Shown piece after piece: positions 1 through 38,566 of a stretch of DNA of 38,566 nt. The DNA is from a virus. How positions within the stretch are numbered: position 1 is the stretch's first letter; each line of letters starts with the position of its first letter. The position numbers and the translations under genes are program-made. The notes below the pieces were generated by a model. That model was not told the DNA's origin. It saw nothing but the letters and a program-made list of their open reading frames with translations, and did not search any database. The stretch is taken from positions 1 through 38,566 of the IMG/VR virus record IMGVR_UViG_3300011116_000739; one strand, 5' to 3'.

Positions 1-1705
1 CAGGTGTAAAATAAGGTGCAGTAGTATTACTTTGTAACGTTATAGATCCTAAATTAGCACCATTTACATATTTAACTGGTTCTACAGTATGAGTATATGT
101 AAAAATTGGACTTGGACCAACTGGTGGAACTGTACTTAAAACTTTTACGTAATAATACGATTCTGTACCTGTTGGGTTATTTTCTTTTAATAAAGCAATA
201 TCATTATCAGCTAAAGGTGAACCACCACCACCTGCATTTATGTTATAAACTAACTGCAAAGTAGTAGTATTAAAAGTACCTCCTTCATTAGGAATAGCAA
301 CTAAACTACTAGAAAATCCTCCATTTTCATTTAATCTGTAAGTAGCTTGAATTGTATCAAGTCTTTCATCTTCATCAAATCTAAAAGTTATTGATCCAGT
401 AGAATCTATTACTGGTACTCCACCTGTAATATCAGGTGCAGAAGCAGTTCCATCATAACTAACTCTTTCAGCTTGACGGCCTGGAATATGAAATGCTTCA
501 CTTTCAGTACCATCTTTATAAACTAAAGTAGCATAAAGAGCATATATTTCATCATATTGAAAACAACGTTTAGTAAAAATTTCAGTTTCTGAGTGAAACG
601 AAGTATTAAAAGTGCTTCTATCTTGAATTTCAATATAAGGTTCTACTTGAATATTATTAATCCAAGGTTGAAGATTGGTTTTTAAAGTTTCTTTTAAATT
701 ACCAATATATAATCTATTATCTAATTGAGTAATAGTTTTAGCTACCCAAGTAATTTTATTAATTAAAATATCTGTACTTGTTGTAGCTGCATTATCTAAA
801 GATATAATTTCTCTAGTAAAAGTACCAGTAGTATTAGGAAAATACCCTAAATCATAAGCTGCTAAAACTTGATTAATTTTAGTTATAACGTATAATTTTA
901 CATTAGGAAAATTAATATCTGAACTAAAACTAATAGTAAAACTTTTACCTGTTAAGGTATTTGGTGGGCATCCATCGTAGTTTTCAATAGGAAGTTGAGA
1001 TGTTTCATTAACTATAGAGATAGGGTTAGATGGAAATGAAAGATTAGTTTCATTAAAATTTTCATCTGCATAAGATGCTAATACGTAATAAACTCCTGAT
1101 TTTAAATTACCTCCATTTTGAACTGAATCTAAATTAATTTTAAATTGTTCAAAAGGTTTTAATACGTATAATTTATTAAACTCATCAATATCAGTGCATT
1201 GAAAGTTAAGATCTACAGCAGGTTCTGGGGTATCTACATTAATGTACCTTAATGGATTTCTAAAATCTACCCAATAAACAGAAAATGTATTATCAGAGTT
1301 AATTTTGTAACTACCTTGAATTTGTGTGTTAAGATTCCAATTAAAATCAGTAGCTCCTACTTTATCCCTAATTAATACCCTGTAAGAATTATCTGTTGCC
1401 AATACACCAATTTCTCCTCTACAATATCTACCTACAATCTGTGTTCCAGGATCATTAAGATCATAAAATTTAGATTCACCTTCAATTACAGAAAATAACA
1501 CTACAGAACCATTGCTAAGTGGAATTTTTCCAATGCATGTAGCACCTGGAGTTATTAATGTAGGATAATTAAAAAGTGGATAATTACCGTCTTCATTAGT
1601 AATACTTCCAACTTCTGAATTAATGTTTACGTTAATATTCAACCTTGATGTTTTATCAGGTTGATTTTGTGGATCACTATCTGTATTTAATAAAAAAGGT
1701 TGCAT
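1..1705 (-). CDS. Large beta-rich tail protein, N-terminal part (runs off left edge)
   Basis: An open leftward frame starts at the ATG at 1705 and has no stop before base 1, so about 568 N-terminal residues are visible. The protein starts MQPFLLNTDSDPQNQPDKTS and continues with strand-rich, Asn/Thr-rich sequence containing GSITNEDGNYPLFNYP and CIGKIPLSNGSVVLFS. This style, where a first domain carries an xISNExGN-like segment followed by CIG.I.L, is what I associate with the large tail (muzzle-type) protein downstream of the ring proteins in crAss-like phages; that assignment is from family memory and gene order, not a search. Its start overlaps the stop of the preceding ring/adaptor gene by one base (TAATG), showing translational coupling. 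Alternative: another long tail hub or fibre protein. Confidence 0.55.
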   Translation of the reverse strand, partial: MQPFLLNTDSDPQNQPDKTSRLNINVNINSEVGSITNEDGNYPLFNYPTLITPGATCIGKIPLSNGSVVLFSVIEGESKFYDLNDPGTQIVGRYCRGEIGVLATDNSYRVLIRDKVGATDFNWNLNTQIQGSYKINSDNTFSVYWVDFRNPLRYINVDTPEPAVDLNFQCTDIDEFNKLYVLKPFEQFKINLDSVQNGGNLKSGVYYVLASYADENFNETNLSFPSNPISIVNETSQLPIENYDGCPPNTLTGKSFTISFSSDINFPNVKLYVITKINQVLAAYDLGYFPNTTGTFTREIISLDNAATTSTDILINKITWVAKTITQLDNRLYIGNLKETLKTNLQPWINNIQVEPYIEIQDRSTFNTSFHSETEIFTKRCFQYDEIYALYATLVYKDGTESEAFHIPGRQAERVSYDGTASAPDITGGVPVIDSTGSITFRFDEDERLDTIQATYRLNENGGFSSSLVAIPNEGGTFNTTTLQLVYNINAGGGGSPLADNDIALLKENNPTGTESYYYVKVLSTVPPVGPSPIFTYTHTVEPVKYVNGANLGSITLQSNTTAPYFTP

Positions 1706-2430
1706 TATCTATTGTATCTTAAATTAATAAAGTGTTCACCAATTGAATCTGAATAAAAGAAATCTCTTGCTGTAGAAATGTTAGGAATAAGTCTAACCCA
1801 TTGATTTTTAAACGATTCCATTCTTGGAATGTCAAACATGGCTAATAAGTTTTCAGCTTCACCTCTGTATCTCATGTAATGATTTTCAGCATAAGTTAAA
1901 GTCATTTCTCTATTAGGGTGTTCAAAACCTCCTAACATTAACATGTAAGTTAACTTCCAAAATAAACATTGAGTTACTGCTTCTTTGTCTGGAATTAAAG
2001 GAAACCCTTCTTCATCAACAGGAAAAGCTTGGTAAGATACACATATAACCTCATCATCAGGAACATTGGTATTGATGTAGTTAGGATTAACAGTGTAGCT
2101 ATAATCTGTATGCATGACAGACATATTAATGCAGTCGTCACAATGCATATCGTAATTAAAAGTTTGAGATCCATATCTTAAAAAAGTGCTTTTGTATGCT
2201 ACCGATTTAATTAAATATAAATCACATGGTATTACGGCTTTACCGTTTTTAATAGTTAGAAATGCAGTTTTATCTATTAACTGTTCTGTACAACCAATAG
2301 CTTCAAGTGCATCTCCAATCCAATCAACAGCTTCTCCAATAAGTCTATCAGAATGCTGAGATAGCAAAGTGCCGTATGCTCCAAAAGCTCTGTTTATTAT
2401 TCTTTTACAAGAAACTGATCTATAATTCAT
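1705..2430 (-). CDS. Ring/adaptor-like tail protein
   Basis: This 241-residue protein begins MNYRSVSCKRIINRAFGAYG. It has an N-terminal helical region with an Ala/Gly-rich stretch (WIGDALEAIGC), a middle beta section (AFLTIKNGKAVIPCDLYLIK), then a helical C-terminal section (CLFWKLTYMLMLGGF, YAENHYMRYRGEAENLLAMF). That helix, beta insert, helix plan fits the ring proteins that stack under the portal in crAss-like virions and the P22 gp4-like head-tail connector group. It sits between a second protein of similar plan (2909-3586) and the large tail protein. The family link is inferred from layout and position; I see no catalytic motif. Cys residues are frequent (C8, CTEQ, CDDC). Confidence 0.55.
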   Translation of the reverse strand: MNYRSVSCKRIINRAFGAYGTLLSQHSDRLIGEAVDWIGDALEAIGCTEQLIDKTAFLTIKNGKAVIPCDLYLIKSVAYKSTFLRYGSQTFNYDMHCDDCINMSVMHTDYSYTVNPNYINTNVPDDEVICVSYQAFPVDEEGFPLIPDKEAVTQCLFWKLTYMLMLGGFEHPNREMTLTYAENHYMRYRGEAENLLAMFDIPRMESFKNQWVRLIPNISTARDFFYSDSIGEHFINLRYNR

Positions 2431-2445
2431 GTTTTTAGCTTTGTA

Positions 2446-2949
2446 TTACAAAGATACTGGAATTTTATCAAATCTGAGATAATATTCGGAATCGGATTTA
2501 AGTCGTTCAGTAAGTTTGTTTTTAGCACCTGATTTACATTTAGTACCATTTGTTCTAGATGAATCAAACTTATACATAGTTACACCTTTAATATTACAGT
2601 TTCTTTTATTCCAATGAAATCCTACGTAATATTTATCTGTATAGTATATAAACTTGTTATCGTCTAATTTACCTTCTTTTCTTAATTTCTTAGTTTGACC
2701 CCAATTTACAGGTGCTATTAAACGGTCATTTTTAACCTTAAAAGATCTGTCAAACCTAAGTACCTGAATTTCACCTAGATGGAAAGGTACTTTAAATTTA
2801 CGGTTTCCTCCTAAAAGCAAATAATCTACAATGTAGTTATTTAATTCAAGGACTATCTTTTTGTATAGTTTAAAAGGAATTTGTTTTTCATAATTAGCAT
2901 TATACCAACTATGACTGTCCGTTAATGTTGTTGTGTGAGATTGCGTCAT
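2446..2949 (-). CDS. Small basic protein of the tail module, unknown function
   Basis: 167 residues, strongly basic in the second half (KKLRKEGK, KCKSGAKNKLTERLK), with a predicted beta section around FKVPFHLGEIQVLRF and YYVGFHWNKRNCNIKG. No signal peptide or membrane segment. Its first 41 bases overlap the 3' end of the ring-like gene at 2909-3586, so both lie in one operon. A basic, Lys-rich protein placed between two ring/adaptor candidates could be a minor virion or assembly protein that touches nucleic acid, but that is inference from charge and position only. Confidence 0.6.
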   Translation of the reverse strand: MTQSHTTTLTDSHSWYNANYEKQIPFKLYKKIVLELNNYIVDYLLLGGNRKFKVPFHLGEIQVLRFDRSFKVKNDRLIAPVNWGQTKKLRKEGKLDDNKFIYYTDKYYVGFHWNKRNCNIKGVTMYKFDSSRTNGTKCKSGAKNKLTERLKSDSEYYLRFDKIPVSL

Positions 2950-3586
2950 TATCTGTATCTTCAGTTGTTCCTAATAAGAATTTTAATTCTGATCCTAATA
3001 CGTCTTTTGTAATCAAATCTAGCAAATCTGCTGTTAATGGATAATTCGAATTATCTGTATAACATAATCCGTCATCACAGGTAAAAGTTCTAGCATCTTC
3101 TGGTTTTTCCAAAATTGCTCTAACATTAATTACTTTAAGATCTAAGGTAGTCGGAAAATAAAGATAATCATTTAAAAAATAAAACGGTAATGTCATTCCA
3201 GGATATTTTCTTTCTGAATAAAATGGACTTCTTTCAGGAAGAATCAAACTAAATCTAGATTGTCTATCTATAGCAGATACCTTTAAAGCATACCTTTCTT
3301 TAAATCTAATAGTTTTAGGAATAGTAAATTCAGTTCTAAGAATGTCACAATCCACATTAAATTCACAACATTCAGCTTTATCTACTTTAATTAATGGAAT
3401 GCAACCTAAATCTTGATAGAAAAGATCATTGTCAAAATAGTTTTTATTCTGATCTTGACGTATATATTGAGCACGTTTATAGTCTACAATAAACGATAAC
3501 TGTGCAACTGAAGGAGTAAAGTCGTCATTAATACGTCCAGCCGACATTAAGTTCAGTAAATTATAGACTATCTCATTTTTTGTCAT
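2909..3586 (-). CDS. Ring/adaptor-like tail protein
   Basis: 225 residues. The N-terminus (TKNEIVYNLLNLMSAGRIND, then FTPSVAQLSFIVDYKRAQYI) is helical. The centre (DCDILRTEFTIPKTIRFK, ALKVSAIDRQSRFSLI, LNDYLYFP) is beta-rich. The end (LTADLLDLITKDVLGSELKFLL) is helical and followed by an Asp/Asn-rich tail. This plan recurs in head-tail adaptor and ring proteins of short-tailed phages, and the neighbours (another such protein and a large tail protein) support it. It has no enzymatic motif. The Asn-rich tail NDAISHNNINGQS is encoded where the next gene starts, so it may be set by overlap rather than function. Confidence 0.5.
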   Translation of the reverse strand: MTKNEIVYNLLNLMSAGRINDDFTPSVAQLSFIVDYKRAQYIRQDQNKNYFDNDLFYQDLGCIPLIKVDKAECCEFNVDCDILRTEFTIPKTIRFKERYALKVSAIDRQSRFSLILPERSPFYSERKYPGMTLPFYFLNDYLYFPTTLDLKVINVRAILEKPEDARTFTCDDGLCYTDNSNYPLTADLLDLITKDVLGSELKFLLGTTEDTDNDAISHNNINGQS

Positions 3587-3788
3587 TTCTATCTGTTTTA
3601 AAGAATGTATGATTATGGCATAATTTTACATTATTACTATTATAATGTTTTATGGTACCGTCTTCTTCTAAAGCTACAACAAAAATTAAATTTTCATGTG
3701 GACCGTAATCTATTAGAAATAGAACTTGACCGTCACCATGAGGAGTTGTAACCCAGAGGAAATTGTTTACCTCTTTAATATCAGCCAT
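3573..3788 (-). CDS. Small hypothetical protein (71 aa)
   Basis: The frame is open from 3830, but the ATG at 3788 gives the better start (MADIKEVNNFLWVTTPHGDG), because the extra 14 residues before it overlap the spanin gene deeply and look non-coding. It is a compact beta-rich protein (QVLFLIDYGPHENLIFVVAL, EEDGTIKHYNSNNVKL) with a basic tail (KTDRNDKK). It overlaps the 3' end of the spanin gene by 22 bases and the start of the ring-like gene by 14. No function recognised; an SH3-like small barrel is possible from the strand pattern. Confidence 0.55.
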   Translation of the reverse strand: MADIKEVNNFLWVTTPHGDGQVLFLIDYGPHENLIFVVALEEDGTIKHYNSNNVKLCHNHTFFKTDRNDKK

Positions 3789-4213
3789 AATATGAATACA
3801 AATATAGCAATTAATACCCAAAAATACCATATAGGGTATCCTTGTTTTACCTCAATAGTTTTAGGAATGGTTACCTTTACAGTATCTATTACATTAACCA
3901 GAATAGAATCATGTACATAAATGGGCCTCCTAACAACCGTAGTTTTGACTTTATTAAGGCTGTCAACTGACTGATATACAGTCGTAAAGCTATCACTAAA
4001 TACTTTGTTGAGGGAATCACGATAAAATAGGGTAAGTTGAAAACTACTATCACCAGGTATAGTATCGTATATCTTAATGAGAGTATCCTTTTTAAAAATA
4101 ACTGTTTTATAAGTGCTGTCACCGTATTTGGGGTTTTTCTTTATAGCTTGTTTTAAATGCCACTCTGCAGTGCAAGAGGTTATCAAAAATAATGTAAAAA
4201 TTAAATATCTCAT
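3767..4213 (-). CDS. Unimolecular spanin candidate (u-spanin)
   Basis: 148 residues with two membrane anchors of different types. The N-terminus MRYLIFTLFLITSC is a lipoprotein signal with lipobox LITSC, which would place a lipidated Cys14 in the outer membrane. Residues about 127-147 (IWYFWVLIAIFVFILWLI) form one C-terminal transmembrane helix ending in basic residues. Between them lies a roughly 110-residue periplasmic span rich in beta strands (TVIFKKDTLIKIYDTI, SFQLTLFYRDSL, TVVRRPIYVHDSILVNVIDT). This is exactly the plan of u-spanins such as phage T1 gp11, which span the periplasm and fuse the two membranes in the last step of lysis. The endolysin and holin candidates are immediately upstream in the operon, supporting a lysis cassette. 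Confidence 0.75.
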   Translation of the reverse strand: MRYLIFTLFLITSCTAEWHLKQAIKKNPKYGDSTYKTVIFKKDTLIKIYDTIPGDSSFQLTLFYRDSLNKVFSDSFTTVYQSVDSLNKVKTTVVRRPIYVHDSILVNVIDTVKVTIPKTIEVKQGYPIWYFWVLIAIFVFILWLILKR

Positions 4214-4503
4214 CTTAGTGCTTCATAAACGGCAACAAATAATATGTTACCTATAGTGTATAATAATAACGTTCCTACTATTGTACCTGAAGCTAACCAA
4301 GCTACCATTAATACCTGCAATGTAGTAGATAAATGCCACATGTCGTAAAACATAGGAAAATATTTTTTAAGAAATGTATGCTTAGGTGCTTCTGAAGTTT
4401 CTCTCCAAAAGAACTTATGGCAGCCTAGTTTTTTAAAACTATCATGATGAGAAATCGAATCCATCACGGCTTTTAGAACAACAAAGACAATTACATATAT
4501 CAT
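4210..4503 (-). CDS. Membrane protein of the lysis cluster (97 aa)
   Basis: Three hydrophobic stretches are visible: residues about 1-13 (MIYVIVFVVLKAV), and a C-terminal pair about 60-93 (TLQVLMVAWLASGTIVGTLLLY, IGNILFVAVYEAL), separated by a charged, His-rich section (SISHHDSFKKLGCHKFFWRE). The stop overlaps the spanin start in an ATGA arrangement, so the two are translationally coupled. Holin or holin-accessory function is possible from position between endolysin and spanin, but the long hydrophilic middle is unusual for a holin and I cannot choose between the three small membrane proteins here. Confidence 0.6.
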   Translation of the reverse strand: MIYVIVFVVLKAVMDSISHHDSFKKLGCHKFFWRETSEAPKHTFLKKYFPMFYDMWHLSTTLQVLMVAWLASGTIVGTLLLYTIGNILFVAVYEALR

Positions 4504-4508
4504 CGGTA

Positions 4509-4652
4509 TTACTGATTAGATTGTTTAGTTTTCTTTTTAGAAACAGCTTTACGTTTTTCGTTAATTTTCTTAATTTGTTCATGACTATCATACTCTAAGT
4601 AGGCAATTAATAATGCCACAAAAATACTGAAAATTACGATTAACTCTTTCAT
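4509..4652 (-). CDS. 47-aa single-pass membrane protein
   Basis: A short frame ATG at 4652 to TAA at 4509 encodes a hydrophobic N-terminal helix (MKELIVIFSIFVALLIAYLE) followed by a strongly basic tail (KKINEKRKAVSKKKTKQ). Its ATG overlaps the stop of the endolysin candidate in an ATGA arrangement, which argues that it is real. The plan, one N-out/C-in helix and a cytoplasmic Lys-rich tail, resembles small class III holins or spanin-like inner-membrane peptides, but function is not established. Confidence 0.6.
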   Translation of the reverse strand: MKELIVIFSIFVALLIAYLEYDSHEQIKKINEKRKAVSKKKTKQSNQ

Positions 4653-5056
4653 GATATTGTAATATTTATTTTTTCTTTTTTCTCTACTTTTTTAAGTTCA
4701 GCCATAAAGTCTTTGAATGCTTTACCTGATTCAAAAATCATATCTTTAGTTTTGATTTTACCTACTAAAAGACAACCTTCAGTATCTTCTGGTTTGTTAC
4801 CAGTATGCATTCTAATACCTGCAAATTGAGGTACGTTTTGTAACTCAGGTAGGTATTTTTGAAATCTATTACTAAAAGATAGTATCAAATTATACTTACC
4901 TCTAGGTATAGCAGTTTGACCAAATATCTTTTCAGTACCTGTTTCTAAGTATCTATCTTTGTCTTCTAATGTGTAACAAAAGAATTCACCGTTAATACTT
5001 AATTCACCAATAGTTGATTTATTAGTGAAGATTTTCCTCTTTACTTGTATTTCCAT
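4649..5056 (-). CDS. DUF5675-type protein, endolysin candidate
   Basis: Start chosen at the ATG at 5056 (MEIQVKRKIFTNKSTIGELS); the frame extends ten codons upstream but inside the preceding gene. The 135-residue protein has the pattern of the phage DUF5675 family: an opening strand pair with FFCYTLEDKDR, then TAIPRGKYNLILSFSNRFQK, and the core GIRMHTGNKPEDTEGCLLVG with conserved His, Gly-Asn and Cys. The H.GN...T.GC.LVG signature looks like the active-site block of an L,D-transpeptidase-like or amidase-like fold, so a peptidoglycan-targeting role is reasonable in this lysis cluster. It lacks a signal peptide, so export would need a holin. The assignment is by motif recall. Confidence 0.65.
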   Translation of the reverse strand: MEIQVKRKIFTNKSTIGELSINGEFFCYTLEDKDRYLETGTEKIFGQTAIPRGKYNLILSFSNRFQKYLPELQNVPQFAGIRMHTGNKPEDTEGCLLVGKIKTKDMIFESGKAFKDFMAELKKVEKKEKINITIS

Positions 5057-5249
5057 TGCCAAAAAAATTAGATAGAAACATACCAATTACTCCAATAATA
5101 CCAATAACCATAGCAACCTTTTCTTCTTCAAAATACACAAATGTACCAGCAGCTGCTGAACAGGTTGTAAATAAAGCTAACCCAAACCTAGCAATGTTCT
5201 TAGGAGTAGGTTTAAAAAATTGATTTAAGCCATAGCTGTACTTTTTCAT
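5022..5249 (-). CDS. Small two-helix membrane protein, holin candidate
   Basis: 75 residues with two hydrophobic segments: about 20-40 (IARFGLALFTTCSAAAGTFV) and 46-62 (AMVIGIIGVIGMFLSNFF), separated by an acidic turn (YFEEEK), with a basic N-terminus (MKKYSYGLNQFFKPTPKN) and a hydrophilic C-terminus (GNGNTSKEENLH). This fits class II-type small holins. It overlaps the endolysin start by 35 bases and has an ATGA overlap with the neighbouring 63-residue membrane gene upstream, so the two could be a holin/antiholin pair. Confidence 0.65.
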   Translation of the reverse strand: MKKYSYGLNQFFKPTPKNIARFGLALFTTCSAAAGTFVYFEEEKVAMVIGIIGVIGMFLSNFFGNGNTSKEENLH

Positions 5250-5437
5250 TTAAAGAATCTTTTAATTAGGGTAATTACTTTAGGTAGTCCTAAGATGATA
5301 CTAATAAGAGAACTTATGATTGCCAAAAAAACGGCAAATACCTGAAGCTCAGGTAACCAATGAGCCATTTTACTAATTAGCAAGAAAACCCAGCTAACCA
5401 AAGCAACTCCAAATTCAGATTTTAATTCATGTGTCAT
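5246..5437 (-). CDS. Small two-helix membrane protein, holin/antiholin candidate
   Basis: 63 residues: a hydrophilic N-terminus (MTHELKSEFG), a first hydrophobic stretch (VALVSWVFLLISKMAHWL), a second (LQVFAVFLAIISSLISIILG) and a basic end (KVITLIKRFFK). Small size, two helices and positively charged C-terminus match small phage holins. It is first in the lysis cluster, coupled through ATGA to the 75-residue membrane protein. Which of the two forms the pore cannot be told from sequence. Confidence 0.65.
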   Translation of the reverse strand: MTHELKSEFGVALVSWVFLLISKMAHWLPELQVFAVFLAIISSLISIILGLPKVITLIKRFFK

Positions 5438-5460
5438 AGTTATAGTTATATTTAATATTA

Positions 5461-7890
5461 TTAAGGTCTATAAGTTTCGTCAGGTAAGGCGTTTAATAAG
5501 TTAATTACAATTTCTCTAAAAGCAGTATAATTTAAATCAGCTGAACCGTGAAAACTACAAGCATGATAATTTTCATCATAAGTAAAAAGACTATTATTTA
5601 TAGTTAATTCGTATTGATTTGCATTAGGTACTCCTACAGATGTATCTGTTATTGTAACAGGATCTGGTGTTGATTCAAAAGAAGAATTAGCTATATCTAC
5701 TGTTGTACTTAACGAATCAAAATAAATAGCAGTATTTAAATAACCATTTGTTAAATCACCTCTACTTACACTATATTTAGTCCAAGTGTCTGTTAATGTA
5801 ATAGATGTTGTAGCAGAAGTTCCGTTATTAAATATACCTAACCTAACTGATCCAGTACCTTTTAAATACACTGAAAATGTGCCATTTGGAACAACAGGAT
5901 TTGGTGAATAAAAGTTTTGATAATAATATCCACTTCCTGGATTATCAGCTGTAACTCTATCGTAAGGCCCGTCATTAATACCACCATTTGTAAAATGTGT
6001 AATTGTGTGAGTAAATCCATTATTTTCCCAAGGAGTTAAAGTTAAATTATTTGGATTTATAAGAAAATTATGACTACTGTTAATTAAAATATCAAAAGAA
6101 GTTGAACTATTTCTTTTTGTTGCTATAAAAACGTAGTCGTCTACATCAATTACATTTGTAGACTCATAATAATTATTTTCTCCGTTATTAGAAACATATA
6201 CATTACGATTTCCACCTATTTCAATTGAATAATTTCTTGTACCTTCATAAGCACCCATTATTTCACGTGGATACATAAAATCAGGATTTTTAAGTACAAC
6301 TCCACCAATATTTGAATTTTGAGTAAATTGACTTCCTGTTCCAGTAAAATTTAAATCTAAATAACCATTTGACCCATTAGATTTATATCCATTTATATCA
6401 AAAATTGGAGAATTCACTGGGGTAACATAATGATTATTGTTAATTAAATTAGTTCTTGCTGCAATTTGATAACTAGATAATCCTGAATAAATGTTAAGTC
6501 TATCAAGTTTATTTAAAATATTACCTGCAGCAACAGCTGGTTTAAAGAAAAAATTATCAAAAAGTCCTAATACATAAGTTGGAACAGTACCTCCATTAGA
6601 TTCAACTCTTGATTTCCATGCTAATGCTTCTGTAGAAAAAGTAGCAGTTAAAGCAATGCACTCTTCTTCAGATAAAATTGAATTAAAACATTTAATAGAA
6701 CTAAATAAACCATAACCTACAGAATCATCATATTTTGATATTAGTTTAAATTTATTATAATTTTGTCTTGGAGCAAGCGTACTTGAACCAATAAAAGTAC
6801 CATTTAAATAACATTTAGTTATAGTTCCATCATAAGTAAAAGCAATTTTTATATTGTTATCTGTAATACTAAATGAACTATTAATAATGTCAACAATAGC
6901 ATTAGTTTGCCAAATACTAAACCCTAAGTTACTATCTAAATAATTAGTGTAATTATATCGTTTATGAAATAAAAAACTTCTACCTTCAACATCATTAAAA
7001 AATTCTAAAAAATATTGTTCAGCATTAGCATTACCTAAATTTAAAGCAGCGTAAAAAGTAAAATTTTTACCGATTAAAGTTTGTAAATTTGGTATTGTTG
7101 TTGTATCTGCTGATCTAATTATTGCTGTAGTAGTAGTAGGTATATATGAAGTTAATTTACCACCTTGTTCAAATTGAAATCCCCAAGCAAATAAAGCTTT
7201 AGTAGCGTTTCCATATAATAATTGTGTACCTACACCTGTTGCTGCTCCAGCTGAACCTGTTGTAAAACCTATACCTACTTTATACCAACCATTACCATAA
7301 TTTTCAATTGAAGATTTTAAAGAATTGGTTACATATATATTTCCAGTAGAAGCATCAAAACTTGGAGTAACTGTACCTGCCGCTATGTCTACAGTAAGAG
7401 TTGCGTTTACTCCAGCATATCTATTTATTCTAAGTACAAAAGTTTCACCTGCTGCAAAAGTTGAATTTTTAACAAAACAGCTAAACCAATAAGGTTTATT
7501 ATTTAAAAGTACTGCAGTTGATTGTGAACAAAATTGACCTGAAGCAGTAAAAGTAACTTTATCAGCTGTTGCTGATCCTGTAGGAGCATTTGTATTATTT
7601 GCTGCTATTGTTGCTGTGCAATACCAATTAGTTGCGTTAGTTAAATCTTCACTTTGAAGTATAGTATTAGTCCTTTCTTCTTCATTTAATAAATTACTAC
7701 TTTGAGCTCTTACTATATTAGCAGCAGAAGTAGTTAAAATGTTACTATTATTTAAAAAAGTTGCTGTGCTACTTCTAGCAAAATCTACTTCTTTAGGGCT
7801 ATAAAGATTATTATTAAGCGTATAGCCTAATAATTTACCTGTTTTGGCAGCAAATCTAAGATCACCTATAATTAAAACTTCGTTACTCAT
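5461..7890 (-). CDS. Tail fibre / receptor-binding-type protein with LamG-like domains
   Basis: 809 residues, Asn/Thr/Ser-rich and strand-rich with no membrane segments. After MSNEVLIIGDLRFAAKTGKL it has VDFARSSTATFLNNSN, the F.R.STAT..N motif common at the N-terminus of phage proteins that carry carbohydrate-binding or concanavalin/LamG-like domains. Two stretches look like such sandwich domains: about 90-260 (WFSCFVKNSTFAAGETFVLR, WYKVGIGFTTGSAGAATG) and again about 640-740 (NGTFSVYLKGTGSVRLGIF, TWTKYSVSRGDL), which resemble each other, suggesting an internal duplication. A central LamG-like part is at about 270-420 (FTFYAALNLGNANAEQYFLEF, IKIAFTYDGTITKCYLNGTF). Stop and start overlap the next gene in ATGA. 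Likely binds cell-surface polysaccharide; the exact partner is unknown. Confidence 0.65.
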   Translation of the reverse strand: MSNEVLIIGDLRFAAKTGKLLGYTLNNNLYSPKEVDFARSSTATFLNNSNILTTSAANIVRAQSSNLLNEEERTNTILQSEDLTNATNWYCTATIAANNTNAPTGSATADKVTFTASGQFCSQSTAVLLNNKPYWFSCFVKNSTFAAGETFVLRINRYAGVNATLTVDIAAGTVTPSFDASTGNIYVTNSLKSSIENYGNGWYKVGIGFTTGSAGAATGVGTQLLYGNATKALFAWGFQFEQGGKLTSYIPTTTTAIIRSADTTTIPNLQTLIGKNFTFYAALNLGNANAEQYFLEFFNDVEGRSFLFHKRYNYTNYLDSNLGFSIWQTNAIVDIINSSFSITDNNIKIAFTYDGTITKCYLNGTFIGSSTLAPRQNYNKFKLISKYDDSVGYGLFSSIKCFNSILSEEECIALTATFSTEALAWKSRVESNGGTVPTYVLGLFDNFFFKPAVAAGNILNKLDRLNIYSGLSSYQIAARTNLINNNHYVTPVNSPIFDINGYKSNGSNGYLDLNFTGTGSQFTQNSNIGGVVLKNPDFMYPREIMGAYEGTRNYSIEIGGNRNVYVSNNGENNYYESTNVIDVDDYVFIATKRNSSTSFDILINSSHNFLINPNNLTLTPWENNGFTHTITHFTNGGINDGPYDRVTADNPGSGYYYQNFYSPNPVVPNGTFSVYLKGTGSVRLGIFNNGTSATTSITLTDTWTKYSVSRGDLTNGYLNTAIYFDSLSTTVDIANSSFESTPDPVTITDTSVGVPNANQYELTINNSLFTYDENYHACSFHGSADLNYTAFREIVINLLNALPDETYRP

Positions 7891-8801
7891 AATACTGTAT
7901 ATTGCATTTCTTTAGCCATTGCTGCATAAGTAGCAAAGGAACTAATTAAATTTAAATTTGTTATATAATCTTTTAATACGCTGTTAAACGTTGTTGGTAA
8001 ATTTATAGGAGTAGTAGCACTTATATCTCCTCCAATAAAAGCTATTTTAACTTGTGAATTACCATAGCCAGAACCAGTATCCCCATACCTTAAAATGTAA
8101 AAATTTAACGTATCATTTATAAAACTTCCTGTAGTACCATTTGGTGCAGTTCTAATTCCATTAACATATTGTCCTGCATTAGCAACAGCATTTCCATTTC
8201 TAGTTAAATAAATAAAGTCATTATCATTAATAACTTTTGCACTAAAAGGATTACTTGCTACTGATGAAGTTCCGTTTTGTCTAATTCTATTATAGTTGTT
8301 ATTAAATCCTGCTGCACCCATAATTGGGTTATTAGCAGTTGGACTAACAGTACCAAGTAATACACCATAAGAACCATTTGGATTAGCAAAATTTGTACCT
8401 GTATTTGCTGGAAATTGTAAATTTATACCCATAGTTGAATTATTACCAGTAAAACCAGCAGCAGCAGTTATAGTAGGAAGTACTCCTGGAGAAGAAGGAG
8501 CTATACCATAATTTTGAGTAGGATTTTTCCAATTGATTCTTGCAAATGCACTACCACTATATGTATAATTACTATCGTAAATTGAATTAGCAAACATATA
8601 AAAAGCATCAAATTTATCCCATAACCCATTCTTTTTTAATTCAACAATTAATTGATCTTGTAATGATTGCTCTAAAGCATTAGGTAAAGTATAGTTTGAA
8701 CTTACAGCTAAATTTAATACAGCTTGGTATTCAGGACTAAATTTAGAAAATCTAATTGCTGTATTAACATTTAATCCTATTCCTAATCCTAAATTTGGCA
8801 T
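7887..8801 (-). CDS. Fibre-associated structural protein
   Basis: 304 residues. The N-terminal region has a helical section (FSPEYQAVLNLAVSSNY, ALEQSLQDQLIVELKKNGLW) followed by beta-rich, Asn/Gly/Thr-rich sequence (GSYGVLLGTVSPTANNPIMG, NDNDFIYLTRNGNAVANAGQ) and a helical end (FNSVLKDYITNLNLISSFAT). The segments DKFDAFYMFANSIYDSNY and LNFYILRYGDTGSGY match a pattern common in Bacteroidota phage fibre proteins that hold a LamG-like domain. It shares the ATGA junction with the 809-residue fibre protein and probably acts in the same appendage. No enzyme motif seen. Confidence 0.55.
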   Translation of the reverse strand: MPNLGLGIGLNVNTAIRFSKFSPEYQAVLNLAVSSNYTLPNALEQSLQDQLIVELKKNGLWDKFDAFYMFANSIYDSNYTYSGSAFARINWKNPTQNYGIAPSSPGVLPTITAAAGFTGNNSTMGINLQFPANTGTNFANPNGSYGVLLGTVSPTANNPIMGAAGFNNNYNRIRQNGTSSVASNPFSAKVINDNDFIYLTRNGNAVANAGQYVNGIRTAPNGTTGSFINDTLNFYILRYGDTGSGYGNSQVKIAFIGGDISATTPINLPTTFNSVLKDYITNLNLISSFATYAAMAKEMQYTVL

Positions 8802-8803
8802 AA

Positions 8804-9160
8804 TTATATAGTTGTATTAATTCCACCATATAGTCTTACTGTAGTAGCAACTCCTCCTGTATTATTTCCAATAGTTATACTAGTAATTTGACCATATATA
8901 ATTACTCCTTGATTTAAACTAAGATTATTTAATGCAGTACTAACTGCACCATCTATTGTAATAGAACTAATACTTCCTGTAGTAGACAAGATTTGAACTG
9001 CAGTCCAGTTACCAGTTGCTACGAATGTAGTATTAGCAGCAACACTAGCAAAAGTATTAGGTGAACCTTGTCCTAACGAAGCTGCTCTGAAAAAAGTTGA
9101 AAGTCTTGAAGTACTTAACAACGAATCCATTAAACTTTCTAATTTTGAAAAACCTGACAT
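8804..9160 (-). CDS. Small structural protein (118 aa)
   Basis: The N-terminal 35 residues are helical (FSKLESLMDSLLSTSRLSTF) and the rest is a run of short hydrophobic strands (ASVAANTTFVATGNWTAVQI, SITIDGAVSTALNNLSL, GVIIYGQITSITI). This helix-plus-beta-sandwich plan would suit a trimeric appendage connector or cap. It lies between fibre-type genes in the same leftward operon, with 3-4 base spacings. No family recognised. Confidence 0.5.
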   Translation of the reverse strand: MSGFSKLESLMDSLLSTSRLSTFFRAASLGQGSPNTFASVAANTTFVATGNWTAVQILSTTGSISSITIDGAVSTALNNLSLNQGVIIYGQITSITIGNNTGGVATTVRLYGGINTTI

Positions 9161-9164
9161 AATT

Positions 9165-9413
9165 TTAATATTTTTTAGTTATTTGTTGAACATTAATATA
9201 AATAGCATTGTACTGATCTTCAGTAAGAAATTCATTTTCGTCAAAAGTTCTTTCTTGAAGAACACGTTTGTAAAGATACAATAATTTTCCTTCACAACAA
9301 TCACAGCAACCGTTGATAAAACCAAACACTAATTTATTAGCATAGACATTACTTATCTTTTGCAATACTAAATTAATGTTTTCTATTACTATTTGATTTT
9401 GTTCGTTAGTCAT
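9165..9413 (-). CDS. Small helical Cys-cluster protein (82 aa)
   Basis: 82 residues, mostly helical (QIVIENINLVLQKISNVYAN, LLYLYKRVLQERTF, EDQYNAIYINVQQITKKY). The centre carries CCDCCEG, four Cys in five residues, which could hold a metal or form disulfides. It starts inside the last codons of the 280-residue structural gene at 9406-10248, whose own C-terminus also has a helical Cys-rich segment (CPCKEKQVNKL...CDSDCKC type), so the two may pair or bind the same ligand. Function unknown. Confidence 0.5.
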   Translation of the reverse strand: MTNEQNQIVIENINLVLQKISNVYANKLVFGFINGCCDCCEGKLLYLYKRVLQERTFDENEFLTEDQYNAIYINVQQITKKY

Positions 9414-10248
9414 TGCATTTACAATCTGAATCTGTACAATAGTTGGTTAAAATATCGAAGATATATTGAGCTTTAGTAGGATTACCATTTTCTGCATTAA
9501 TCATCATTCCATCGTAAAGCATACACATGTTCATTAATTTATTTACTTGTTTTTCTTTACAAGGGCAATTTGAATTAGGTAATGCAGCTATTTTTTCATC
9601 TAAACAATGTCTAATAGCTCTAGCTGAAACAAAGTATTTAACAGCTGAATAACCTACTGTATATTCAGTATAAGTTTTAGTACCAGTTAAATTTAGTCCA
9701 GATAAATAAATTTTATTTGAACTCATTGTTACAGGAGTAGTTATTTGAAACAATTTTGTAGCATCAAAAGATCCTCCAAAAGAGTCTGTAACAGCTGGAG
9801 CTATATATAAATAACCTGCATTTGCAAATCTTAAATAATGTGCAGGAGCAGTATAAGTTGCATAACCATTAGCACTATTTAAATAAATAGATGTTCCTGA
9901 TGGATTAGCAAAAAATGTTACATATTCTGATTTCCATACACCATCTTCAATAGGATCATCTGTGGCAGCTTCACCTAAACCAATATTTATAGTAGGCCAA
10001 TTTTGATTTACTAACATACTTTGATAGCAATCATAAGCACTAAGATTAAATGTATATTCAGCAGTAGAAGGAGAAGTAAATATTAATCTTCCTCCTAATA
10101 TATCAGTACCATTACCATTTGCTTCTCTATAACCTGCAGGATCTTGATTATTACCATATCCAGTAATTCCTGTTCCAGTAGTGTCAGATGATACTACGGA
10201 TTTATAATCAGAAGATACTATGGTTTTTAATTTCGTTACTAAAGCCAT
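9406..10248 (-). CDS. Structural protein with Cys-rich C-terminus
   Basis: 280 residues. The N-terminal 210 residues are strand-rich with Gly/Thr/Tyr (GTGITGYGNNQDPAGYREAN, STAEYTFNLSAYDCYQSML, GTSIYLNSANGYATYTAPAH) and look like a virion beta-sandwich. The last 60 residues switch to helix with Cys pairs (SNCPCKEKQVNKLMNMCMLY and NYCTDSDCKCND). That module resembles in character the adjacent 82-residue protein. The gene is followed by the leftward fibre genes and preceded by a strong hairpin terminator for the upstream 453-residue gene, so it may begin its own transcript. Confidence 0.5.
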   Translation of the reverse strand: MALVTKLKTIVSSDYKSVVSSDTTGTGITGYGNNQDPAGYREANGNGTDILGGRLIFTSPSTAEYTFNLSAYDCYQSMLVNQNWPTINIGLGEAATDDPIEDGVWKSEYVTFFANPSGTSIYLNSANGYATYTAPAHYLRFANAGYLYIAPAVTDSFGGSFDATKLFQITTPVTMSSNKIYLSGLNLTGTKTYTEYTVGYSAVKYFVSARAIRHCLDEKIAALPNSNCPCKEKQVNKLMNMCMLYDGMMINAENGNPTKAQYIFDILTNYCTDSDCKCND

Positions 10249-10280
10249 ATTTTAAATATTATTTACAAATATAATAAAAA

Positions 10281-10304
10281 AGGGAAGTATTTTTATACTT
10301 CCCT
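10281..10304 (-). terminator. Rho-independent terminator after the 453-aa structural gene
   Basis: A perfect 10-bp stem AGGGAAGTAT/ATACTTCCCT with a TTTT (AAAA on the other strand) loop. Read leftwards it is followed by a run of six T residues (plus-strand ATAAAAAA), the standard intrinsic terminator layout. It lies 27 bases beyond the stop of the 453-residue gene. Confidence 0.8.
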
Positions 10305-10330
10305 AATTTATTTATTTGTTTAAGTTAAGA

Positions 10331-11692
10331 CTAAGCGTAACCAGCAAGAATAGTTTGAACGGTACTTAAAGGAGAAGAGCCGCCAGTAATAACAAAAATA
10401 ACACCTTCATGAATTTCACTCTTGTAATTACCATCATTAGCACCACCACTAGTAGGAAATGATCTGTAATTAAATGCAAACCCGTCATAATTAGAAGTTG
10501 CAGATGCAAAATACTGTACAGGATAAGGTAACCAACTTCTGTTAGTATTTCCTTGGAATCCTTGTGCTTCGTATTCTTGTTTTTGAACTTGCCATCCTAC
10601 ACCATAACCTACTCTAGCAACACCAGAAGTAATACCATTACTAGGTGTTAAATAAGATTGAGGAGTTACACCATTGTGAACAACAGGGGTTCCAATAGGA
10701 CCTGTACCACTTACACCAGCAGCAATTGAAAAGTTAGGATAAAGTTCTTTAAAAGCAGAACCATTAAACCAGTTACCAAAACTAGTCAATCTTACACCTG
10801 CAAGAGTAGCACTAGTTAAAGTAGCTAAAGTACCTCCTGTACCTAAATAACCAGTAGCAATACCAGTAATTGCAGTTCCAAGGGCAACTGAAGCATTTAC
10901 ATAAGGAGCATCTAAAATAATAGGAGTATTAGCTCCAGAACGAGTTCCTACAGAAACTACTTTATAAACAGGAAAAGTTTTAGCAGCACCAGAACCAGCA
11001 GTACCAACACCTATACGTAAAAATCCACCTGCAGCAATAGTTGCAACATCGAATGACCCTGAAGAAACTAAAGTAGCATTAGTAGAACCTGCGGTAACAC
11101 TAATAGTTACGCTTCCTCCATTACTGTCTATAAGTTGAGTAGAATTTGTATCTACAAGAACACCAGCAAATACAAATCTATCATAAGGTTGTAATGAAGT
11201 ATTTAAAGTTTTAGCATTAATGTTTTTAACCCAATCTAAAGCTACGTTAGCAGCAGTTGCAGATGTAGTTGTAGGATAATAAGAAGAAGCTAAATTAAAA
11301 GGTAACGGAGGAGCAGTTTTACTAGTGTTAGTAACTGTTAAATTGTAAGTACCAGCAACACCAGCTGCAATTGTACTTAAATCACCAATAGCACCAGTGT
11401 AACCTACGATATCTACGTTAGGTACAGGACCTGCATAAGTTGTAGCAGCAGCAGGAACTGATACGATACCACCTGGGTAAATCATAATGTTTTTAAAGTT
11501 ACCTCCTGTTACACCACCTTGTGCAATCATAATAGGTAAAGCTTTTTCAGCAGCAGTAGGAGTAGTAGTAAGTCTGTTAAATGCACCAGTAGCAGCTATT
11601 GAATAAACTGCAATTTCATTAGCACCTAAGAGAGTTGGGTTGGCAGCTGTAGCGTAAGCACTTGCAGTACCAATTAAAACGGTTTTAGACAT
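10331..11692 (-). CDS. Ala/Thr/Gly-rich major virion protein candidate
   Basis: 453 residues, rich in Ala, Thr, Gly and Val with few charges, starting MSKTVLIGTASAYATAANPT. The N-terminal half alternates short strands and turns (LPIMIAQGGVTGGNFKNIMI, TYNLTVTNTSKTAPP). The C-terminal third is more mixed (YGVGWQVQKQEYEAQGFQGN, SWLPYPVQYFASATSNYDGF). It has its own strong terminator and spacing on both sides, and its codon choice is G/C-richer than nearby genes, both typical of abundant virion proteins. Position just after a ring protein suggests a capsid-decorating, auxiliary or tail component; I cannot assign it to a specific crAss virion part. Confidence 0.6.
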   Translation of the reverse strand: MSKTVLIGTASAYATAANPTLLGANEIAVYSIAATGAFNRLTTTPTAAEKALPIMIAQGGVTGGNFKNIMIYPGGIVSVPAAATTYAGPVPNVDIVGYTGAIGDLSTIAAGVAGTYNLTVTNTSKTAPPLPFNLASSYYPTTTSATAANVALDWVKNINAKTLNTSLQPYDRFVFAGVLVDTNSTQLIDSNGGSVTISVTAGSTNATLVSSGSFDVATIAAGGFLRIGVGTAGSGAAKTFPVYKVVSVGTRSGANTPIILDAPYVNASVALGTAITGIATGYLGTGGTLATLTSATLAGVRLTSFGNWFNGSAFKELYPNFSIAAGVSGTGPIGTPVVHNGVTPQSYLTPSNGITSGVARVGYGVGWQVQKQEYEAQGFQGNTNRSWLPYPVQYFASATSNYDGFAFNYRSFPTSGGANDGNYKSEIHEGVIFVITGGSSPLSTVQTILAGYA

Positions 11693-11729
11693 TTTGTTTT
11701 TTATTTATTTGTTATTAATTAAGAAAAAT

Positions 11730-12839
11730 TTATTCATTAGTTAGTACCATTTCTGTTTGAGTTTTAAATCTATCACCAGCTTGTGTTACCTCAAGTAAAT
11801 AATTAGCTGACATGCTAACAATTTCTTGATGAGTAGCGTCTGGTAAATCACAATCTTGTTCTAGATAATAAGACACAACATTTGGTTTACGAATATAAGA
11901 TAAAATTACATCAGTTACAACAAAATTAAAATTTCCTGTTTTTTGATAGTAAATATTAAAATGATTTTCTGATGAAAAATACAATGGAAACTCAGCCGAT
12001 GTTTTATTAAACGGATCAGCTTGCATTGCGTAAATATCATCTTCTTGTGTTAATTTACCAGAAGTAGTTAAAGTTGGTGCATTAGTATAAATAGGAATAC
12101 TATAGTTTTCAAAATTTAAAGTAAAAGGACCTTCTTCAGTTTCATCTAATAATTTATATTCGTATTCAAAAACATAAGGAGATGCGACTTGTTTAATTAA
12201 AATTATAATAGAATTTTGAAAATAAAGATCTTTATATGATTCCCAAAAAAATTCTACATCTGAATAATTAACAAAAGCTTTAATTAATTTTTGCATTAAA
12301 ATACTAGCTATTAAACTAGTATCTTCAGGAAAAGAATAATTTACACCTGCAGCAGGAAGTTCTATTGTAATACTAGTTTCAGCTGTTTCAGCTATTTTAA
12401 TTGTTCCTATATTAGTATCAGAAGGAAAATTACTCATATTTAATACAGCATAACTATACAATTCTGTAGTTACTTGAGGAGCTATACTACCACATTGATT
12501 ATGAGCTAATCTAAATCTAGAAGCTACAGCATGATAATAATTTCCAGGAAATTCAAAGTTAACTTTTTCATTTACGTCTGGATCTGAACTTGCAGGAATA
12601 GTTGCTTTTCCAATATAATTAGATACAACAAGAGAACGTAAATCATCAATACGTTTTTGACTCATCTCAAATCCTCTCTTCATAAGATTAGATTTAGATG
12701 AATATTTTTGGTTTAAAAATCTTAGAATACTTCTATTGATAGCAATATCAACTTCTTGACGAGAAAAAGTATCAAACAAAAATGAATTCATTTTATTCAT
12801 TTCAGCTTGAATTTCTGTATGCATCTGTGTTATATTCAT
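11730..12839 (-). CDS. Ring protein / head-to-tail adaptor
   Basis: 369 residues. N-terminal helices (QMHTEIQAEMNKMNSFLFDT, EVDIAINRSILRFLNQKYSS) lead into a beta-rich middle (EKVNFEFPGNYYHAVASRFR, AETSITIELPAAGVNYSFPE, VASPYVFEYEYKLL), and a final strand-helix unit FVVTDVILSYIRKPNVVSYY then CDLPDATHQEIVSMSANYLLE. The last motif, a beta turn into LP...H.EIV..A..YLLE, is typical of the gp4/gp10-like connector and ring proteins of short-tailed phages, including crAss-like ones. Located two genes after the capsid gene, as ring proteins usually are. Probably forms a dodecameric ring under the portal. Confidence 0.65.
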   Translation of the reverse strand: MNITQMHTEIQAEMNKMNSFLFDTFSRQEVDIAINRSILRFLNQKYSSKSNLMKRGFEMSQKRIDDLRSLVVSNYIGKATIPASSDPDVNEKVNFEFPGNYYHAVASRFRLAHNQCGSIAPQVTTELYSYAVLNMSNFPSDTNIGTIKIAETAETSITIELPAAGVNYSFPEDTSLIASILMQKLIKAFVNYSDVEFFWESYKDLYFQNSIIILIKQVASPYVFEYEYKLLDETEEGPFTLNFENYSIPIYTNAPTLTTSGKLTQEDDIYAMQADPFNKTSAEFPLYFSSENHFNIYYQKTGNFNFVVTDVILSYIRKPNVVSYYLEQDCDLPDATHQEIVSMSANYLLEVTQAGDRFKTQTEMVLTNE

Positions 12840-12851
12840 ATTTTTAAAAGT

Positions 12852-12870
12852 AGGGGGCTATTAACCCCCT
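12852..12870 (-). terminator. Hairpin terminator after the 290-aa gene
   Basis: Stem AGGGGG/CCCCCT with a 7-base loop lies 5 bases past the stop of the 290-residue gene. Read leftwards it is followed by ACTTTTAAAAA, a moderate U-tract. Together with the terminators at 10281 and 13784 it breaks the capsid region into units that could be expressed at different levels. Confidence 0.65.
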
Positions 12871-12874
12871 GTTT

Positions 12875-13747
12875 TTATTTAGCTTTTTTAACTTCCTTGG
12901 TTTTCATGCCAAGGTCTAATTGTTTCAATTTTGCCAACATAATAGCATAAGATTCAGAGTTATTAGGACTCTTCAAATATGCAATTGTTTGGTTTAATTC
13001 TCCAAGTGGCTCAGAACCATAGATATAGTTATTACCTACTTTTTGAATTATTTTAGCTTCTACAAATGAAGCTATTTGTGCTTTGTATTCAAGATCTGGA
13101 TCAGATACGATTTCTAATAGTAAACCAGGTTTCTTTTCATAAGCTTCTTCCATTTTTAAATCTTTTTCTTGTTTTTTCAAATTAGAAATAGATGTAACGG
13201 AACCTAGTTCTGGCATTTCTACTGTTAACCTTCTTAATACCCAATCTTGTTTTACTTCGTCTTCAAGTAATTTAGCAAACTCCAACACAGCTTTAGTTTT
13301 AGTCATAAGCTTTTTGCTTCTGTTATCTAATTCTAATTGCTCATCTTCAATGTAATACATTTTAGTTTGTGTTGATTCTGAGTTTAATTTATTCTCTGCT
13401 ACTAATGGATGAGATATTGCAAATTTGTATTTGATGTAATCCATGAGGTCATAAGGCTCATTTAATTCTTCATCAAATCCAATGTTCAATAACTTTCCTT
13501 CGTAAGGAATAGGAATTGCAATGTTGTTAAAATACTTTTCAACTTCCAATCTAAATTTAGGATCTGTAGGTTCTACTCCAATAATTGATGGCATCCATTT
13601 CTTGACTTCATCAAATGTTAAACCTGTTCCTACTGAACCACTTCTTGTCAAATAACTGCCTAAAGTAGCTGTTCTTTCTTGTGTTAAAGAAAGATGCACT
13701 CCGTGTCTACGGACTTCTTTTCTGTGAATTTTAATCTTTTTTTCCAT
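12875..13747 (-). CDS. Conserved-type helical capsid-module protein
   Basis: 290 residues, charged and mostly helical. It opens with a basic segment (MEKKIKIHRKEVRRHGVHLS), then EVKKWMPSIIGVEPTDPKFR and FNNIAIPIPYEGKLLNIGFD, a middle section rich in Lys/Glu helices (QLELDNRSKKLMTKTKAVLE), and an end with QIASFVEAKIIQKVGNNYIY. The VEPTDPxFRxEVEKYFNN...IPYEGK...L piece recalls a protein that regularly follows the capsid gene in crAss-like genomes, but I do not know its role. It probably belongs to the head, since it lies between MCP and the first ring protein with terminators on both sides. Confidence 0.55.
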   Translation of the reverse strand: MEKKIKIHRKEVRRHGVHLSLTQERTATLGSYLTRSGSVGTGLTFDEVKKWMPSIIGVEPTDPKFRLEVEKYFNNIAIPIPYEGKLLNIGFDEELNEPYDLMDYIKYKFAISHPLVAENKLNSESTQTKMYYIEDEQLELDNRSKKLMTKTKAVLEFAKLLEDEVKQDWVLRRLTVEMPELGSVTSISNLKKQEKDLKMEEAYEKKPGLLLEIVSDPDLEYKAQIASFVEAKIIQKVGNNYIYGSEPLGELNQTIAYLKSPNNSESYAIMLAKLKQLDLGMKTKEVKKAK

Positions 13748-13783
13748 GTCTTTATTCTATTAATCAATTTTTTTAATTTAAAA

Positions 13784-13815
13784 ATTAAGGGTAGTGTATT
13801 TCAACTACCCTTAAT
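13784..13815 (-). terminator. Strong terminator after the major capsid gene
   Basis: A perfect 12-bp stem ATTAAGGGTAGT/ACTACCCTTAAT with an 8-base loop starts 11 bases past the capsid stop. Leftward it runs into TTTTTAAATTAAAAAAA, so it can act as an intrinsic terminator. The capsid gene is thus insulated from the downstream tail genes, unless read-through is regulated. Confidence 0.8.
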
Positions 13816-13825
13816 CGTAATATTA

Positions 13826-15274
13826 CTACAAACCAGCAGTACAAGCTAAGTCAATAGAAGTGTTAAATCTTCTAAGTACAACTTGTCCAGCTTTCAAGAA
13901 GTGTACTGAACTACCATCTTTATCAGTTGCAATGATATCGTTAGCAGTAAAGTCAGTTCCTGATGGTGCTTCGTTAATACCTTTTACCATACCACGTAAC
14001 ATTGCACGGCCTTTCTTAGAAACCATAGACAAGTTACTCATACCATCATAAGTAGATGTATCTACAAATGCCATACGGAAAGATTCCAATGGAAGGTTAG
14101 GGTAGTTAGGATGTTTAGGAGAAGCCAAAGCTTGAGGACCATTATCAAAAATAGAAGCAGTTTTGATAATCACTTTGTAACCATCAACGTGTTGATAAGT
14201 ATCAAAGTATCCACCTAATCCCAAATTGTATCCATCACCAGTAACGAATTTGTTATCTGACAATTTGATGTATTGTTTAGCACTAAGCTCATTTTTCATA
14301 GCTTGGTCAAACATTAAACGACCACCAATACCTGTGAACAAAGTGATAACTTTATTTTCAGCATCTGACATACCATAGAATACGTCACGAATTGTTTGGT
14401 CAATTTTATCAGCTGTCAAAGCACCATAGGTATCTTTGTTAGTGATTTGTTCGAACAAACCAGATCCACGTACAATTGGATTACCTTGCTCATCACGTTC
14501 GTTGATAACACCATAAGCATCACGATTTGATTTAGAATACCAGTAGTTAGTTTCACATTCTACACGGAAACTTAAATTGTGTTGGTATTCTTCGTAAGGC
14601 CAATACATTTCACGGTTACCTCCACCTTTGGTGTCTAACTGTACAGTTTTAGCTTTACGATACTTGATGTTACCTTCGTAAGCATAACCTTTACGAATAG
14701 TACCTACGTCACCACGAACTTTAACTGGAGCAGTTGAAGTAGACAAGCTACCAAAAGATCCAAATGAAGCTACCGAATTCCAACCCAATGCATACAATGA
14801 ACCAGCAGCAACTTCACTTGCAGGTAAAAATTCAGATGCATTTTTAGCAACTAATCTTACACTGTAAGCCCATTGACCGTTAGTTTGAATACGGTTAGTA
14901 ATACGTAATTGGTAACCTAAAGGTGACAAGATAGTGTAACCTACAGGAAAAATACCTTCAGCAAAATACAAAGTAGCTTCGGTATAACCGATACCAAAGT
15001 TAGCTGCATAAGAACCTGAAGGAGGTGATTGAAGAGATACTGCCTTGAACAAACGTCCAATTACATCATACTCGTATTCATCACCATCAATTTCTTGAAT
15101 AGCGTTCATACCTTCTGAAAGGTACATTAAAGGAAAACGAGAAGATTCATTACCCATCATACGAGTAAGAACTGGTGCGATTTTGTCAGGCTGTGCATTA
15201 ATCAGACGAGAGAAAGAAGCATCATTACTTTTCATGCTTTCGTTCCACACTTGATCCATTAAGAATTGTGCCAT
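13826..15274 (-). CDS. Major capsid protein, crAss-like HK97-fold
   Basis: 482 residues without signal or membrane segments. The sequence has a helical N-arm (MAQFLMDQVWNESMKSNDAS), the segment APVLTRMMGNESSRFPLMYL, a large middle with YEEYQHNLSFRVECETNYWY and DKIDQTIRDVFYGMSDAENK, and the C-terminal part ITLFTGIGGRLMFDQAMKNE, ending in GQVVLRRFNTSIDLACTAGL. The FTG.GG...F..A and the position between portal/scaffold genes and ring genes match crAss-like major capsid proteins, which adopt the HK97 fold and form T=9 heads. Codons are G/C-richer than in flanking genes and it has its own strong terminator, as expected for the most abundant virion protein. Confidence 0.85.
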   Translation of the reverse strand: MAQFLMDQVWNESMKSNDASFSRLINAQPDKIAPVLTRMMGNESSRFPLMYLSEGMNAIQEIDGDEYEYDVIGRLFKAVSLQSPPSGSYAANFGIGYTEATLYFAEGIFPVGYTILSPLGYQLRITNRIQTNGQWAYSVRLVAKNASEFLPASEVAAGSLYALGWNSVASFGSFGSLSTSTAPVKVRGDVGTIRKGYAYEGNIKYRKAKTVQLDTKGGGNREMYWPYEEYQHNLSFRVECETNYWYSKSNRDAYGVINERDEQGNPIVRGSGLFEQITNKDTYGALTADKIDQTIRDVFYGMSDAENKVITLFTGIGGRLMFDQAMKNELSAKQYIKLSDNKFVTGDGYNLGLGGYFDTYQHVDGYKVIIKTASIFDNGPQALASPKHPNYPNLPLESFRMAFVDTSTYDGMSNLSMVSKKGRAMLRGMVKGINEAPSGTDFTANDIIATDKDGSSVHFLKAGQVVLRRFNTSIDLACTAGL

Positions 15275-15304
15275 AGTTTATTTGTTGTTTTTTTAGAGAA
15301 TTGT

Positions 15305-16438
15305 TTATTTAATTGAGAAATCAATATCATCTTCTGCTGAACTTGAATAGCCTCCACCACTTTTCATCTTTGGTGTTACTCCTTTAAGTTTATCTCTTAA
15401 AGTTGAAGCTTTCTGACTTGCAGCAGCAGTTGATATATATTTATTTAAGTTACCTTTATTTTTTAAGAATATAGCTAAAGCAACTCTGTCTTCTACACTA
15501 AGATTTTTTAAATCTTCTTGCATTTGTGAAGCATTGTTTTTAGTTGGTCTAGACATATAATCCATTATTGCTCTTTGCTCAGTAGTTGGAATGTTAAAGT
15601 TTTGTACTCTACCTTTTTTAATAGTAGTGTCAATTTCACCCCAAAATCTTTGCAATTGTTGTCTTCTTTGAATATCAGCTGCTCTTTGTTGTTCTAACAA
15701 TACAGCACGTTGACGATCTTGCATTTTGGTAAGTTTACCTGCTGCAATTTGTGCTTGTTTTGCTAAAGTACCAGAGATTTCTAAATCTTCTAAAGACTCT
15801 TTAATTTCTTCATCCGTGTAATCCATTTCTCTGTATAATGTTCTCATTACAGATTTTTGTACTGATTCATCTTTCAAATCAATAGTTGAAAAGTCAACTT
15901 CTGGATTAGCTGTAGTAAAGAATTGTTTAATGTTTTCTTCTGTTGCATCGTCACCTAGCATTTGAAGATAATCAAAAAATTCTCCTGCAATTGGAGGAAG
16001 AGATTCAAAGTATCCATTCAATTTTGCGTCAGCAACTTTATCCGAAGCATTGGTAATAAACTGTGCAAGTCCATCCTCTGTTTCTTCATAAGTTTCATCT
16101 TCATCGAATTGATAACCTAATTTTTCTGCTAATGTTTCAAAGAGCGTTGATTCAGATCCTTCATCATCTAAATCCAATTCAGGTTTAGGTTCAGGTTCAG
16201 GTTCTGGATCAGGTTGTTTTTTAGATGTCTTTTTAGGCTCAGGTTCTGGGTCTAAAATGTCATCTATAGGTTCAACCTTTTTTTCTTTTCCAACTTTTTT
16301 CTTTTCAGGTTGTGGTGTTGGTTCCACATCATCTACCACAATGTCTTTTGTAGTTTCTGTTTGAGTTGATTCTCCGACTTTAGTTAAGTCAAACTCTAAT
16401 TCCTCAAATCCTGCTTCTTTTTCATTGCTCATATTCAA
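15305..16438 (-). CDS. Acidic scaffolding-protein candidate
   Basis: 377 residues. The first ~110 are a low-complexity acidic and Pro/Lys-rich region (PEPEPKKTSKKQPDPEPEPE and DLDDEGSE), followed by helical sequence (LFETLAEKLGYQFDEDETYE, EFFDYLQMLGDDATEENIKQ) and a coiled-coil-like Gln/Arg-rich stretch (KLTKMQDRQRAVLLEQQRAA). The end, SGGGYSSSAEDDIDFSIK, looks like a short docking tail. Location between portal and capsid genes, acidic nature, helices and absence of enzyme motifs match phage scaffolding proteins. MSNEKE at codon 3 (16432) is an equally good start as MNMSNEKE. Confidence 0.65.
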   Translation of the reverse strand: MNMSNEKEAGFEELEFDLTKVGESTQTETTKDIVVDDVEPTPQPEKKKVGKEKKVEPIDDILDPEPEPKKTSKKQPDPEPEPEPKPELDLDDEGSESTLFETLAEKLGYQFDEDETYEETEDGLAQFITNASDKVADAKLNGYFESLPPIAGEFFDYLQMLGDDATEENIKQFFTTANPEVDFSTIDLKDESVQKSVMRTLYREMDYTDEEIKESLEDLEISGTLAKQAQIAAGKLTKMQDRQRAVLLEQQRAADIQRRQQLQRFWGEIDTTIKKGRVQNFNIPTTEQRAIMDYMSRPTKNNASQMQEDLKNLSVEDRVALAIFLKNKGNLNKYISTAAASQKASTLRDKLKGVTPKMKSGGGYSSSAEDDIDFSIK

Positions 16439-16498
16439 TTACAAATTTAAAATGTTATTTTATAATTTTATTTATATATTTCTTTCTTTAATTGTATA

Positions 16499-18844
16499 TC
16501 ACTTACTTGATGGCTTTTTAGCTGCAGTTTTCTCACGTGACTTAATTTCCATCTCTTTCATCTTCATTTCAGCTGCTTTCATTTCTTTTTCATGATCCAT
16601 TCTCTTATTATCATTAAACTGATTAGCTTGCATTTCCTGCATTTTCAGGTTAGTAGTTGTAGCTAATTTAGTTTGTTCAAGAGAAAGTTTAGCTTGATCT
16701 AAAATAGTATCTGCATTAGGACCTTCATCAATAGCTAAAGCTGTAAGTTCAGTACGTTTAATATCCCACATACCTTTTCTGTCAATTTGTTCCAATACAT
16801 ATTGTTGTTGAAGATGTAAAGCTTCTTGTTTCTTATCTTCTAACTGTATAGCAGCTTGATTTTGACTTTGTTGTTGTGCTTGTTGATATTCTTGTAATTT
16901 CTTTTCAGCAACTTTTAATTTAGTTTTAGCTTCAGCAATTGTATTAACATCTAAAGCATCAACTACAGCAGAAGCTGGAGTACCATTTTGCAACATAGGT
17001 TGAGTCAAAGAATGAATTAATTGTAATCTTTCTTGTTCCCTGTTACTATCAGATACAGCAATACCGTACTCAGTTTCCATGTGAGTAAGTACATCCATAT
17101 CCATATAAATTACCTCAGTAGAATTAGGCATAACAAACGTAGCTGCTTTACCGTTAATCCAAGCTAATTTAGAATAATCTATAATTCCTTCATATTCACG
17201 TTTTCTAAATTCATCAAATTTAGTAAAATACATTTCTGTAATAAGTGACGATTGTAATACAGATCTTTCAACTCCACCTACAGTTTCTGATGATGAAATC
17301 TGACCTTCTCTTTGTTTAGAAATACCACATACTTCATCCCATTCTGATTTAATGAAACCTAAAAGATCAATATACATCTTAATGGTTTGTGATGCTAATT
17401 GTAATCTAGTTTGATGGGTAGCATTCATTTTAACAGTGTCTTTTGAATAATCTACAAACATCATACTTACCTGATCAGCATATAGTAACCATTTATCCAT
17501 GCTCCAACCTTGAGGTTTCCAGTTAATATCAATTAATGCCATATCATCTTTCATTTTAGCCATAGCTAATTTAAGACGATGAAATGTAGCATTATATAAT
17601 ACTTGGAAAGGAATACCTCTTGAAACTAAAGATACACTCTTTGAGTTAATGTTAGACATAATCCTACCATTATAAGGTAACTTACATTTTGATGGATTAT
17701 CTAAACTACCTCTTTGTGTTGGTACAGGACGCATTCTTTTATATAATGCAGTACCTAATTTATAACCTTCCCATACTTCATTAACCCAATACCATTCTAC
17801 TTTTTGCCCTTTTTCTGGAGTATAAGTTTCATCTACTTCTAAAGTTTGAGTCATACCCATTTCGTCTACAAAGTCGACAAAACCGATTTTCTTTCTTGAC
17901 TTCCAAACAACATGCATTACTTCTATTAATCTAGACCATTGTTTAAACCCTACACTTCTATCGTAATAAACGTTAGAGTTAGAATTAATAGCTGGACCTT
18001 GAATAGCTAAAGAATCAATTAATTTAATTTCTTTTTCATCTAGCTCATCATAGAACATGTCAATAACAGTAGACGGATGCATATATTTTCTTCTAACTAC
18101 CCAGTCACCGTCTTCTACAAACTGAACATCTGGGTCTTTATCAAAATCTATATCAAGTGGATTTACTACTTCTACAATAGGTTCGTTATGTTCGATTCCT
18201 TTTAACGTATAAGTTTCTCCTGTAACTAACCAATGGAAAAAAGCTAAGTTATATTTCTCATCTAATTTTTGAGTAGACTTAATATAGTCTATTGCTTTTT
18301 GACCAGCAATAGCTCTTTTATCTCTATAAGTAGCTTCAAATTCTTCTTTAACTTTCTCAGGTACAGGTACTTCTTCTGAAGGTACACCTGTCTGAACACC
18401 TTGAGCATTAAGTTCATTAATAAACATTTGCTCTAAGGTCTGATTAATTCTTTGATTTAATTCTTCGTCTTTTTTTGTAACAACATCATCATTTACTACG
18501 TAAACCATTTCTTTCTTAGGACGTTTAGCATATTCTGATGATAAAAGATCCACTTTAGTATTAATGATAGGATAATTCTGAACATCTGACCAGTCTCCTT
18601 CAATAGGGGTACCAAATGGTTCAGTAATTAATTTATAATCTTCTAAGAAAATATTACCATTATAGTAATCGTAAAGCTTTTTTAATTTAAGCTTCCAAGT
18701 GTTAGTAGTAAAAGTAGACCTAGCTATGTAAGCGTTCATAGTGAACTTTACCATAGCATAGTCATTTCTTATCTTATCTTTATACGATACGTTTTGATTT
18801 GGAATATCAAAAGTCATATCTACTCCTGCTGCTGGATTACTCAT
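16499..18844 (-). CDS. Portal protein
   Basis: 781 residues, beginning MSNPAAGVDMTFDIPNQNVS. It has the usual portal layout: an N-terminal clip/wing region with KLYDYYNGNIFLEDYKLI and PIINTKVDLLSSEYAKRPKK, a middle with beta wings (EYNEPIVEVVNPLDIDFDKD type), HRLKLAMAKMKDDMALIDIN, and a stem/crown with long helices (QTIKMYIDLLGFIKSEWDEV). After about residue 600 it is a Gln/Lys/Glu-rich helical barrel or coiled coil (VAEKKLQEYQQAQQQSQNQA to HEKEMKAAEMKMKEMEIKSR). The segment FGISKQREGQISSSETVGG-like (here VCGISKQREGQISSSET) is a typical crAss-like portal landmark. It lies directly after TerL, so it forms the dodecameric DNA entry channel. Confidence 0.85.
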   Translation of the reverse strand: MSNPAAGVDMTFDIPNQNVSYKDKIRNDYAMVKFTMNAYIARSTFTTNTWKLKLKKLYDYYNGNIFLEDYKLITEPFGTPIEGDWSDVQNYPIINTKVDLLSSEYAKRPKKEMVYVVNDDVVTKKDEELNQRINQTLEQMFINELNAQGVQTGVPSEEVPVPEKVKEEFEATYRDKRAIAGQKAIDYIKSTQKLDEKYNLAFFHWLVTGETYTLKGIEHNEPIVEVVNPLDIDFDKDPDVQFVEDGDWVVRRKYMHPSTVIDMFYDELDEKEIKLIDSLAIQGPAINSNSNVYYDRSVGFKQWSRLIEVMHVVWKSRKKIGFVDFVDEMGMTQTLEVDETYTPEKGQKVEWYWVNEVWEGYKLGTALYKRMRPVPTQRGSLDNPSKCKLPYNGRIMSNINSKSVSLVSRGIPFQVLYNATFHRLKLAMAKMKDDMALIDINWKPQGWSMDKWLLYADQVSMMFVDYSKDTVKMNATHQTRLQLASQTIKMYIDLLGFIKSEWDEVCGISKQREGQISSSETVGGVERSVLQSSLITEMYFTKFDEFRKREYEGIIDYSKLAWINGKAATFVMPNSTEVIYMDMDVLTHMETEYGIAVSDSNREQERLQLIHSLTQPMLQNGTPASAVVDALDVNTIAEAKTKLKVAEKKLQEYQQAQQQSQNQAAIQLEDKKQEALHLQQQYVLEQIDRKGMWDIKRTELTALAIDEGPNADTILDQAKLSLEQTKLATTTNLKMQEMQANQFNDNKRMDHEKEMKAAEMKMKEMEIKSREKTAAKKPSSK

Positions 18845-18867
18845 TAATTTTAATTATTATTGCAAAT

Positions 18868-20943
18868 TTAATGGAACAATTTGTTAATCCCAAACTTTGT
18901 ATCCATCCGAGTAAAGAACTCCTCATCATAAGGTGAGGTTCTTTTTTCTTCTGGAGGTGGCTTTAAGAGAAGTTCTTTCTTATAAAGCATAGCTACAAAC
19001 ATAGCTGAAACCCTATCAAAGTTTCCATCATAACTAAATTTTATCAATTCCTCTAACAAAGGTACGGAATAAATTTTATGTAAATTCAATAATTGTTCTC
19101 CGTCTTCTGTTACTTCCCTTTTTTGTAACAACCAGTCTCTGAGATAACTAGCTGCTTGTTTTTTAGTTTCTATACTAGACATAGATACACCGTAGCTTCT
19201 ACCTAATTTTCGTTTAGGAGAATCATTCATATCGTACACCGTTACCTCTTCTTCTAATCTATGGAATAGTTTATGTATCCTAGCATAAGCTAAAATGTCT
19301 CCATCCCTATCATTTTCAAATACAATCTTAGCATTATAATAATGAGCTAACAAAAACAAATTCTTGTTGTAGTCATCTTGAAGATTAGGTCTTCCTACAT
19401 ATTCGGCCACAATCATGTCGTAAGGTTTTGAAAAGTTATTAACACGTTTGAACACAAAAGTAGCACCTAACGAGTCACGTTTAGTTATCTTCTTATCTTT
19501 ACCTTTATCTATAGCATAAGGGTCAGTAGCTATAAAGTACAGATTATCAGGAGCTACGTCATTAATCTGAAATGGTTGTTGGTAAATAATAACAGCACCT
19601 TCTCCATCAACATCTGGTTTTAATGGAAAGTTATTAATAGGTTTAACGTCATCTCTAGGTTCAAATTTTACTTTACCGTGACTATCTGTAAATAATATTC
19701 CAGGGGTACCCAAATATTGAAGAGCTTTTTGAGATCTAATGTTATTAATCTGTTGGTTTAACTCAGCTTTAGGAAATATATTAGTACCTATCTTAATAAA
19801 AGCCTCTGACGGTTTACGTGGAAATTCAGCTAAATAAGCATCAACCTCATTTGGATTCTTAGATTTACGTTTTAAATTCTCTACTTGTTGTTCAATAAAC
19901 AACTCAGCTTCCGTTGTAGCAGAAATTCCACCTCCAAGTCCAGTTTCCTTAATAAAACCACCCTTAGAATAGTAGTCAGGTAAGAAGTAACCCATTTGAG
20001 TATGCTCCATACCATCATCAAATATATTTTGATACGGCCTAAAGTTGTAAGTTTCAGGGTCATAAAACATTCTTTCAAAATCTACTTGTCCTCCAGTAAA
20101 GTCACCACCAGTACCATATACAAATATCTGTCCTGTAACGTCCACACTTTCCTCTACTGTAGCTCTAGTTACACGGTAAGTAGCCAATAAGTTGTTAAAA
20201 GAACCTGCTTCTTCAAATAGAATTACGTTAGCATCTTTACCCCTTACTACGTCTGGGTTGTTTAAAGCAGTAAATCCCATGATTCTAGATTTAAAACCTT
20301 GGACTATTTCTCTACCGTCAGGAGTTTTTTCTATAAAAGAAGCCATTACTTCTTCGTATCTTCTATTAGTCTGTTGTCTCTGTTTACCAAAGTCAGTGTA
20401 TTTAAGTAAAAAATCCAAGTAATCTACAGCCATACCCATAGTCTCTTTAGTATATTTTTCTTGTTCAGATAATATTAAAGATGTTGATTTCCTAACAAAC
20501 GTATAGTTATAAGCAGCCTTAGCAGCATTCTTAAAAGAATAACCCCTACGTCTTGGCTTAACTATAATCATGTGTTGACCTTCTTCTCTAGCCTTTTCAC
20601 ATTCCGTAAAGTAATACCAATCAGAATCCCAAAAAGCTGGAAACGTAGTTTTCTTTTCTACCTTACGTTTCTTAGATATATTTTCTTTTAAAGCTACAGC
20701 TTCTTTTAATTGTATTTGGCAAAAGTTTAAATAAAAATAATGTTCTCCTGTGATTCTTACACCACCAACAGAGTAACCGTTTTTGCAGTAATATTCTTGT
20801 TCGTCCCAGTATTCTTTCCATTCTAGACTTCCTCTAGGGGCATTAATATAACCGTCAAATCCACGTAAAGCATTGATTTGAAACCGTTTAGATTCAGGAC
20901 TAAACTCTTCTGTGTTTATATGTGATATATCTAAAATAAACAT
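18868..20943 (-). CDS. terL: Terminase large subunit
   Basis: 691 residues. The ATPase domain is recognisable by an adenine-binding region before it, the Walker A-like KPRRRGYSFKNA (about residues 129-140), Walker B NVILFEEAGS (about 239-248) with the catalytic Glu pair, and a coupling motif FVYGTGGDF (about 274-282). The C-terminal RNase H-like nuclease shows LYFIATDPYAIDKG with a first Asp, FENDRDGDILAYARI and the later DRVSAMFVAMLY. This order is that of phage TerL proteins, which pump DNA into the head through the portal, and the portal gene follows 23 bases on. The length and the N-terminal EYWDEQEYYCKNGYSVGGVR match crAss-like TerL. Confidence 0.92.
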   Translation of the reverse strand: MFILDISHINTEEFSPESKRFQINALRGFDGYINAPRGSLEWKEYWDEQEYYCKNGYSVGGVRITGEHYFYLNFCQIQLKEAVALKENISKKRKVEKKTTFPAFWDSDWYYFTECEKAREEGQHMIIVKPRRRGYSFKNAAKAAYNYTFVRKSTSLILSEQEKYTKETMGMAVDYLDFLLKYTDFGKQRQQTNRRYEEVMASFIEKTPDGREIVQGFKSRIMGFTALNNPDVVRGKDANVILFEEAGSFNNLLATYRVTRATVEESVDVTGQIFVYGTGGDFTGGQVDFERMFYDPETYNFRPYQNIFDDGMEHTQMGYFLPDYYSKGGFIKETGLGGGISATTEAELFIEQQVENLKRKSKNPNEVDAYLAEFPRKPSEAFIKIGTNIFPKAELNQQINNIRSQKALQYLGTPGILFTDSHGKVKFEPRDDVKPINNFPLKPDVDGEGAVIIYQQPFQINDVAPDNLYFIATDPYAIDKGKDKKITKRDSLGATFVFKRVNNFSKPYDMIVAEYVGRPNLQDDYNKNLFLLAHYYNAKIVFENDRDGDILAYARIHKLFHRLEEEVTVYDMNDSPKRKLGRSYGVSMSSIETKKQAASYLRDWLLQKREVTEDGEQLLNLHKIYSVPLLEELIKFSYDGNFDRVSAMFVAMLYKKELLLKPPPEEKRTSPYDEEFFTRMDTKFGINKLFH

Positions 20944-21545
20944 TATCTTTCTCTATCTGAAATGTAAACTCCACCTTTAACTCTACTTGCTACTTTAGAT
21001 CTTTCTGATTGTAGCTTTTCATATAACTTTTCTAATTGATCTATGTGAGACGGTATTTCTTTTGATACCTTTAATAATGACGTTAAATCATTAAGCATTA
21101 ATTCTACACCAGAAACAATCTGGCCACGTTTATTATTAATACCTGTTTTATGTTTACCTGCTTTTAAATCTTCTTTTAACTGTTTAGTTATTTCAGATAC
21201 AATATCATTACATTCATGTAACGAATTTAACATAGTATCTACTACGTGTAAAGATGGAGTTTTAATATTATCTTTGTACACCTTAATAGCTTCTTCAATT
21301 AAACTATCTGGTTTCCAGTCTTTTACAACTCCTTCAAATAAATCTTTAATTAATTTACCTTGTCTATCAGACTCGGAATAATTATAATACGGAGAAGACG
21401 GGTTACACATGTGATATATGTAAGCTATCTCTTTAATAGGAACATTTCCTTTTTTACGTTTTGCTATTTTGTTAAAAACTTCAATTGCTAATACCTCTGC
21501 AGGTATCATTATCTCCAAATTCTCTTTTACTTGTAGTACATTCAT
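20943..21545 (-). CDS. Helical protein upstream of TerL (possible terminase partner)
   Basis: 200 residues, almost all helical. It starts MNVLQVKENLEIMIPAEVLA, then has IAKRKKGNVPIKEIAYIYHM, an HTH-like stretch, and heptad-like helices later (VSKEIPSHIDQLEKLYEKLQ). The segment GNVPIKEIAYIYHMCNPSSPYY is reminiscent of crAss proteins encoded just before terL. A small DNA-binding helical protein beside TerL could be the small terminase subunit, but there is no recognisable TerS signature. Its stop coincides with the TerL start (one-base overlap). Confidence 0.55.
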   Translation of the reverse strand: MNVLQVKENLEIMIPAEVLAIEVFNKIAKRKKGNVPIKEIAYIYHMCNPSSPYYNYSESDRQGKLIKDLFEGVVKDWKPDSLIEEAIKVYKDNIKTPSLHVVDTMLNSLHECNDIVSEITKQLKEDLKAGKHKTGINNKRGQIVSGVELMLNDLTSLLKVSKEIPSHIDQLEKLYEKLQSERSKVASRVKGGVYISDRER

Positions 21546-21849
21546 ATTCTTTCGTTATTTCAAATTGATGGAGTAATCCTCCTACTGCATCAACTAATTG
21601 TTCATCTAACCATAGATCTTGGTGACCTGTATGGTATAATAGACAATGAGTCAATTCATGATAGAAGGTATGCTCTACAATACTTTCTTTATATTTTATC
21701 CAGTTCTTTTTAGCTTTATATTTATCAGCTAAAACTATCCTATTCTCGTAATACAAAAATCTACCTAAACATTTGTTTTGATGACAATATTCGTTATCTA
21801 TCTCAACAGATATTTCGTGACCTAAGATATTAAACTGTTTCGGTATCAT
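21481..21849 (-). CDS. Small HExxH metalloprotease-like protein
   Basis: 122 residues. The motif FYHELTHCLLYHTGH contains HELTH, a zinc metalloprotease HExxH site, followed by a second His and DLWLDEQLVDAVGGLLHQFE, in which a downstream Glu/Asp could be the third ligand. The front half (FNILGHEISVEIDNEYCHQN, GRFLYYENRIVLADKY) is a beta sheet leading to the active helix. This matches small IrrE/SprT-like or ImmA-like peptidases commonly carried by phages. It overlaps the next gene (the TerL-proximal helical protein) by 65 bases. Possible roles are capsid maturation or cleavage of a host regulator; neither is shown. Confidence 0.65.
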   Translation of the reverse strand: MIPKQFNILGHEISVEIDNEYCHQNKCLGRFLYYENRIVLADKYKAKKNWIKYKESIVEHTFYHELTHCLLYHTGHQDLWLDEQLVDAVGGLLHQFEITKEYECTTSKREFGDNDTCRGISN

Positions 21850-22117
21850 CTAACAAAGATACAACTTTTTCCACAGGTTCGTTAACTATGAAAGTTCTTG
21901 AATCAAACAGTTCTAATACACTATGATTAGAATTAGACTTTCTAGCTGATATACAATATAATTCGTCTTTAAACACATTGACATTAAAATACATATCCAT
22001 CCATGTAGTATCAACTGTTTCTTCTGGCTCAAGGTTAAGTTCCTTTAATACTGACTTATAAGAATCCATTGAGATTTCTTCAGCCACACACATTACTGGT
22101 AATTTTATAAACTTCAT
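21830..22117 (-). CDS. Hypothetical protein (95 aa)
   Basis: 95 residues, acidic, with alternating strands and one helix (ISMDSYKSVLKELNLEPEET, WMDMYFNVNVFKDELYCISA, VLELFDSRTFIVNEPVEKVV). No signal, membrane segment or known motif. It overlaps the metalloprotease-like gene by 20 bases and has an ATGA overlap with the 71-residue gene, so it belongs to the same operon. Function not recognised. Confidence 0.55.
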   Translation of the reverse strand: MKFIKLPVMCVAEEISMDSYKSVLKELNLEPEETVDTTWMDMYFNVNVFKDELYCISARKSNSNHSVLELFDSRTFIVNEPVEKVVSLLDDTETV

Positions 22118-22329
22118 AATTCTATATTATATTTTTTAATTGTTTTTTCTTTTATTCTTTTAGAAGCTTTAAAAGACTCAGCTGCTTCTTCAAAAGCTGG
22201 TTTAGCTTCCATATTAATTACACCTCTATTATAACAGTATTTGTCATAAATAAAATATGTTACCATATCGTCACTATTATTTTTAACGTATTGTGCTAAA
22301 TAAGCAGGTAGGGTATATTCTGGTTTCAT
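22114..22329 (-). CDS. Hypothetical protein (71 aa)
   Basis: 71 residues, starting MKPEYTLPAYLAQYVKNNSD. It has a helical basic end (AFEEAAESFKASKRIKEKTI). No domain recognised. It sits between the exonuclease and a 95-residue hypothetical, with a 2-base gap and an ATGA overlap. Confidence 0.5.
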   Translation of the reverse strand: MKPEYTLPAYLAQYVKNNSDDMVTYFIYDKYCYNRGVINMEAKPAFEEAAESFKASKRIKEKTIKKYNIEL

Positions 22330-22331
22330 AA

Positions 22332-23099
22332 TTAAACTTTTGCTTTGTTTTCTTTATCGGCCATTAACTTATTATAATGCGTCACAGCTATATTGTAAAA
22401 CTTACTACATTTTTTACATTGTAAAACTTGTTTTTTAACCCCAGCAGCTGATACTCTGGTACCATTTAGTCTAACATCATCACCTCCACATTCAGGGCAT
22501 TCAAGTTTTGTATTTCCCTCAAGTACAGCTCTATGTGTTTTATGTTTAATAAAAGGATTCATTTTTTCAAATACCTTTTGTGTCAACACTACATCCTTTT
22601 TACAATACTTAACCATCTGATTCATAGACTTTTCGTCATTGTTTAACACAATGTTTTTCCAAAGATTATAACCTGTGCTGAGTTTGTTACCGAATCCCAT
22701 AAAGCTAGACATGTAATCTAGTTTATTTGAGTTAAATCTAAAGTATTTTTTGGCTAACTTATAAGTATCAACTGATTGATATTCTGGATATGCAGGTATG
22801 TTATGTTTTAAGCATCTGGTTCTCAGCCATTTAATGTCAAAGTTATCAGAGTTTTGCCCTATAACCTCATCAGCTGAGTTCATAATTTGCATGAATTTTT
22901 CCAATAATTGTTTATCATCCCCTTTATCCCAAGTTAAATATTTAACCTGTTTTTCATGGGCCCATTTATAGCATACACATATTACAGCTCTTTCCTGTAT
23001 TATGTTTTCAGGGGATATGTTTAATTTATACCCTGCTGACCAAAAGAAACCTATATTTGGTGAGGTTTCAATGTCAAAAAATAATCTTTTGAATTCCAT
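22332..23099 (-). CDS. DEDDy 3'-5' exonuclease with C-terminal zinc ribbon
   Basis: Start taken at ATG 23099 (MEFKRLFFDIETSPN); an ATG six codons earlier overlaps the preceding gene. The exonuclease motifs of the DnaQ/PolB-exo type are all present: Exo I FFDIETSPN, Exo II VIGQNSDNFDIKWL, and Exo III YCKKDVVLT with the Tyr-x3-Asp form (DEDDy). After about residue 195 a zinc ribbon follows with CPECGG and CKKCSKF. It would digest single-stranded or 3' overhanging DNA or RNA, perhaps for end processing or recycling. Placed inside the virion operon between an IHF-like gene and terL, it may take part in DNA packaging or be carried in the particle. No polymerase domain is attached. Confidence 0.8.
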   Translation of the reverse strand: MEFKRLFFDIETSPNIGFFWSAGYKLNISPENIIQERAVICVCYKWAHEKQVKYLTWDKGDDKQLLEKFMQIMNSADEVIGQNSDNFDIKWLRTRCLKHNIPAYPEYQSVDTYKLAKKYFRFNSNKLDYMSSFMGFGNKLSTGYNLWKNIVLNNDEKSMNQMVKYCKKDVVLTQKVFEKMNPFIKHKTHRAVLEGNTKLECPECGGDDVRLNGTRVSAAGVKKQVLQCKKCSKFYNIAVTHYNKLMADKENKAKV

Positions 23100-23100
23100 A

Positions 23101-23349
23101 CTACTCTTCAATTTCAAAATTAACTACATCTGCCGAATAAACTTTTCGTTCAGCCGTAGTTAAAGTGTCCAATTGTTGTAAGTAACGTAATAATATATTA
23201 GATGCATGGTGTAAAATAGCTTCTTTAGTAGCTGATTTTTCCATTAAACTTGTAGTATGAATTGAATCTACACATATCTTCATCAATTCAAGTTCTTTTT
23301 CAATTTTCGGTAAAGGTCGTAACCATACCTTTTTTTGATCTGTTATCAT
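23101..23349 (-). CDS. Small helical protein (82 aa)
   Basis: 82 residues, helical (KIEKELELMKICVDSIHTTS, KSATKEAILHHASNILLRYL). The first 17 codons overlap the IHF-like gene; an internal ATG at 23283 would avoid that, leaving a 60-residue protein, and I cannot tell which is used. No known domain. The basic N-terminus KKVWLRPLPK and its position beside a DNA-bending protein and an exonuclease hint at DNA-related work. Confidence 0.5.
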   Translation of the reverse strand: MITDQKKVWLRPLPKIEKELELMKICVDSIHTTSLMEKSATKEAILHHASNILLRYLQQLDTLTTAERKVYSADVVNFEIEE

Positions 23350-23569
23350 ATTGCAATTTATTAACTTTATCTGCTTTTCTTTTATTGAATTTAAAGGTAC
23401 CTATACCTTTTATTTTAATTGATCTTCTTTGATCTGTTTCTTTTTCTGAATCTTCAGCCATAACGTTGGCTGTAAATTTAAATTGTGAATTAAATATATC
23501 TTGAACCTGACTTTGTGTTAAATCATGTTCTAAAGCTAAAGCTGTAATCTTATCTTTTAAAAACTTCAT
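23300..23569 (-). CDS. IHF/HU-like DNA-binding protein
   Basis: 89 residues, about the length of one IHF/HU subunit. An N-terminal helical half (KDKITALALEHDLTQSQVQD, IFNSQFKFTANVMAE) is followed by IKIKGIGTFKFNKRKADKVN, the G-I/F-G-xF strand-turn that leads into the DNA-binding arm in this family, and a basic tail. The Pro of the intercalating arm tip is not visible, as in many divergent phage members. crAss-like phages regularly carry IHF-like genes in the virion block. It likely bends or compacts phage DNA, possibly in packaging. Confidence 0.65.
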   Translation of the reverse strand: MKFLKDKITALALEHDLTQSQVQDIFNSQFKFTANVMAEDSEKETDQRRSIKIKGIGTFKFNKRKADKVNKLQYDNRSKKGMVTTFTEN

Positions 23570-24237
23570 TAGTTTATTTTAGTAATAGTTGTAATAACTG
23601 AAGGTGTAGCAGGAATAGCACCAGCAGCAATATAATTTCTTAACCATACTTGTGTACTACTACATTGCCAATATAATTCATATTGTTCTCCTGATATTGC
23701 ATTAATTAAAAAATTCCAAGCTGCTACAACAAGACCGAAATGTCCACTTTGATTTTTAGGTATTTGTATTAAAGTATTAGTGTTATCTACGTGAGCACCG
23801 TCTTTTACTAACCAAATATTAATGTCATGTTCTGCATTATGTTGATTTTCATATTGAGCTGAAAACTGTAAATTATAAATACCTGTATCAGCTATTGTAA
23901 TTTTAGTACCAGCTTGAAGACTTAAATTTTGTGAAAAATCTACTGTTCCTAAATTCATAGCTTGAGGACTACCAGTAGATTGTTGACTAGTATTGCTATA
24001 AGCTGCTAAATAAGTAGCAGTTAAAGAAGCATCAATTTGATCTATTTGAGCTTGTAATCCTAAATCGGTAGTTTGAAGAATTGCTATTTGAGCATCATAA
24101 TTTGTAGTAGATACAAATGAATTTATAAAATATTGATAATCTACTTTATAAGTACTATTGCCTACACTTACAGGAATATAATTACCTGATTGTAATTGAG
24201 CAGTTTCAGTTAATTCACTAATTTTTTTATTTGCCAT
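23569..24237 (-). CDS. Head-fibre-like protein with C1q/TNF-type sandwich
   Basis: 222 residues. It begins MANKKISELTETAQLQSGNY, a start seen in many phage fibre proteins where a short virion-binding part precedes a stalk. A helical section (AQIAILQTTDLGLQAQIDQI) could trimerise. Residues about 80-222 form a strand-rich jelly-roll like C1q/TNF heads (SLQAGTKITIADTGIYNLQF, HDINIWLVKDGAHVDNTNTL, VVAAWNFLINAISGEQYELY, STQVWLRNYIAAGAIPATPS). It is coupled to the IHF-like gene by a one-base overlap. A trimeric head fibre or capsid spike is most likely. Confidence 0.6.
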   Translation of the reverse strand: MANKKISELTETAQLQSGNYIPVSVGNSTYKVDYQYFINSFVSTTNYDAQIAILQTTDLGLQAQIDQIDASLTATYLAAYSNTSQQSTGSPQAMNLGTVDFSQNLSLQAGTKITIADTGIYNLQFSAQYENQHNAEHDINIWLVKDGAHVDNTNTLIQIPKNQSGHFGLVVAAWNFLINAISGEQYELYWQCSSTQVWLRNYIAAGAIPATPSVITTITKIN

Positions 24238-24239
24238 TT

Positions 24240-24560
24240 TTATAATATTATATATCCGCCATCTTCTAGCAAAATACTACAACCTTGTTCTTGTAATAAA
24301 TGGCTACAGTTCTTAGATGCAGCTTTCCATCTAAGTAAATTCTTTTTAATCTTAGTCTTATAATCTTGTCTGCTAGGTATAACATTACTATACACTAAAT
24401 CTCCACAAGGATTATAAACAAAAAGCCGTAGATAGAAATCATTTCTTCTTACATTAATACTCATGCCATTAACTAAATACCAATCATACGGGGCTTTACA
24501 TAAATCTAAAGTCCAACCTTCGTATTTTAACGCATAATCTACTGTAAAAAGTGTTTCCAT
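24240..24560 (-). CDS. Hypothetical protein (106 aa)
   Basis: 106 residues with aromatic-rich strands (YALKYEGWTLDLCKAPYDWY, FYLRLFVYNPCGDLVYSNVI), a basic helix (TKIKKNLLRWKAASKNCSHL) and a final strand (GCSILLEDGGYIIL). Five Cys residues. No domain recognised. Position next to the head-fibre-like gene suggests a virion or assembly role, but there is no direct sign. Confidence 0.5.
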   Translation of the reverse strand: METLFTVDYALKYEGWTLDLCKAPYDWYLVNGMSINVRRNDFYLRLFVYNPCGDLVYSNVIPSRQDYKTKIKKNLLRWKAASKNCSHLLQEQGCSILLEDGGYIIL

Positions 24561-24579
24561 CTACGGCAAAGATAAGCTT

Positions 24580-24891
24580 TTATTTTATTTTTTCACCTTT
24601 TCTGTAATGCTTTAGGCTATTCTTTAGTACCTTTTGTCTATATTTATATTCAGGATACGTTTCTAATAGCTGTCTTTCATTACTTAATGAGGCAAATAAC
24701 CTAAATCCAGGTTCAATTTCTACAGAATCAGACTCTAACCTTTTTAATTCAAAATCAATTGTAGTGTTTTTGATCAAATCATACTGATCTTTAAATTGTT
24801 CAGGTAACTTTTCAAGTCTTTTTTCTACCATAAGAACAACCTTTTCTTCTGGTGTTAACTCAACTTCTTGATTCTCAGTATTTTCCATCAT
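24580..24891 (-). CDS. Hypothetical charged helical protein (103 aa)
   Basis: 103 residues, starting MMENTENQEVELTPEEKVVL. Highly charged helices (MVEKRLEKLPEQFKDQYDLI) and a basic end (KVLKNSLKHYRKGEKIK). It overlaps the 3' end of the GroES-like gene by 17 bases. No motif recognised; a small adaptor or scaffold is possible. Confidence 0.5.
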   Translation of the reverse strand: MMENTENQEVELTPEEKVVLMVEKRLEKLPEQFKDQYDLIKNTTIDFELKRLESDSVEIEPGFRLFASLSNERQLLETYPEYKYRQKVLKNSLKHYRKGEKIK

Positions 24892-25303
24892 TATCTAAAT
24901 TAACTTGATCTTCAATTCTGTAAGAATACTTGTACCAAATGAAGGTTTCATACAAAACAACACAAGGATGGCCTTCTACAAAGTCTACTCTAGGAGGATA
25001 AGGTTGACCATTAGGTCCAGGAGGAAAATCTGATAGTTTTAACATCACTACATCACCCCTTTTAAAAGACGAATCTTTATGTGCTGCTATAACTGCACAT
25101 CTAAATTCACCATTTAAACTTTCAGGAAGAATAATACCATTTAATTTCTTCTCTTTTGCAGGTAATGGTTGAAGAACAATTCTATCCTTCATTACTTCAC
25201 CTGAAATCTTAGCTAATTTGTCAAACTTTGTGACATCTAACTCATTTGTGTCTACCAATAACCCGTTATTGTCGACACCTAATCTACCATTTGTTTTACT
25301 CAT
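24875..25303 (-). CDS. GroES-like co-chaperonin
   Basis: 142 residues. After a 30-residue lead, the order of elements follows GroES/Hsp10: VMKDRIVLQPLPAKEKKLNG (compare the P.DRV.V...E...GGI core), then GIILPESLNGEFRCAVIAAH, where the mobile-loop position is short, then KRGDVVMLKLSDFPPGPNGQ and HPCVVLYETFIWYKYSYRIE matching the terminal strands. T4 gp31 and related phage proteins replace GroES to fold the capsid protein, so this protein could dock on host GroEL for capsid or other virion protein folding. The family assignment is from motif order; the GroEL-binding hydrophobic tripeptide in the loop (IIL) is present. Overlaps the next gene by 17 bases. Confidence 0.65.
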   Translation of the reverse strand: MSKTNGRLGVDNNGLLVDTNELDVTKFDKLAKISGEVMKDRIVLQPLPAKEKKLNGIILPESLNGEFRCAVIAAHKDSSFKRGDVVMLKLSDFPPGPNGQPYPPRVDFVEGHPCVVLYETFIWYKYSYRIEDQVNLDNDGKY

Positions 25304-25304
25304 T

Positions 25305-25412
25305 TTACTCTGTTTTTAATATGTACGTATTATTAGGACCTATATAGATAGTATATTCCGTTTTTATAACAGATAACTGTGAAGCTATTACTAATAGGTC
25401 CTCTAATCTCAT
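25305..25412 (-). CDS. 35-aa hypothetical protein
   Basis: A short frame with ATG at 25412 and TAA at 25305 fills the gap between the RepL and GroES-like genes: MRLEDLLVIASQLSVIKTEY then TIYIGPNNTYILKTE. The ATG overlaps the RepL stop as ATGA and the stop lies one base before the GroES-like start, the tight packing used elsewhere in this operon. No function recognised. Confidence 0.5.
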   Translation of the reverse strand: MRLEDLLVIASQLSVIKTEYTIYIGPNNTYILKTE

Positions 25413-25936
25413 TTTTTAAACGTTAAATTGTTCTTTAAATCCATACATTTAGAACGTTCTCCCTTAAAAAAGAACTTAGGATTTATCCAAAACCAACCTT
25501 TATAGGCTGTAGCTGAAATAAACCCACTATCTAATAAAGATTTCTTAGCATTCCAGACTGTAGTTCTAGACGATATTCCATATACCTTCATAAAATCAGT
25601 AGTATCAATAGCACAATATAATGTATCCTGTCTAAGACAGTACAACAATATATATTCTAACAATATTCTACCTTCTTTACTTAGTTTTAAGAAATACGGT
25701 TTCAAATCTACACCATTATTCTCGTAATATAAATGAATACTCCTATCTTTTTCTAAGATATAGCTTTTTTTTAACTGATCTGTGTGACCTAAAGAAGTAA
25801 CTATACCATTTTGTACCTTAATATTCTTAGGATCTACTCTAGTTTCGTATTTATTTAATATTACTACAGGAATTTCTAAAGTTTCAATAAATGGATTAAC
25901 AGCATTTTTTAAGCCTTCTGGTGTGTGCTTGCCCAT
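25409..25936 (-). CDS. repL: RepL-like replication initiation protein (winged helix)
   Basis: 175 residues. The second half carries the RepL landmarks: a Ser/Lys helix FLKLSKEGRILLEYILLYCL, then TTDFMKVYGISSRTTVWNAK with the winged-helix recognition helix (GIS..T...A...L), a wing KSLLDSGFISATAYKGWFWI, and WINPKFFFKGER, equivalent to the family signature YWINP..FF.GDR. RepL proteins initiate plasmid replication in Firmicutes plasmids, and relatives are known in crAss-like phages. It lies near the divergent control region, so the binding site may be there. The first 90 residues are unlike the classic family and may contact other proteins. Confidence 0.75.
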   Translation of the reverse strand: MGKHTPEGLKNAVNPFIETLEIPVVILNKYETRVDPKNIKVQNGIVTSLGHTDQLKKSYILEKDRSIHLYYENNGVDLKPYFLKLSKEGRILLEYILLYCLRQDTLYCAIDTTDFMKVYGISSRTTVWNAKKSLLDSGFISATAYKGWFWINPKFFFKGERSKCMDLKNNLTFKK

Positions 25937-26160
25937 AACTCAGCTGCCTTTCTTAAAGCTACCACATATTCAATATACCCTTCTTTGTTAGTGTCAATAA
26001 TAGGACCACCTTCTCCAAAAGGACCAATGTGATAAGAGCCTTCTCCTACTTCTTCTTGTAATTGTTCTCTAAATTGTTCTTCATTAAACACGTATTCAGT
26101 GTTCTCATGTACAGAGATAGAACCTTGTTCATCTGCTGTGTTTATCGTTGTTTCTTCCAT
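25909..26160 (-). CDS. First gene of the leftward operon, acidic hypothetical (83 aa)
   Basis: 83 residues, acidic: MEETTINTADEQGSISVHEN, EEQFREQLQEEVGEGSYHIG, then a helix EYVVALRKAAELWASTHQKA. It is the leader gene of the virion operon, with its ATG at 26160 directly beside the divergent region, and overlaps RepL by 28 bases. An acidic small protein before RepL could be a copy-control or anti-repressor protein, but I see no motif. Confidence 0.55.
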   Translation of the reverse strand: MEETTINTADEQGSISVHENTEYVFNEEQFREQLQEEVGEGSYHIGPFGEGGPIIDTNKEGYIEYVVALRKAAELWASTHQKA

Positions 26161-26161
26161 G

Positions 26162-26330
26162 GTTCAAATATATGAACATTTATATTAAAAATGAACAATG
26201 TTCAAAAGTCCGAAGCTTAACTGTCTGAATATCAGGGAGAAATCTTGTGAAAATATAGATATATATATACTACAGTTTTATAGGTTAATATGCTGTTAAT
26301 CATATAGTTACGTGTTTAGGAAATGAACAT
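26162..26330. promoter_or_regulatory. Divergent control region with TGAACA-type operators; possible origin
   Basis: This AT-rich stretch separates the leftward virion operon from the rightward block. It has GTTCA-N6-TGAAC at 26162-26177, a perfect palindrome TGAACAATGTTCA at 26192-26204 and a third TGAACAT at 26324-26330, so the motif TGAACA/TGTTCA occurs in three places, as expected for a repressor or initiator binding site. Within the first repeat, CAAATATA (26165-26172) reads on the minus strand as TATATTTG, which matches the Bacteroidota -7 consensus TAnnTTTG; the matching -33 box is weak and the start point would fall close to the ATG. A very AT-rich block (26254-26300) would suit a melting element. 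Origin function is inference from the RepL gene beside it. Confidence 0.45.
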
Positions 26331-26340
26331 TGATAAAAAT

Positions 26341-26469
26341 ACCCCCCATAAGTAAGCCTTTAAAAACAAGCCCCCCCATACCATTTTTATTATAAGTATC
26401 GGGGGATGTGCCAGGTCAATTAAACAGCCCCGACCTATGAGGACACACTTTGTGTATCCCCACTTATGG
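26341..26469. other. C-rich blocks and inverted repeats before the hairpin array
   Basis: Two runs of C occur here, ACCCCCCAT at 26341-26349 and GCCCCCCCAT at 26370-26379, unusual in this AT-rich sequence, together with GGGGGAT at 26401-26407. CCATAAGT (26346-26353) and ACTTATGG (26462-26469) are a perfect 8-bp inverted pair around the whole segment. Inside, AGGTC/GACCT (26413-26417/26432-26436) and GGGGAT/ATCCCC (26402-26407/26456-26461) can pair, the latter in competition with CGGGG/CCCCG (26400-26404/26428-26432). This may be the 5' leader of the rightward transcript or part of an origin; mutually exclusive pairings suggest a switch, but that is inference. Confidence 0.4.
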
Positions 26470-26777
26470 AAAAAATTAAAATTTCTTCAATTGAAAGCCT
26501 CAAGGAGGCATTCAATTCTTTTGGCCTTAATGCTGCCGCAGAGGCCAAAAAGATTCTACAAGTTCCTACAGAACTTATTGCAGAATCGTTACTTAATAGT
26601 GTCAATGATGACACTAAGAAGTTAACGATTATCAAACTTCAAGGTTTCACCGTAAAGTTTGATACTGTTCTTTTGACAAAAATCATTATGTCAAAAGAAA
26701 TTGAAATTAGCCTCTTCGAGGCTGTTAATTCCAAAAATGAGACCATTAAATGGTCAAGGATTACTGCTGCAGTCTAA
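26466..26777 (+). CDS. 103-codon ORF within the hairpin array
   Basis: The frame from ATG 26466 to TAA 26775-26777 encodes a protein-like, Lys/Glu/Ile-rich sequence (MEKIKISSIESLKEAFNSFG to SRITAAV). It has two related pieces, IESLKEAFNS near the start and IEISLFEAVNS near the end, and in both the DNA encodes the same hairpin GCCTC-NNN-GAGGC. It lacks a Shine-Dalgarno site, as do most genes here. The unusual point is that the whole frame is packed into consecutive stem-loops (see the ncRNA entry), and its stop lies in the loop of the last long one. It may be a true coding RNA with extreme structure, or a non-coding RNA with a chance ORF; the smooth amino-acid composition mildly favours coding. 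No family recognised. Confidence 0.45.
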   Translation: MEKIKISSIESLKEAFNSFGLNAAAEAKKILQVPTELIAESLLNSVNDDTKKLTIIKLQGFTVKFDTVLLTKIIMSKEIEISLFEAVNSKNETIKWSRITAAV

Positions 26778-26828
26778 CGACTGTGGCAGTAATGCCTTTG
26801 ATTAGATTATATATGTATAGATAATCTA
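26489..26828 (+). ncRNA. Tandem array of about ten stem-loops
   Basis: Hairpins follow each other almost without gaps. (1) AATTGAA-GCCTC/GAGGC-TTCAATT, 26489-26517. (2) TTTTGGCCT/AGGCCAAAA, 26519-26550. (3) AAGTTC/GAACTT, 26560-26576. (4) AATCGTTA/TAACGATT enclosing AGTGTCA/TGACACT, 26584-26630. (5) ATCAAACTT/AAGTTTGAT with inner GGT/ACC, 26631-26663. (6) TTCTTTTGACA/TGTCAAAAGAA, 26668-26699. (7) AATT...AGCCTC/GAGGCT...AATT, 26705-26730. (8) GACCAT/ATGGTC, 26741-26755. (9) a 15-bp stem with two G-U pairs and loop TAAC, 26760-26793. (10) TAGATTAT/ATAATCTA, 26803-26828. About two thirds of the bases are paired by hand count. Loops are short (3-10 nt). It lies at the start of the rightward block. 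Role unknown: a structured leader, a protein sponge, or a strongly folded mRNA. Confidence 0.7.
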
Positions 26829-26918
26829 TCTGCCTTGTCACTCATCCCTATATTTATTACGTTTTAAAATTCTTTTCAAATCATAACTTTATATAGTATA
26901 ACACTTCTATATCATACC

Positions 26919-27050
26919 ATGAAAAAACACCATTTCATCATCACATTTGTAGCATTTGTGTTGATAACATCTTGTACTACCAAAAAATCATGCCATGTTA
27001 AACGTGGATATGGTTCACTTCAACATCATTCTTGGGGTAGTCGATTTTAA
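26919..27050 (+). CDS. 43-aa small lipoprotein
   Basis: ATG at 26919 to TAA at 27048-27050. The N-terminus MKKHHFIITFVAFVLITSC is a lipoprotein signal peptide with lipobox LITSC; the mature part is about 25 residues (TTKKSCHVKRGYGSLQHHSW), basic and His/aromatic-rich, and contains a second Cys. Such minimal lipoproteins in phages are sometimes superinfection-exclusion or receptor-masking proteins, but nothing here proves that. It sits alone between two RNA-rich stretches. Confidence 0.6.
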   Translation: MKKHHFIITFVAFVLITSCTTKKSCHVKRGYGSLQHHSWGSRF

Positions 27051-27058
27051 CTTCTTGT

Positions 27059-27432
27059 CCTAAGCATGACATTAAACTGCTTATTCTATTTCCAAATTCT
27101 AGTTATAATTAATTGGTAATATAACAGCTTAGACAACTGTTTTCCTATACTAGATAGGTTCTTATTGCTCATGGTAGTGGCTTCCATGTAAAATATTGAG
27201 ACTGCTTTATGAAACCTTAAATTAACCTGGAAAGGTTGTGCCGCTTGAAAGTCATGGCATGTAAAAGAAAACAACTTTATGATGATGCTAAAGCATTACA
27301 CCTAAGCATGTGTATAAACTGCTTATTTAATGCACCATTTCTACTTCCCAAGGGTAGACAATTGTAATATGTAATGGGGTGGAGAGGCTTGAGATAATAT
27401 CAAGATAGTAAACCAAATAAATATTACAATTG
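27059..27432 (+). ncRNA. RNA-like segment with a duplicated hairpin and long-range stem
   Basis: No convincing gene lies between 27051 and 27613. The 10-mer CCTAAGCATG occurs at 27059 and 27301, each time opening a hairpin TAAGCA-N11-TGCTTA (27061-27083 and 27303-27325), and the two copies stay similar for about 40 bases, so this is a diverged duplication. After copy 1 come GTTATA/TATAAC (27102-27125), CATGG/CCATG (27170-27188) and AACCT-GGAA-AGGTT (27224-27237). After copy 2, CAATTGTAATAT (27359-27370) pairs perfectly with ATATTACAATTG (27421-27432), enclosing CTTGA/TCAAG (27388-27404). This suggests two related structured RNAs of roughly 130-240 nt. Function is unknown. Confidence 0.45.
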
Positions 27433-27532
27433 AGTGCAGAGGGGATTAATTTTAAATTACTGGTTAAACCAGCATTTTAGCGTCAGTTATTGTATTTAAA
27501 CTGCGTTGGTAGCAACATAATAGCTATTCTTT

Positions 27533-27576
27533 GTATATGTTGTAACATATTGTATAACTTTATGTTACAACTATAC
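27533..27576 (+). promoter_or_regulatory. Long inverted repeat upstream of the small-gene block
   Basis: GTTGTAACATA (27539-27549) pairs with TATGTTACAAC (27561-27571), and GTATA/TATAC (27533-27537/27572-27576) extends it with one bulged T, about 16 bp in total. It is 38 bases before the first ATG (27614). Just upstream, TTGG (27506) and TATTCTTTG (27525) loosely resemble Bacteroidota -33/-7 boxes, so this could be an operator at the transcription start or a 5' RNA hairpin. Weakly supported as to function. Confidence 0.4.
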
Positions 27577-27613
27577 ATAGAATTTCAATTGTAAAACCTT
27601 AATAACCAATAAC

Positions 27614-27862
27614 ATGATAAAAAACTATTCTATTAAACTACTTAAATTATTAGTAGTTTTCGTTTTAACAAACCTGTTTGTTTTCCTTGTATTTCAAATT
27701 GCATATACCTTTGGTAATGGATTTGAAATTATGTCTGAAGGTGCTAGACACACTTCAGTATTCATCTCTTGTATAATATATGTGGGTATATTAGGTGTGC
27801 TGTTCTTTTATGAAGACAATAAAGAATCATTGGAAGAACCAATGTTATTGAAAACATTATGA
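27614..27862 (+). CDS. Small two-helix membrane protein (82 aa)
   Basis: 82 residues with two hydrophobic segments, about 9-34 (LLKLLVVFVLTNLFVFLVFQ) and 47-66 (SVFISCIIYVGILGVLFFY), and an acidic tail (EDNKESLEEPMLLKTL). It heads a run of tiny genes, with an ATGA overlap to the following lipoprotein. No family recognised; small early membrane proteins in phages often affect host membrane state or exclude other phages. Confidence 0.6.
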   Translation: MIKNYSIKLLKLLVVFVLTNLFVFLVFQIAYTFGNGFEIMSEGARHTSVFISCIIYVGILGVLFFYEDNKESLEEPMLLKTL

Positions 27863-28020
27863 GAACAATTATTCTCTTGACGGTAGTAATGATTACATTA
27901 CTATCGTCTTGTGGAATAAGTACATCAACTGTTTCCACATATTACAGACGTCAATACACTACAGATTCTACTGTAATAGACGTAACTTATGATTCAACTG
28001 TTACCTATTTATTTAAATAA
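27859..28020 (+). CDS. 53-aa small lipoprotein
   Basis: ATG at 27859 overlaps the TGA of the previous gene. The N-terminus MRTIILLTVVMITLLSSCGI has a lipobox LSSC; the mature part is Thr/Ser/Tyr-rich (STVSTYYRRQYTTDSTVIDV then TYDSTVTYLFK). It is the second small lipoprotein in this block and forms a pair with the upstream membrane protein. Role unknown. Confidence 0.6.
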   Translation: MRTIILLTVVMITLLSSCGISTSTVSTYYRRQYTTDSTVIDVTYDSTVTYLFK

Positions 28021-28026
28021 ACTTTT

Positions 28027-28155
28027 ATGACTTACACTATATCTCAACGACTCTCTAAGGTTCAGAGACCCGTTAAAGCTACTGTTAAATCAGTAGACCC
28101 GAAATCGTCTAAAGACAAAAAGAAATCAGAAGTATTCATCATTAAATGTTATTAA
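28027..28155 (+). CDS. 42-aa basic hypothetical protein
   Basis: ATG at 28027, TAA at 28153-28155. The product is Lys/Arg/Ser-rich (MTYTISQRLSKVQRPVKATV, then KSVDPKSSKDKKKSEVFIIK). Six bases separate it from the upstream lipoprotein stop and three from the next gene. A basic microprotein of this kind could bind nucleic acid or a host protein; no motif. Confidence 0.5.
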   Translation: MTYTISQRLSKVQRPVKATVKSVDPKSSKDKKKSEVFIIKCY

Positions 28156-28158
28156 ATT

Positions 28159-28323
28159 ATGACAAACAAGAATTATGGTCCTCAGTATGAGCAATTTAAT
28201 GCTAATTTGAAAAGAGAAATCAATCAGAACAAAGTCAATATTGACTATTCTGTATTTAAGAAATCTCCAGAAGAAAAGTCTCTTCTAAAGAAATTCAAAT
28301 CTTTATTTAAACATGGCAAATAG
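28159..28323 (+). CDS. 54-aa hypothetical protein
   Basis: ATG at 28159, TAG at 28321-28323, one of the places where TAG clearly serves as a stop. Sequence MTNKNYGPQYEQFNANLKRE, INQNKVNIDYSVFKKSPEEK, then a basic helix SLLKKFKSLFKHGK. It overlaps the following membrane-protein gene by 11 bases. No function recognised. Confidence 0.5.
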   Translation: MTNKNYGPQYEQFNANLKREINQNKVNIDYSVFKKSPEEKSLLKKFKSLFKHGK

Positions 28324-28588
28324 AAATTTTGGAATCATAATAGGAGGTATATTCCTATTATGTTCCATTCTATCTTTTGTGTCAACCCTTGATTATCAGA
28401 TAGATACAGTACAAACAGAAATTACTTTAAAATGTAATATCATTATGCTTATCATATCTGCTGTATTCTTTGTGTTCTTTTTAATGTATGCATTCCTATT
28501 ATCTAGTACAAGTAGTAGAGATTGGAATATACTATCATTAGAAGAGTATAAAGAAACAAAATATGGGCCATTTAAAGATAGATTTTAA
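28313..28588 (+). CDS. Small two-helix membrane protein (91 aa)
   Basis: 91 residues with hydrophobic stretches about 7-26 (GIIIGGIFLLCSILSFVSTL) and 43-64 (IIMLIISAVFFVFFLMYAFL), followed by a hydrophilic tail (SSTSSRDWNILSLEEYKETK). Part of the early small-gene run. Unknown function. Confidence 0.55.
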   Translation: MANRNFGIIIGGIFLLCSILSFVSTLDYQIDTVQTEITLKCNIIMLIISAVFFVFFLMYAFLLSSTSSRDWNILSLEEYKETKYGPFKDRF

Positions 28589-28677
28589 CAACATTGTGCT
28601 ATCAATATTAAAATAGCGGTGGAATAGAGCAACCTTAGGCCTCTAAAATTAAAAAACAATTTTAAACCAATTAAATT

Positions 28678-29166
28678 ATGTCAAACTATTTAGTAAAAAT
28701 CAATCAATCTGAAGTTAAACAAGACAAAAACGACAGAAACTACAAAACCGTTACATTTTCTGAAGTTGTAATGATGAAAACTCCATTTGGAGATGTGTTA
28801 AAACCATCTTCTCAAACTAGAACTCGTTCTGTAAACTGTTATGAAAAGAGTTATTTGAACGATAAAGAACAACCAGGTTATTCTGATTCTATTTTTGACC
28901 CTAAAAATCCAGTTAAAGGTGGATTATTTCAAGGTGAAATAGTATCAGCTATTGTTGAACCCTACGATATTGTAGACACTAGAACTGGTGAAGTTAAAGT
29001 TGTAGACAAATATACTACTCTTGTGTTTGGAGATTCTGATTCACCTGCATTTAAAGCTGAAATTAGAGCAGCATTTAAATCACAAGGTCATGTAATGGTA
29101 GAATCTGCTGATCCTATTATGATTTTGGCTAAAGAAGAAACTGTTGAAGCTAACGAAGTATTCTAA
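28678..29166 (+). CDS. Possible single-stranded DNA-binding-like protein (162 aa)
   Basis: 162 residues, strand-rich, no membrane segments. SNYLVKINQSEVKQDKNDRN, YKTVTFSEVVMMKTPFGDVL, QTRTRSVNCYEKSYL, LFQGEIVSAIVEPYDIVDTR and VDKYTTLVFGDSDSPAFKAE give a five-strand pattern that could be an OB-fold, and the acidic C-terminus (AKEETVEANEVF) resembles the tail of SSB-type proteins that recruits partners. It precedes replication-related genes in the early region. The SSB idea is inference; no diagnostic motif. Confidence 0.5.
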   Translation: MSNYLVKINQSEVKQDKNDRNYKTVTFSEVVMMKTPFGDVLKPSSQTRTRSVNCYEKSYLNDKEQPGYSDSIFDPKNPVKGGLFQGEIVSAIVEPYDIVDTRTGEVKVVDKYTTLVFGDSDSPAFKAEIRAAFKSQGHVMVESADPIMILAKEETVEANEVF

Positions 29167-29176
29167 TTAACGAGTT

Positions 29177-29434
29177 ATGTTAATAGCTAAAGAAGGTACC
29201 GAAGCAGTATGGAAATTTAGAGATGGGTCAATAGTACCCATTTCTAAATTATCTAACCAACAATTAAAAGAATGTAGAAACACTGCATTAAGACAGATGC
29301 AAAGGCATTATGACTTAATGAATCTCTTTACTGATTTAACAAATCAATTAGAAATTGAACTTCACGAAAGAATCCAACATGTACAACAAGAATTAGATTA
29401 TCTTGTTAATCAGGATTTAAGTGAATTAGATTAA
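29177..29434 (+). CDS. Small coiled-coil protein (85 aa)
   Basis: 85 residues. A short beta start (AKEGTEAVWKFRDGSIVPIS) is followed by helix (NQQLKECRNTALRQMQRHYD, LTNQLEIELHERIQHVQQEL) with heptad-like spacing, ending in acidic DLSELD. Ten bases after the SSB-like gene, so likely co-expressed. No family recognised. Confidence 0.55.
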   Translation: MLIAKEGTEAVWKFRDGSIVPISKLSNQQLKECRNTALRQMQRHYDLMNLFTDLTNQLEIELHERIQHVQQELDYLVNQDLSELD

Positions 29435-29472
29435 GCATTGTTTTTTTAATTATTTATAAGTGGGCTTATAAC

Positions 29473-29497
29473 GGTACAAGATATATAATCTTGTGCC
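29473..29497 (+). other. Intergenic hairpin
   Basis: GGTACAAGAT (29473-29482) pairs with ATCTTGTGCC (29488-29497), 10 bp with one G-U pair and a 5-base loop; TGGG (29461-29464) and CCCA (29506-29509) could close it further. There is no clear U-tract behind it, so it may be a processing or stability hairpin rather than a terminator. Confidence 0.5.
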
Positions 29498-29526
29498 TTA
29501 TATGACCCATTATTAAAATTTTAACT

Positions 29527-29706
29527 ATGTACAAATTAATATTATTAGGGTATAGTTTAGCATTACCCACACTTGTTTTTATGATGTTTGCAATATTTAA
29601 AAGTGCACCATTTTGGTTAAAAGTGTTGTTTCAAGGTACAGCATTTGTTTCTTTAGTGGTATATGTATTACTTTTGCTCAATCATTTTCATTTTATAACA
29701 CTTTAA
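29527..29706 (+). CDS. 59-aa membrane protein
   Basis: ATG at 29527, TAA at 29704-29706. Two hydrophobic segments: residues 3-24 (KLILLGYSLALPTLVFMMFA) and 35-55 (LFQGTAFVSLVVYVLLLLN), almost no charge. It ends 10 bases before the next ATG. One more of the short membrane proteins of this block; function unknown. Confidence 0.55.
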   Translation: MYKLILLGYSLALPTLVFMMFAIFKSAPFWLKVLFQGTAFVSLVVYVLLLLNHFHFITL

Positions 29707-29716
29707 ACAAAAAAAT

Positions 29717-29908
29717 ATGAGTTTTAAAGAAAGATTAATTCAAGAAAGAGACGAATTACAATATAAACGTGATAAACTTGTTGTTTTTTTTAGTACAAAA
29801 ACATTTGATGATTTAGACAAACATCAACAAAATTTGTTACAAATTCAATCTAATGTAATGTTTACTTATCTTGAAATTCTTGATCAAAGAATTGAATTAT
29901 TAGACTAA
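29717..29908 (+). CDS. 63-aa helical hypothetical protein
   Basis: 63 residues, charged and helical (MSFKERLIQERDELQYKRDK, DDLDKHQQNLLQIQSNVMFT then YLEILDQRIELLD), with coiled-coil character at both ends. Last gene before the RNA-rich stretch at 29916. No function recognised. Confidence 0.5.
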   Translation: MSFKERLIQERDELQYKRDKLVVFFSTKTFDDLDKHQQNLLQIQSNVMFTYLEILDQRIELLD

Positions 29909-29915
29909 AAACAAA

Positions 29916-30258
29916 TTAGCCCTCTGTTGGTGCACCAATAAGGATCGAAGCTCTGAGAAATATAGACTCAGCTAAAACGTAGGTTAGCACAGTAGTGGTC
30001 TGGGGAGATTCTAAAACCACACCCGATAGGGTATAGAAAGTGTTCTTTGAAAGGTATTTATACCTGAAAGGGTATAGAATAGTCAGGTGGTGTAAAAATA
30101 ACACATGGGTGAGCCATATAAAAGAGCAAAAGACCAAGCAACAGGGGTAGTACCTGTCCTGACTACTATGGTTGTAAGGTAACCTTAAACTTTCTAACCT
30201 GTACCCTTGAGAAACTCGTATTAAAGATAAGCAGGTTAGCTTCGATATAAAAGGGTAA
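29916..30258 (+). ncRNA. Large structured RNA, about 340 nt
   Basis: No plus-strand ORF exists, but the segment folds by hand into an elaborate structure. The long-range helix ATCGAAGCT (29944-29952)/AGCTTCGAT (30238-30246), 9 bp, encloses about 285 nt; outside it TTA-CCCT pairs AGGG-TAA (29916-29923/30252-30258, one bulge). Inside are CTGAG/CTCAG (29953-29971), GTGGT/ACCAC (29995-30020), ACCC-GATA-GGGT (30021-30032), AGGTA-TTTA-TACCT (30052-30065), the helix TAGTCAGG/CCTGACTA (30080-30087/30158-30165) enclosing GTGT/ACAC (30090-30104) and ACAGG/CCTGT (30141-30157), GGTT/AACC (30170-30184), and AACCTG/CAGGTT (30196-30201/30232-30237). AGGGTATAGAA occurs twice (30028, 30069). It ends just before a tRNA-like gene. 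In size, complexity, phage location and tRNA neighbour it resembles the GOLLD/ROOL type of giant RNAs, without a recognised sequence match. Confidence 0.65.
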
Positions 30259-30276
30259 GAGAATAAGAAGCAAATT

Positions 30277-30413
30277 GAAAGAGTGGCGGAATAGGGGGTG
30301 CAAAGCAACTCCTTTGGTAGACGCAAGATTAGGTAAACTTGGATGTATCAATCCCTCTATTAATCTTATCTGATGATACTTATGGATTGCTGGTTCAAAT
30401 CCAGCCTCTTTCA
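30277..30413 (+). tRNA. tRNA-Leu-like gene with two hairpin insertions
   Basis: The ends are canonical: acceptor GAAAGAG/CTCTTTC (30277-30283/30406-30412), discriminator A, and T arm GCTGG-TTCAAAT-CCAGC (30389-30405). The D stem GCG/CGC (30286-30288/30322-30324) is that of tRNA-Leu, and its loop reads GAAT then TGGTAGA once 22 bases (30293-30314) are removed, exactly the usual Leu loop. Those 22 bases form their own hairpin AGGGGGT/ACTCCTT. The anticodon stem AGATT/AATCT (30326-30330/30362-30366) holds a 31-base loop instead of 7, with a small GGAT/ATCC hairpin. A long variable region contains TATC/GATA (30367-30378), as in type II tRNAs. No 7-base anticodon loop is visible, so decoding is doubtful; it could be a degenerate gene, a precursor needing excision, or a tRNA mimic. 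Confidence 0.6.
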
Positions 30414-30416
30414 CAT

Positions 30417-30527
30417 ATAATTGTGACGAACAGACGAAAATAAATGTTAATTAATGAGCTAGATAGTTAATTAAATTTAGAAGTAGAAATATTGAAAAGA
30501 CTGATCATCTTTTCTCGTCACAATTAT
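30417..30527 (+). ncRNA. Three-way-junction RNA after the tRNA-like gene
   Basis: A perfect 13-bp stem ATAATTGTGACGA (30417-30429)/TCGTCACAATTAT (30515-30527) encloses two more hairpins, TTAATTAA/TTAATTAA (30447-30454/30467-30474) with a 12-base loop, and GAAAAGA-CTGATCA-TCTTTTC (30494-30514), which stacks directly against the closing stem. The single-stranded joint holds GACGAAAATAAAT. It ends 30 bases before the start of a small gene, so it may act as its leader or as an independent RNA processed away from the tRNA-like part. Confidence 0.6.
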
Positions 30528-30557
30528 TTAAATATTTGTGATTTAAATTTAAAAATT

Positions 30558-30689
30558 ATGAAAAAACCATCAACAACAGTTATTACATTCAAGCAATGGA
30601 AAATGGAACAATTTTATAGAGCATTTGCTAAAGCTCTTTTAAAAAGAATAGAGCTTTGGGCAAAAAGAAACATAGAATTGGAAAATTAA
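30558..30689 (+). CDS. 43-aa basic hypothetical protein
   Basis: ATG at 30558 is chosen, because the frame upstream of it overlaps the three-way-junction RNA. MKKPSTTVITFKQWKMEQFY then RAFAKALLKRIELWAKRNIE, an amphipathic, strongly basic helix. It lies between two RNA structures. An RNA-binding role is imaginable but not shown. Confidence 0.5.
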   Translation: MKKPSTTVITFKQWKMEQFYRAFAKALLKRIELWAKRNIELEN

Positions 30690-30694
30690 AAATT

Positions 30695-30771
30695 TGACTA
30701 GCCGTATATAGTCATTTGTCATAAAATAGGGTTAATAAGTGCAAAAAAAGGTAGATACGGCTACCTTTTTT
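30695..30771 (+). ncRNA. Two hairpins with complementary (kissing) loops; second is terminator-like
   Basis: Hairpin 1, TGACTA-GCCGTATA-TAGTCA (30695-30714), shows CCGTAT in its loop (30702-30707). Hairpin 2, AAAAAAGGTAG-ATACGG-CTACCTTTTTT (30744-30771), has exactly ATACGG as its loop (30755-30760). CCGTAT and ATACGG are perfect complements, and the match extends to AGCCGTAT/ATACGGCT if stems open. Hairpin 2 with its T-run also looks like an intrinsic terminator. The pair could thus be a kissing complex, or two alternative foldings that decide termination before the next gene (ATG 30779). It lies right after the 43-codon gene. Confidence 0.6.
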
Positions 30772-30778
30772 AAATTTT

Positions 30779-31045
30779 ATGACTACAGAACAAATTTTAC
30801 TACAAACATATTGGTTAAGTAAAGCATTAAATCATAATTTATTCTTTTTGAAGCAATATAAAAGTAAAATTAATGATAAAACTTTAATAGATAGTATTAA
30901 CCAATTAGCTGCTAAATCTTCTTATTATAATAAACAAATAGAAGATACATTAGGACAGCACATGAAAAAACAATTTCTTGAAGAACAAGAAGAATTTACT
31001 TATGAAATTTTAGAACATTTAGAAAAGAAATTAAATGAAAAATAG
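30779..31045 (+). CDS. Helical hypothetical protein (88 aa)
   Basis: 88 residues, nearly all helix (MTTEQILLQTYWLSKALNHN, LFFLKQYKSKINDKTLIDSI, EEQEEFTYEILEHLEKKLNE). The gene begins only 8 bases after the terminator-like hairpin, so the structure probably controls it. Its end overlaps a 23-codon ORF. No family recognised. Confidence 0.55.
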   Translation: MTTEQILLQTYWLSKALNHNLFFLKQYKSKINDKTLIDSINQLAAKSSYYNKQIEDTLGQHMKKQFLEEQEEFTYEILEHLEKKLNEK

Positions 31046-31106
31046 AATAGTAGATATCATTATATTTTTAATCTCCGCAATAATTGCGGTATTTATCCTA
31101 AATTAA
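31035..31106 (+). CDS. 23-aa transmembrane micropeptide
   Basis: ATG at 31035, TAA at 31104-31106, overlapping the upstream gene by 11 bases. MKNRIVDIIIFLISAIIAVF then ILN is one complete hydrophobic helix with a basic start, the plan of very small phage membrane peptides. The overlap and clean hydrophobic pattern support it, but a product this short needs proof. Confidence 0.4.
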   Translation: MKNRIVDIIIFLISAIIAVFILN

Positions 31107-31117
31107 CACCGCATAAT

Positions 31118-31765
31118 ATGAAACTAATTAAAATAACTAATGACCACTATGTAGTGGTAGATGATTCAGAGATTGAAAGTGGTGACTTTGTATATGTAGA
31201 TTGCTCTGAATTAGAAGTAAATGATATACGCAAAGTATGTGACTGCCATAACGAGCAATATTTTTTTAAAGGTGGTGGTCAAATACATGTTGATTACTGC
31301 AAGAAAATCACACACTCAACACAACCACTTGAAGTAAAAATAACTGATGAAGGTATTCATTTACCTGATTGGAGTAAGATTAAAGCATTATCTCCAAGAG
31401 TAGTAAAAGAACTGATTGGTGAGGTGGATGCGGAGAAGAAAGCAGAATACCACTACGAAATGATGTATCTGATGGAAAAGAATGACGATATTAAACCTTA
31501 TGTTATTAGAGATTACACAATAGGTTACAACCAAGCCCTTGAAGATAACAAAGAGAAGAAGTACACAGAGGAGGATATGATTAATGCATTTAGAGAAGGT
31601 ACAAATGCAGGTGCTTTACATGAAAGGCTTTCTAATTATGATAATGGTGATTATGAAAAAGCAGAACAATATTCTGAGCAATATGAAGAAAGTTTTATCC
31701 AATCCCTCCAACCTAAAAAAGAATGGGAAATTGAGGAAATTGAAGGAAAATTTAAATTAAAATAA
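31118..31765 (+). CDS. Hypothetical protein of an early-module family (215 aa)
   Basis: 215 residues. The front is strand-rich with metal-like residues (DDSEIESGDFVYVDCSELEV, VCDCHNEQYFFKGGGQIHVD), then PDWSKIKALSPRVVKELIGE, then a section with KKYTEEDMINAFREGTNAGA and ESFIQSLQPKKEWEIEEIEG. The YTEEDM...FREG and F..SLQP pieces recur in smaller form in the genes at 32530 and 33304, so these belong to one modular family spread through Bacteroidota phages (as I recall). Function not known. Confidence 0.6.
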   Translation: MKLIKITNDHYVVVDDSEIESGDFVYVDCSELEVNDIRKVCDCHNEQYFFKGGGQIHVDYCKKITHSTQPLEVKITDEGIHLPDWSKIKALSPRVVKELIGEVDAEKKAEYHYEMMYLMEKNDDIKPYVIRDYTIGYNQALEDNKEKKYTEEDMINAFREGTNAGALHERLSNYDNGDYEKAEQYSEQYEESFIQSLQPKKEWEIEEIEGKFKLK

Positions 31766-31766
31766 T

Positions 31767-32003
31767 ATGAACACATTAACAACAGCAGAAGAGTTATTTA
31801 TACAGTTAGGATTTATGCCTAAAGAAAATCAACTAGGATATGATATAAAAACAGCAATGGTTGAATTTGCTAAACTTCATGTTGAAGCAGCACTGAAAGC
31901 AGCAAGTGAAAATGTTTATGTAGAACTTGATGAACATAATATGGAACATATTGTGAATAAAGAATCAATTTTAAACAGTTATTCATTAGATAATATTAAA
32001 TAA
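31767..32003 (+). CDS. Hypothetical protein (78 aa)
   Basis: 78 residues, helical: TAEELFIQLGFMPKENQLGY, KTAMVEFAKLHVEAALKAAS, ENVYVELDEHNMEHIVNKES, ending ILNSYSLDNIK. I recall this EFAKLHVEAALKAAS...ILNSYPLENIK pattern as common in Flavobacterium and related phages, which supports a Bacteroidota host. Starts with the TAATATG-type junction used by many genes here. Role unknown. Confidence 0.55.
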   Translation: MNTLTTAEELFIQLGFMPKENQLGYDIKTAMVEFAKLHVEAALKAASENVYVELDEHNMEHIVNKESILNSYSLDNIK

Positions 32004-32004
32004 T

Positions 32005-32298
32005 ATGAAAAAACAATTATTAATCTTAGTAACAATGTTACTAACAATCAATGCATACTCTGCAAATAGAAAAATTACAGATGAATCGTTGATTAAACAC
32101 GAAGTAACACAAATGGCAAAAGGTTTAGATAGCACCAACATTCAATATGTTGTTTATACCCCAGATGACATTTACATATTTAATGAAAAGAAAGAACTCA
32201 TTTATATATGTGAAGATAAAGTATGGCTTTACTTTGTTTTGGGTGTTTTTTTTACAATTATTGCTGTTTCTATTGTTGTAGCAATATCGTTAGCATAA
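32005..32298 (+). CDS. Exported protein with C-terminal membrane anchor (97 aa)
   Basis: 97 residues. A signal peptide MKKQLLILVTMLLTINAYSA (likely cleaved after YSA), a hydrophilic section (NRKITDESLIKHEVTQMAKG, IQYVVYTPDDIYIFNEKKEL), and a C-terminal transmembrane helix (VLGVFFTIIAVSIVVAISLA). This puts its middle in the periplasm. It could be an exclusion or envelope-modifying protein; no motif. Confidence 0.55.
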   Translation: MKKQLLILVTMLLTINAYSANRKITDESLIKHEVTQMAKGLDSTNIQYVVYTPDDIYIFNEKKELIYICEDKVWLYFVLGVFFTIIAVSIVVAISLA

Positions 32299-32299
32299 T

Positions 32300-32413
32300 A
32301 TGAACAATAACACAATTTGGATTCATGTAGAAACTAAAGTTCTAATGACCCAACACGATTACAACCATTTATCAACACAACAAAAAAGTAAAATGATTAA
32401 ATATGAGCAATAA
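32300..32413 (+). CDS. 37-aa hypothetical protein
   Basis: ATG at 32300, TAA at 32411-32413: MNNNTIWIHVETKVLMTQHD then YNHLSTQQKSKMIKYEQ. It begins just past the previous stop and overlaps the next start by 11 bases, tight packing that supports it. No function recognised. Confidence 0.45.
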   Translation: MNNNTIWIHVETKVLMTQHDYNHLSTQQKSKMIKYEQ

Positions 32414-32525
32414 TGAAGATAAATCTTGGTTAATACTACCTATGTTAGCATTTTCTAAAAACTCAGATGGTTCTAAAGAAATAATATTTGGGTGGTTAAA
32501 TTGTACTATTACATTTAAATTTTAA
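32403..32525 (+). CDS. 40-aa hypothetical protein
   Basis: ATG at 32403, TAA at 32523-32525: MSNNEDKSWLILPMLAFSKN then SDGSKEIIFGWLNCTITFKF. Mixed hydrophobic strands, no motif. It ends four bases before the next start. Confidence 0.4.
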   Translation: MSNNEDKSWLILPMLAFSKNSDGSKEIIFGWLNCTITFKF

Positions 32526-32529
32526 AAGA

Positions 32530-32859
32530 ATGAGTACTAAACTATACACAGAAGAGCAAGTATACGATGCAATAAGTAAAGCATTTAGATACAAATCAAA
32601 TATAGAGATATTAAACTCACTAACACCAATTGAATTACCAACGGATGCAATATGTGTAAATTGTGATGAACAAAAACCTATTCATAGTATTTGTATGGAT
32701 TGCATCATTAAAATAGGTAAACAAAATATTGAACTACCAACGGATGAGGAGATTGAAAGAGAACTTGAATCTCATGAACATATGACATTGGAATTAGAAG
32801 CAGGTTTTAGAGCAGGTGCAAGTTATGTAATCTACAAAATACAAGGAGGTAACAAATGA
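32530..32859 (+). CDS. Small Cys-motif protein of the YTEEEV family (109 aa)
   Basis: 109 residues. It begins STKLYTEEQVYDAISKAFRY and continues EILNSLTPIELPTDAICVNC, then CVNCDEQKPIHSICMDC with two CxxC pairs that form a plausible zinc knuckle, and PTDEEIERELESHEHMTLEL. Its end YVIYKIQGGNK is written by the Shine-Dalgarno box of the next gene. It shares the N-terminal LYTEE(Q/E)V with the 33304 gene and the 31118 protein. Confidence 0.55.
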   Translation: MSTKLYTEEQVYDAISKAFRYKSNIEILNSLTPIELPTDAICVNCDEQKPIHSICMDCIIKIGKQNIELPTDEEIERELESHEHMTLELEAGFRAGASYVIYKIQGGNK

Positions 32860-33089
32860 GCAACAATAAAAAAACTCTTGAATGGTTCACACAAAGGATT
32901 GGTAAAAAAGTATATCGCAAGCACAACTTTTGTAAGTGTAGCGGATGTTTGAATGTGTGGGAAAATGGATTGATTATCATAGATGAAATGCATGCCGATT
33001 ATCTTTTTGCGTGTGAATCTGAAATGAATTTAAATTATATTGACAAGGAGGTAACAAATGATAATTCAAACAACAATACATGTTTATAA
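32856..33089 (+). CDS. Small Cys-containing protein (77 aa)
   Basis: 77 residues: KKTLEWFTQRIGKKVYRKHN, FCKCSGCLNVWENGLIIIDE, MHADYLFACESEMNLNYIDK. The CKCSGC...C pattern could bind a metal. Its ATG overlaps the previous stop, and a strong Shine-Dalgarno AAGGAGGTAACAA precedes it, the first of six such boxes. The last residues VTNDNSNNNTCL overlap the next gene's start region. Confidence 0.55.
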   Translation: MSNNKKTLEWFTQRIGKKVYRKHNFCKCSGCLNVWENGLIIIDEMHADYLFACESEMNLNYIDKEVTNDNSNNNTCL

Positions 33090-33300
33090 TTCGGAGTATG
33101 AAGATATGGGTATTGAATTATTAATGCCAGTTAAATTATCCGTAGACTCCAATGAAATATGTGCAGTTAGAGAGCATATTGAAAAAAATGAAACTGAACC
33201 ACACCCAGAAAAATGTACAATCTATCTTAAATCAGGAGAAAACTTTGTAGTATTTAATAGCTATGATTATATTTTAGACCAATTAAAAGGAAGGAGGTAA
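33058..33300 (+). CDS. Hypothetical protein (80 aa)
   Basis: 80 residues, strand-rich (IIQTTIHVYNSEYEDMGIEL, LMPVKLSVDSNEICAVREHI, KCTIYLKSGENFVVFNSYDY). Preceded by the second copy of AAGGAGGTAACAAATG (33045-33060). Function unknown; possibly a compact beta barrel. Confidence 0.55.
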   Translation: MIIQTTIHVYNSEYEDMGIELLMPVKLSVDSNEICAVREHIEKNETEPHPEKCTIYLKSGENFVVFNSYDYILDQLKGRR

Positions 33301-33303
33301 CAA

Positions 33304-33516
33304 ATGAAACTATATACCGAAGAAGAAGTATTAAATTTTACTAAATACATACTATCTAAAAAAATTACAATAGCAAGAAGTAGTTCAGATTTAGAAGAAT
33401 ATTTACCTAAAGAATTTCAACTTTTATCAGGTGAATTAATGAAAAACGGTAAAGAATTAATATCACAATGGTTAGAACAATCAATACAAGGAGGTAACAA
33501 TGAAAAAATCAACTAA
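33304..33516 (+). CDS. Small YTEEEV-family protein (70 aa)
   Basis: 70 residues: MKLYTEEEVLNFTKYILSKK, DLEEYLPKEFQLLSGELMKN, LISQWLEQSIQGGNNEKIN. It is like a shortened form of the 32530 protein, without the Cys motif. Third copy of the Shine-Dalgarno cassette (33291-33306) lies before it, and its own C-terminus IQGGNN is read from the fourth copy. Confidence 0.55.
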   Translation: MKLYTEEEVLNFTKYILSKKITIARSSSDLEEYLPKEFQLLSGELMKNGKELISQWLEQSIQGGNNEKIN

Positions 33517-33688
33517 ACTTTACATAATGTTTGCATTTACAGTTGTTATGTCATTATTAATACCAATGTTTACAAAATGGTATGAAGCAAAAATAGGAGT
33601 TTATCCAACAGGATTTGTATTTATAATTATCATAGGTGGATATATATCTTATTTGGCAACATTTACAGACAATTTTAAAAAGTTTTAG
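33500..33688 (+). CDS. Two-helix membrane protein (62 aa)
   Basis: 62 residues with hydrophobic segments TKLYIMFAFTVVMSLLIPMF and GVYPTGFVFIIIIGGYISYL and short charged ends (MKKS, DNFKKF). Fourth cassette AAGGAGGTAACAATG (33488-33502) provides its start. TAG stop. Function unknown. Confidence 0.55.
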   Translation: MKKSTKLYIMFAFTVVMSLLIPMFTKWYEAKIGVYPTGFVFIIIIGGYISYLATFTDNFKKF

Positions 33689-33697
33689 GAGGTAACA

Positions 33698-33964
33698 ATG
33701 GACAATAATTGGAAATTAGAAAAAATTGAAATTGAATTTAAAAAAGGTTATTCATTTAACAATACAATTGATAGATACGAAGGTCAAATTAAATTTACAA
33801 ATGGAGATAGAGAATCATTTGAGTTTAATATTGACCAAGTAAAATCAAATCAATACATTCAAATCATAGCACCTGAGATTGTTAGAACTGCTGAAATACT
33901 TAGTGATAAATTAATTAATTCATTAGGACTTGATAAAATAGGAGGTAACAATGGCACAAAGTAG
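33698..33964 (+). CDS. Hypothetical protein (88 aa)
   Basis: 88 residues: MDNNWKLEKIEIEFKKGYSF, DRYEGQIKFTNGDRESFEFN, then helix QIIAPEIVRTAEILSDKLIN. Fifth cassette AGGAGGTAACAATG (33687-33700) precedes it, and its tail IGGNNGTK is encoded by the sixth cassette. No domain recognised. Confidence 0.55.
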   Translation: MDNNWKLEKIEIEFKKGYSFNNTIDRYEGQIKFTNGDRESFEFNIDQVKSNQYIQIIAPEIVRTAEILSDKLINSLGLDKIGGNNGTK

Positions 33965-34223
33965 TATTGAATGGTTAGTTAATCAATTAAAAATTTCAAC
34001 ATATTGGAATACATTAATTGCTGAATTAGAATTTATGGATTTGGAAATTGATGACATAATTGAACAAGCCAAAGAAATGCACAAGCAAGAATCAATTGCA
34101 GCACAGATGGATATGTTTCATTTTTTGAATAATCTACCAGTTGGCATGCAGTATTTAAATAAGAGAGAAAATGCAGAAAAGATTGCAGAAATTTATTACA
34201 ACGAAACATTTAAAAATAAATAA
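33951..34223 (+). CDS. Hypothetical helical protein (90 aa)
   Basis: 90 residues, helical (SIEWLVNQLKISTYWNTLIA, DIIEQAKEMHKQESIAAQMD, YLNKRENAEKIAEIYYNETF). It has the sixth and last Shine-Dalgarno cassette (33940-33953); the next gene returns to the plain TAATTATG junction. No function recognised. Confidence 0.55.
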   Translation: MAQSSIEWLVNQLKISTYWNTLIAELEFMDLEIDDIIEQAKEMHKQESIAAQMDMFHFLNNLPVGMQYLNKRENAEKIAEIYYNETFKNK

Positions 34224-34225
34224 TT

Positions 34226-34483
34226 ATGAAATTTGAAATAGACTTTAATCATTTTGATGATTTAAACAACACTGAAGAATTTTTTAAATCTATTGGTGCT
34301 AAATGGGTAGATACAACAATGCCTGAAACTAGTTATTATGAAATAGAATTAAATACCTTTGAAGAATTAGCTGAATTAATGAAAAAAATAAACCAAAAGT
34401 TAGCTGGGAATAATTTTAAATATTCAGCAATTATGAATTTTGAAGCAGGAAGAGGTACAATTTATTTAGACGATGACTGTTAA
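34226..34483 (+). CDS. Hypothetical acidic protein (85 aa)
   Basis: 85 residues with aromatic/acidic content (MKFEIDFNHFDDLNNTEEFF, TMPETSYYEIELNTFEELAE, AIMNFEAGRGTIYLDDDC). An alpha/beta fold is likely. Function unknown. TAA stop precedes the next ATG by 4 bases. Confidence 0.55.
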   Translation: MKFEIDFNHFDDLNNTEEFFKSIGAKWVDTTMPETSYYEIELNTFEELAELMKKINQKLAGNNFKYSAIMNFEAGRGTIYLDDDC

Positions 34484-34487
34484 TATT

Positions 34488-34925
34488 ATGAAACAAGAAT
34501 TTATATTTTATAAAGAAGCATTAGCTCTTAAAGAGTTAGGCTTTGATGAGCCTTGTTTTACTTTTTATCCTAAAGATGATAAAATAGGATTTAATGGTAA
34601 ATATCACACAATCAAAGAAGGTTACAAAAACTCCACGGTTAATGATATTTGGATAAAAAAATACAACAAAGATTTTAAATGTGTAACAGCACCAACATAT
34701 TCTCAAGCATTTAGATGGTTTAGAGAAAAGTATAAACTACAACATTTAATATGGTCTGGTAAAATAACAAAAGTATTTTATGGTTATGATATACTTCATA
34801 TTGATAAACAAAAATATATAATCAATAACTCTGAAAATGGTGGTGGAGATTGTAATTGTAAAACCTATGAAGAAGCAGAACTTGCTTGTCTTAGAAAACT
34901 AATTGAAATTGTTAAACAAAAATAA
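34488..34925 (+). CDS. Hypothetical protein (145 aa)
   Basis: Start chosen at ATG 34488 (MKQEFIFYKEALALKELGFD); an ATG five codons before overlaps the previous gene's stop. The product has LALKELGFDEPCFTFYPKDD, TAPTYSQAFRWFREKYKLQH, and YEEAELACLRKLIEIVKQK. The pattern of YxQA..WFREKY.L and EAE.ACL.KLIEI is familiar from Bacteroidota phage and plasmid proteins of unknown function. It is followed immediately by the dCTP-deaminase-like gene. Confidence 0.6.
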   Translation: MKQEFIFYKEALALKELGFDEPCFTFYPKDDKIGFNGKYHTIKEGYKNSTVNDIWIKKYNKDFKCVTAPTYSQAFRWFREKYKLQHLIWSGKITKVFYGYDILHIDKQKYIINNSENGGGDCNCKTYEEAELACLRKLIEIVKQK

Positions 34926-34926
34926 T

Positions 34927-35481
34927 ATGATATTATCAGACAGTAAAATTTTAGAAGAAATGGAAAATGGAAATATTATTATATCTCCATTTGACGAAAA
35001 GTATTTAAATCCTGTATCAGTGGATTTAACATTAGCTCCTCAAATGAAAACTTATACAGAATATAAGTTAGATGTTAGAGAAGATAATAAATGGGCTGAA
35101 ATTAATATTCCTGAAAGTGGATTTCTATTAACTCCTAACAAAGTATATTTATATGCTTGCAATGAAAGAATTGGAGTTAAAGGTAACATTAGAGCTAAAG
35201 TTGAAGGTAAATCTTCTTTAGGTAGATTAGGATTATTTATTCATGTTACAGCAGGATTTATTGATCCAGGATTTGAAGGTAGTTTAGTATTAGAATTAGT
35301 TGCTACACAACCAATTGTTGTTTATCCTAACATGAAGATTTGCCAAGTTGAATTTGCTAGAGTTGAAGGTAACATTAACGAACCTTACAATAAAAAGATA
35401 GGTAGCAAATACATGAATCAACAAGGTGTTCAAGCTTCTTTAATGCATAAAAACTTTGATGAGCACGGTAACAATAAATGA
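34927..35481 (+). CDS. dcd: dCTP deaminase / dUTPase-family protein
   Basis: Start taken at ATG 34927 (MILSDSKILEEMENGNIIIS), after the TAATATG junction; an earlier alternative overlaps the upstream gene. 184 residues match the Dcd layout: front helix ILEEMENG, PVSVDLTLAPQM, GKSSLGRLGLFIHVTAGFID with the trimer-core Ser-Ser and Arg, then PGFEGSLVLELVA and MKICQVEFARVEG. In dCTP deaminases the Glu in LELV and the HVTAG.IDPGF.G stretch shape the active site. The enzyme provides dUMP/dUTP for phage nucleotide supply, or helps keep dUTP low if bifunctional. Confidence 0.85.
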   Translation: MILSDSKILEEMENGNIIISPFDEKYLNPVSVDLTLAPQMKTYTEYKLDVREDNKWAEINIPESGFLLTPNKVYLYACNERIGVKGNIRAKVEGKSSLGRLGLFIHVTAGFIDPGFEGSLVLELVATQPIVVYPNMKICQVEFARVEGNINEPYNKKIGSKYMNQQGVQASLMHKNFDEHGNNK

Positions 35482-35653
35482 GGATAAAATTTCTAGAATA
35501 GAAATTATTAACCATGCTACTAACAGTCATCATATAGGTAGATTATTATCTGTTCATAAAGAGATAGATTTTGACAGCATAGAAATATCTATACAAGATG
35601 GTGGTAGAACATTAAAAATATTTTTAGATAGTCCACGTCCTGAAATAAAATAA
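35459..35653 (+). CDS. Small hypothetical protein (64 aa)
   Basis: Start at ATG 35459 (MSTVTINEDKISRIEIINHA), within the last codons of the dCTP deaminase gene. The rest, THHIGRLLSVHKEIDFDSIE-like (SHHIGRLLSVHKEIDFDSIE) and SIQDGGRTLKIFLDSPRPEI, is strand-rich. No function recognised. Confidence 0.5.
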   Translation: MSTVTINEDKISRIEIINHATNSHHIGRLLSVHKEIDFDSIEISIQDGGRTLKIFLDSPRPEIK

Positions 35654-35654
35654 T

Positions 35655-35870
35655 ATGAGATGCCATTGTTGTAAAACTAATTACCCTTTATTCATGTTTC
35701 ATAATAACAAAATGAAATACAAAATACCTGCATGGAAAGGTAAGATGTTTTGTTGTAGGATATGTATATTTAGACAATCTAAAGACTACGTTGTAAGACA
35801 TAGAGAAGGTAAGTTTAAAATAGTAAAATTAACATTTGTTGAACGAATTAAAGAATTTTTTAAACCATGA
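35655..35870 (+). CDS. Zinc-ribbon-like basic protein (71 aa)
   Basis: 71 residues. Two Cys groups, MRCHCCKTN at the start and KMFCCRICIF at about 30-40, make a likely zinc ribbon. The rest is strongly basic (FRQSKDYVVRHREGKFKIVK, ERIKEFFKP). A DNA- or RNA-binding protein is plausible. It overlaps the next gene by 4 bases (ATGA). Confidence 0.55.
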   Translation: MRCHCCKTNYPLFMFHNNKMKYKIPAWKGKMFCCRICIFRQSKDYVVRHREGKFKIVKLTFVERIKEFFKP

Positions 35871-36109
35871 TTACAGAAGAAAGAATAGTTGAAGTAATTG
35901 ATTATTTTCAATCAGAAGATGTACCTGTTAAACTACATAATTTTTTCAGTATTGCTATAGACAAAACTGAAACTAGGTGTTTAATGGATTATAACCATGT
36001 TGTAGTTAAAAGTCTTAAAAATGATACGAACTATGTTTTAACCATTAGAGACAACGGTTTTCTTGAAGCAAAAAACAAAGACAATAACATTGTAATAGTA
36101 TTAACATGA
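35867..36109 (+). CDS. Hypothetical protein (80 aa)
   Basis: 80 residues: MITEERIVEVIDYFQSEDVP, VKLHNFFSIAIDKTETRCLM, FLEAKNKDNNIVIVLT. Alpha/beta with no motif. Its TGA overlaps the ATG of the split helicase gene (36106), so the two are translated together. Confidence 0.55.
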   Translation: MITEERIVEVIDYFQSEDVPVKLHNFFSIAIDKTETRCLMDYNHVVVKSLKNDTNYVLTIRDNGFLEAKNKDNNIVIVLT

Positions 36110-38129
36110 TCGATTTATTTAGTAGTAGAAGTTTAAAACAACAAGATTTATTTAACAACGGTATTAAATTAGGTCTTAAAGTTTATTATGAATTGATTAC
36201 AGGATTAACAAAACTTGTTATTATTTAATATTTTTAATATATTTGTGTATGGTAACACGAATATGCATTGATTGTAAAGAAGAATTAGATTCTTCAAAAT
36301 TTAATTTTAGGAAATTTAAAACTAGAATAGATTTTAAAACACGTTGTAAAAAATGTCATAAAATTCATCATTACGAAGTAATGAAAAAAAGAAGAGAGAC
36401 ATTTGAACTTAGAGTAAGAGAACGTGAATTAGATTTAATTAGAAGACAAAAAAATCCTGAAAAAGAAATTTTAAGAAGAGCAAAAAAAAGAGCTTTAAAA
36501 GAAAATTTACCTTTTAATTTAGAATTATCGGATATTATTATTCCTAAAAATTGCCCTATTTTAAATATACCTTTAAAATTAAATTCTATTTCAGCTGGAG
36601 ATGATTCTCCAAGTTTAGATAAAATAGATCCTTTAAAAGGTTATGTAAAAGGAAATGTTAAAGTTATTTCTAGGTTAGCTAATATAATGAAAGCTCATGC
36701 TTCTGTAGAACAATTAATGTTGTTTAGAAAAAATATTAAAAAATATCTGAGTCCTGTATAAATCGGTTTAAAATTGGAACACCCAGAAGTGGGCAATCAA
36801 TTACGAACTATGTGAATACGATTAAAGTAACATAGACGTTTAACGACTAGTAGATATGAACGTAACAAAATCTACCACGAAATACCGACTGTACTGGCGT
36901 ACAGATGATATAGTCTGAACTGTAAATATAACAAATGAAATTACAGAATATAAGAATAAAGAGTCTTATAGTTAACAAATGTTGGAAAAACACGATTGGC
37001 AATTTTATTTATACAAGAATGTAATAAACGACATCCTGATAAAGTTATTAATGTTGTTGTACCGACTACAACCCTAAGAGATTCATGGTTAGGTAAGAAA
37101 GGCCATATTGCAGTTAATAAATTAAGTAACGTTGAGGTGTTTATAGTGAACACCTATGTTAAGAAACAACATGAATGTGGATTGTTAATATGTGATGAGT
37201 TACATCATTATGCCAATGAAGCTTCTACTACATTTAAAACGGTCATAGATAGGACTAAGTTTAATTGGTTTGTAGGACTTTCAGCAACATTAGATAGTAA
37301 TCACAAAGCTTTCCTAGCAACTAAAAACATAGTTTCAGCTGGTAAGATTACAGCTAAAGAAGCTATGGAAAATGGTTGGATTAGTAAATACAAGATTCTA
37401 TGTGTACCAATAGAATTAAATGAGGAAGACAAAGAAAGGTATGATAAAATGCATGCTGAGTTTAATAAACACTTTGCAACTTTTGAATTTGATTTTGGTT
37501 TAGCTATGAAATGTGTAACAGATATGAATGAAAGAGATAGATTAGCAGCTAAACTTAATTGGCCAAAAGAAAGAATCAATGCAGCTGTATTTAATTGGAA
37601 CAGAAATATGAGAAACAGAAAGCATTTTCTATATCATATTGAAGCTAAGATTGATGCAGCTATTGAAATTACTAAACGACTACAAATGAAAACTATTTTG
37701 TTTGGCCAGTCTATTAAAGGTGCAGATAAAATAGCTGAAGAATTAGGTGATATCTGTGTTGAATATCATTCAGATATGACTAAAACTCAAGCTAATTTGA
37801 ATCTGAAGAAACTAAAAGACGGTAGAACTAAAGTAGAATGTATTTCATCAGCTAAAGGTTTAGAGGAAGGTTTTGATTTACCTGGTTTAGAATTAGGTAT
37901 TACATGGAGTCGTACTTCTAAAGCTTTAAGAGCTAATCAGGTGCTCGGTAGAATTTGTAGATATGTGCCAGGTAAAACAGCATATATGATAGAACTTTAC
38001 GTACCTGATACTCAGGATGAAAGATGGTTAAAGAACTCTTTGAAAGGACAGTCGAATGTCTATTATTTAAAATCAATTGATCAGATATATCAAATAATTA
38101 ATTATGACAGAGGAATTAAAACGGTTTAA
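36106..38129 (+). CDS. SF2 helicase split by a group I intron: join(36106..36205, 36982..38129)
   Basis: Exon 1 (33 codons plus one base) encodes MIDLFSSRSLKQQDLFNNGI and ends VYYELITG; exon 2 begins TTGGAAAAACACG. Joining them makes GGA TTT GGA AAA ACA, restoring the Walker A GFGKT; neither exon alone has it. The 415-residue product then shows motif Ia VVPTTTLRDSW, motif II LLICDELHHY, motif III VGLSATLD, and the C-terminal RecA-like domain with KTILFGQSIKGADKIAEELG, SSAKGLEEGFDLPGLELGIT (motif V) and NQVLGRICRY (motif VI). It belongs with XPB/UvsW-like SF2 helicases, used in phage replication or recombination. Without splicing, translation stops 7 codons into the intron (TAA 36226-36228) and the product is dead. 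Its end overlaps the next gene by 26 bases. Confidence 0.85.
36206..36981 (+). other. Group I intron (IA-like), 776 nt, with ORF in L1
   Basis: The 5' splice site follows U36205. The guide GTCCTGTA (36751-36758) pairs with exon TACAGGAT (36198-36205), giving P1 with the required U-G pair at the splice site. Other elements traced: P3 TCGGT/ACCGA (36763-36767/36884-36888), P4 AATTG/CAATT (36772-36776/36798-36802), P5 CCCA/TGGG (36782-36793), P6 CTATGT/ACATAG (36808-36813/36830-36835), P7 GACTA/TAGTC (36845-36849/36911-36915) with the R- and S-like contexts AACGACTA and GATATAGTC, an extra P7.1-type stem GTAGAT/ATCTAC (36850-36875), P8 CTGTAC-TGGC-GTACAG (36889-36904), P9 CTGTAA/TTACAG (36920-36946) and P9.2 TATAAGA/TCTTATA (36949-36970). 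The intron ends in G36981. The extra stem between P7 and P3 points to subgroup IA. Confidence 0.85.
36249..36761 (+). CDS. HNH-type homing endonuclease encoded in intron loop L1
   Basis: Start at ATG 36249 (MVTRICIDCKEELDSSKFNF). 170 residues: a CxxC...CKKCHKIHH zinc-binding front, a basic helical linker (VMKKRRETFELRVRERELDL, RRAKKRALKE), then KNCPILNIPL and DDSPSLDKIDPLKGYVKGNV with KVISRLANIMKAHAS. The DSPSLD+ID...GYV.GNV.VIS..AN.MK pattern is typical of phage HNH-like homing endonucleases, which cut the intronless allele so that repair copies the intron in. The stop TAA (36759-36761) directly follows the codons AGT CCT GTA, which contain the P1 guide, so translating ribosomes must run through P1. 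Confidence 0.75.
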   Translation: MVTRICIDCKEELDSSKFNFRKFKTRIDFKTRCKKCHKIHHYEVMKKRRETFELRVRERELDLIRRQKNPEKEILRRAKKRALKENLPFNLELSDIIIPKNCPILNIPLKLNSISAGDDSPSLDKIDPLKGYVKGNVKVISRLANIMKAHASVEQLMLFRKNIKKYLSPV

Positions 38130-38566
38130 TGATTGGCACCTTAAAACTAAAGGTGTCAATCTTACTGACGTGATAGATGAGTATTTACGTGATCAAAAAA
38201 TGAGAACCATATACCTAAGAGATGTTATTGAATATCTAGGAGAGATATCTGGATTTAGTTATAATAGATTAATTAATCCTAAAGCAGGTAGACATAATGA
38301 TTTGGTAAGAGCACGTGGTTATTTAGTTAAATATGTTCAGATTAATTTAGGATTTCCTTGTAAATCAGTGTATTATAAATTATTTGGATTTCATAGAGAT
38401 CATGCTACAGCTTTACACCATAAGAACACTACATTATACGGAGCAGAATTAATCATGTATGATAAGTTAGTAAATTTTATTGAAACACATAATGTAATAT
38501 GGAATGAAAGAAATATTATTCAACCTAACAATTCTACTAACAGCCCAACCAGAGTTGGAGCAGTTG
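38104..38566 (+). CDS. DnaA domain IV-like protein (runs off right edge)
   Basis: ATG at 38104 lies inside the last codons of the helicase; the frame stays open to the window end, about 154 codons. MTEELKRFNDWHLKTKGVNL is followed by VIDEYLRDQKMRTIYLRDVI, a helix pair, and then YLVKYVQINLGFPCKSVYYK, LFGFHRDHATALHHKNT. The F(G/H)RDHATALHH block matches the DnaA signature GRDHTTVLHA in the dsDNA-binding domain IV, and the preceding RGYLVKYVQ...GFPC.S resembles RQ..MYL.....S...IG. No AAA+ part is present so far. It may bind DnaA boxes or the phage origin. The C-terminal part seen (NNSTNSPTRVGAV) looks like a linker. Confidence 0.6.
   Translation, partial: MTEELKRFNDWHLKTKGVNLTDVIDEYLRDQKMRTIYLRDVIEYLGEISGFSYNRLINPKAGRHNDLVRARGYLVKYVQINLGFPCKSVYYKLFGFHRDHATALHHKNTTLYGAELIMYDKLVNFIETHNVIWNERNIIQPNNSTNSPTRVGAV

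Follow-up and report, generated by a model that had tools for sequence, protein, structure and literature searches.

The DNA analysed here, called the window throughout, is the whole of IMG/VR record IMGVR_UViG_3300011116_000739, a 38.6-kb (38,566 nt) contig of an environmental crAss-like phage. The best terminase matches are to crAss-like phages at about 36% identity, and the Pfam family crAss001_48 matches at 29717-29905 (E = 9e-18). Judged from the crAss-like terminase and signature proteins, the phage belongs to the Crassvirales. From a divergent region near 26.2-26.5 kb, the early genes extend to the right and the late genes to the left. The divergent control region itself (26160-26406, no strand assigned), recognised from its sequence, its composition and the direct repeats D5 and D6, separates the rightward early block from the leftward block, which starts at 26160. 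It contains CCCC-rich repeats and GTTCA palindromes, a GC-skew minimum where the skew turns lies nearby, and a replication-initiator-like gene is found close to the start of the leftward block. On the rightward side, CCTAAGCATG..TAAACTGCTTA occurs twice in the non-coding stretch 27051-27613, which also has a long stem with GTGCAGAGGGG at its end. This stretch is kept in parts in L012, L013, L015, G009 and G004 (73-96%), its stem has two apparent compensatory pairs relative to L013 and G009, and from these comparisons it is likely a structured non-coding RNA. A tRNA match to Rfam at 30277-30413 is marginal (30.9 bits, gathering threshold 29), and ARAGORN makes no call.

The first rightward gene is a 103-aa ORF (MEKIKISSIESLKEAFNS..., 26466-26777, + strand), which bears out an initial sequence-only reading that had placed an array of hairpins at the head of the early block, beside the control region. 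The ORF is preceded by a conserved leader of type A (26407-26465, + strand), recognised by comparison of leaders, which carries GT-GCAGGTCAANNAAACANCCCCGACNNATG and a predicted stem around an A/C-rich loop; this first-gene leader motif does not recur frequently within the window. The translation-initiation region (26446-26483, + strand) is more open than the gene that follows, with an unpaired probability of 0.59 vs. 0.28-0.31 in the ORF body, and the first stable hairpin begins 23 nt past the A of the start codon.

From there on, 322 of 342 bases are spanned by ten consecutive hairpins, in agreement with the initial description of nearly every base as paired into such a row. On the + strand these are hairpin 1 (26489-26517, with a GCCTC-AAG-GAGGC core), hairpin 2 (26519-26550), hairpin 3 (26552-26587), hairpin 4 (26588-26626), hairpin 5 (26630-26664, centred on conserved GFT codons), hairpin 6 (26668-26699, a perfect 11-bp stem), hairpin 7 (26699-26730, with a GCCTC-TTC-GAGGC core), hairpin 8 (26741-26755, 6 bp), hairpin 9 (26756-26798) and hairpin 10 (26800-26830). 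The 11-bp stem and a 15-bp stem with two G-T pairs (26760-26793) are both present as described, as are the two GCCTC-NNN-GAGGC hairpins (26497-26509 and 26711-26723), and these short stems are all that the latter two have in common. No direct-repeat family or longer direct repeat was found among the array hairpins. The ORF is real, and the claim that it runs through nine hairpins needs one correction: hairpin 9 straddles the stop, with TAA in its loop and a non-coding 3' arm, and hairpin 10 lies wholly past the ORF. When the 340-nt segment is folded in isolation, the 5' arm of hairpin 1 pairs with the 3' arm of hairpin 7 as an alternative to the two local hairpins.

The strength of the fold is far beyond chance, as had been proposed. 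The + strand of 26489-26828 folds at -129.6 kcal/mol compared to -67.3 ± 4.9 kcal/mol for dinucleotide shuffles (z = -12.7), the - strand gives z = -14.5, and on neither strand was any shuffle as good. When the contig was scanned in 769 segments of 150 nt, ranks 1, 3, 6 and 10 of the best ten fell in the array, the most extreme of all being 26551-26700 (z = -9.1). Elsewhere in the contig the mean z per kb is about 0 to -1.7, so that folding is concentrated in the array gene and one small ORF. The second most structured stretch of the contig, 16151-16350 (z = -8.2), lies inside the repeat-coding part of the ORF 15305-16438.

Resampling the ORF with synonymous codons weakened its fold energy from -102 to about -53 kcal/mol (z = -8.8). 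Because replacement by synonyms destroys the fold, the hairpins arise from codon choice. Among 417 ORFs of six related contigs, this gene and its counterpart in contig L003 take ranks 1 and 2 in excess fold energy, and rank 3 is a 53-aa ORF of the same early block. This lipoprotein-like ORF (27859-28020) has an excess of -12.1 kcal per 100 nt, a synonymous z of -3.9 to -6.1 and a 13-bp hairpin at 27879-27908. Two more early ORFs have strong hairpins, at 28336-28362 and 29214-29250, which start 23 and 37 nt past their respective start codons. In phage phi14:2, whose 120 ORFs were examined in the same respect, nothing comparable to the array was found, and the hairpins of its first rightward genes are likewise not comparable.

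The stems come close to perfect Watson-Crick pairing, contain few G-T pairs and favour no particular codon phase, as would be expected if template switching during replication had perfected near-palindromes with no selection for structure. We consider such a mutational by-product improbable. A blind process would not be expected to act on one 300-nt gene among hundreds, to leave the initiation region open, to place hairpins at positions shared with L003, or to conserve a hairpin at the stop codon. The G-T pairs number 5 and 5 on the two strands of the window gene and 6 and 3 in L003, without a clear strand preference, and counts of G-T vs. A-C do not tell which strand acts. Because the pairing lacks a clear preference, the hairpins may act as RNA or as DNA, and both the by-product and a role at the DNA level keep a small probability.

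The homologues used for comparison, all in IMG/VR contigs, came to light solely by way of the genes next door and the leader motif. Searches with the array ORF in IMG/VR, phage records, Pfam, PHROGs and solved structures gave no annotated relative, nor did the GroES-like neighbour lead to any relatives when genome contigs were searched with it. The L003 gene is 31% identical in amino acids and 46% in nucleotides, with synonymous sites near saturation, and it has a hairpin array of its own (z = -11.7 against shuffles and -10.3 against synonyms). Stems, loops and pairing registers differ between the two genes, and the registers slip by one or more nucleotides. For this reason a position test of hairpin centres was used in place of column-wise covariation. 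Nine window hairpins have L003 counterparts, with the nearest centres a mean of 1.43 codons apart in the protein alignment vs. 3.0 when shifted or permuted. None of 200 circular shifts and 0.08% of 20,000 permutations were as good, which gives p of about 0.001. The counterpart of hairpin 3 lies at the homologous position, those of hairpins 5 and 6 lie at the same codon (the latter with an unrelated stem sequence), hairpins 4 and 7 are likewise matched, and the counterpart of hairpin 8 is 3.7 codons off, near an alignment gap. Because positions recur and sequences do not, what is kept seems to be double-strandedness and not a fixed motif.

These results bear on what the folded transcript could be. 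The sequence-only reading had offered three possibilities, of which an mRNA locked in structure is favoured: other lineages conserve the ORF as a protein, codon choice accounts for the hairpins, and L003 has hairpins at homologous positions. A new class of structured RNA is too strong a description, since what the data describe is a coding mRNA and a non-coding role would be hypothetical. The idea of a sponge for an RNA-binding protein finds no support because loops, stems and registers are not conserved between the two genes and there is no repeated motif, although a protein that reads double-strandedness alone could still be the partner. A bifunctional RNA, in which the folded transcript would serve as a decoy or effector binding a host protein and the ORF would be a passenger, is unlikely, if slightly less so than the mutational by-product. 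The whole region is structured, as such an RNA would be, and there is a precedent in the structured phage RNA from coding genes that is sensed by CBASS (PMC10686824). Against this, no loop, stem sequence or register is conserved between the window and L003, no Rfam covariance model matches 26489-26828 up to E = 1, which also sets aside a known Rfam family, and the ORF is kept as a protein in four lineages. A Y-RNA-like role with a Ro/TROVE partner was rejected after no Ro/TROVE match was found in six contigs.

The array itself is not general in the family. The genes of L005 and L013, which are 72% identical to each other, keep the protein while most hairpins are absent (synonymous z = -1.2 and -2.1, respectively), and the L008 gene, almost identical to that of L005, likewise lacks most of them. 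Of the two outcomes named beforehand as counting against the array, one was thus seen, the protein being kept without most stems, and the other was not, since shuffles fail to reproduce the fold. Because these three genes keep the protein without most of the stems, the array is confined to particular lineages, the stop-codon hairpin excepted. That hairpin, with its non-coding 3' arm, is common to all four genes (window, L003, L005 and L013). In a comparison of stop-spanning hairpins over the 417 ORFs, L005 and the window gene take ranks 1 and 2 in strength, whereas L003 has a weaker one. An array of intrinsic terminators was rejected because no T run follows the window hairpins, hairpin 10 included. 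Only L003 has such a terminator, directly after the ORF at the place of hairpin 10.

The terminator of L003 would fit a short, separate transcript, and this is one point in favour of a more general armour, by which the first early transcript would be shielded from RNases of the host or of defence systems, such as RNA-targeting CRISPR or ribosome-associated toxins, and given a longer life, whatever its protein does. Structure over the whole length without conserved motifs fits a demand for double-strandedness, and the cassette exchange described below fits an arms race. However, apart from the 53-aa ORF no further gene of this phage has such a build, and the L005 and L013 homologues manage without the hairpins. 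We regard this reading as a possible one, doubtful but more probable than the bifunctional RNA.

The leader is far more conserved than the ORF and is exchanged together with it. Its predicted stem has 10 pairs, only 1 of them compensatory, so that conservation of the stem is suggestive at most. Contigs L013 and L016 are 98-99% identical on either side of the cassette, whereas the genes that they carry between GTGTTGCAGGT and AACAAAACATTAACATC, both about 98 aa long, are unrelated and have different leader types. The L016-type cassette is also present in L012 and L015, and L004 has a third ORF with a similar leader. The C-terminus of the L016 cassette protein (L016:3187-3480) is weakly similar to g113 of phi14:2 (NC_021806.1, 98914-99417; E = 0.2). 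No more than about 200 nt separate the ORF from the contig end in L002, L003 and L008, as might be expected of assemblies that break at a variable locus. The locus is an exchangeable slot for the first early gene in environmental crAss-like phages. This exchange also bears on a function of the DNA, in which hairpins would extrude from single-stranded or supercoiled DNA beside a replication origin or early promoter. The GC-skew minimum and the replication-initiator-like gene next door would suit it, as would the few G-T pairs and the equally good folding of both strands. We nevertheless hold it to be about as improbable as the mutational by-product: contigs 98-99% identical on both flanks carry an array-free cassette at the same site (synonymous z = -1.75 for the L016 gene), and the array keeps to the ORF, with hairpin 10 alone lying wholly beyond the stop codon.

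The product of the gene was modelled with AlphaFold2 from four sequences (pLDDT 71.6). Foldseek searches of the PDB and BFVD with this model gave nothing significant. Structural re-alignment gave weak matches, mostly to OB folds (RPA, POT1, Cdc13 and the anticodon domains of AsnRS and LysRS), with Z up to 5.6. The model of the L016 cassette protein, of low confidence (pLDDT 55.1), has many SSB and PriB matches. The OB-fold matches of both cassette proteins are weak hints from models rather than assignments. The SSB family PF00436 does not match the product, and no canonical SSB was found elsewhere in five contigs. From the model, we infer that the product is probably a single-strand-binding protein.

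There is good support for selection on structure in a translated gene; the purpose of the hairpins we infer. The reading we prefer, at a probability of roughly 0.38, is that a coding mRNA has been selected to fold as a row of hairpins which armours the message against its own OB-fold product and against single-strand nucleases. The row would start just past the footprint of the initiating ribosome and run to the stop codon. The product, an OB-fold protein binding single-stranded nucleic acid and presumably made first in infection, would become abundant, and the hairpins would deny single-stranded RNA to it and to single-strand-specific nucleases. Binding and any self-regulation would be confined to the conserved leader, so that the message would stay intact and translatable. 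The narrower proposal, that coding hairpins stop the single-strand-binding product from coating its own mRNA while regulation has moved to a leader swapped with the gene, is more tentative, and we rate it no higher than the general armour. Three observations speak against the preferred reading: the protein does not require the hairpins, as L005, L008 and L013 demonstrate, the OB-fold call is weak given the confidence of the model, the Foldseek outcome and the best Z score, and the pairing favours neither strand clearly. The locus might reveal the way in which a phage protects its first transcript or keeps it under control. It offers a clear example of a DNA phage gene whose codon choice seems, along its entire length, to serve the folding of RNA (or DNA), and the small size of the gene permits direct recoding.

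Several known systems invite comparison. CRISPR and TIGR arrays (PMC12045711) resemble the row in their tandem units of about 30-40 nt, but an array of either kind was rejected because the hairpins have no repeated unit sequence and an ORF runs through them. The cabRNA of staphylococcal phages, which triggers a host cyclase and is sensed by CBASS (PMC10686824), is likewise a structured RNA from phage coding genes; it originates from terminase genes and has the cyclase as partner, whereas the array has no known partner of this kind. In T4, gp32 represses its own mRNA: it spreads over an initiation region that lacks structure and lies 3' of a pseudoknot (PMC535899, PMC3014915). Here, too, a possible single-strand-binding protein is combined with a conserved, perhaps structured leader upstream of a phage gene. 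However, control in T4 lies in the unstructured initiation region, whereas the array folds the coding region itself and binding is putative; our scheme would invert the logic of gene 32. In positive-strand RNA viruses, genome-scale ordered RNA structure (GORS) consists of long series of local stem-loops through coding sequence (for example PMC7566573, PMC7642675). The array shares with it a hairpin series laid through coding sequence by codon choice, with fold energy beyond composition- and codon-matched controls. Whereas GORS spans a whole virus genome, the array occupies a single gene of about 310 nt in a double-stranded DNA phage.

What the first reader, a model, noticed from the sequence alone, without database searches (positions are those of the whole stretch)
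29916..30258. Large ornate RNA beside a tRNA-like gene
A 9-bp long-range helix encloses about 285 nt filled with local hairpins and a second 8-bp long-range helix, plus a direct repeat AGGGTATAGAA. There is no ORF on the plus strand, while both flanks are densely coding. Giant structured RNAs of the GOLLD and ROOL type are known from phages and often lie next to tRNAs, but this one is shorter and I recognise no shared sequence. It may be a new family.
Basis: partly seen in the sequence, partly recalled or inferred. Interest (0 to 1): 0.82.

Follow-up and report, generated by a model that had tools for sequence, protein, structure and literature searches.

The report
Phage array of anticodon-less tRNA-like RNAs
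What looked like one large RNA in this crAss-like phage is a row of separate small RNA modules, including two tRNA look-alikes that have lost the part that reads the genetic code; close kin are packed into many uncultured phages and none was found in any cultured phage record.

Summary
The stretch is real structured RNA, but not one "large ornate RNA". B is a new covariation-supported RNA family (44 distinct places; absent from Rfam 15 and from 50,697 phage records); all five pairs of one helix show compensatory changes. A and TLS2 belong to a large set of viral tRNA-like RNAs: tRNA acceptor, D and T arms, A73 and C74, but no anticodon arm (3 of 175, chance 4; ordinary tRNAs of the same contigs 326 of 400) and a hypervariable core. 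They lie co-oriented in tRNA clusters or just before genes, and B often sits 3-7 nt before a tRNA or tRNA-like 5' end. Best explanation: one transcript cut by the tRNA-processing enzymes at tRNA-like shells, freeing the modules and downstream mRNA ends; whether the cores also act is open. Nearest precedent: phage T4 species 1 RNA, function still unknown.

The parts
29919..30020 (+). Module C: GCCYCTG..hairpin..AACGTAGGTTAGCACAGT..hairpin with CTGGGG loop (GTGGT/ACCAC)
   Evidence: Conserved core and a changed but still paired last stem (GAGC/GCTC) in L172, where C stands alone between two ORFs. Only two distinct sequences; fold no better than shuffles.
30021..30080 (+). Spacer with two copies of AGGGTATAGAA and hairpin TATACC-TGAAA-GGGTATA; not found elsewhere
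30081..30166 (+). Module A (tRNA-like element 1): acceptor AGTCAGG 30081-30087 / CCTGACT 30158-30164, A 30165, C 30166; D-like stem GTGT/ACAC; T-like arm ACAGG-GGTAGTA-CCTGT 30141-30157 with an unusual loop; no anticodon arm
   Evidence: Eight distinct sequences, conserved throughout except one loop of variable length; fold
30196..30271 (+). Module B: P1 AACCTG 30196-30201 / CAGGTT 30232-30237; pseudoknot TACCCTT 30202-30208 / AAGGGTA 30251-30257; P2 GCTTC 30239-30243 / GAAGC 30267-30271
   Evidence: 103.4 bits with the covariance model built here; 99.7% of pair cells standard, 6 pairs changed on both sides, 0 of 500 shuffles reach the covariation score; no Rfam match
30277..30413 (+). tRNA-like element 2 (TLS2): acceptor GAAAGAG 30277-30283 / CTCTTTC 30406-30412, A73 at 30413; Leu-type D-arm motifs GGCGGAAT..GGTAGACGC; T arm GCTGG-TTCAAAT-CCAGC 30389-30405; D-loop insert can pair with the core (ATAGGGGG 30291-30298 / CCCTCTAT 30353-30360); no anticodon arm
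   Evidence: RF00005 30.9 bits; not called by ARAGORN; listed among the elements without an anticodon arm
30417..30527 (+). 13-bp perfect inverted repeat (ATAATTGTGACGA / TCGTCACAATTAT) around an AT-rich stretch, right after TLS2; possible further module
   Evidence: fold z -3.6, 0 of 200 shuffles

Best explanation
A tRNA-punctuated array of small noncoding RNAs. One plus-strand transcript carries module C, tRNA-like element A, module B and tRNA-like element TLS2, followed by phage genes. The tRNA-like elements keep what the tRNA maturation enzymes read (acceptor stem stacked on a T arm, A73, C74, U at -1) but not an anticodon arm, so they cannot decode. Host (or phage) RNase P and the 3' processing enzymes would cut at each shell, releasing the tRNA-like RNAs, the modules between them such as B, and a defined 5' end for the gene after the array. 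Shown here: module boundaries, covariation, absence of anticodon arms, shared 3' signature, co-orientation and spacing. Inferred: transcription as one unit, cleavage, and that release rather than decoding is the function. Whether each core also acts in trans is unresolved.
For: Independence of the modules. B covariation and a sharp gap between true and chance matches. Elements chosen by D-arm and T-arm motifs alone still have 7 of 7 acceptor pairs in 86 of 100 cases, with covarying acceptors such as GAAAGAG/CTCTTTC, ATTAAAG/CTTTAAT, GGTCAAG/CTTGACC, AGTGAGG/CCTCACT, and A73 in 87; similar in loci not chosen by the tRNA-like seed. Anticodon arm in 3 of 175 elements against 4.25 in shuffled cores and 326 of 400 ordinary tRNAs. 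C after the discriminator in 94 of 98, as is usual for the ordinary tRNAs of the same contigs; U at -1 in 78 of 98. 86 of 87 near neighbours on the same strand. B lies within 15 nt before a tRNA or tRNA-like 5' end in 18 of 44 places, at 3-7 nt, and 2-5 nt after one in 13. An ATG opens 10-25 nt after 41 of 175 elements, about 13 expected from the random control. RNase P is reported to cut phage M3 RNA, pre-tmRNA and the C4 antisense RNA precursor (PMC11143913).
Against: No transcript data. The acceptor sequence AGTCAGG itself is conserved, not only its pairing, which pure processing does not require. Module A has a non-standard T loop (GGTAGTA), a weaker RNase P substrate by analogy, and its own pair counts do not beat shuffles. 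B and C also occur where no tRNA-like element was detected nearby. Seed-based samples over-represent CCTGACT acceptors.
Confidence: 0.6

Rival explanations
1. tRNA shells that protect and carry a diversified payload: the hypervariable core acts in trans on host or rival-phage targets (regulation, counter-defence), the tRNA-like ends give release and stability.
For: Cores are long (median element 103 nt) and mostly unique (97 of 144 singletons), slightly more structured than shuffles (mean z -0.68 +/- 0.08); ends are conserved while cores differ.
Against: No antisense excess to the same locus (longest match 9.4 against 9.3 in shuffles); neutral drift of an unneeded core explains the variability as well.
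Confidence: 0.2
2. Decoys or aminoacylatable mimics: the elements engage a synthetase, EF-Tu or tRNA-directed nucleases. A Leu-type D arm with A73 might allow leucylation, since bacterial LeuRS does not read the anticodon (general knowledge).
For: Leu-type D-arm motifs and A73 in 87 of 100 elements found by that D-arm motif; the acceptor sequence itself is conserved.
Against: Other elements carry other D-arm types, and that sample was selected by the Leu-type motif; no variable arm in the tRNA-Leu position was shown; charging cannot be tested here.
Confidence: 0.1
3. Decaying tRNA genes (pseudogenes).
For: ARAGORN calls few of them; anticodon arms are lost.
Against: Acceptor pairing is kept by compensatory changes, A73 and C74 are kept, elements are longer than tRNAs, and the same type recurs in very many contigs.
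Confidence: 0.05
4. One large ornate RNA (GOLLD/ROOL-like).
For: Minimum-energy fold joins both ends by a 9-bp helix.
Against: Modules occur separately; the helix competes with a covarying hairpin; no Rfam match.
Confidence: 0.03

Closest known systems
Phage T4 species 1 RNA (rnaC), with species 2 RNA (rnaD)
   Same: Stable phage RNA in a tRNA cluster; rnaC (139 nt) has a T arm CCGGG-TTCGAAT-CCCGG beside an imperfect acceptor-like pairing of its ends and a long core in place of an anticodon arm; function still given as unknown (PMC9697503).
   Different: Homology not shown; its acceptor-like stem has two U-U mismatches; a single pair of RNAs in T4 against a large, multi-copy set here.
Canonical phage tRNA genes
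   Same: Acceptor, D and T arms, A73, encoded C74, same clusters and strand.
   Different: No anticodon arm; inserts in the D loop and core; 54-182 nt long.
Theta ribozymes (HDV-like, tRNA-associated, Kienbeck et al. 2024, PMC10879173)
   Same: Small RNAs packed against phage tRNAs in Bacteroidota phages.
   Different: Module B is a kissing arrangement of two hairpins (order a b a' c b' c'), not an HDV-like nested double pseudoknot, and often lies just before a tRNA 5' end.
GOLLD and ROOL RNAs (PMC12286853)
   Same: Phage noncoding RNA near tRNAs, structured, function unknown.
   Different: Longer single RNAs; no covariance-model match; here separate modules.
mascRNA/menRNA (PMC9777231)
   Same: tRNA-like RNA generated enzymatically from a longer noncoding transcript.
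   Different: Mammalian; unrelated.

Membership tests
GOLLD / ROOL / other Rfam 15 large RNAs | Match to the family covariance model | tested here: not met
   No family at gathering score in the window; local search to E 10 lists only tRNA, two snoRNA chance hits, IMES-1 (17.3 bits, cut-off 81) and serC
GOLLD / ROOL / other Rfam 15 large RNAs | A single molecule closed by conserved long-range helices | tested here: not met
   C and B occur apart; the long-range helix conflicts with covarying P2 of B
tRNA (RF00005) | Covariance-model match | tested here: met
   TLS2 30.9 bits, cut-off 29; only 17.3 bits in the genome-wide search
tRNA (RF00005) | Anticodon arm with 7-nt loop | tested here: not met
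   TLS2 is listed without one; 3 of 175 relatives, chance level. So it is tRNA-like, not a tRNA
Theta / HDV-like ribozymes | HDV-like nested double pseudoknot with catalytic C, cleavage site at a tRNA 3' end | tested here: inconclusive
   No HDV-family model of Rfam matched, and B has another topology; the published theta descriptor was not run
tmRNA (RF00023) | Covariance-model match, tag reading frame | tested here: not met
   No match in the window, though a relative carries a tmRNA
T4 species 1 RNA | Sequence homology | not tested
   Only the anatomy was compared; not claimed as a member
T4 species 1 RNA | Stable RNA seen in infected cells | not testable with these tools
   Uncultured phage; no RNA data

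The most novel reading that the evidence does not exclude
A very large, hitherto undescribed class of viral tRNA-like RNAs without an anticodon arm, whose conserved tRNA shell carries a rapidly diversifying core that acts in trans in the phage-host conflict; T4 species 1 RNA would be a distant analogue.
Probability: 0.2. Interest if true: 0.92.

Novelty: new variant of a known kind. Interest (0 to 1): 0.7.

Why it matters
tRNA finders discard these elements as undetermined or miss them, so a large class of phage RNAs has gone unnamed. If they are processing shells, many phages of Bacteroidota cut their transcripts with borrowed tRNA enzymes; if the cores act, they are a new kind of diversified viral RNA. 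Either way the old question of what T4 species 1 RNA does gains many comparative examples. Module B is a new pseudoknotted RNA family with its own covariation.

Tried and rejected
One large RNA: rejected by module independence and the competing hairpin. Known Rfam family: none. Protein coding on the minus strand: no PHROG match. Relatives among cultured phages: no module B in 50,697 records, and no match over 80% of an artificial query that joins the two tRNA-like ends; the listed hits are mostly parts of ordinary tRNAs; distant search with the window itself gave only chance-level hits. Host tRNA origin: the 22-nt 3' end occurs in only 6 contigs of about 85,000 species genomes, all MAGs, several of Bacteroidota. 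Antisense role of cores against the same locus: no signal. Closer homologues of TLS2 by its T arm and acceptor: none. A relative of the neighbouring protein (L272, 82%) ends before the RNA region. Published descriptions: none found in nine searches of a partial library; most subscription journals and bioRxiv are not covered.

Full report
What was checked. The window is a 38.6-kb uncultured virus record. Major capsid, portal and terminase match PHROG head and packaging families, and the capsid protein is 27-29% identical to those of crAss002 and other crAss-like phages. The 9-bp helix lies at the edge of chance (3.5% of shuffles) and the overall fold is moderately stable (z -2.1).

It is not one RNA. 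Relatives were sought with the terminase and a nearby protein, and their whole records with the RNA region. Matches came in separate pieces: 30195-30277 in one set of contigs, 30078-30168 in another, 29972-30005 in a third. Exact-pattern scans of the viral collection then gave 58 stretches with module B, 9 with module A and 3 with module C. C in L172 stands alone between two ORFs; A in L156 stands alone before an ORF; B stands in many settings.

Module B. Twenty sequences (19 distinct) of B without loop inserts align with 92% mean identity. A structure of two hairpins whose loops kiss (P1, P2 and a 7-bp pseudoknot) has 99.7% standard pairs, six pairs changed on both sides and a covariation score no shuffle reaches; all five pairs of P2 vary and stay paired. 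A covariance model finds B in the window at 103 bits, with a clear gap to chance hits. Some copies carry inserts of up to about 100 nt in the P1 loop. No Rfam family matches, nor any of 50,697 phage records.

tRNA-like elements. Among 190 distinct seed hits, 174 have GTCAGG 50-260 nt upstream (34 of 508 in displaced controls, some of which probably fall on neighbouring elements), and 175 elements were extracted. Median length is 103 nt against 75 for ordinary tRNAs. A 5-bp, 7-nt-loop anticodon arm with U33 and R37 was found in 3 of 175, as often as in shuffled cores (4.25), against 326 of 400 ordinary tRNAs of the same contigs. When elements are chosen by D-arm and T-arm motifs only, 86 of 100 still have seven acceptor pairs, with several covarying acceptors including TLS2 of this window, and A73 in 87. 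Loci not selected by the seed give a similar picture. 94 of 98 have C after the discriminator, also the usual base in ordinary tRNAs of these contigs, and 78 of 98 have U at -1. Cores are mostly unique and slightly more structured than shuffles, with no antisense signal. Module A is a conserved subtype with a non-standard T loop; its pairs hardly vary, so covariation neither supports nor refutes them.

Arrangement. Elements with a near neighbour are on its strand in 86 of 87 cases. B lies 3-7 nt before a tRNA or tRNA-like 5' end in 18 of 44 distinct places by automatic detection; the printed sequences show further ones that the detector missed, such as L140, L251 and L253. In the window B ends at 30271 and TLS2 starts at 30277. 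An ATG of an ORF opens 10-25 nt after 41 of 175 elements, about three times the random rate.

Mechanism. The features kept are those of tRNA maturation, and the feature lost is the one needed for decoding. The simplest reading is that the shells are processing signals that cut one transcript into modules and mRNA. RNase P acting on non-tRNA phage RNAs is established (review PMC11143913). Cleavage, stability and any trans function remain inferred. Conservation of the AGTCAGG sequence itself is not explained by processing alone; recombination between copies or recognition of the acceptor are possible.

Relation to known things. T4 species 1 RNA ends in a T arm beside an imperfect acceptor-like pairing and has a long core instead of an anticodon arm; its function is still unknown (PMC9697503). 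The present elements work like it in anatomy, but homology was not tested. They are not GOLLD/ROOL, not tmRNA and not canonical tRNAs; the theta-ribozyme descriptor itself was not run. Literature coverage was partial.

Noticed in passing
L070 706-1238 (record G020, relative of the window by the protein at 31118-31765): A phage-encoded tmRNA (RF00023, 76.7 bits), 0.4 kb after a tRNA-Leu and upstream of two tRNA-like elements.
   Followed up: partly
L136, L090, L140, L253, L089, L114, L155, L069, L067, L192, L158, L181 and others, beside tRNA-like elements: Several further recurrent spacer modules, e.g. AACACGTAAACCTAAGTACC..GGGCTAAGTT, GTGTTG..CCCTTGAGAAAGGA..CAACACAGAGGACTTCTCATCCTC, AATGAGTAAGAG..GGTGGGGAAA, and a small hairpin GCTTGGAAAGACAAGC just before tRNA-like 5' ends.
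   Followed up: partly
L067 about 2750-2836 (minus strand) and L206 minus strand about 3730-3920 of the reverse complement: A homologous D-loop insert with changed but still paired stems (ACAACCTCG/CGAGGT and ACAACCCCG/CGGGGT) and a T-arm-like hairpin GTGG-TTAGAAT-CCAC inside a tRNA-like element, in a viral contig and in a Saprospiraceae MAG contig.
   Followed up: no
window 30417-30527: 13-bp perfect inverted repeat around an AT-rich stretch (z -3.6); its 3' end and what follows resemble three places in L177.
   Followed up: no
window 30744-30771: Terminator-like hairpin with T run on the plus strand, a possible end of the array transcript.
   Followed up: no
window 29463-29512: Intergenic inverted repeat (GGGCTTATAACGGTACAAGAT..ATCTTGTGCCTTATATGACCC) upstream of the array.
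   Followed up: no

Follow-up and report, generated by a model that had tools for sequence, protein, structure and literature searches.

A shared Shine-Dalgarno cassette at six adjacent gene starts in a crAss-like phage fragment and its recurrence among SD-poor phages

Why would a phage whose genes otherwise start without a Shine-Dalgarno (SD) sequence carry the same strong SD ahead of six consecutive small genes? The question is raised by a fragment of 38,566 nucleotides (IMG/VR record IMGVR_UViG_3300011116_000739; hereafter the window). Its crAss-like portal, TerL and major head genes lie on the minus strand at 13.8-20.9 kb. These are crAss-type marker genes (phrog_6547, phrog_6681, phrog_11589) that qualify it for Crassvirales, and by gene content the window derives from a crAss-like phage. 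The best relatives of the portal are crAss-like phages, including Cellulophaga phage phi14:2; together with the SD-less leaders they point to a host that is probably a member of the Bacteroidota. The block of six belongs to a rightward module of early type, which also encodes other small proteins, a dCTP deaminase and a helicase.

A sequence-only reading of this DNA had stated that SD pairing is rarely used in Bacteroidota, consistent with published work (PMC9976891, PMC6728339). In Flavobacterium johnsoniae the 16S tail is hidden in a protein pocket (bS21/bS18/bS6 in Bacteroidia) and the ribosomes ignore SDs; in Flavobacteriales a strong SD is typically found at one gene only, rpsU (PMC9976891). 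The anti-SD itself is intact: the 16S tail carries ACCUCCUUU in 9 of 9 Bacteroidia genomes sampled.

Six copies of one SD core

The decamer AGGAGGTAAC occurs at 32844, 33046, 33292, 33489, 33687 and 33940, always on the plus strand, and AGGAGG stands 6, 6, 6, 5, 5 and 5 nt ahead of the ATG, respectively. The identical core noticed before six adjacent starts is therefore real, with six exact copies 5-6 nt from the start codon. The cassettes read (A/T)AGGAGGTAACA(A)ATG. A seventh copy of the decamer (11498, minus strand) lies within a gene and not ahead of any start. By chance we expect 0.04 copies, and none of 100 shuffles reaches seven. The distances from start to start are 202, 246, 197, 198 and 253 nt; the regular recurrence described earlier stands, while its range of 150-250 bases has to be replaced by the measured 197-253. 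The features are listed in Table 1.

Table 1. Coordinates of the cassettes and the genes that they join
Feature	Position	Strand	Description
Gene upstream of block	32530..32859	+	109 aa, KLYTEEQ family; own start without SD; ends ...KIQGGNK (then stop), final codons forming cassette 1
Cassette 1	32843..32858	+	AAGGAGGTAACAAATG; overlaps upstream stop as ATGA
Small gene 1	32856..33089	+	77 aa, MSNNKKTLEWF...; relatives in cassette-bearing contigs L166 and L267
Cassette 2	33045..33060	+	read by gene 1 in EVT frame; 32-nt overlap
Small gene 2	33058..33300	+	80 aa; search for relatives found none
Cassette 3	33291..33306	+	internal TAA is the stop of gene 2
Small gene 3	33304..33516	+	70 aa, KLYTEE start; C-terminus QGGNNEKIN
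Cassette 4	33488..33502	+	5-nt spacer; within the end of gene 3, 17-nt overlap
Small gene 4	33500..33688	+	62 aa, membrane-protein-like
Cassette 5	33686..33700	+	TAG at left edge is the stop of gene 4
Small gene 5	33698..33964	+	88 aa; C-terminus IGGNNGTK (then stop); search for relatives found none
Cassette 6	33939..33953	+	within the end of gene 5, 14-nt overlap
Small gene 6	33951..34223	+	90 aa, SIEWL..QAKEMHK family; C-terminus YNETFKNK (then stop), no cassette after
Neighbour gene, no cassette	34473..34925	+	phrog_12005; C-terminus KLIEIVKQK (then stop)

How strong are these leaders relative to the rest? The six pair with a 16S tail 3'-UUUCCUCCA-5' at -11.5 to -13.6 kcal/mol. The strongest other leader in the window, among about 70 ORFs, reaches -4.4 kcal/mol; the starts used here are the first ATG, and the gene calls have no SD preference. 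The probability that six strong-SD genes fall consecutively among 71 genes by chance is 5e-7. In the remaining approximately 46 kb of a contig with a TerL 100% identical to that of the window (G001), just three leaders reach -6, one of them belonging to a large gene. Thus, as the sequence-only reading supposed, the other genes do without an SD, and the cassette is not common in the rest of the genome as covered by the window and about 46 kb of G001.

What is conserved in the six copies? The upstream genes read the cassette in several frames. Three of them (32530, 33304, 33698) use the GGN frame; of the remaining joins, one is read in the EVT frame, one has the stop TAA inside the cassette (33058) and one has a TAG at its edge (33500). 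This argues that selection acts on the nucleic acid: judged by frame usage, the cassette is conserved as nucleic acid and not as peptide. Sequence identity among the copies extends over about 12-16 nt and no further. No homology links the six proteins; the best E-value (0.11) is due to the 10-residue KLYTEE start common to 32530 and 33304. The proposal that genes were duplicated along with their start regions thus finds no support, homology being absent beyond the 12-16 nt and lacking in the proteins altogether. A C-terminal (Y/Q)GGNK protein motif, common in other phages, is rejected as the cause in the window, with the GGN frame in only 3 of 6 upstream genes. Since frames vary, identity is short and the proteins are unrelated, neither gene duplication nor a protein motif accounts for the cassette.

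We also find no sign of import, the other origin suggested for the block. Its GC content (26%) equals that of the adjoining early genes, so that it is not foreign by composition, and the relatives of gene 6 are mostly in SD-less phage contigs: among 75 related loci, 72 of the 74 measurable starts have A/T-rich leaders and no strong SD.

At the six cassette starts, the upstream stop lies between -12 and +29 nt. The ATGA layout, which resembles that of the prfB site discussed below, is seen at cassette 1 alone; the other five joins differ. The gene at 32530 also contains a 19-nt direct repeat, ATTGAA[TC]TACCAACGGATG (window 32629-32746), which encodes the repeated peptide ELPTD(A/E).

Two further observations concern other parts of the window. 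The helicase gene appears to be split at Walker A (36106-37020): a 40-amino-acid ORF with ELITGL is followed by an HNH-like ORF (36249-36761) and then by ...VGKTRLAILF, which leads into the remainder of the helicase. In phi14:2 the helicase is continuous at that spot (EIITGLGKTFIAL). By its layout the interruption looks like an intron or a homing-endonuclease insertion; an Rfam search for an intron at the gap gave no match at E<=1. An Rfam tRNA match at 30277-30413 (30.9 bits, above the gathering score) spans 137 nt with two long insertions, is missed by ARAGORN and lies where ORFs are sparse over about 570 nt (29908-30490).

Recurrence in other phages and gene replacement in relatives

Is the cassette peculiar to this phage? 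We searched with a two-copy pattern first and then with the single pattern [T/C]A[C/A]GGAGGTAACAAATGA. The latter precedes many unrelated small genes, at over 100 gene starts, mostly in SD-poor contigs, where cassette genes are a minority (5 of 28 in L188, 4 of 31 in L176, 3 of 26 in L185). Genes were called mechanically, and outside the window the caller favours strong-SD starts, which inflates the absolute number of SD genes there; comparisons of real with mock SD counts tilt to "real" through the same preference and are not relied upon. Two patterns of the same composition with a scrambled spacer match 37 and 15 stretches in the whole collection, compared with at least 119 for the true spacer, i.e., they are 3-8 times rarer. 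SD-poor contigs with two or more copies number 13 for the true spacer versus 0 and 0 for the scrambled ones. As far as sequence conservation tells, the spacer is kept beyond the needs of SD pairing. Genes after a cassette, window gene 1 among them, often start with MSNNK(Q), so the conserved A-rich sequence runs past the start codon (ATGAGCAACAATAAACAA). Other SD-poor contigs have their own SD variants ahead of the same gene families (AGGAGGTGAAAA, GGAGGACAAG, TTTGGAGGGGA; L051:3881-4752, L027:4060-6639).

Among crAss-like relatives, G011 (TerL about 68% identical) has its own three-cassette block with different genes (L108:10217-11068), G007 and G009 have essentially no strong SD, and the strong SDs of G005 are scattered and differ in sequence. 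One cassette contig (L256) encodes a terminase 52% identical to those of Flavobacterium psychrophilum phages, so the cassette is not confined to one phage lineage. DNA and protein searches found no named cultured phage with the cassette, and the strong-SD block is absent from Flavobacterium phage FpV9 and Cellulophaga phage phi14:2. Adjacent strong SDs are not significantly enriched in loci retrieved by protein similarity (4 pairs against 2.1 expected, p=0.16), so the clustering belongs to cassette-bearing phages and not to all relatives.

The exact cassette is found in 1 of 395 Bacteroidia genomes (L351; G034:C8:55498-55515), where it precedes a small protein, MRKLEPEKIMEILKAKG..., mobile-element-like in appearance. 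When genome contigs were searched with the two-copy pattern for prophage or host copies, none of the five Bacteroidota matches inspected had a cassette at a gene start. Because it is recurrent in phage contigs and nearly absent from Bacteroidia chromosomes, the cassette is, by its distribution, a phage element.

The sequence-only reading had also suggested that identical repeats could serve gene shuffling by recombination. We compared 152 nt on either side of 3020 gene junctions in SD-poor contigs. The same upstream sequence leads to the same downstream gene in 10 of 24 cassette junction pairs versus 1393 of 1686 other pairs. Against a control of nearby non-cassette junctions at 75-97% identity, the partner is kept in 1 of 12 cassette pairs versus 24 of 41 (p=0.003). 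With a matched control over all identities, the upstream side gives p=0.03 and the downstream side shows no difference. Individual pairs make the pattern visible. L162 and L188 are 100% identical over 120 nt through the ATGA and 31% identical beyond; L265 and L176 are 98% identical up to the cassette and then 23%, and L266/L293 behave in the same way. Conversely, L237/L276, L245/L285 and L296/L307 have unrelated sequences ahead of the cassette and share 88-94% identity downstream of it. With sequence shared on one side of the cassette only, these contig pairs lend the shuffling idea direct support, in relatives and not in the window. The breakpoint pairs are few, non-independent and from other phages, not from strains of the window phage, and we found no close relative covering the window block itself. 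Homologues of the gene at 34473 in L188 and L176 end in KLIEIV(K/Q)GGNK and a stop, with a cassette following, and the window copy has no SD after it. From such comparisons, families exist both with and without the cassette.

Possible use of the cassette by ribosomes

What might the cassette do? We lean towards a modular start cassette, in which the SD would hold or recruit ribosomes at overlapping joins (termination-reinitiation) and the same sequence would act as a gene-shuffling linker. It would be a translation-start module at the join of two small early genes, made of a strong SD that pairs over 7-9 bp with the 16S tail and a conserved A-rich spacer, TAACA(A). The module would straddle the end of the upstream gene, with the upstream stop and the downstream AUG within about 30 nt. 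Where the host usually keeps its anti-SD occluded, a ribosome fresh from termination would probably stay on the mRNA, or a new one be captured, through pairing of the SD with the 16S tail, and the next gene would start. Because every join bears the same short sequence, recombination at the cassette could swap single genes, each keeping a working start, and the cassette would double as a linker in the gene pool of Bacteroidota phages.

The position of the cassettes favours SD-assisted termination-reinitiation, since they lie near or overlap the upstream stop. In SD-poor contigs, 34 of 42 cassette starts overlap the upstream gene versus 257 of 551 other starts, and 42 of 42 versus 400 of 551 lie within 20 nt; this set is mildly biased, as the search pattern required two nearby cassettes. 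In protein-fetched loci, overlap is found at 6 of 6 cassette starts versus 866 of 1998 others. We infer that ribosomes use the cassette by reinitiation rather than fresh initiation. Two published cases lend this plausibility even where the host is SD-blind. The Haloferax SD has no effect on fresh initiation, yet contributes to reinitiation in most pairs tested (PMC6728339). Bacteroidia prfB retains AGGAGGUAUCUUUGA, which is proposed to pair while the ribosome is paused at the stop (PMC8710568); in the ATGA form of the cassette, AGGAGGTAACAAATGA, the distance from SD to stop is nearly that of the prfB site. A point against reinitiation is that the stop-to-start geometry varies across the window joins. 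Moreover, 23 of 56 other window junctions overlap without an SD, so an SD is not needed for overlap here, and cellular Bacteroidetes reportedly make no use of the SD in reinitiation (PMC6728339).

A wider version of this reading is more tentative, and we would put it forward as a possibility rather than an expectation: the cassette might be a portable SD start-stop linker that is active only on ribosomes already on the message, a second start code beside SD-free initiation and a crossover point for small early genes among unrelated phages.

Could the six genes instead form a specialised-ribosome regulon, in line with the ribosome recruitment suggested by the sequence-only reading? They would then be translated mainly by bS21-free (or anti-SD-freed) ribosomes and be switched on when bS21 is scarce or displaced in infection, like rpsU in Flavobacterium. 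The bS21/bS18/bS6 pocket does hide the anti-SD, and bS21-free ribosomes favour strong-SD mRNAs (PMC9976891). In 6 of 22 genomes, the host rpsU leader shares its SD core with the cassettes, at -11.9 to -13.2 versus -11.5 to -13.6 for the latter. Yet bS21 autoregulation is tied to exceptionally strong SDs (PMC9976891), and the extended pairing expected of bS21-free ribosomes is not seen: with a longer, 14-nt 16S tail the cassettes stay at -11.6 to -13.7 kcal/mol, no gain, and 5 of 6 strong rpsU leaders reach -14.6 to -20.6. A search of this phage and its relatives turned up no bS21 gene, and intercistronic joins are not predicted by a bS21 model, which we therefore consider unlikely. The textbook position and spacing of the SD, with the anti-SD intact in Bacteroidia 16S, would also suit ordinary strong ribosome-binding sites with no special mechanism, either because the true host uses SDs or because the block retains those of an SD-using ancestor. 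This is quite doubtful given that the rest of the phage genes have no SD (G007 and G009 have essentially none and G011 only its own small block), that the composition is not foreign and that the spacer is kept beyond pairing needs.

Two other explanations give translation a smaller part. The cassette could be a recombination linker only, kept for gene exchange and resembling an SD with little translational effect. Sequence matches do end or begin at it in several contig pairs, but 6 of the 7 window copies stand at SD distance before a start and the SD core is perfect, which makes this very improbable. The cassette could also be bound or cut by a phage regulator acting on early mRNAs, a role likewise left open in the case of the SAS elements discussed below. 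T4 RegB, for example, cuts GGAG in early leaders. Such a site would help with the conservation of TAACAA, which 16S pairing alone does not explain; however, a scan of the early genes with Pfam and PHROGs found no candidate regulator, and the inverted repeats of extended SAS are absent at the cassettes. We give it hardly any credence.

An SD cassette that recurs at several genes in phages probably infecting Bacteroidota would mean either that ribosomes of this group can read SDs in some context or that the phages make the anti-SD accessible. It contrasts with the report that Bacteroidota leave SDs unused even in reinitiation (PMC6728339) and with the single strong-SD gene rpsU of Flavobacteriales (PMC9976891). 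It would also provide a concrete sequence for single-gene exchange, which bears on the mosaic early regions of phages.

Comparison with known systems

SD-assisted termination-reinitiation (PMC6728339) resembles the cassette joins in having an SD in the upstream 3' end and ATGA or short overlaps on the same strand, all of which occur here. It differs in that Bacteroidetes are the one group reported as not using the SD in reinitiation, and in that one identical cassette is here reused across unrelated genes and phages. The autoregulated rpsU (bS21) of Bacteroidia (PMC9976891) shares an exceptionally strong SD with the same core in an SD-less genome. Its extended SD pairs over 9-13 bp, in contrast to 7-9 bp at the cassettes, which serve several unrelated genes, are intercistronic and come with no bS21 gene. 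The prfB site of Bacteroidia (PMC8710568) is alike in that AGGAGGU is followed about 6-7 nt later by UGA, on a ribosome already on the message, but it directs a frameshift in one host gene and is not a start signal.

The nearest precedent is the Start-Associated Sequences (SAS) of cluster K mycobacteriophages (PMC3203893). In the part of the SAS description drawn on here, SAS are short, identical, asymmetric repeats whose AGGAG core lies a few nt ahead of ATG. They precede many unrelated non-structural genes in one orientation, are kept beyond 16S pairing and are rare outside the group and in hosts. SAS lie 3-7 bp upstream of starts that are mostly ATG, and the cassettes 5-6 nt before ATG, all on the plus strand. 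SAS are limited to the non-structural half of the genome, and the block lies in the rightward early module, with the head genes on the minus strand. The 13-bp SAS consensus, GGGATAGGAGCCC, is not matched by the window copies. SAS genes mostly follow gaps of >50 bp, and half have 17-bp inverted repeats; the cassettes are at overlapping or abutting joins and have none. Gene replacement does not figure in that part of the SAS description, whereas the cassettes show it in relatives. Finally, the cassette host, if it is, as we infer, a member of the Bacteroidota, makes no regular use of SDs.

Follow-up and report, generated by a model that had tools for sequence, protein, structure and literature searches.

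Among the mobile elements found in the Walker A codons of ATPase P-loops are inteins. Group I introns of the kind considered here are already known (Yutin et al.), and the introns in the dUTPase genes of crAss-like phages (Carjivirus communis BK010471, cr50_1, and cr1_1) are members of the same RNA family. In T4 introns, according to a review, translation and splicing come into conflict where an ORF extends into the intron core, and splicing can be disturbed (PMC2988022). For the EndoVII-like homing nucleases of phages, a survey reported that all proteins with the EndoVII motif carry one particular histidine (PMC6083498).

Here we describe a 776-nt group I intron (positions 36206-36981, plus strand) in the gene for an SF2 (XPB/RAD25-like) helicase of a probably crAss-like phage. 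The window, meaning the whole stretch of DNA analyzed, comprises the 38,566 bases of an IMG/VR virus record. Its large terminase has its best matches in crAss-like cr60_1 and others (~36%), and it also matches Flavobacterium phages (33%). Shortly upstream of the helicase, at 34903-35481, lies a dCTP deaminase-like gene (phrog_1663, 2.2e-50). Judging from the sequence, the intron is very probably a mobile, IA-like group I intron that carries a homing-endonuclease gene. The features are collected in Table 1.

Table 1. Helicase exons, intron helices, and intron-encoded features, in positions of the window.
Feature	Position	Strand	Evidence or remark
Helicase exon 1	36106..36205	+	MIDLFSSRSLKQQDLFNNGIKLGLKVYYELITG plus first base of the F codon; 100 nt; spliced frame
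P1 5' exon strand TACAGGAT	36198..36205	+	8/8 pairs with guide
Group I intron, IA-like	36206..36981	+	R1 model 107.3 bits; RF00028 25 bits; empty sites
Promoter-like TTG-N20-TATATTTG, Bacteroidota type	36215..36245	+	just ahead of the ORF ATG
HNH/EndoVII-like endonuclease ORF, P1 loop	36249..36761	+	170 aa; phrog_3322, phrog_1035, fold, position
P10 strand TCTGA	36746..36750	+	5/5 pairs with exon 2 36982-36986 TTGGA, two wobbles
Internal guide GTCCTGTA, P1 3' strand	36751..36758	+	sole fully pairing octamer within the 776-nt intron
Catalytic core P3-P8	36763..36915	+	all pairs standard; covariation in 24 relatives
P3	36763-67/36884-88	+	5 pairs
P4	36772-77/36797-802	+	6 pairs
P5	36782-85/36790-93	+	4 pairs
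P6	36803-05/36837-39	+	3 pairs
P6a	36808-13/36830-35	+	6 pairs
P7	36845-49/36911-15	+	5 pairs
P7.1	36850-55/36870-75	+	6 pairs
P8	36889-94/36899-904	+	6 pairs
P9 and P9.1	36920-25/36941-46; 36950-55/36964-69 (span 36920..36969)	+	6/6, 6/6; kept in relatives
Helicase exon 2	36982..38129	+	remaining Walker A through helicase C domain

The first-pass annotation had placed a group IA-like intron within the Walker A codons of an SF2 helicase, a placement borne out by a held-out covariance model, by complete pairing, and by four intronless homologues. Its boundaries hold as well: exon 1 ends in T36205 and the intron in G36981, and the guide, the U.G pair, and the terminal G agree. An alternative joint, 36206|36983, gives an identical protein; 36205|36982 was chosen because it keeps G as the last intron base and a U.G pair at the 5' site, while the joint one base later would leave U at the intron end and the guide G no longer opposite the splice site. 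In silico removal of the intron yields a 415-aa protein containing YYELITGFGKTRLAILFIQ. The predicted restoration of GFGKT was confirmed in the joined frame, which reads ITGFGKTR as does the uninterrupted homologue L003, and the spliced protein combines this Walker A with a DEAH-type motif (DELH) and a helicase C domain. Exon 2 has Pfam matches above the cutoffs to Helicase_C (8.9e-9) and ResIII (3.2e-8), and XPB/RAD25 structures match the spliced protein (3.6e-13). The unspliced frame of exon 1 meets a TAA stop at 36226, 20 nt inside the intron, so the full-length helicase depends on splicing. The link drawn earlier between helicase function and intron splicing is right to this extent; it would apply to any intron in a coding sequence and gives no evidence of regulation.

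A search for intronless homologues, suggested with the first-pass annotation, returned four helicases on viral contigs (L003-L006, 64-93% identical). All are uninterrupted, exon 1 is matched in them residue by residue, and the R1 covariance model (see below) finds no match in any of the four. In the closest, L003 (93% identical), ELITGFGKTRLAILFIQECNKRHPDK is continuous without an intron. Two of its eight guide-pairing positions differ from the window, and the window exon thus suits the intron better than does the empty allele of L003. Since the window is a metagenomic fragment and one intron-bearing helicase allele was found in this phage group, an assembly artefact might be considered, in which an unrelated intron was joined to the helicase; we judge this extremely improbable, given that the guide fits this exon exactly and that the joined frame is base-exact relative to L003.

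Guide pairing with the eight exon bases and a traceable P3 to P9, both claimed initially, were recovered in full: the guide pairs at 8/8 positions with 36198-36205, the last pair being the U.G at the splice site, and P3 to P9 pair where expected, as do P10, P7.1, and P9.1. Every helix in the window (P1, P10, P3-P8 including P6a and P7.1, P9, and P9.1) is complete with no mispair, and the guanosine-site helix P7 (GACTA/TAGTC) forms 5/5 pairs. Standard searches see little of this. An Rfam scan of the whole window at gathering thresholds gave no group I match, nor did one at E<=1 on 1 kb; with permissive filters on 271 nt, RF00028 aligned over P3-P8 with 25.0 bits (E 1.4e-4) against a gathering score of 50. 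The Infernal check proposed with the first-pass annotation therefore aligns the core at a sub-threshold score, and at the Rfam cutoff the intron goes unannotated and the helicase is left lacking its ATP-binding loop.

Because RF00028 reached only half its gathering score, we built a covariance model (R1) from relatives of the intron, which were gathered with a DNA pattern around P7-P9 and with blastn; 24 were aligned under a hand-drawn structure, with the window held out. This model is decisive. It finds a single match in the window (36760-36919, 107.3 bits, E 1.4e-24 by a rough calibration) with no non-standard pair, supplying the covariance match to P3-P8 on which the first-pass annotation had staked its reading. 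In the relatives, 90% of cells are paired and 32 of the 41 pairs show changes in both partners; no shuffle out of 500 reached such pairing and covariation, and sliding the partners dropped pairing to 35-40%. P7 is invariant among the 24, hence uninformative for covariation, whereas P7.1, with 6/6 pairs in the window, covaries; P7.2 as drawn is 31% paired. Subgroup IA is marked by extra helices, P7.1 and P7.2, between P7 and P3, and the presence of P7.1 is suggestive of an IA-like intron. Free-energy folding of the 3' part of the intron alone was uninformative (z -1.4). The window core, at 107 bits, scores below most relatives, which reach up to 167 with the same model, and its P3-P6 region is AT-rich and diverged, as could be expected of a degenerate group I intron that has lost splicing and left the helicase a pseudogene in this phage. 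Set against this, all helices are complete without a mispair, the guide and P10 are intact, and the endonuclease ORF and both exons are open and conserved, which makes such decay very improbable.

Most of the intron is occupied by the endonuclease ORF, which did not feature in the first-pass annotation. The ORF is intact, and its profile matches, to phrog_3322 (endonuclease, 1e-30) and phrog_1035 (endonuclease VII, 1.7e-21), are to families that recur in group I introns. We considered whether an ORF in the P1 loop is unusual and rejected this, as the arrangement is common in this RNA family and occurs in the annotated crAssphage intron. The 170-aa product has CxxC pairs at its N-terminus and a predicted structure with a pLDDT of 79. 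Comparison of the predicted C-terminal domain, in which a beta-beta-alpha-metal fold would be expected, with PacI (Z 7.2), Gme HNH (5.5), Hpy99I (4.7), and EndoVII (3.0) is suggestive of a closest resemblance to HNH enzymes, PacI first; Foldseek matches to the same model had non-significant E-values, and PDB sequences searched with a profile of the ORF family gave no match. Where the DHHRN motif reads DHDH...R...N with an invariant first histidine, the window ORF reads LDKID..GYVKG..N, with K at the histidine position and R in the nearest relatives (D-R-I). As this catalytic histidine is missing, the ORF is not classed as DHHRN and its cutting activity is uncertain. The promoter-like sequence ahead of the ORF is a weak match, because about two such per strand are expected by chance in the window.

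We propose that an external guanosine would cut the transcript after U36205, guided by TACAGGAU paired with GUCCUGUA, and that ligation of the exons after G36981 would restore the GFGKT ATP-binding loop. The HNH/EndoVII-like protein may then cleave helicase alleles that lack the intron, in or close to the conserved Walker A codons, and repair of the cut allele would copy the intron in. The final codons of the ORF, which sits 5' of the core, double as the P10 strand and the guide, and ribosomes translating the ORF would thus be expected to oppose splicing through competition. This overlap, together with the interference described for T4 ORFs that reach the core (PMC2988022), could also be taken to mean that the intron is a switch, in which helicase production depends on whether ribosomes on the endonuclease ORF run through the guide. 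Close helicase homologues, however, lack the intron, and ORFs commonly run into the core in this intron family and in many host genes, so the overlap is not a helicase-specific design. We consider a switch very improbable and retain the mobile intron as the preferred reading.

The relatives place the intron in a family spread over many host genes. That group I introns are known in crAss-like phages, as the first-pass annotation stated, is correct for the dUTPase introns, which score 134-145 bits with the R1 model. A placement of their ORFs in P8 was rejected, since these begin upstream of the core and continue through it. In cr50_1 (MT774375.1), RF00028 has four matches, of which only the dUTPase one (27053-27282) is above cutoff; the sub-cutoff ones are at 16836, 17400, and 55422. 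Flavobacterium phage Fpv1 (NC_031914) carries a family intron at ~2319-3134 inside a Sak4-like gene; its guide is GTCCTTC and its P9 holds a GIY-YIG-like ORF. The record has no intron annotation and contains additional sub-threshold RF00028 matches. Arrays of group I cores of ~180 nt were observed in three IMGVR records, L124 (3300044846_005229, 678-5346), L134 (3300034279_001550, 121-4484), and L142 (3300042569_002782, 12511-14758); in L124 and L134 there are 11-13 cores in ~5 kb, and one or more genes are apparently split by >10 introns with very short exons.

In five viral contigs (L241-L245), a uracil-DNA-glycosylase (UDG) gene, identified by a Pfam match, is split at GQD|PY by introns that carry, in the loop also used in the window, an endonuclease of the same kind. 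Their RNA cores are more distant (70-83 bits with R1), and four of them, all but L242, have the guide GTCCTGTA or GTCCTGAA (the latter in L243). The UDG target is ACAGGAT, and L243 (TCAGGAT/GTCCTGA) differs from L241 (ACAGGAT/GTCCTGT) by a compensating change. The target is read as GGA CAG GAT in UDG and as ACA GGA T in the helicase, and the two proteins are unrelated. A tree of the six P1-loop EndoVII-like ORFs did not show them to form one clade, nor was a single clade rejected (p-AU 0.79), and the constrained tree scored better than the free tree. In L241-L245 the start codon of the endonuclease ORF is directly preceded by a short hairpin, reminiscent of those at the start sites of T4 intron ORFs, which seems to covary (ACTATA..TATAGT, ACCAT..ATGGT). 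Two further UDG genes, in viral contigs L147 and L170, are split by family introns; in L147 the insertion is at GMD|PYP, and the short P1 loop holds no long ORF.

Inspection of exon 2, and then of both exons, revealed four more Walker A insertions among the family introns, with splice sites placed by eye. Two are in MoxR/AAA-type ATPases (L133, GEAGI|GKTS, Pfam match below cutoff; L139, GEPGV|AKT, Pfam), one in DnaB (L097, RPGV|GKT, Pfam), and one in a DnaB-like protein (L141, SSGI|GKT, Pfam match below cutoff). In these four, codon x of G-x-G-K-T is split behind its second base, in the window behind its first; the ORFs of the four match GIY-YIG-type homing endonucleases. In addition, a helicase homologue of human-gut phage MT835492.1 (30% identical) is split at TGFG|KS by an intron at ~1300-2500, which scores 51.6 bits with R1 (E 2e-11), gave no Rfam match, and has an ORF that looks LAGLIDADG-type on inspection by eye; its P7 looks compensated (GCATA/TATGC). 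Walker A is thus hit repeatedly but not exclusively: most of the other family introns lie elsewhere, in structural genes, in the genes for dUTPase and UDG, and in the Walker B region of an AAA protein.

The guide zone contains GTCC in 14 of 67 non-redundant cores against 0.85 expected from shuffles (0/5000 reach 14), a count inflated by shared descent and set against a crude null. The 14 cores span at least six kinds of host gene. The idea that endonuclease and guide move together, raised by the shared guide, is weakened because LAGLIDADG introns in other genes (L104, L113) have the guide GTCCTGA and GUCC guides occur family-wide. A single guide across unrelated genes would be expected if introns settle where an existing guide fits. 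We tentatively suggest, as a possibility short of the likely, that one intron family of Bacteroidota phages repeatedly invades codons of catalytic motifs, Walker A included, with a GUCC-type guide fitting ...GGAU| and limiting the sites, and with HNH/EndoVII, GIY-YIG, and LAGLIDADG endonucleases swapped in the P1 loop. Taken together, the relatives make it possible to test how group I introns arrive in new genes, by comparing spread led by the guide (through reverse splicing, or through ectopic homing where short matches occur) with spread led by the endonuclease. A literature search over a limited searchable set found no prior description of phage group I introns at Walker A, of reuse of the site with different endonuclease types, or of the guide shared with UDG, which is weak evidence of novelty.

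The family presents the same guide in nonhomologous genes and in different frames, with Walker A hit repeatedly, as is known for inteins; P-loop inteins, unlike the window intron, are spliced as protein and not as RNA. The window ORF shares with the F-CphI/DHHRN nucleases the link to group I introns (PMC6083498) and an EndoVII-like profile match, but DKID replaces DHDH and the invariant histidine is missing. With the T4 td intron and I-TevI the locus has in common an intron of probable IA type and an endonuclease ORF whose 3' end overlaps the core RNA (PMC2988022), whereas its ORF lies in another loop and belongs to another endonuclease family. It is like the dUTPase introns in that the P7-P9 region has 83% nucleotide identity with that of cr50_1 and in that the endonuclease ORF begins 5' of the core and extends into it; the dUTPase introns differ in their host gene, in an ORF of another HNH family (phrog_1271) that reads through most of the core, and in being annotated in their records.
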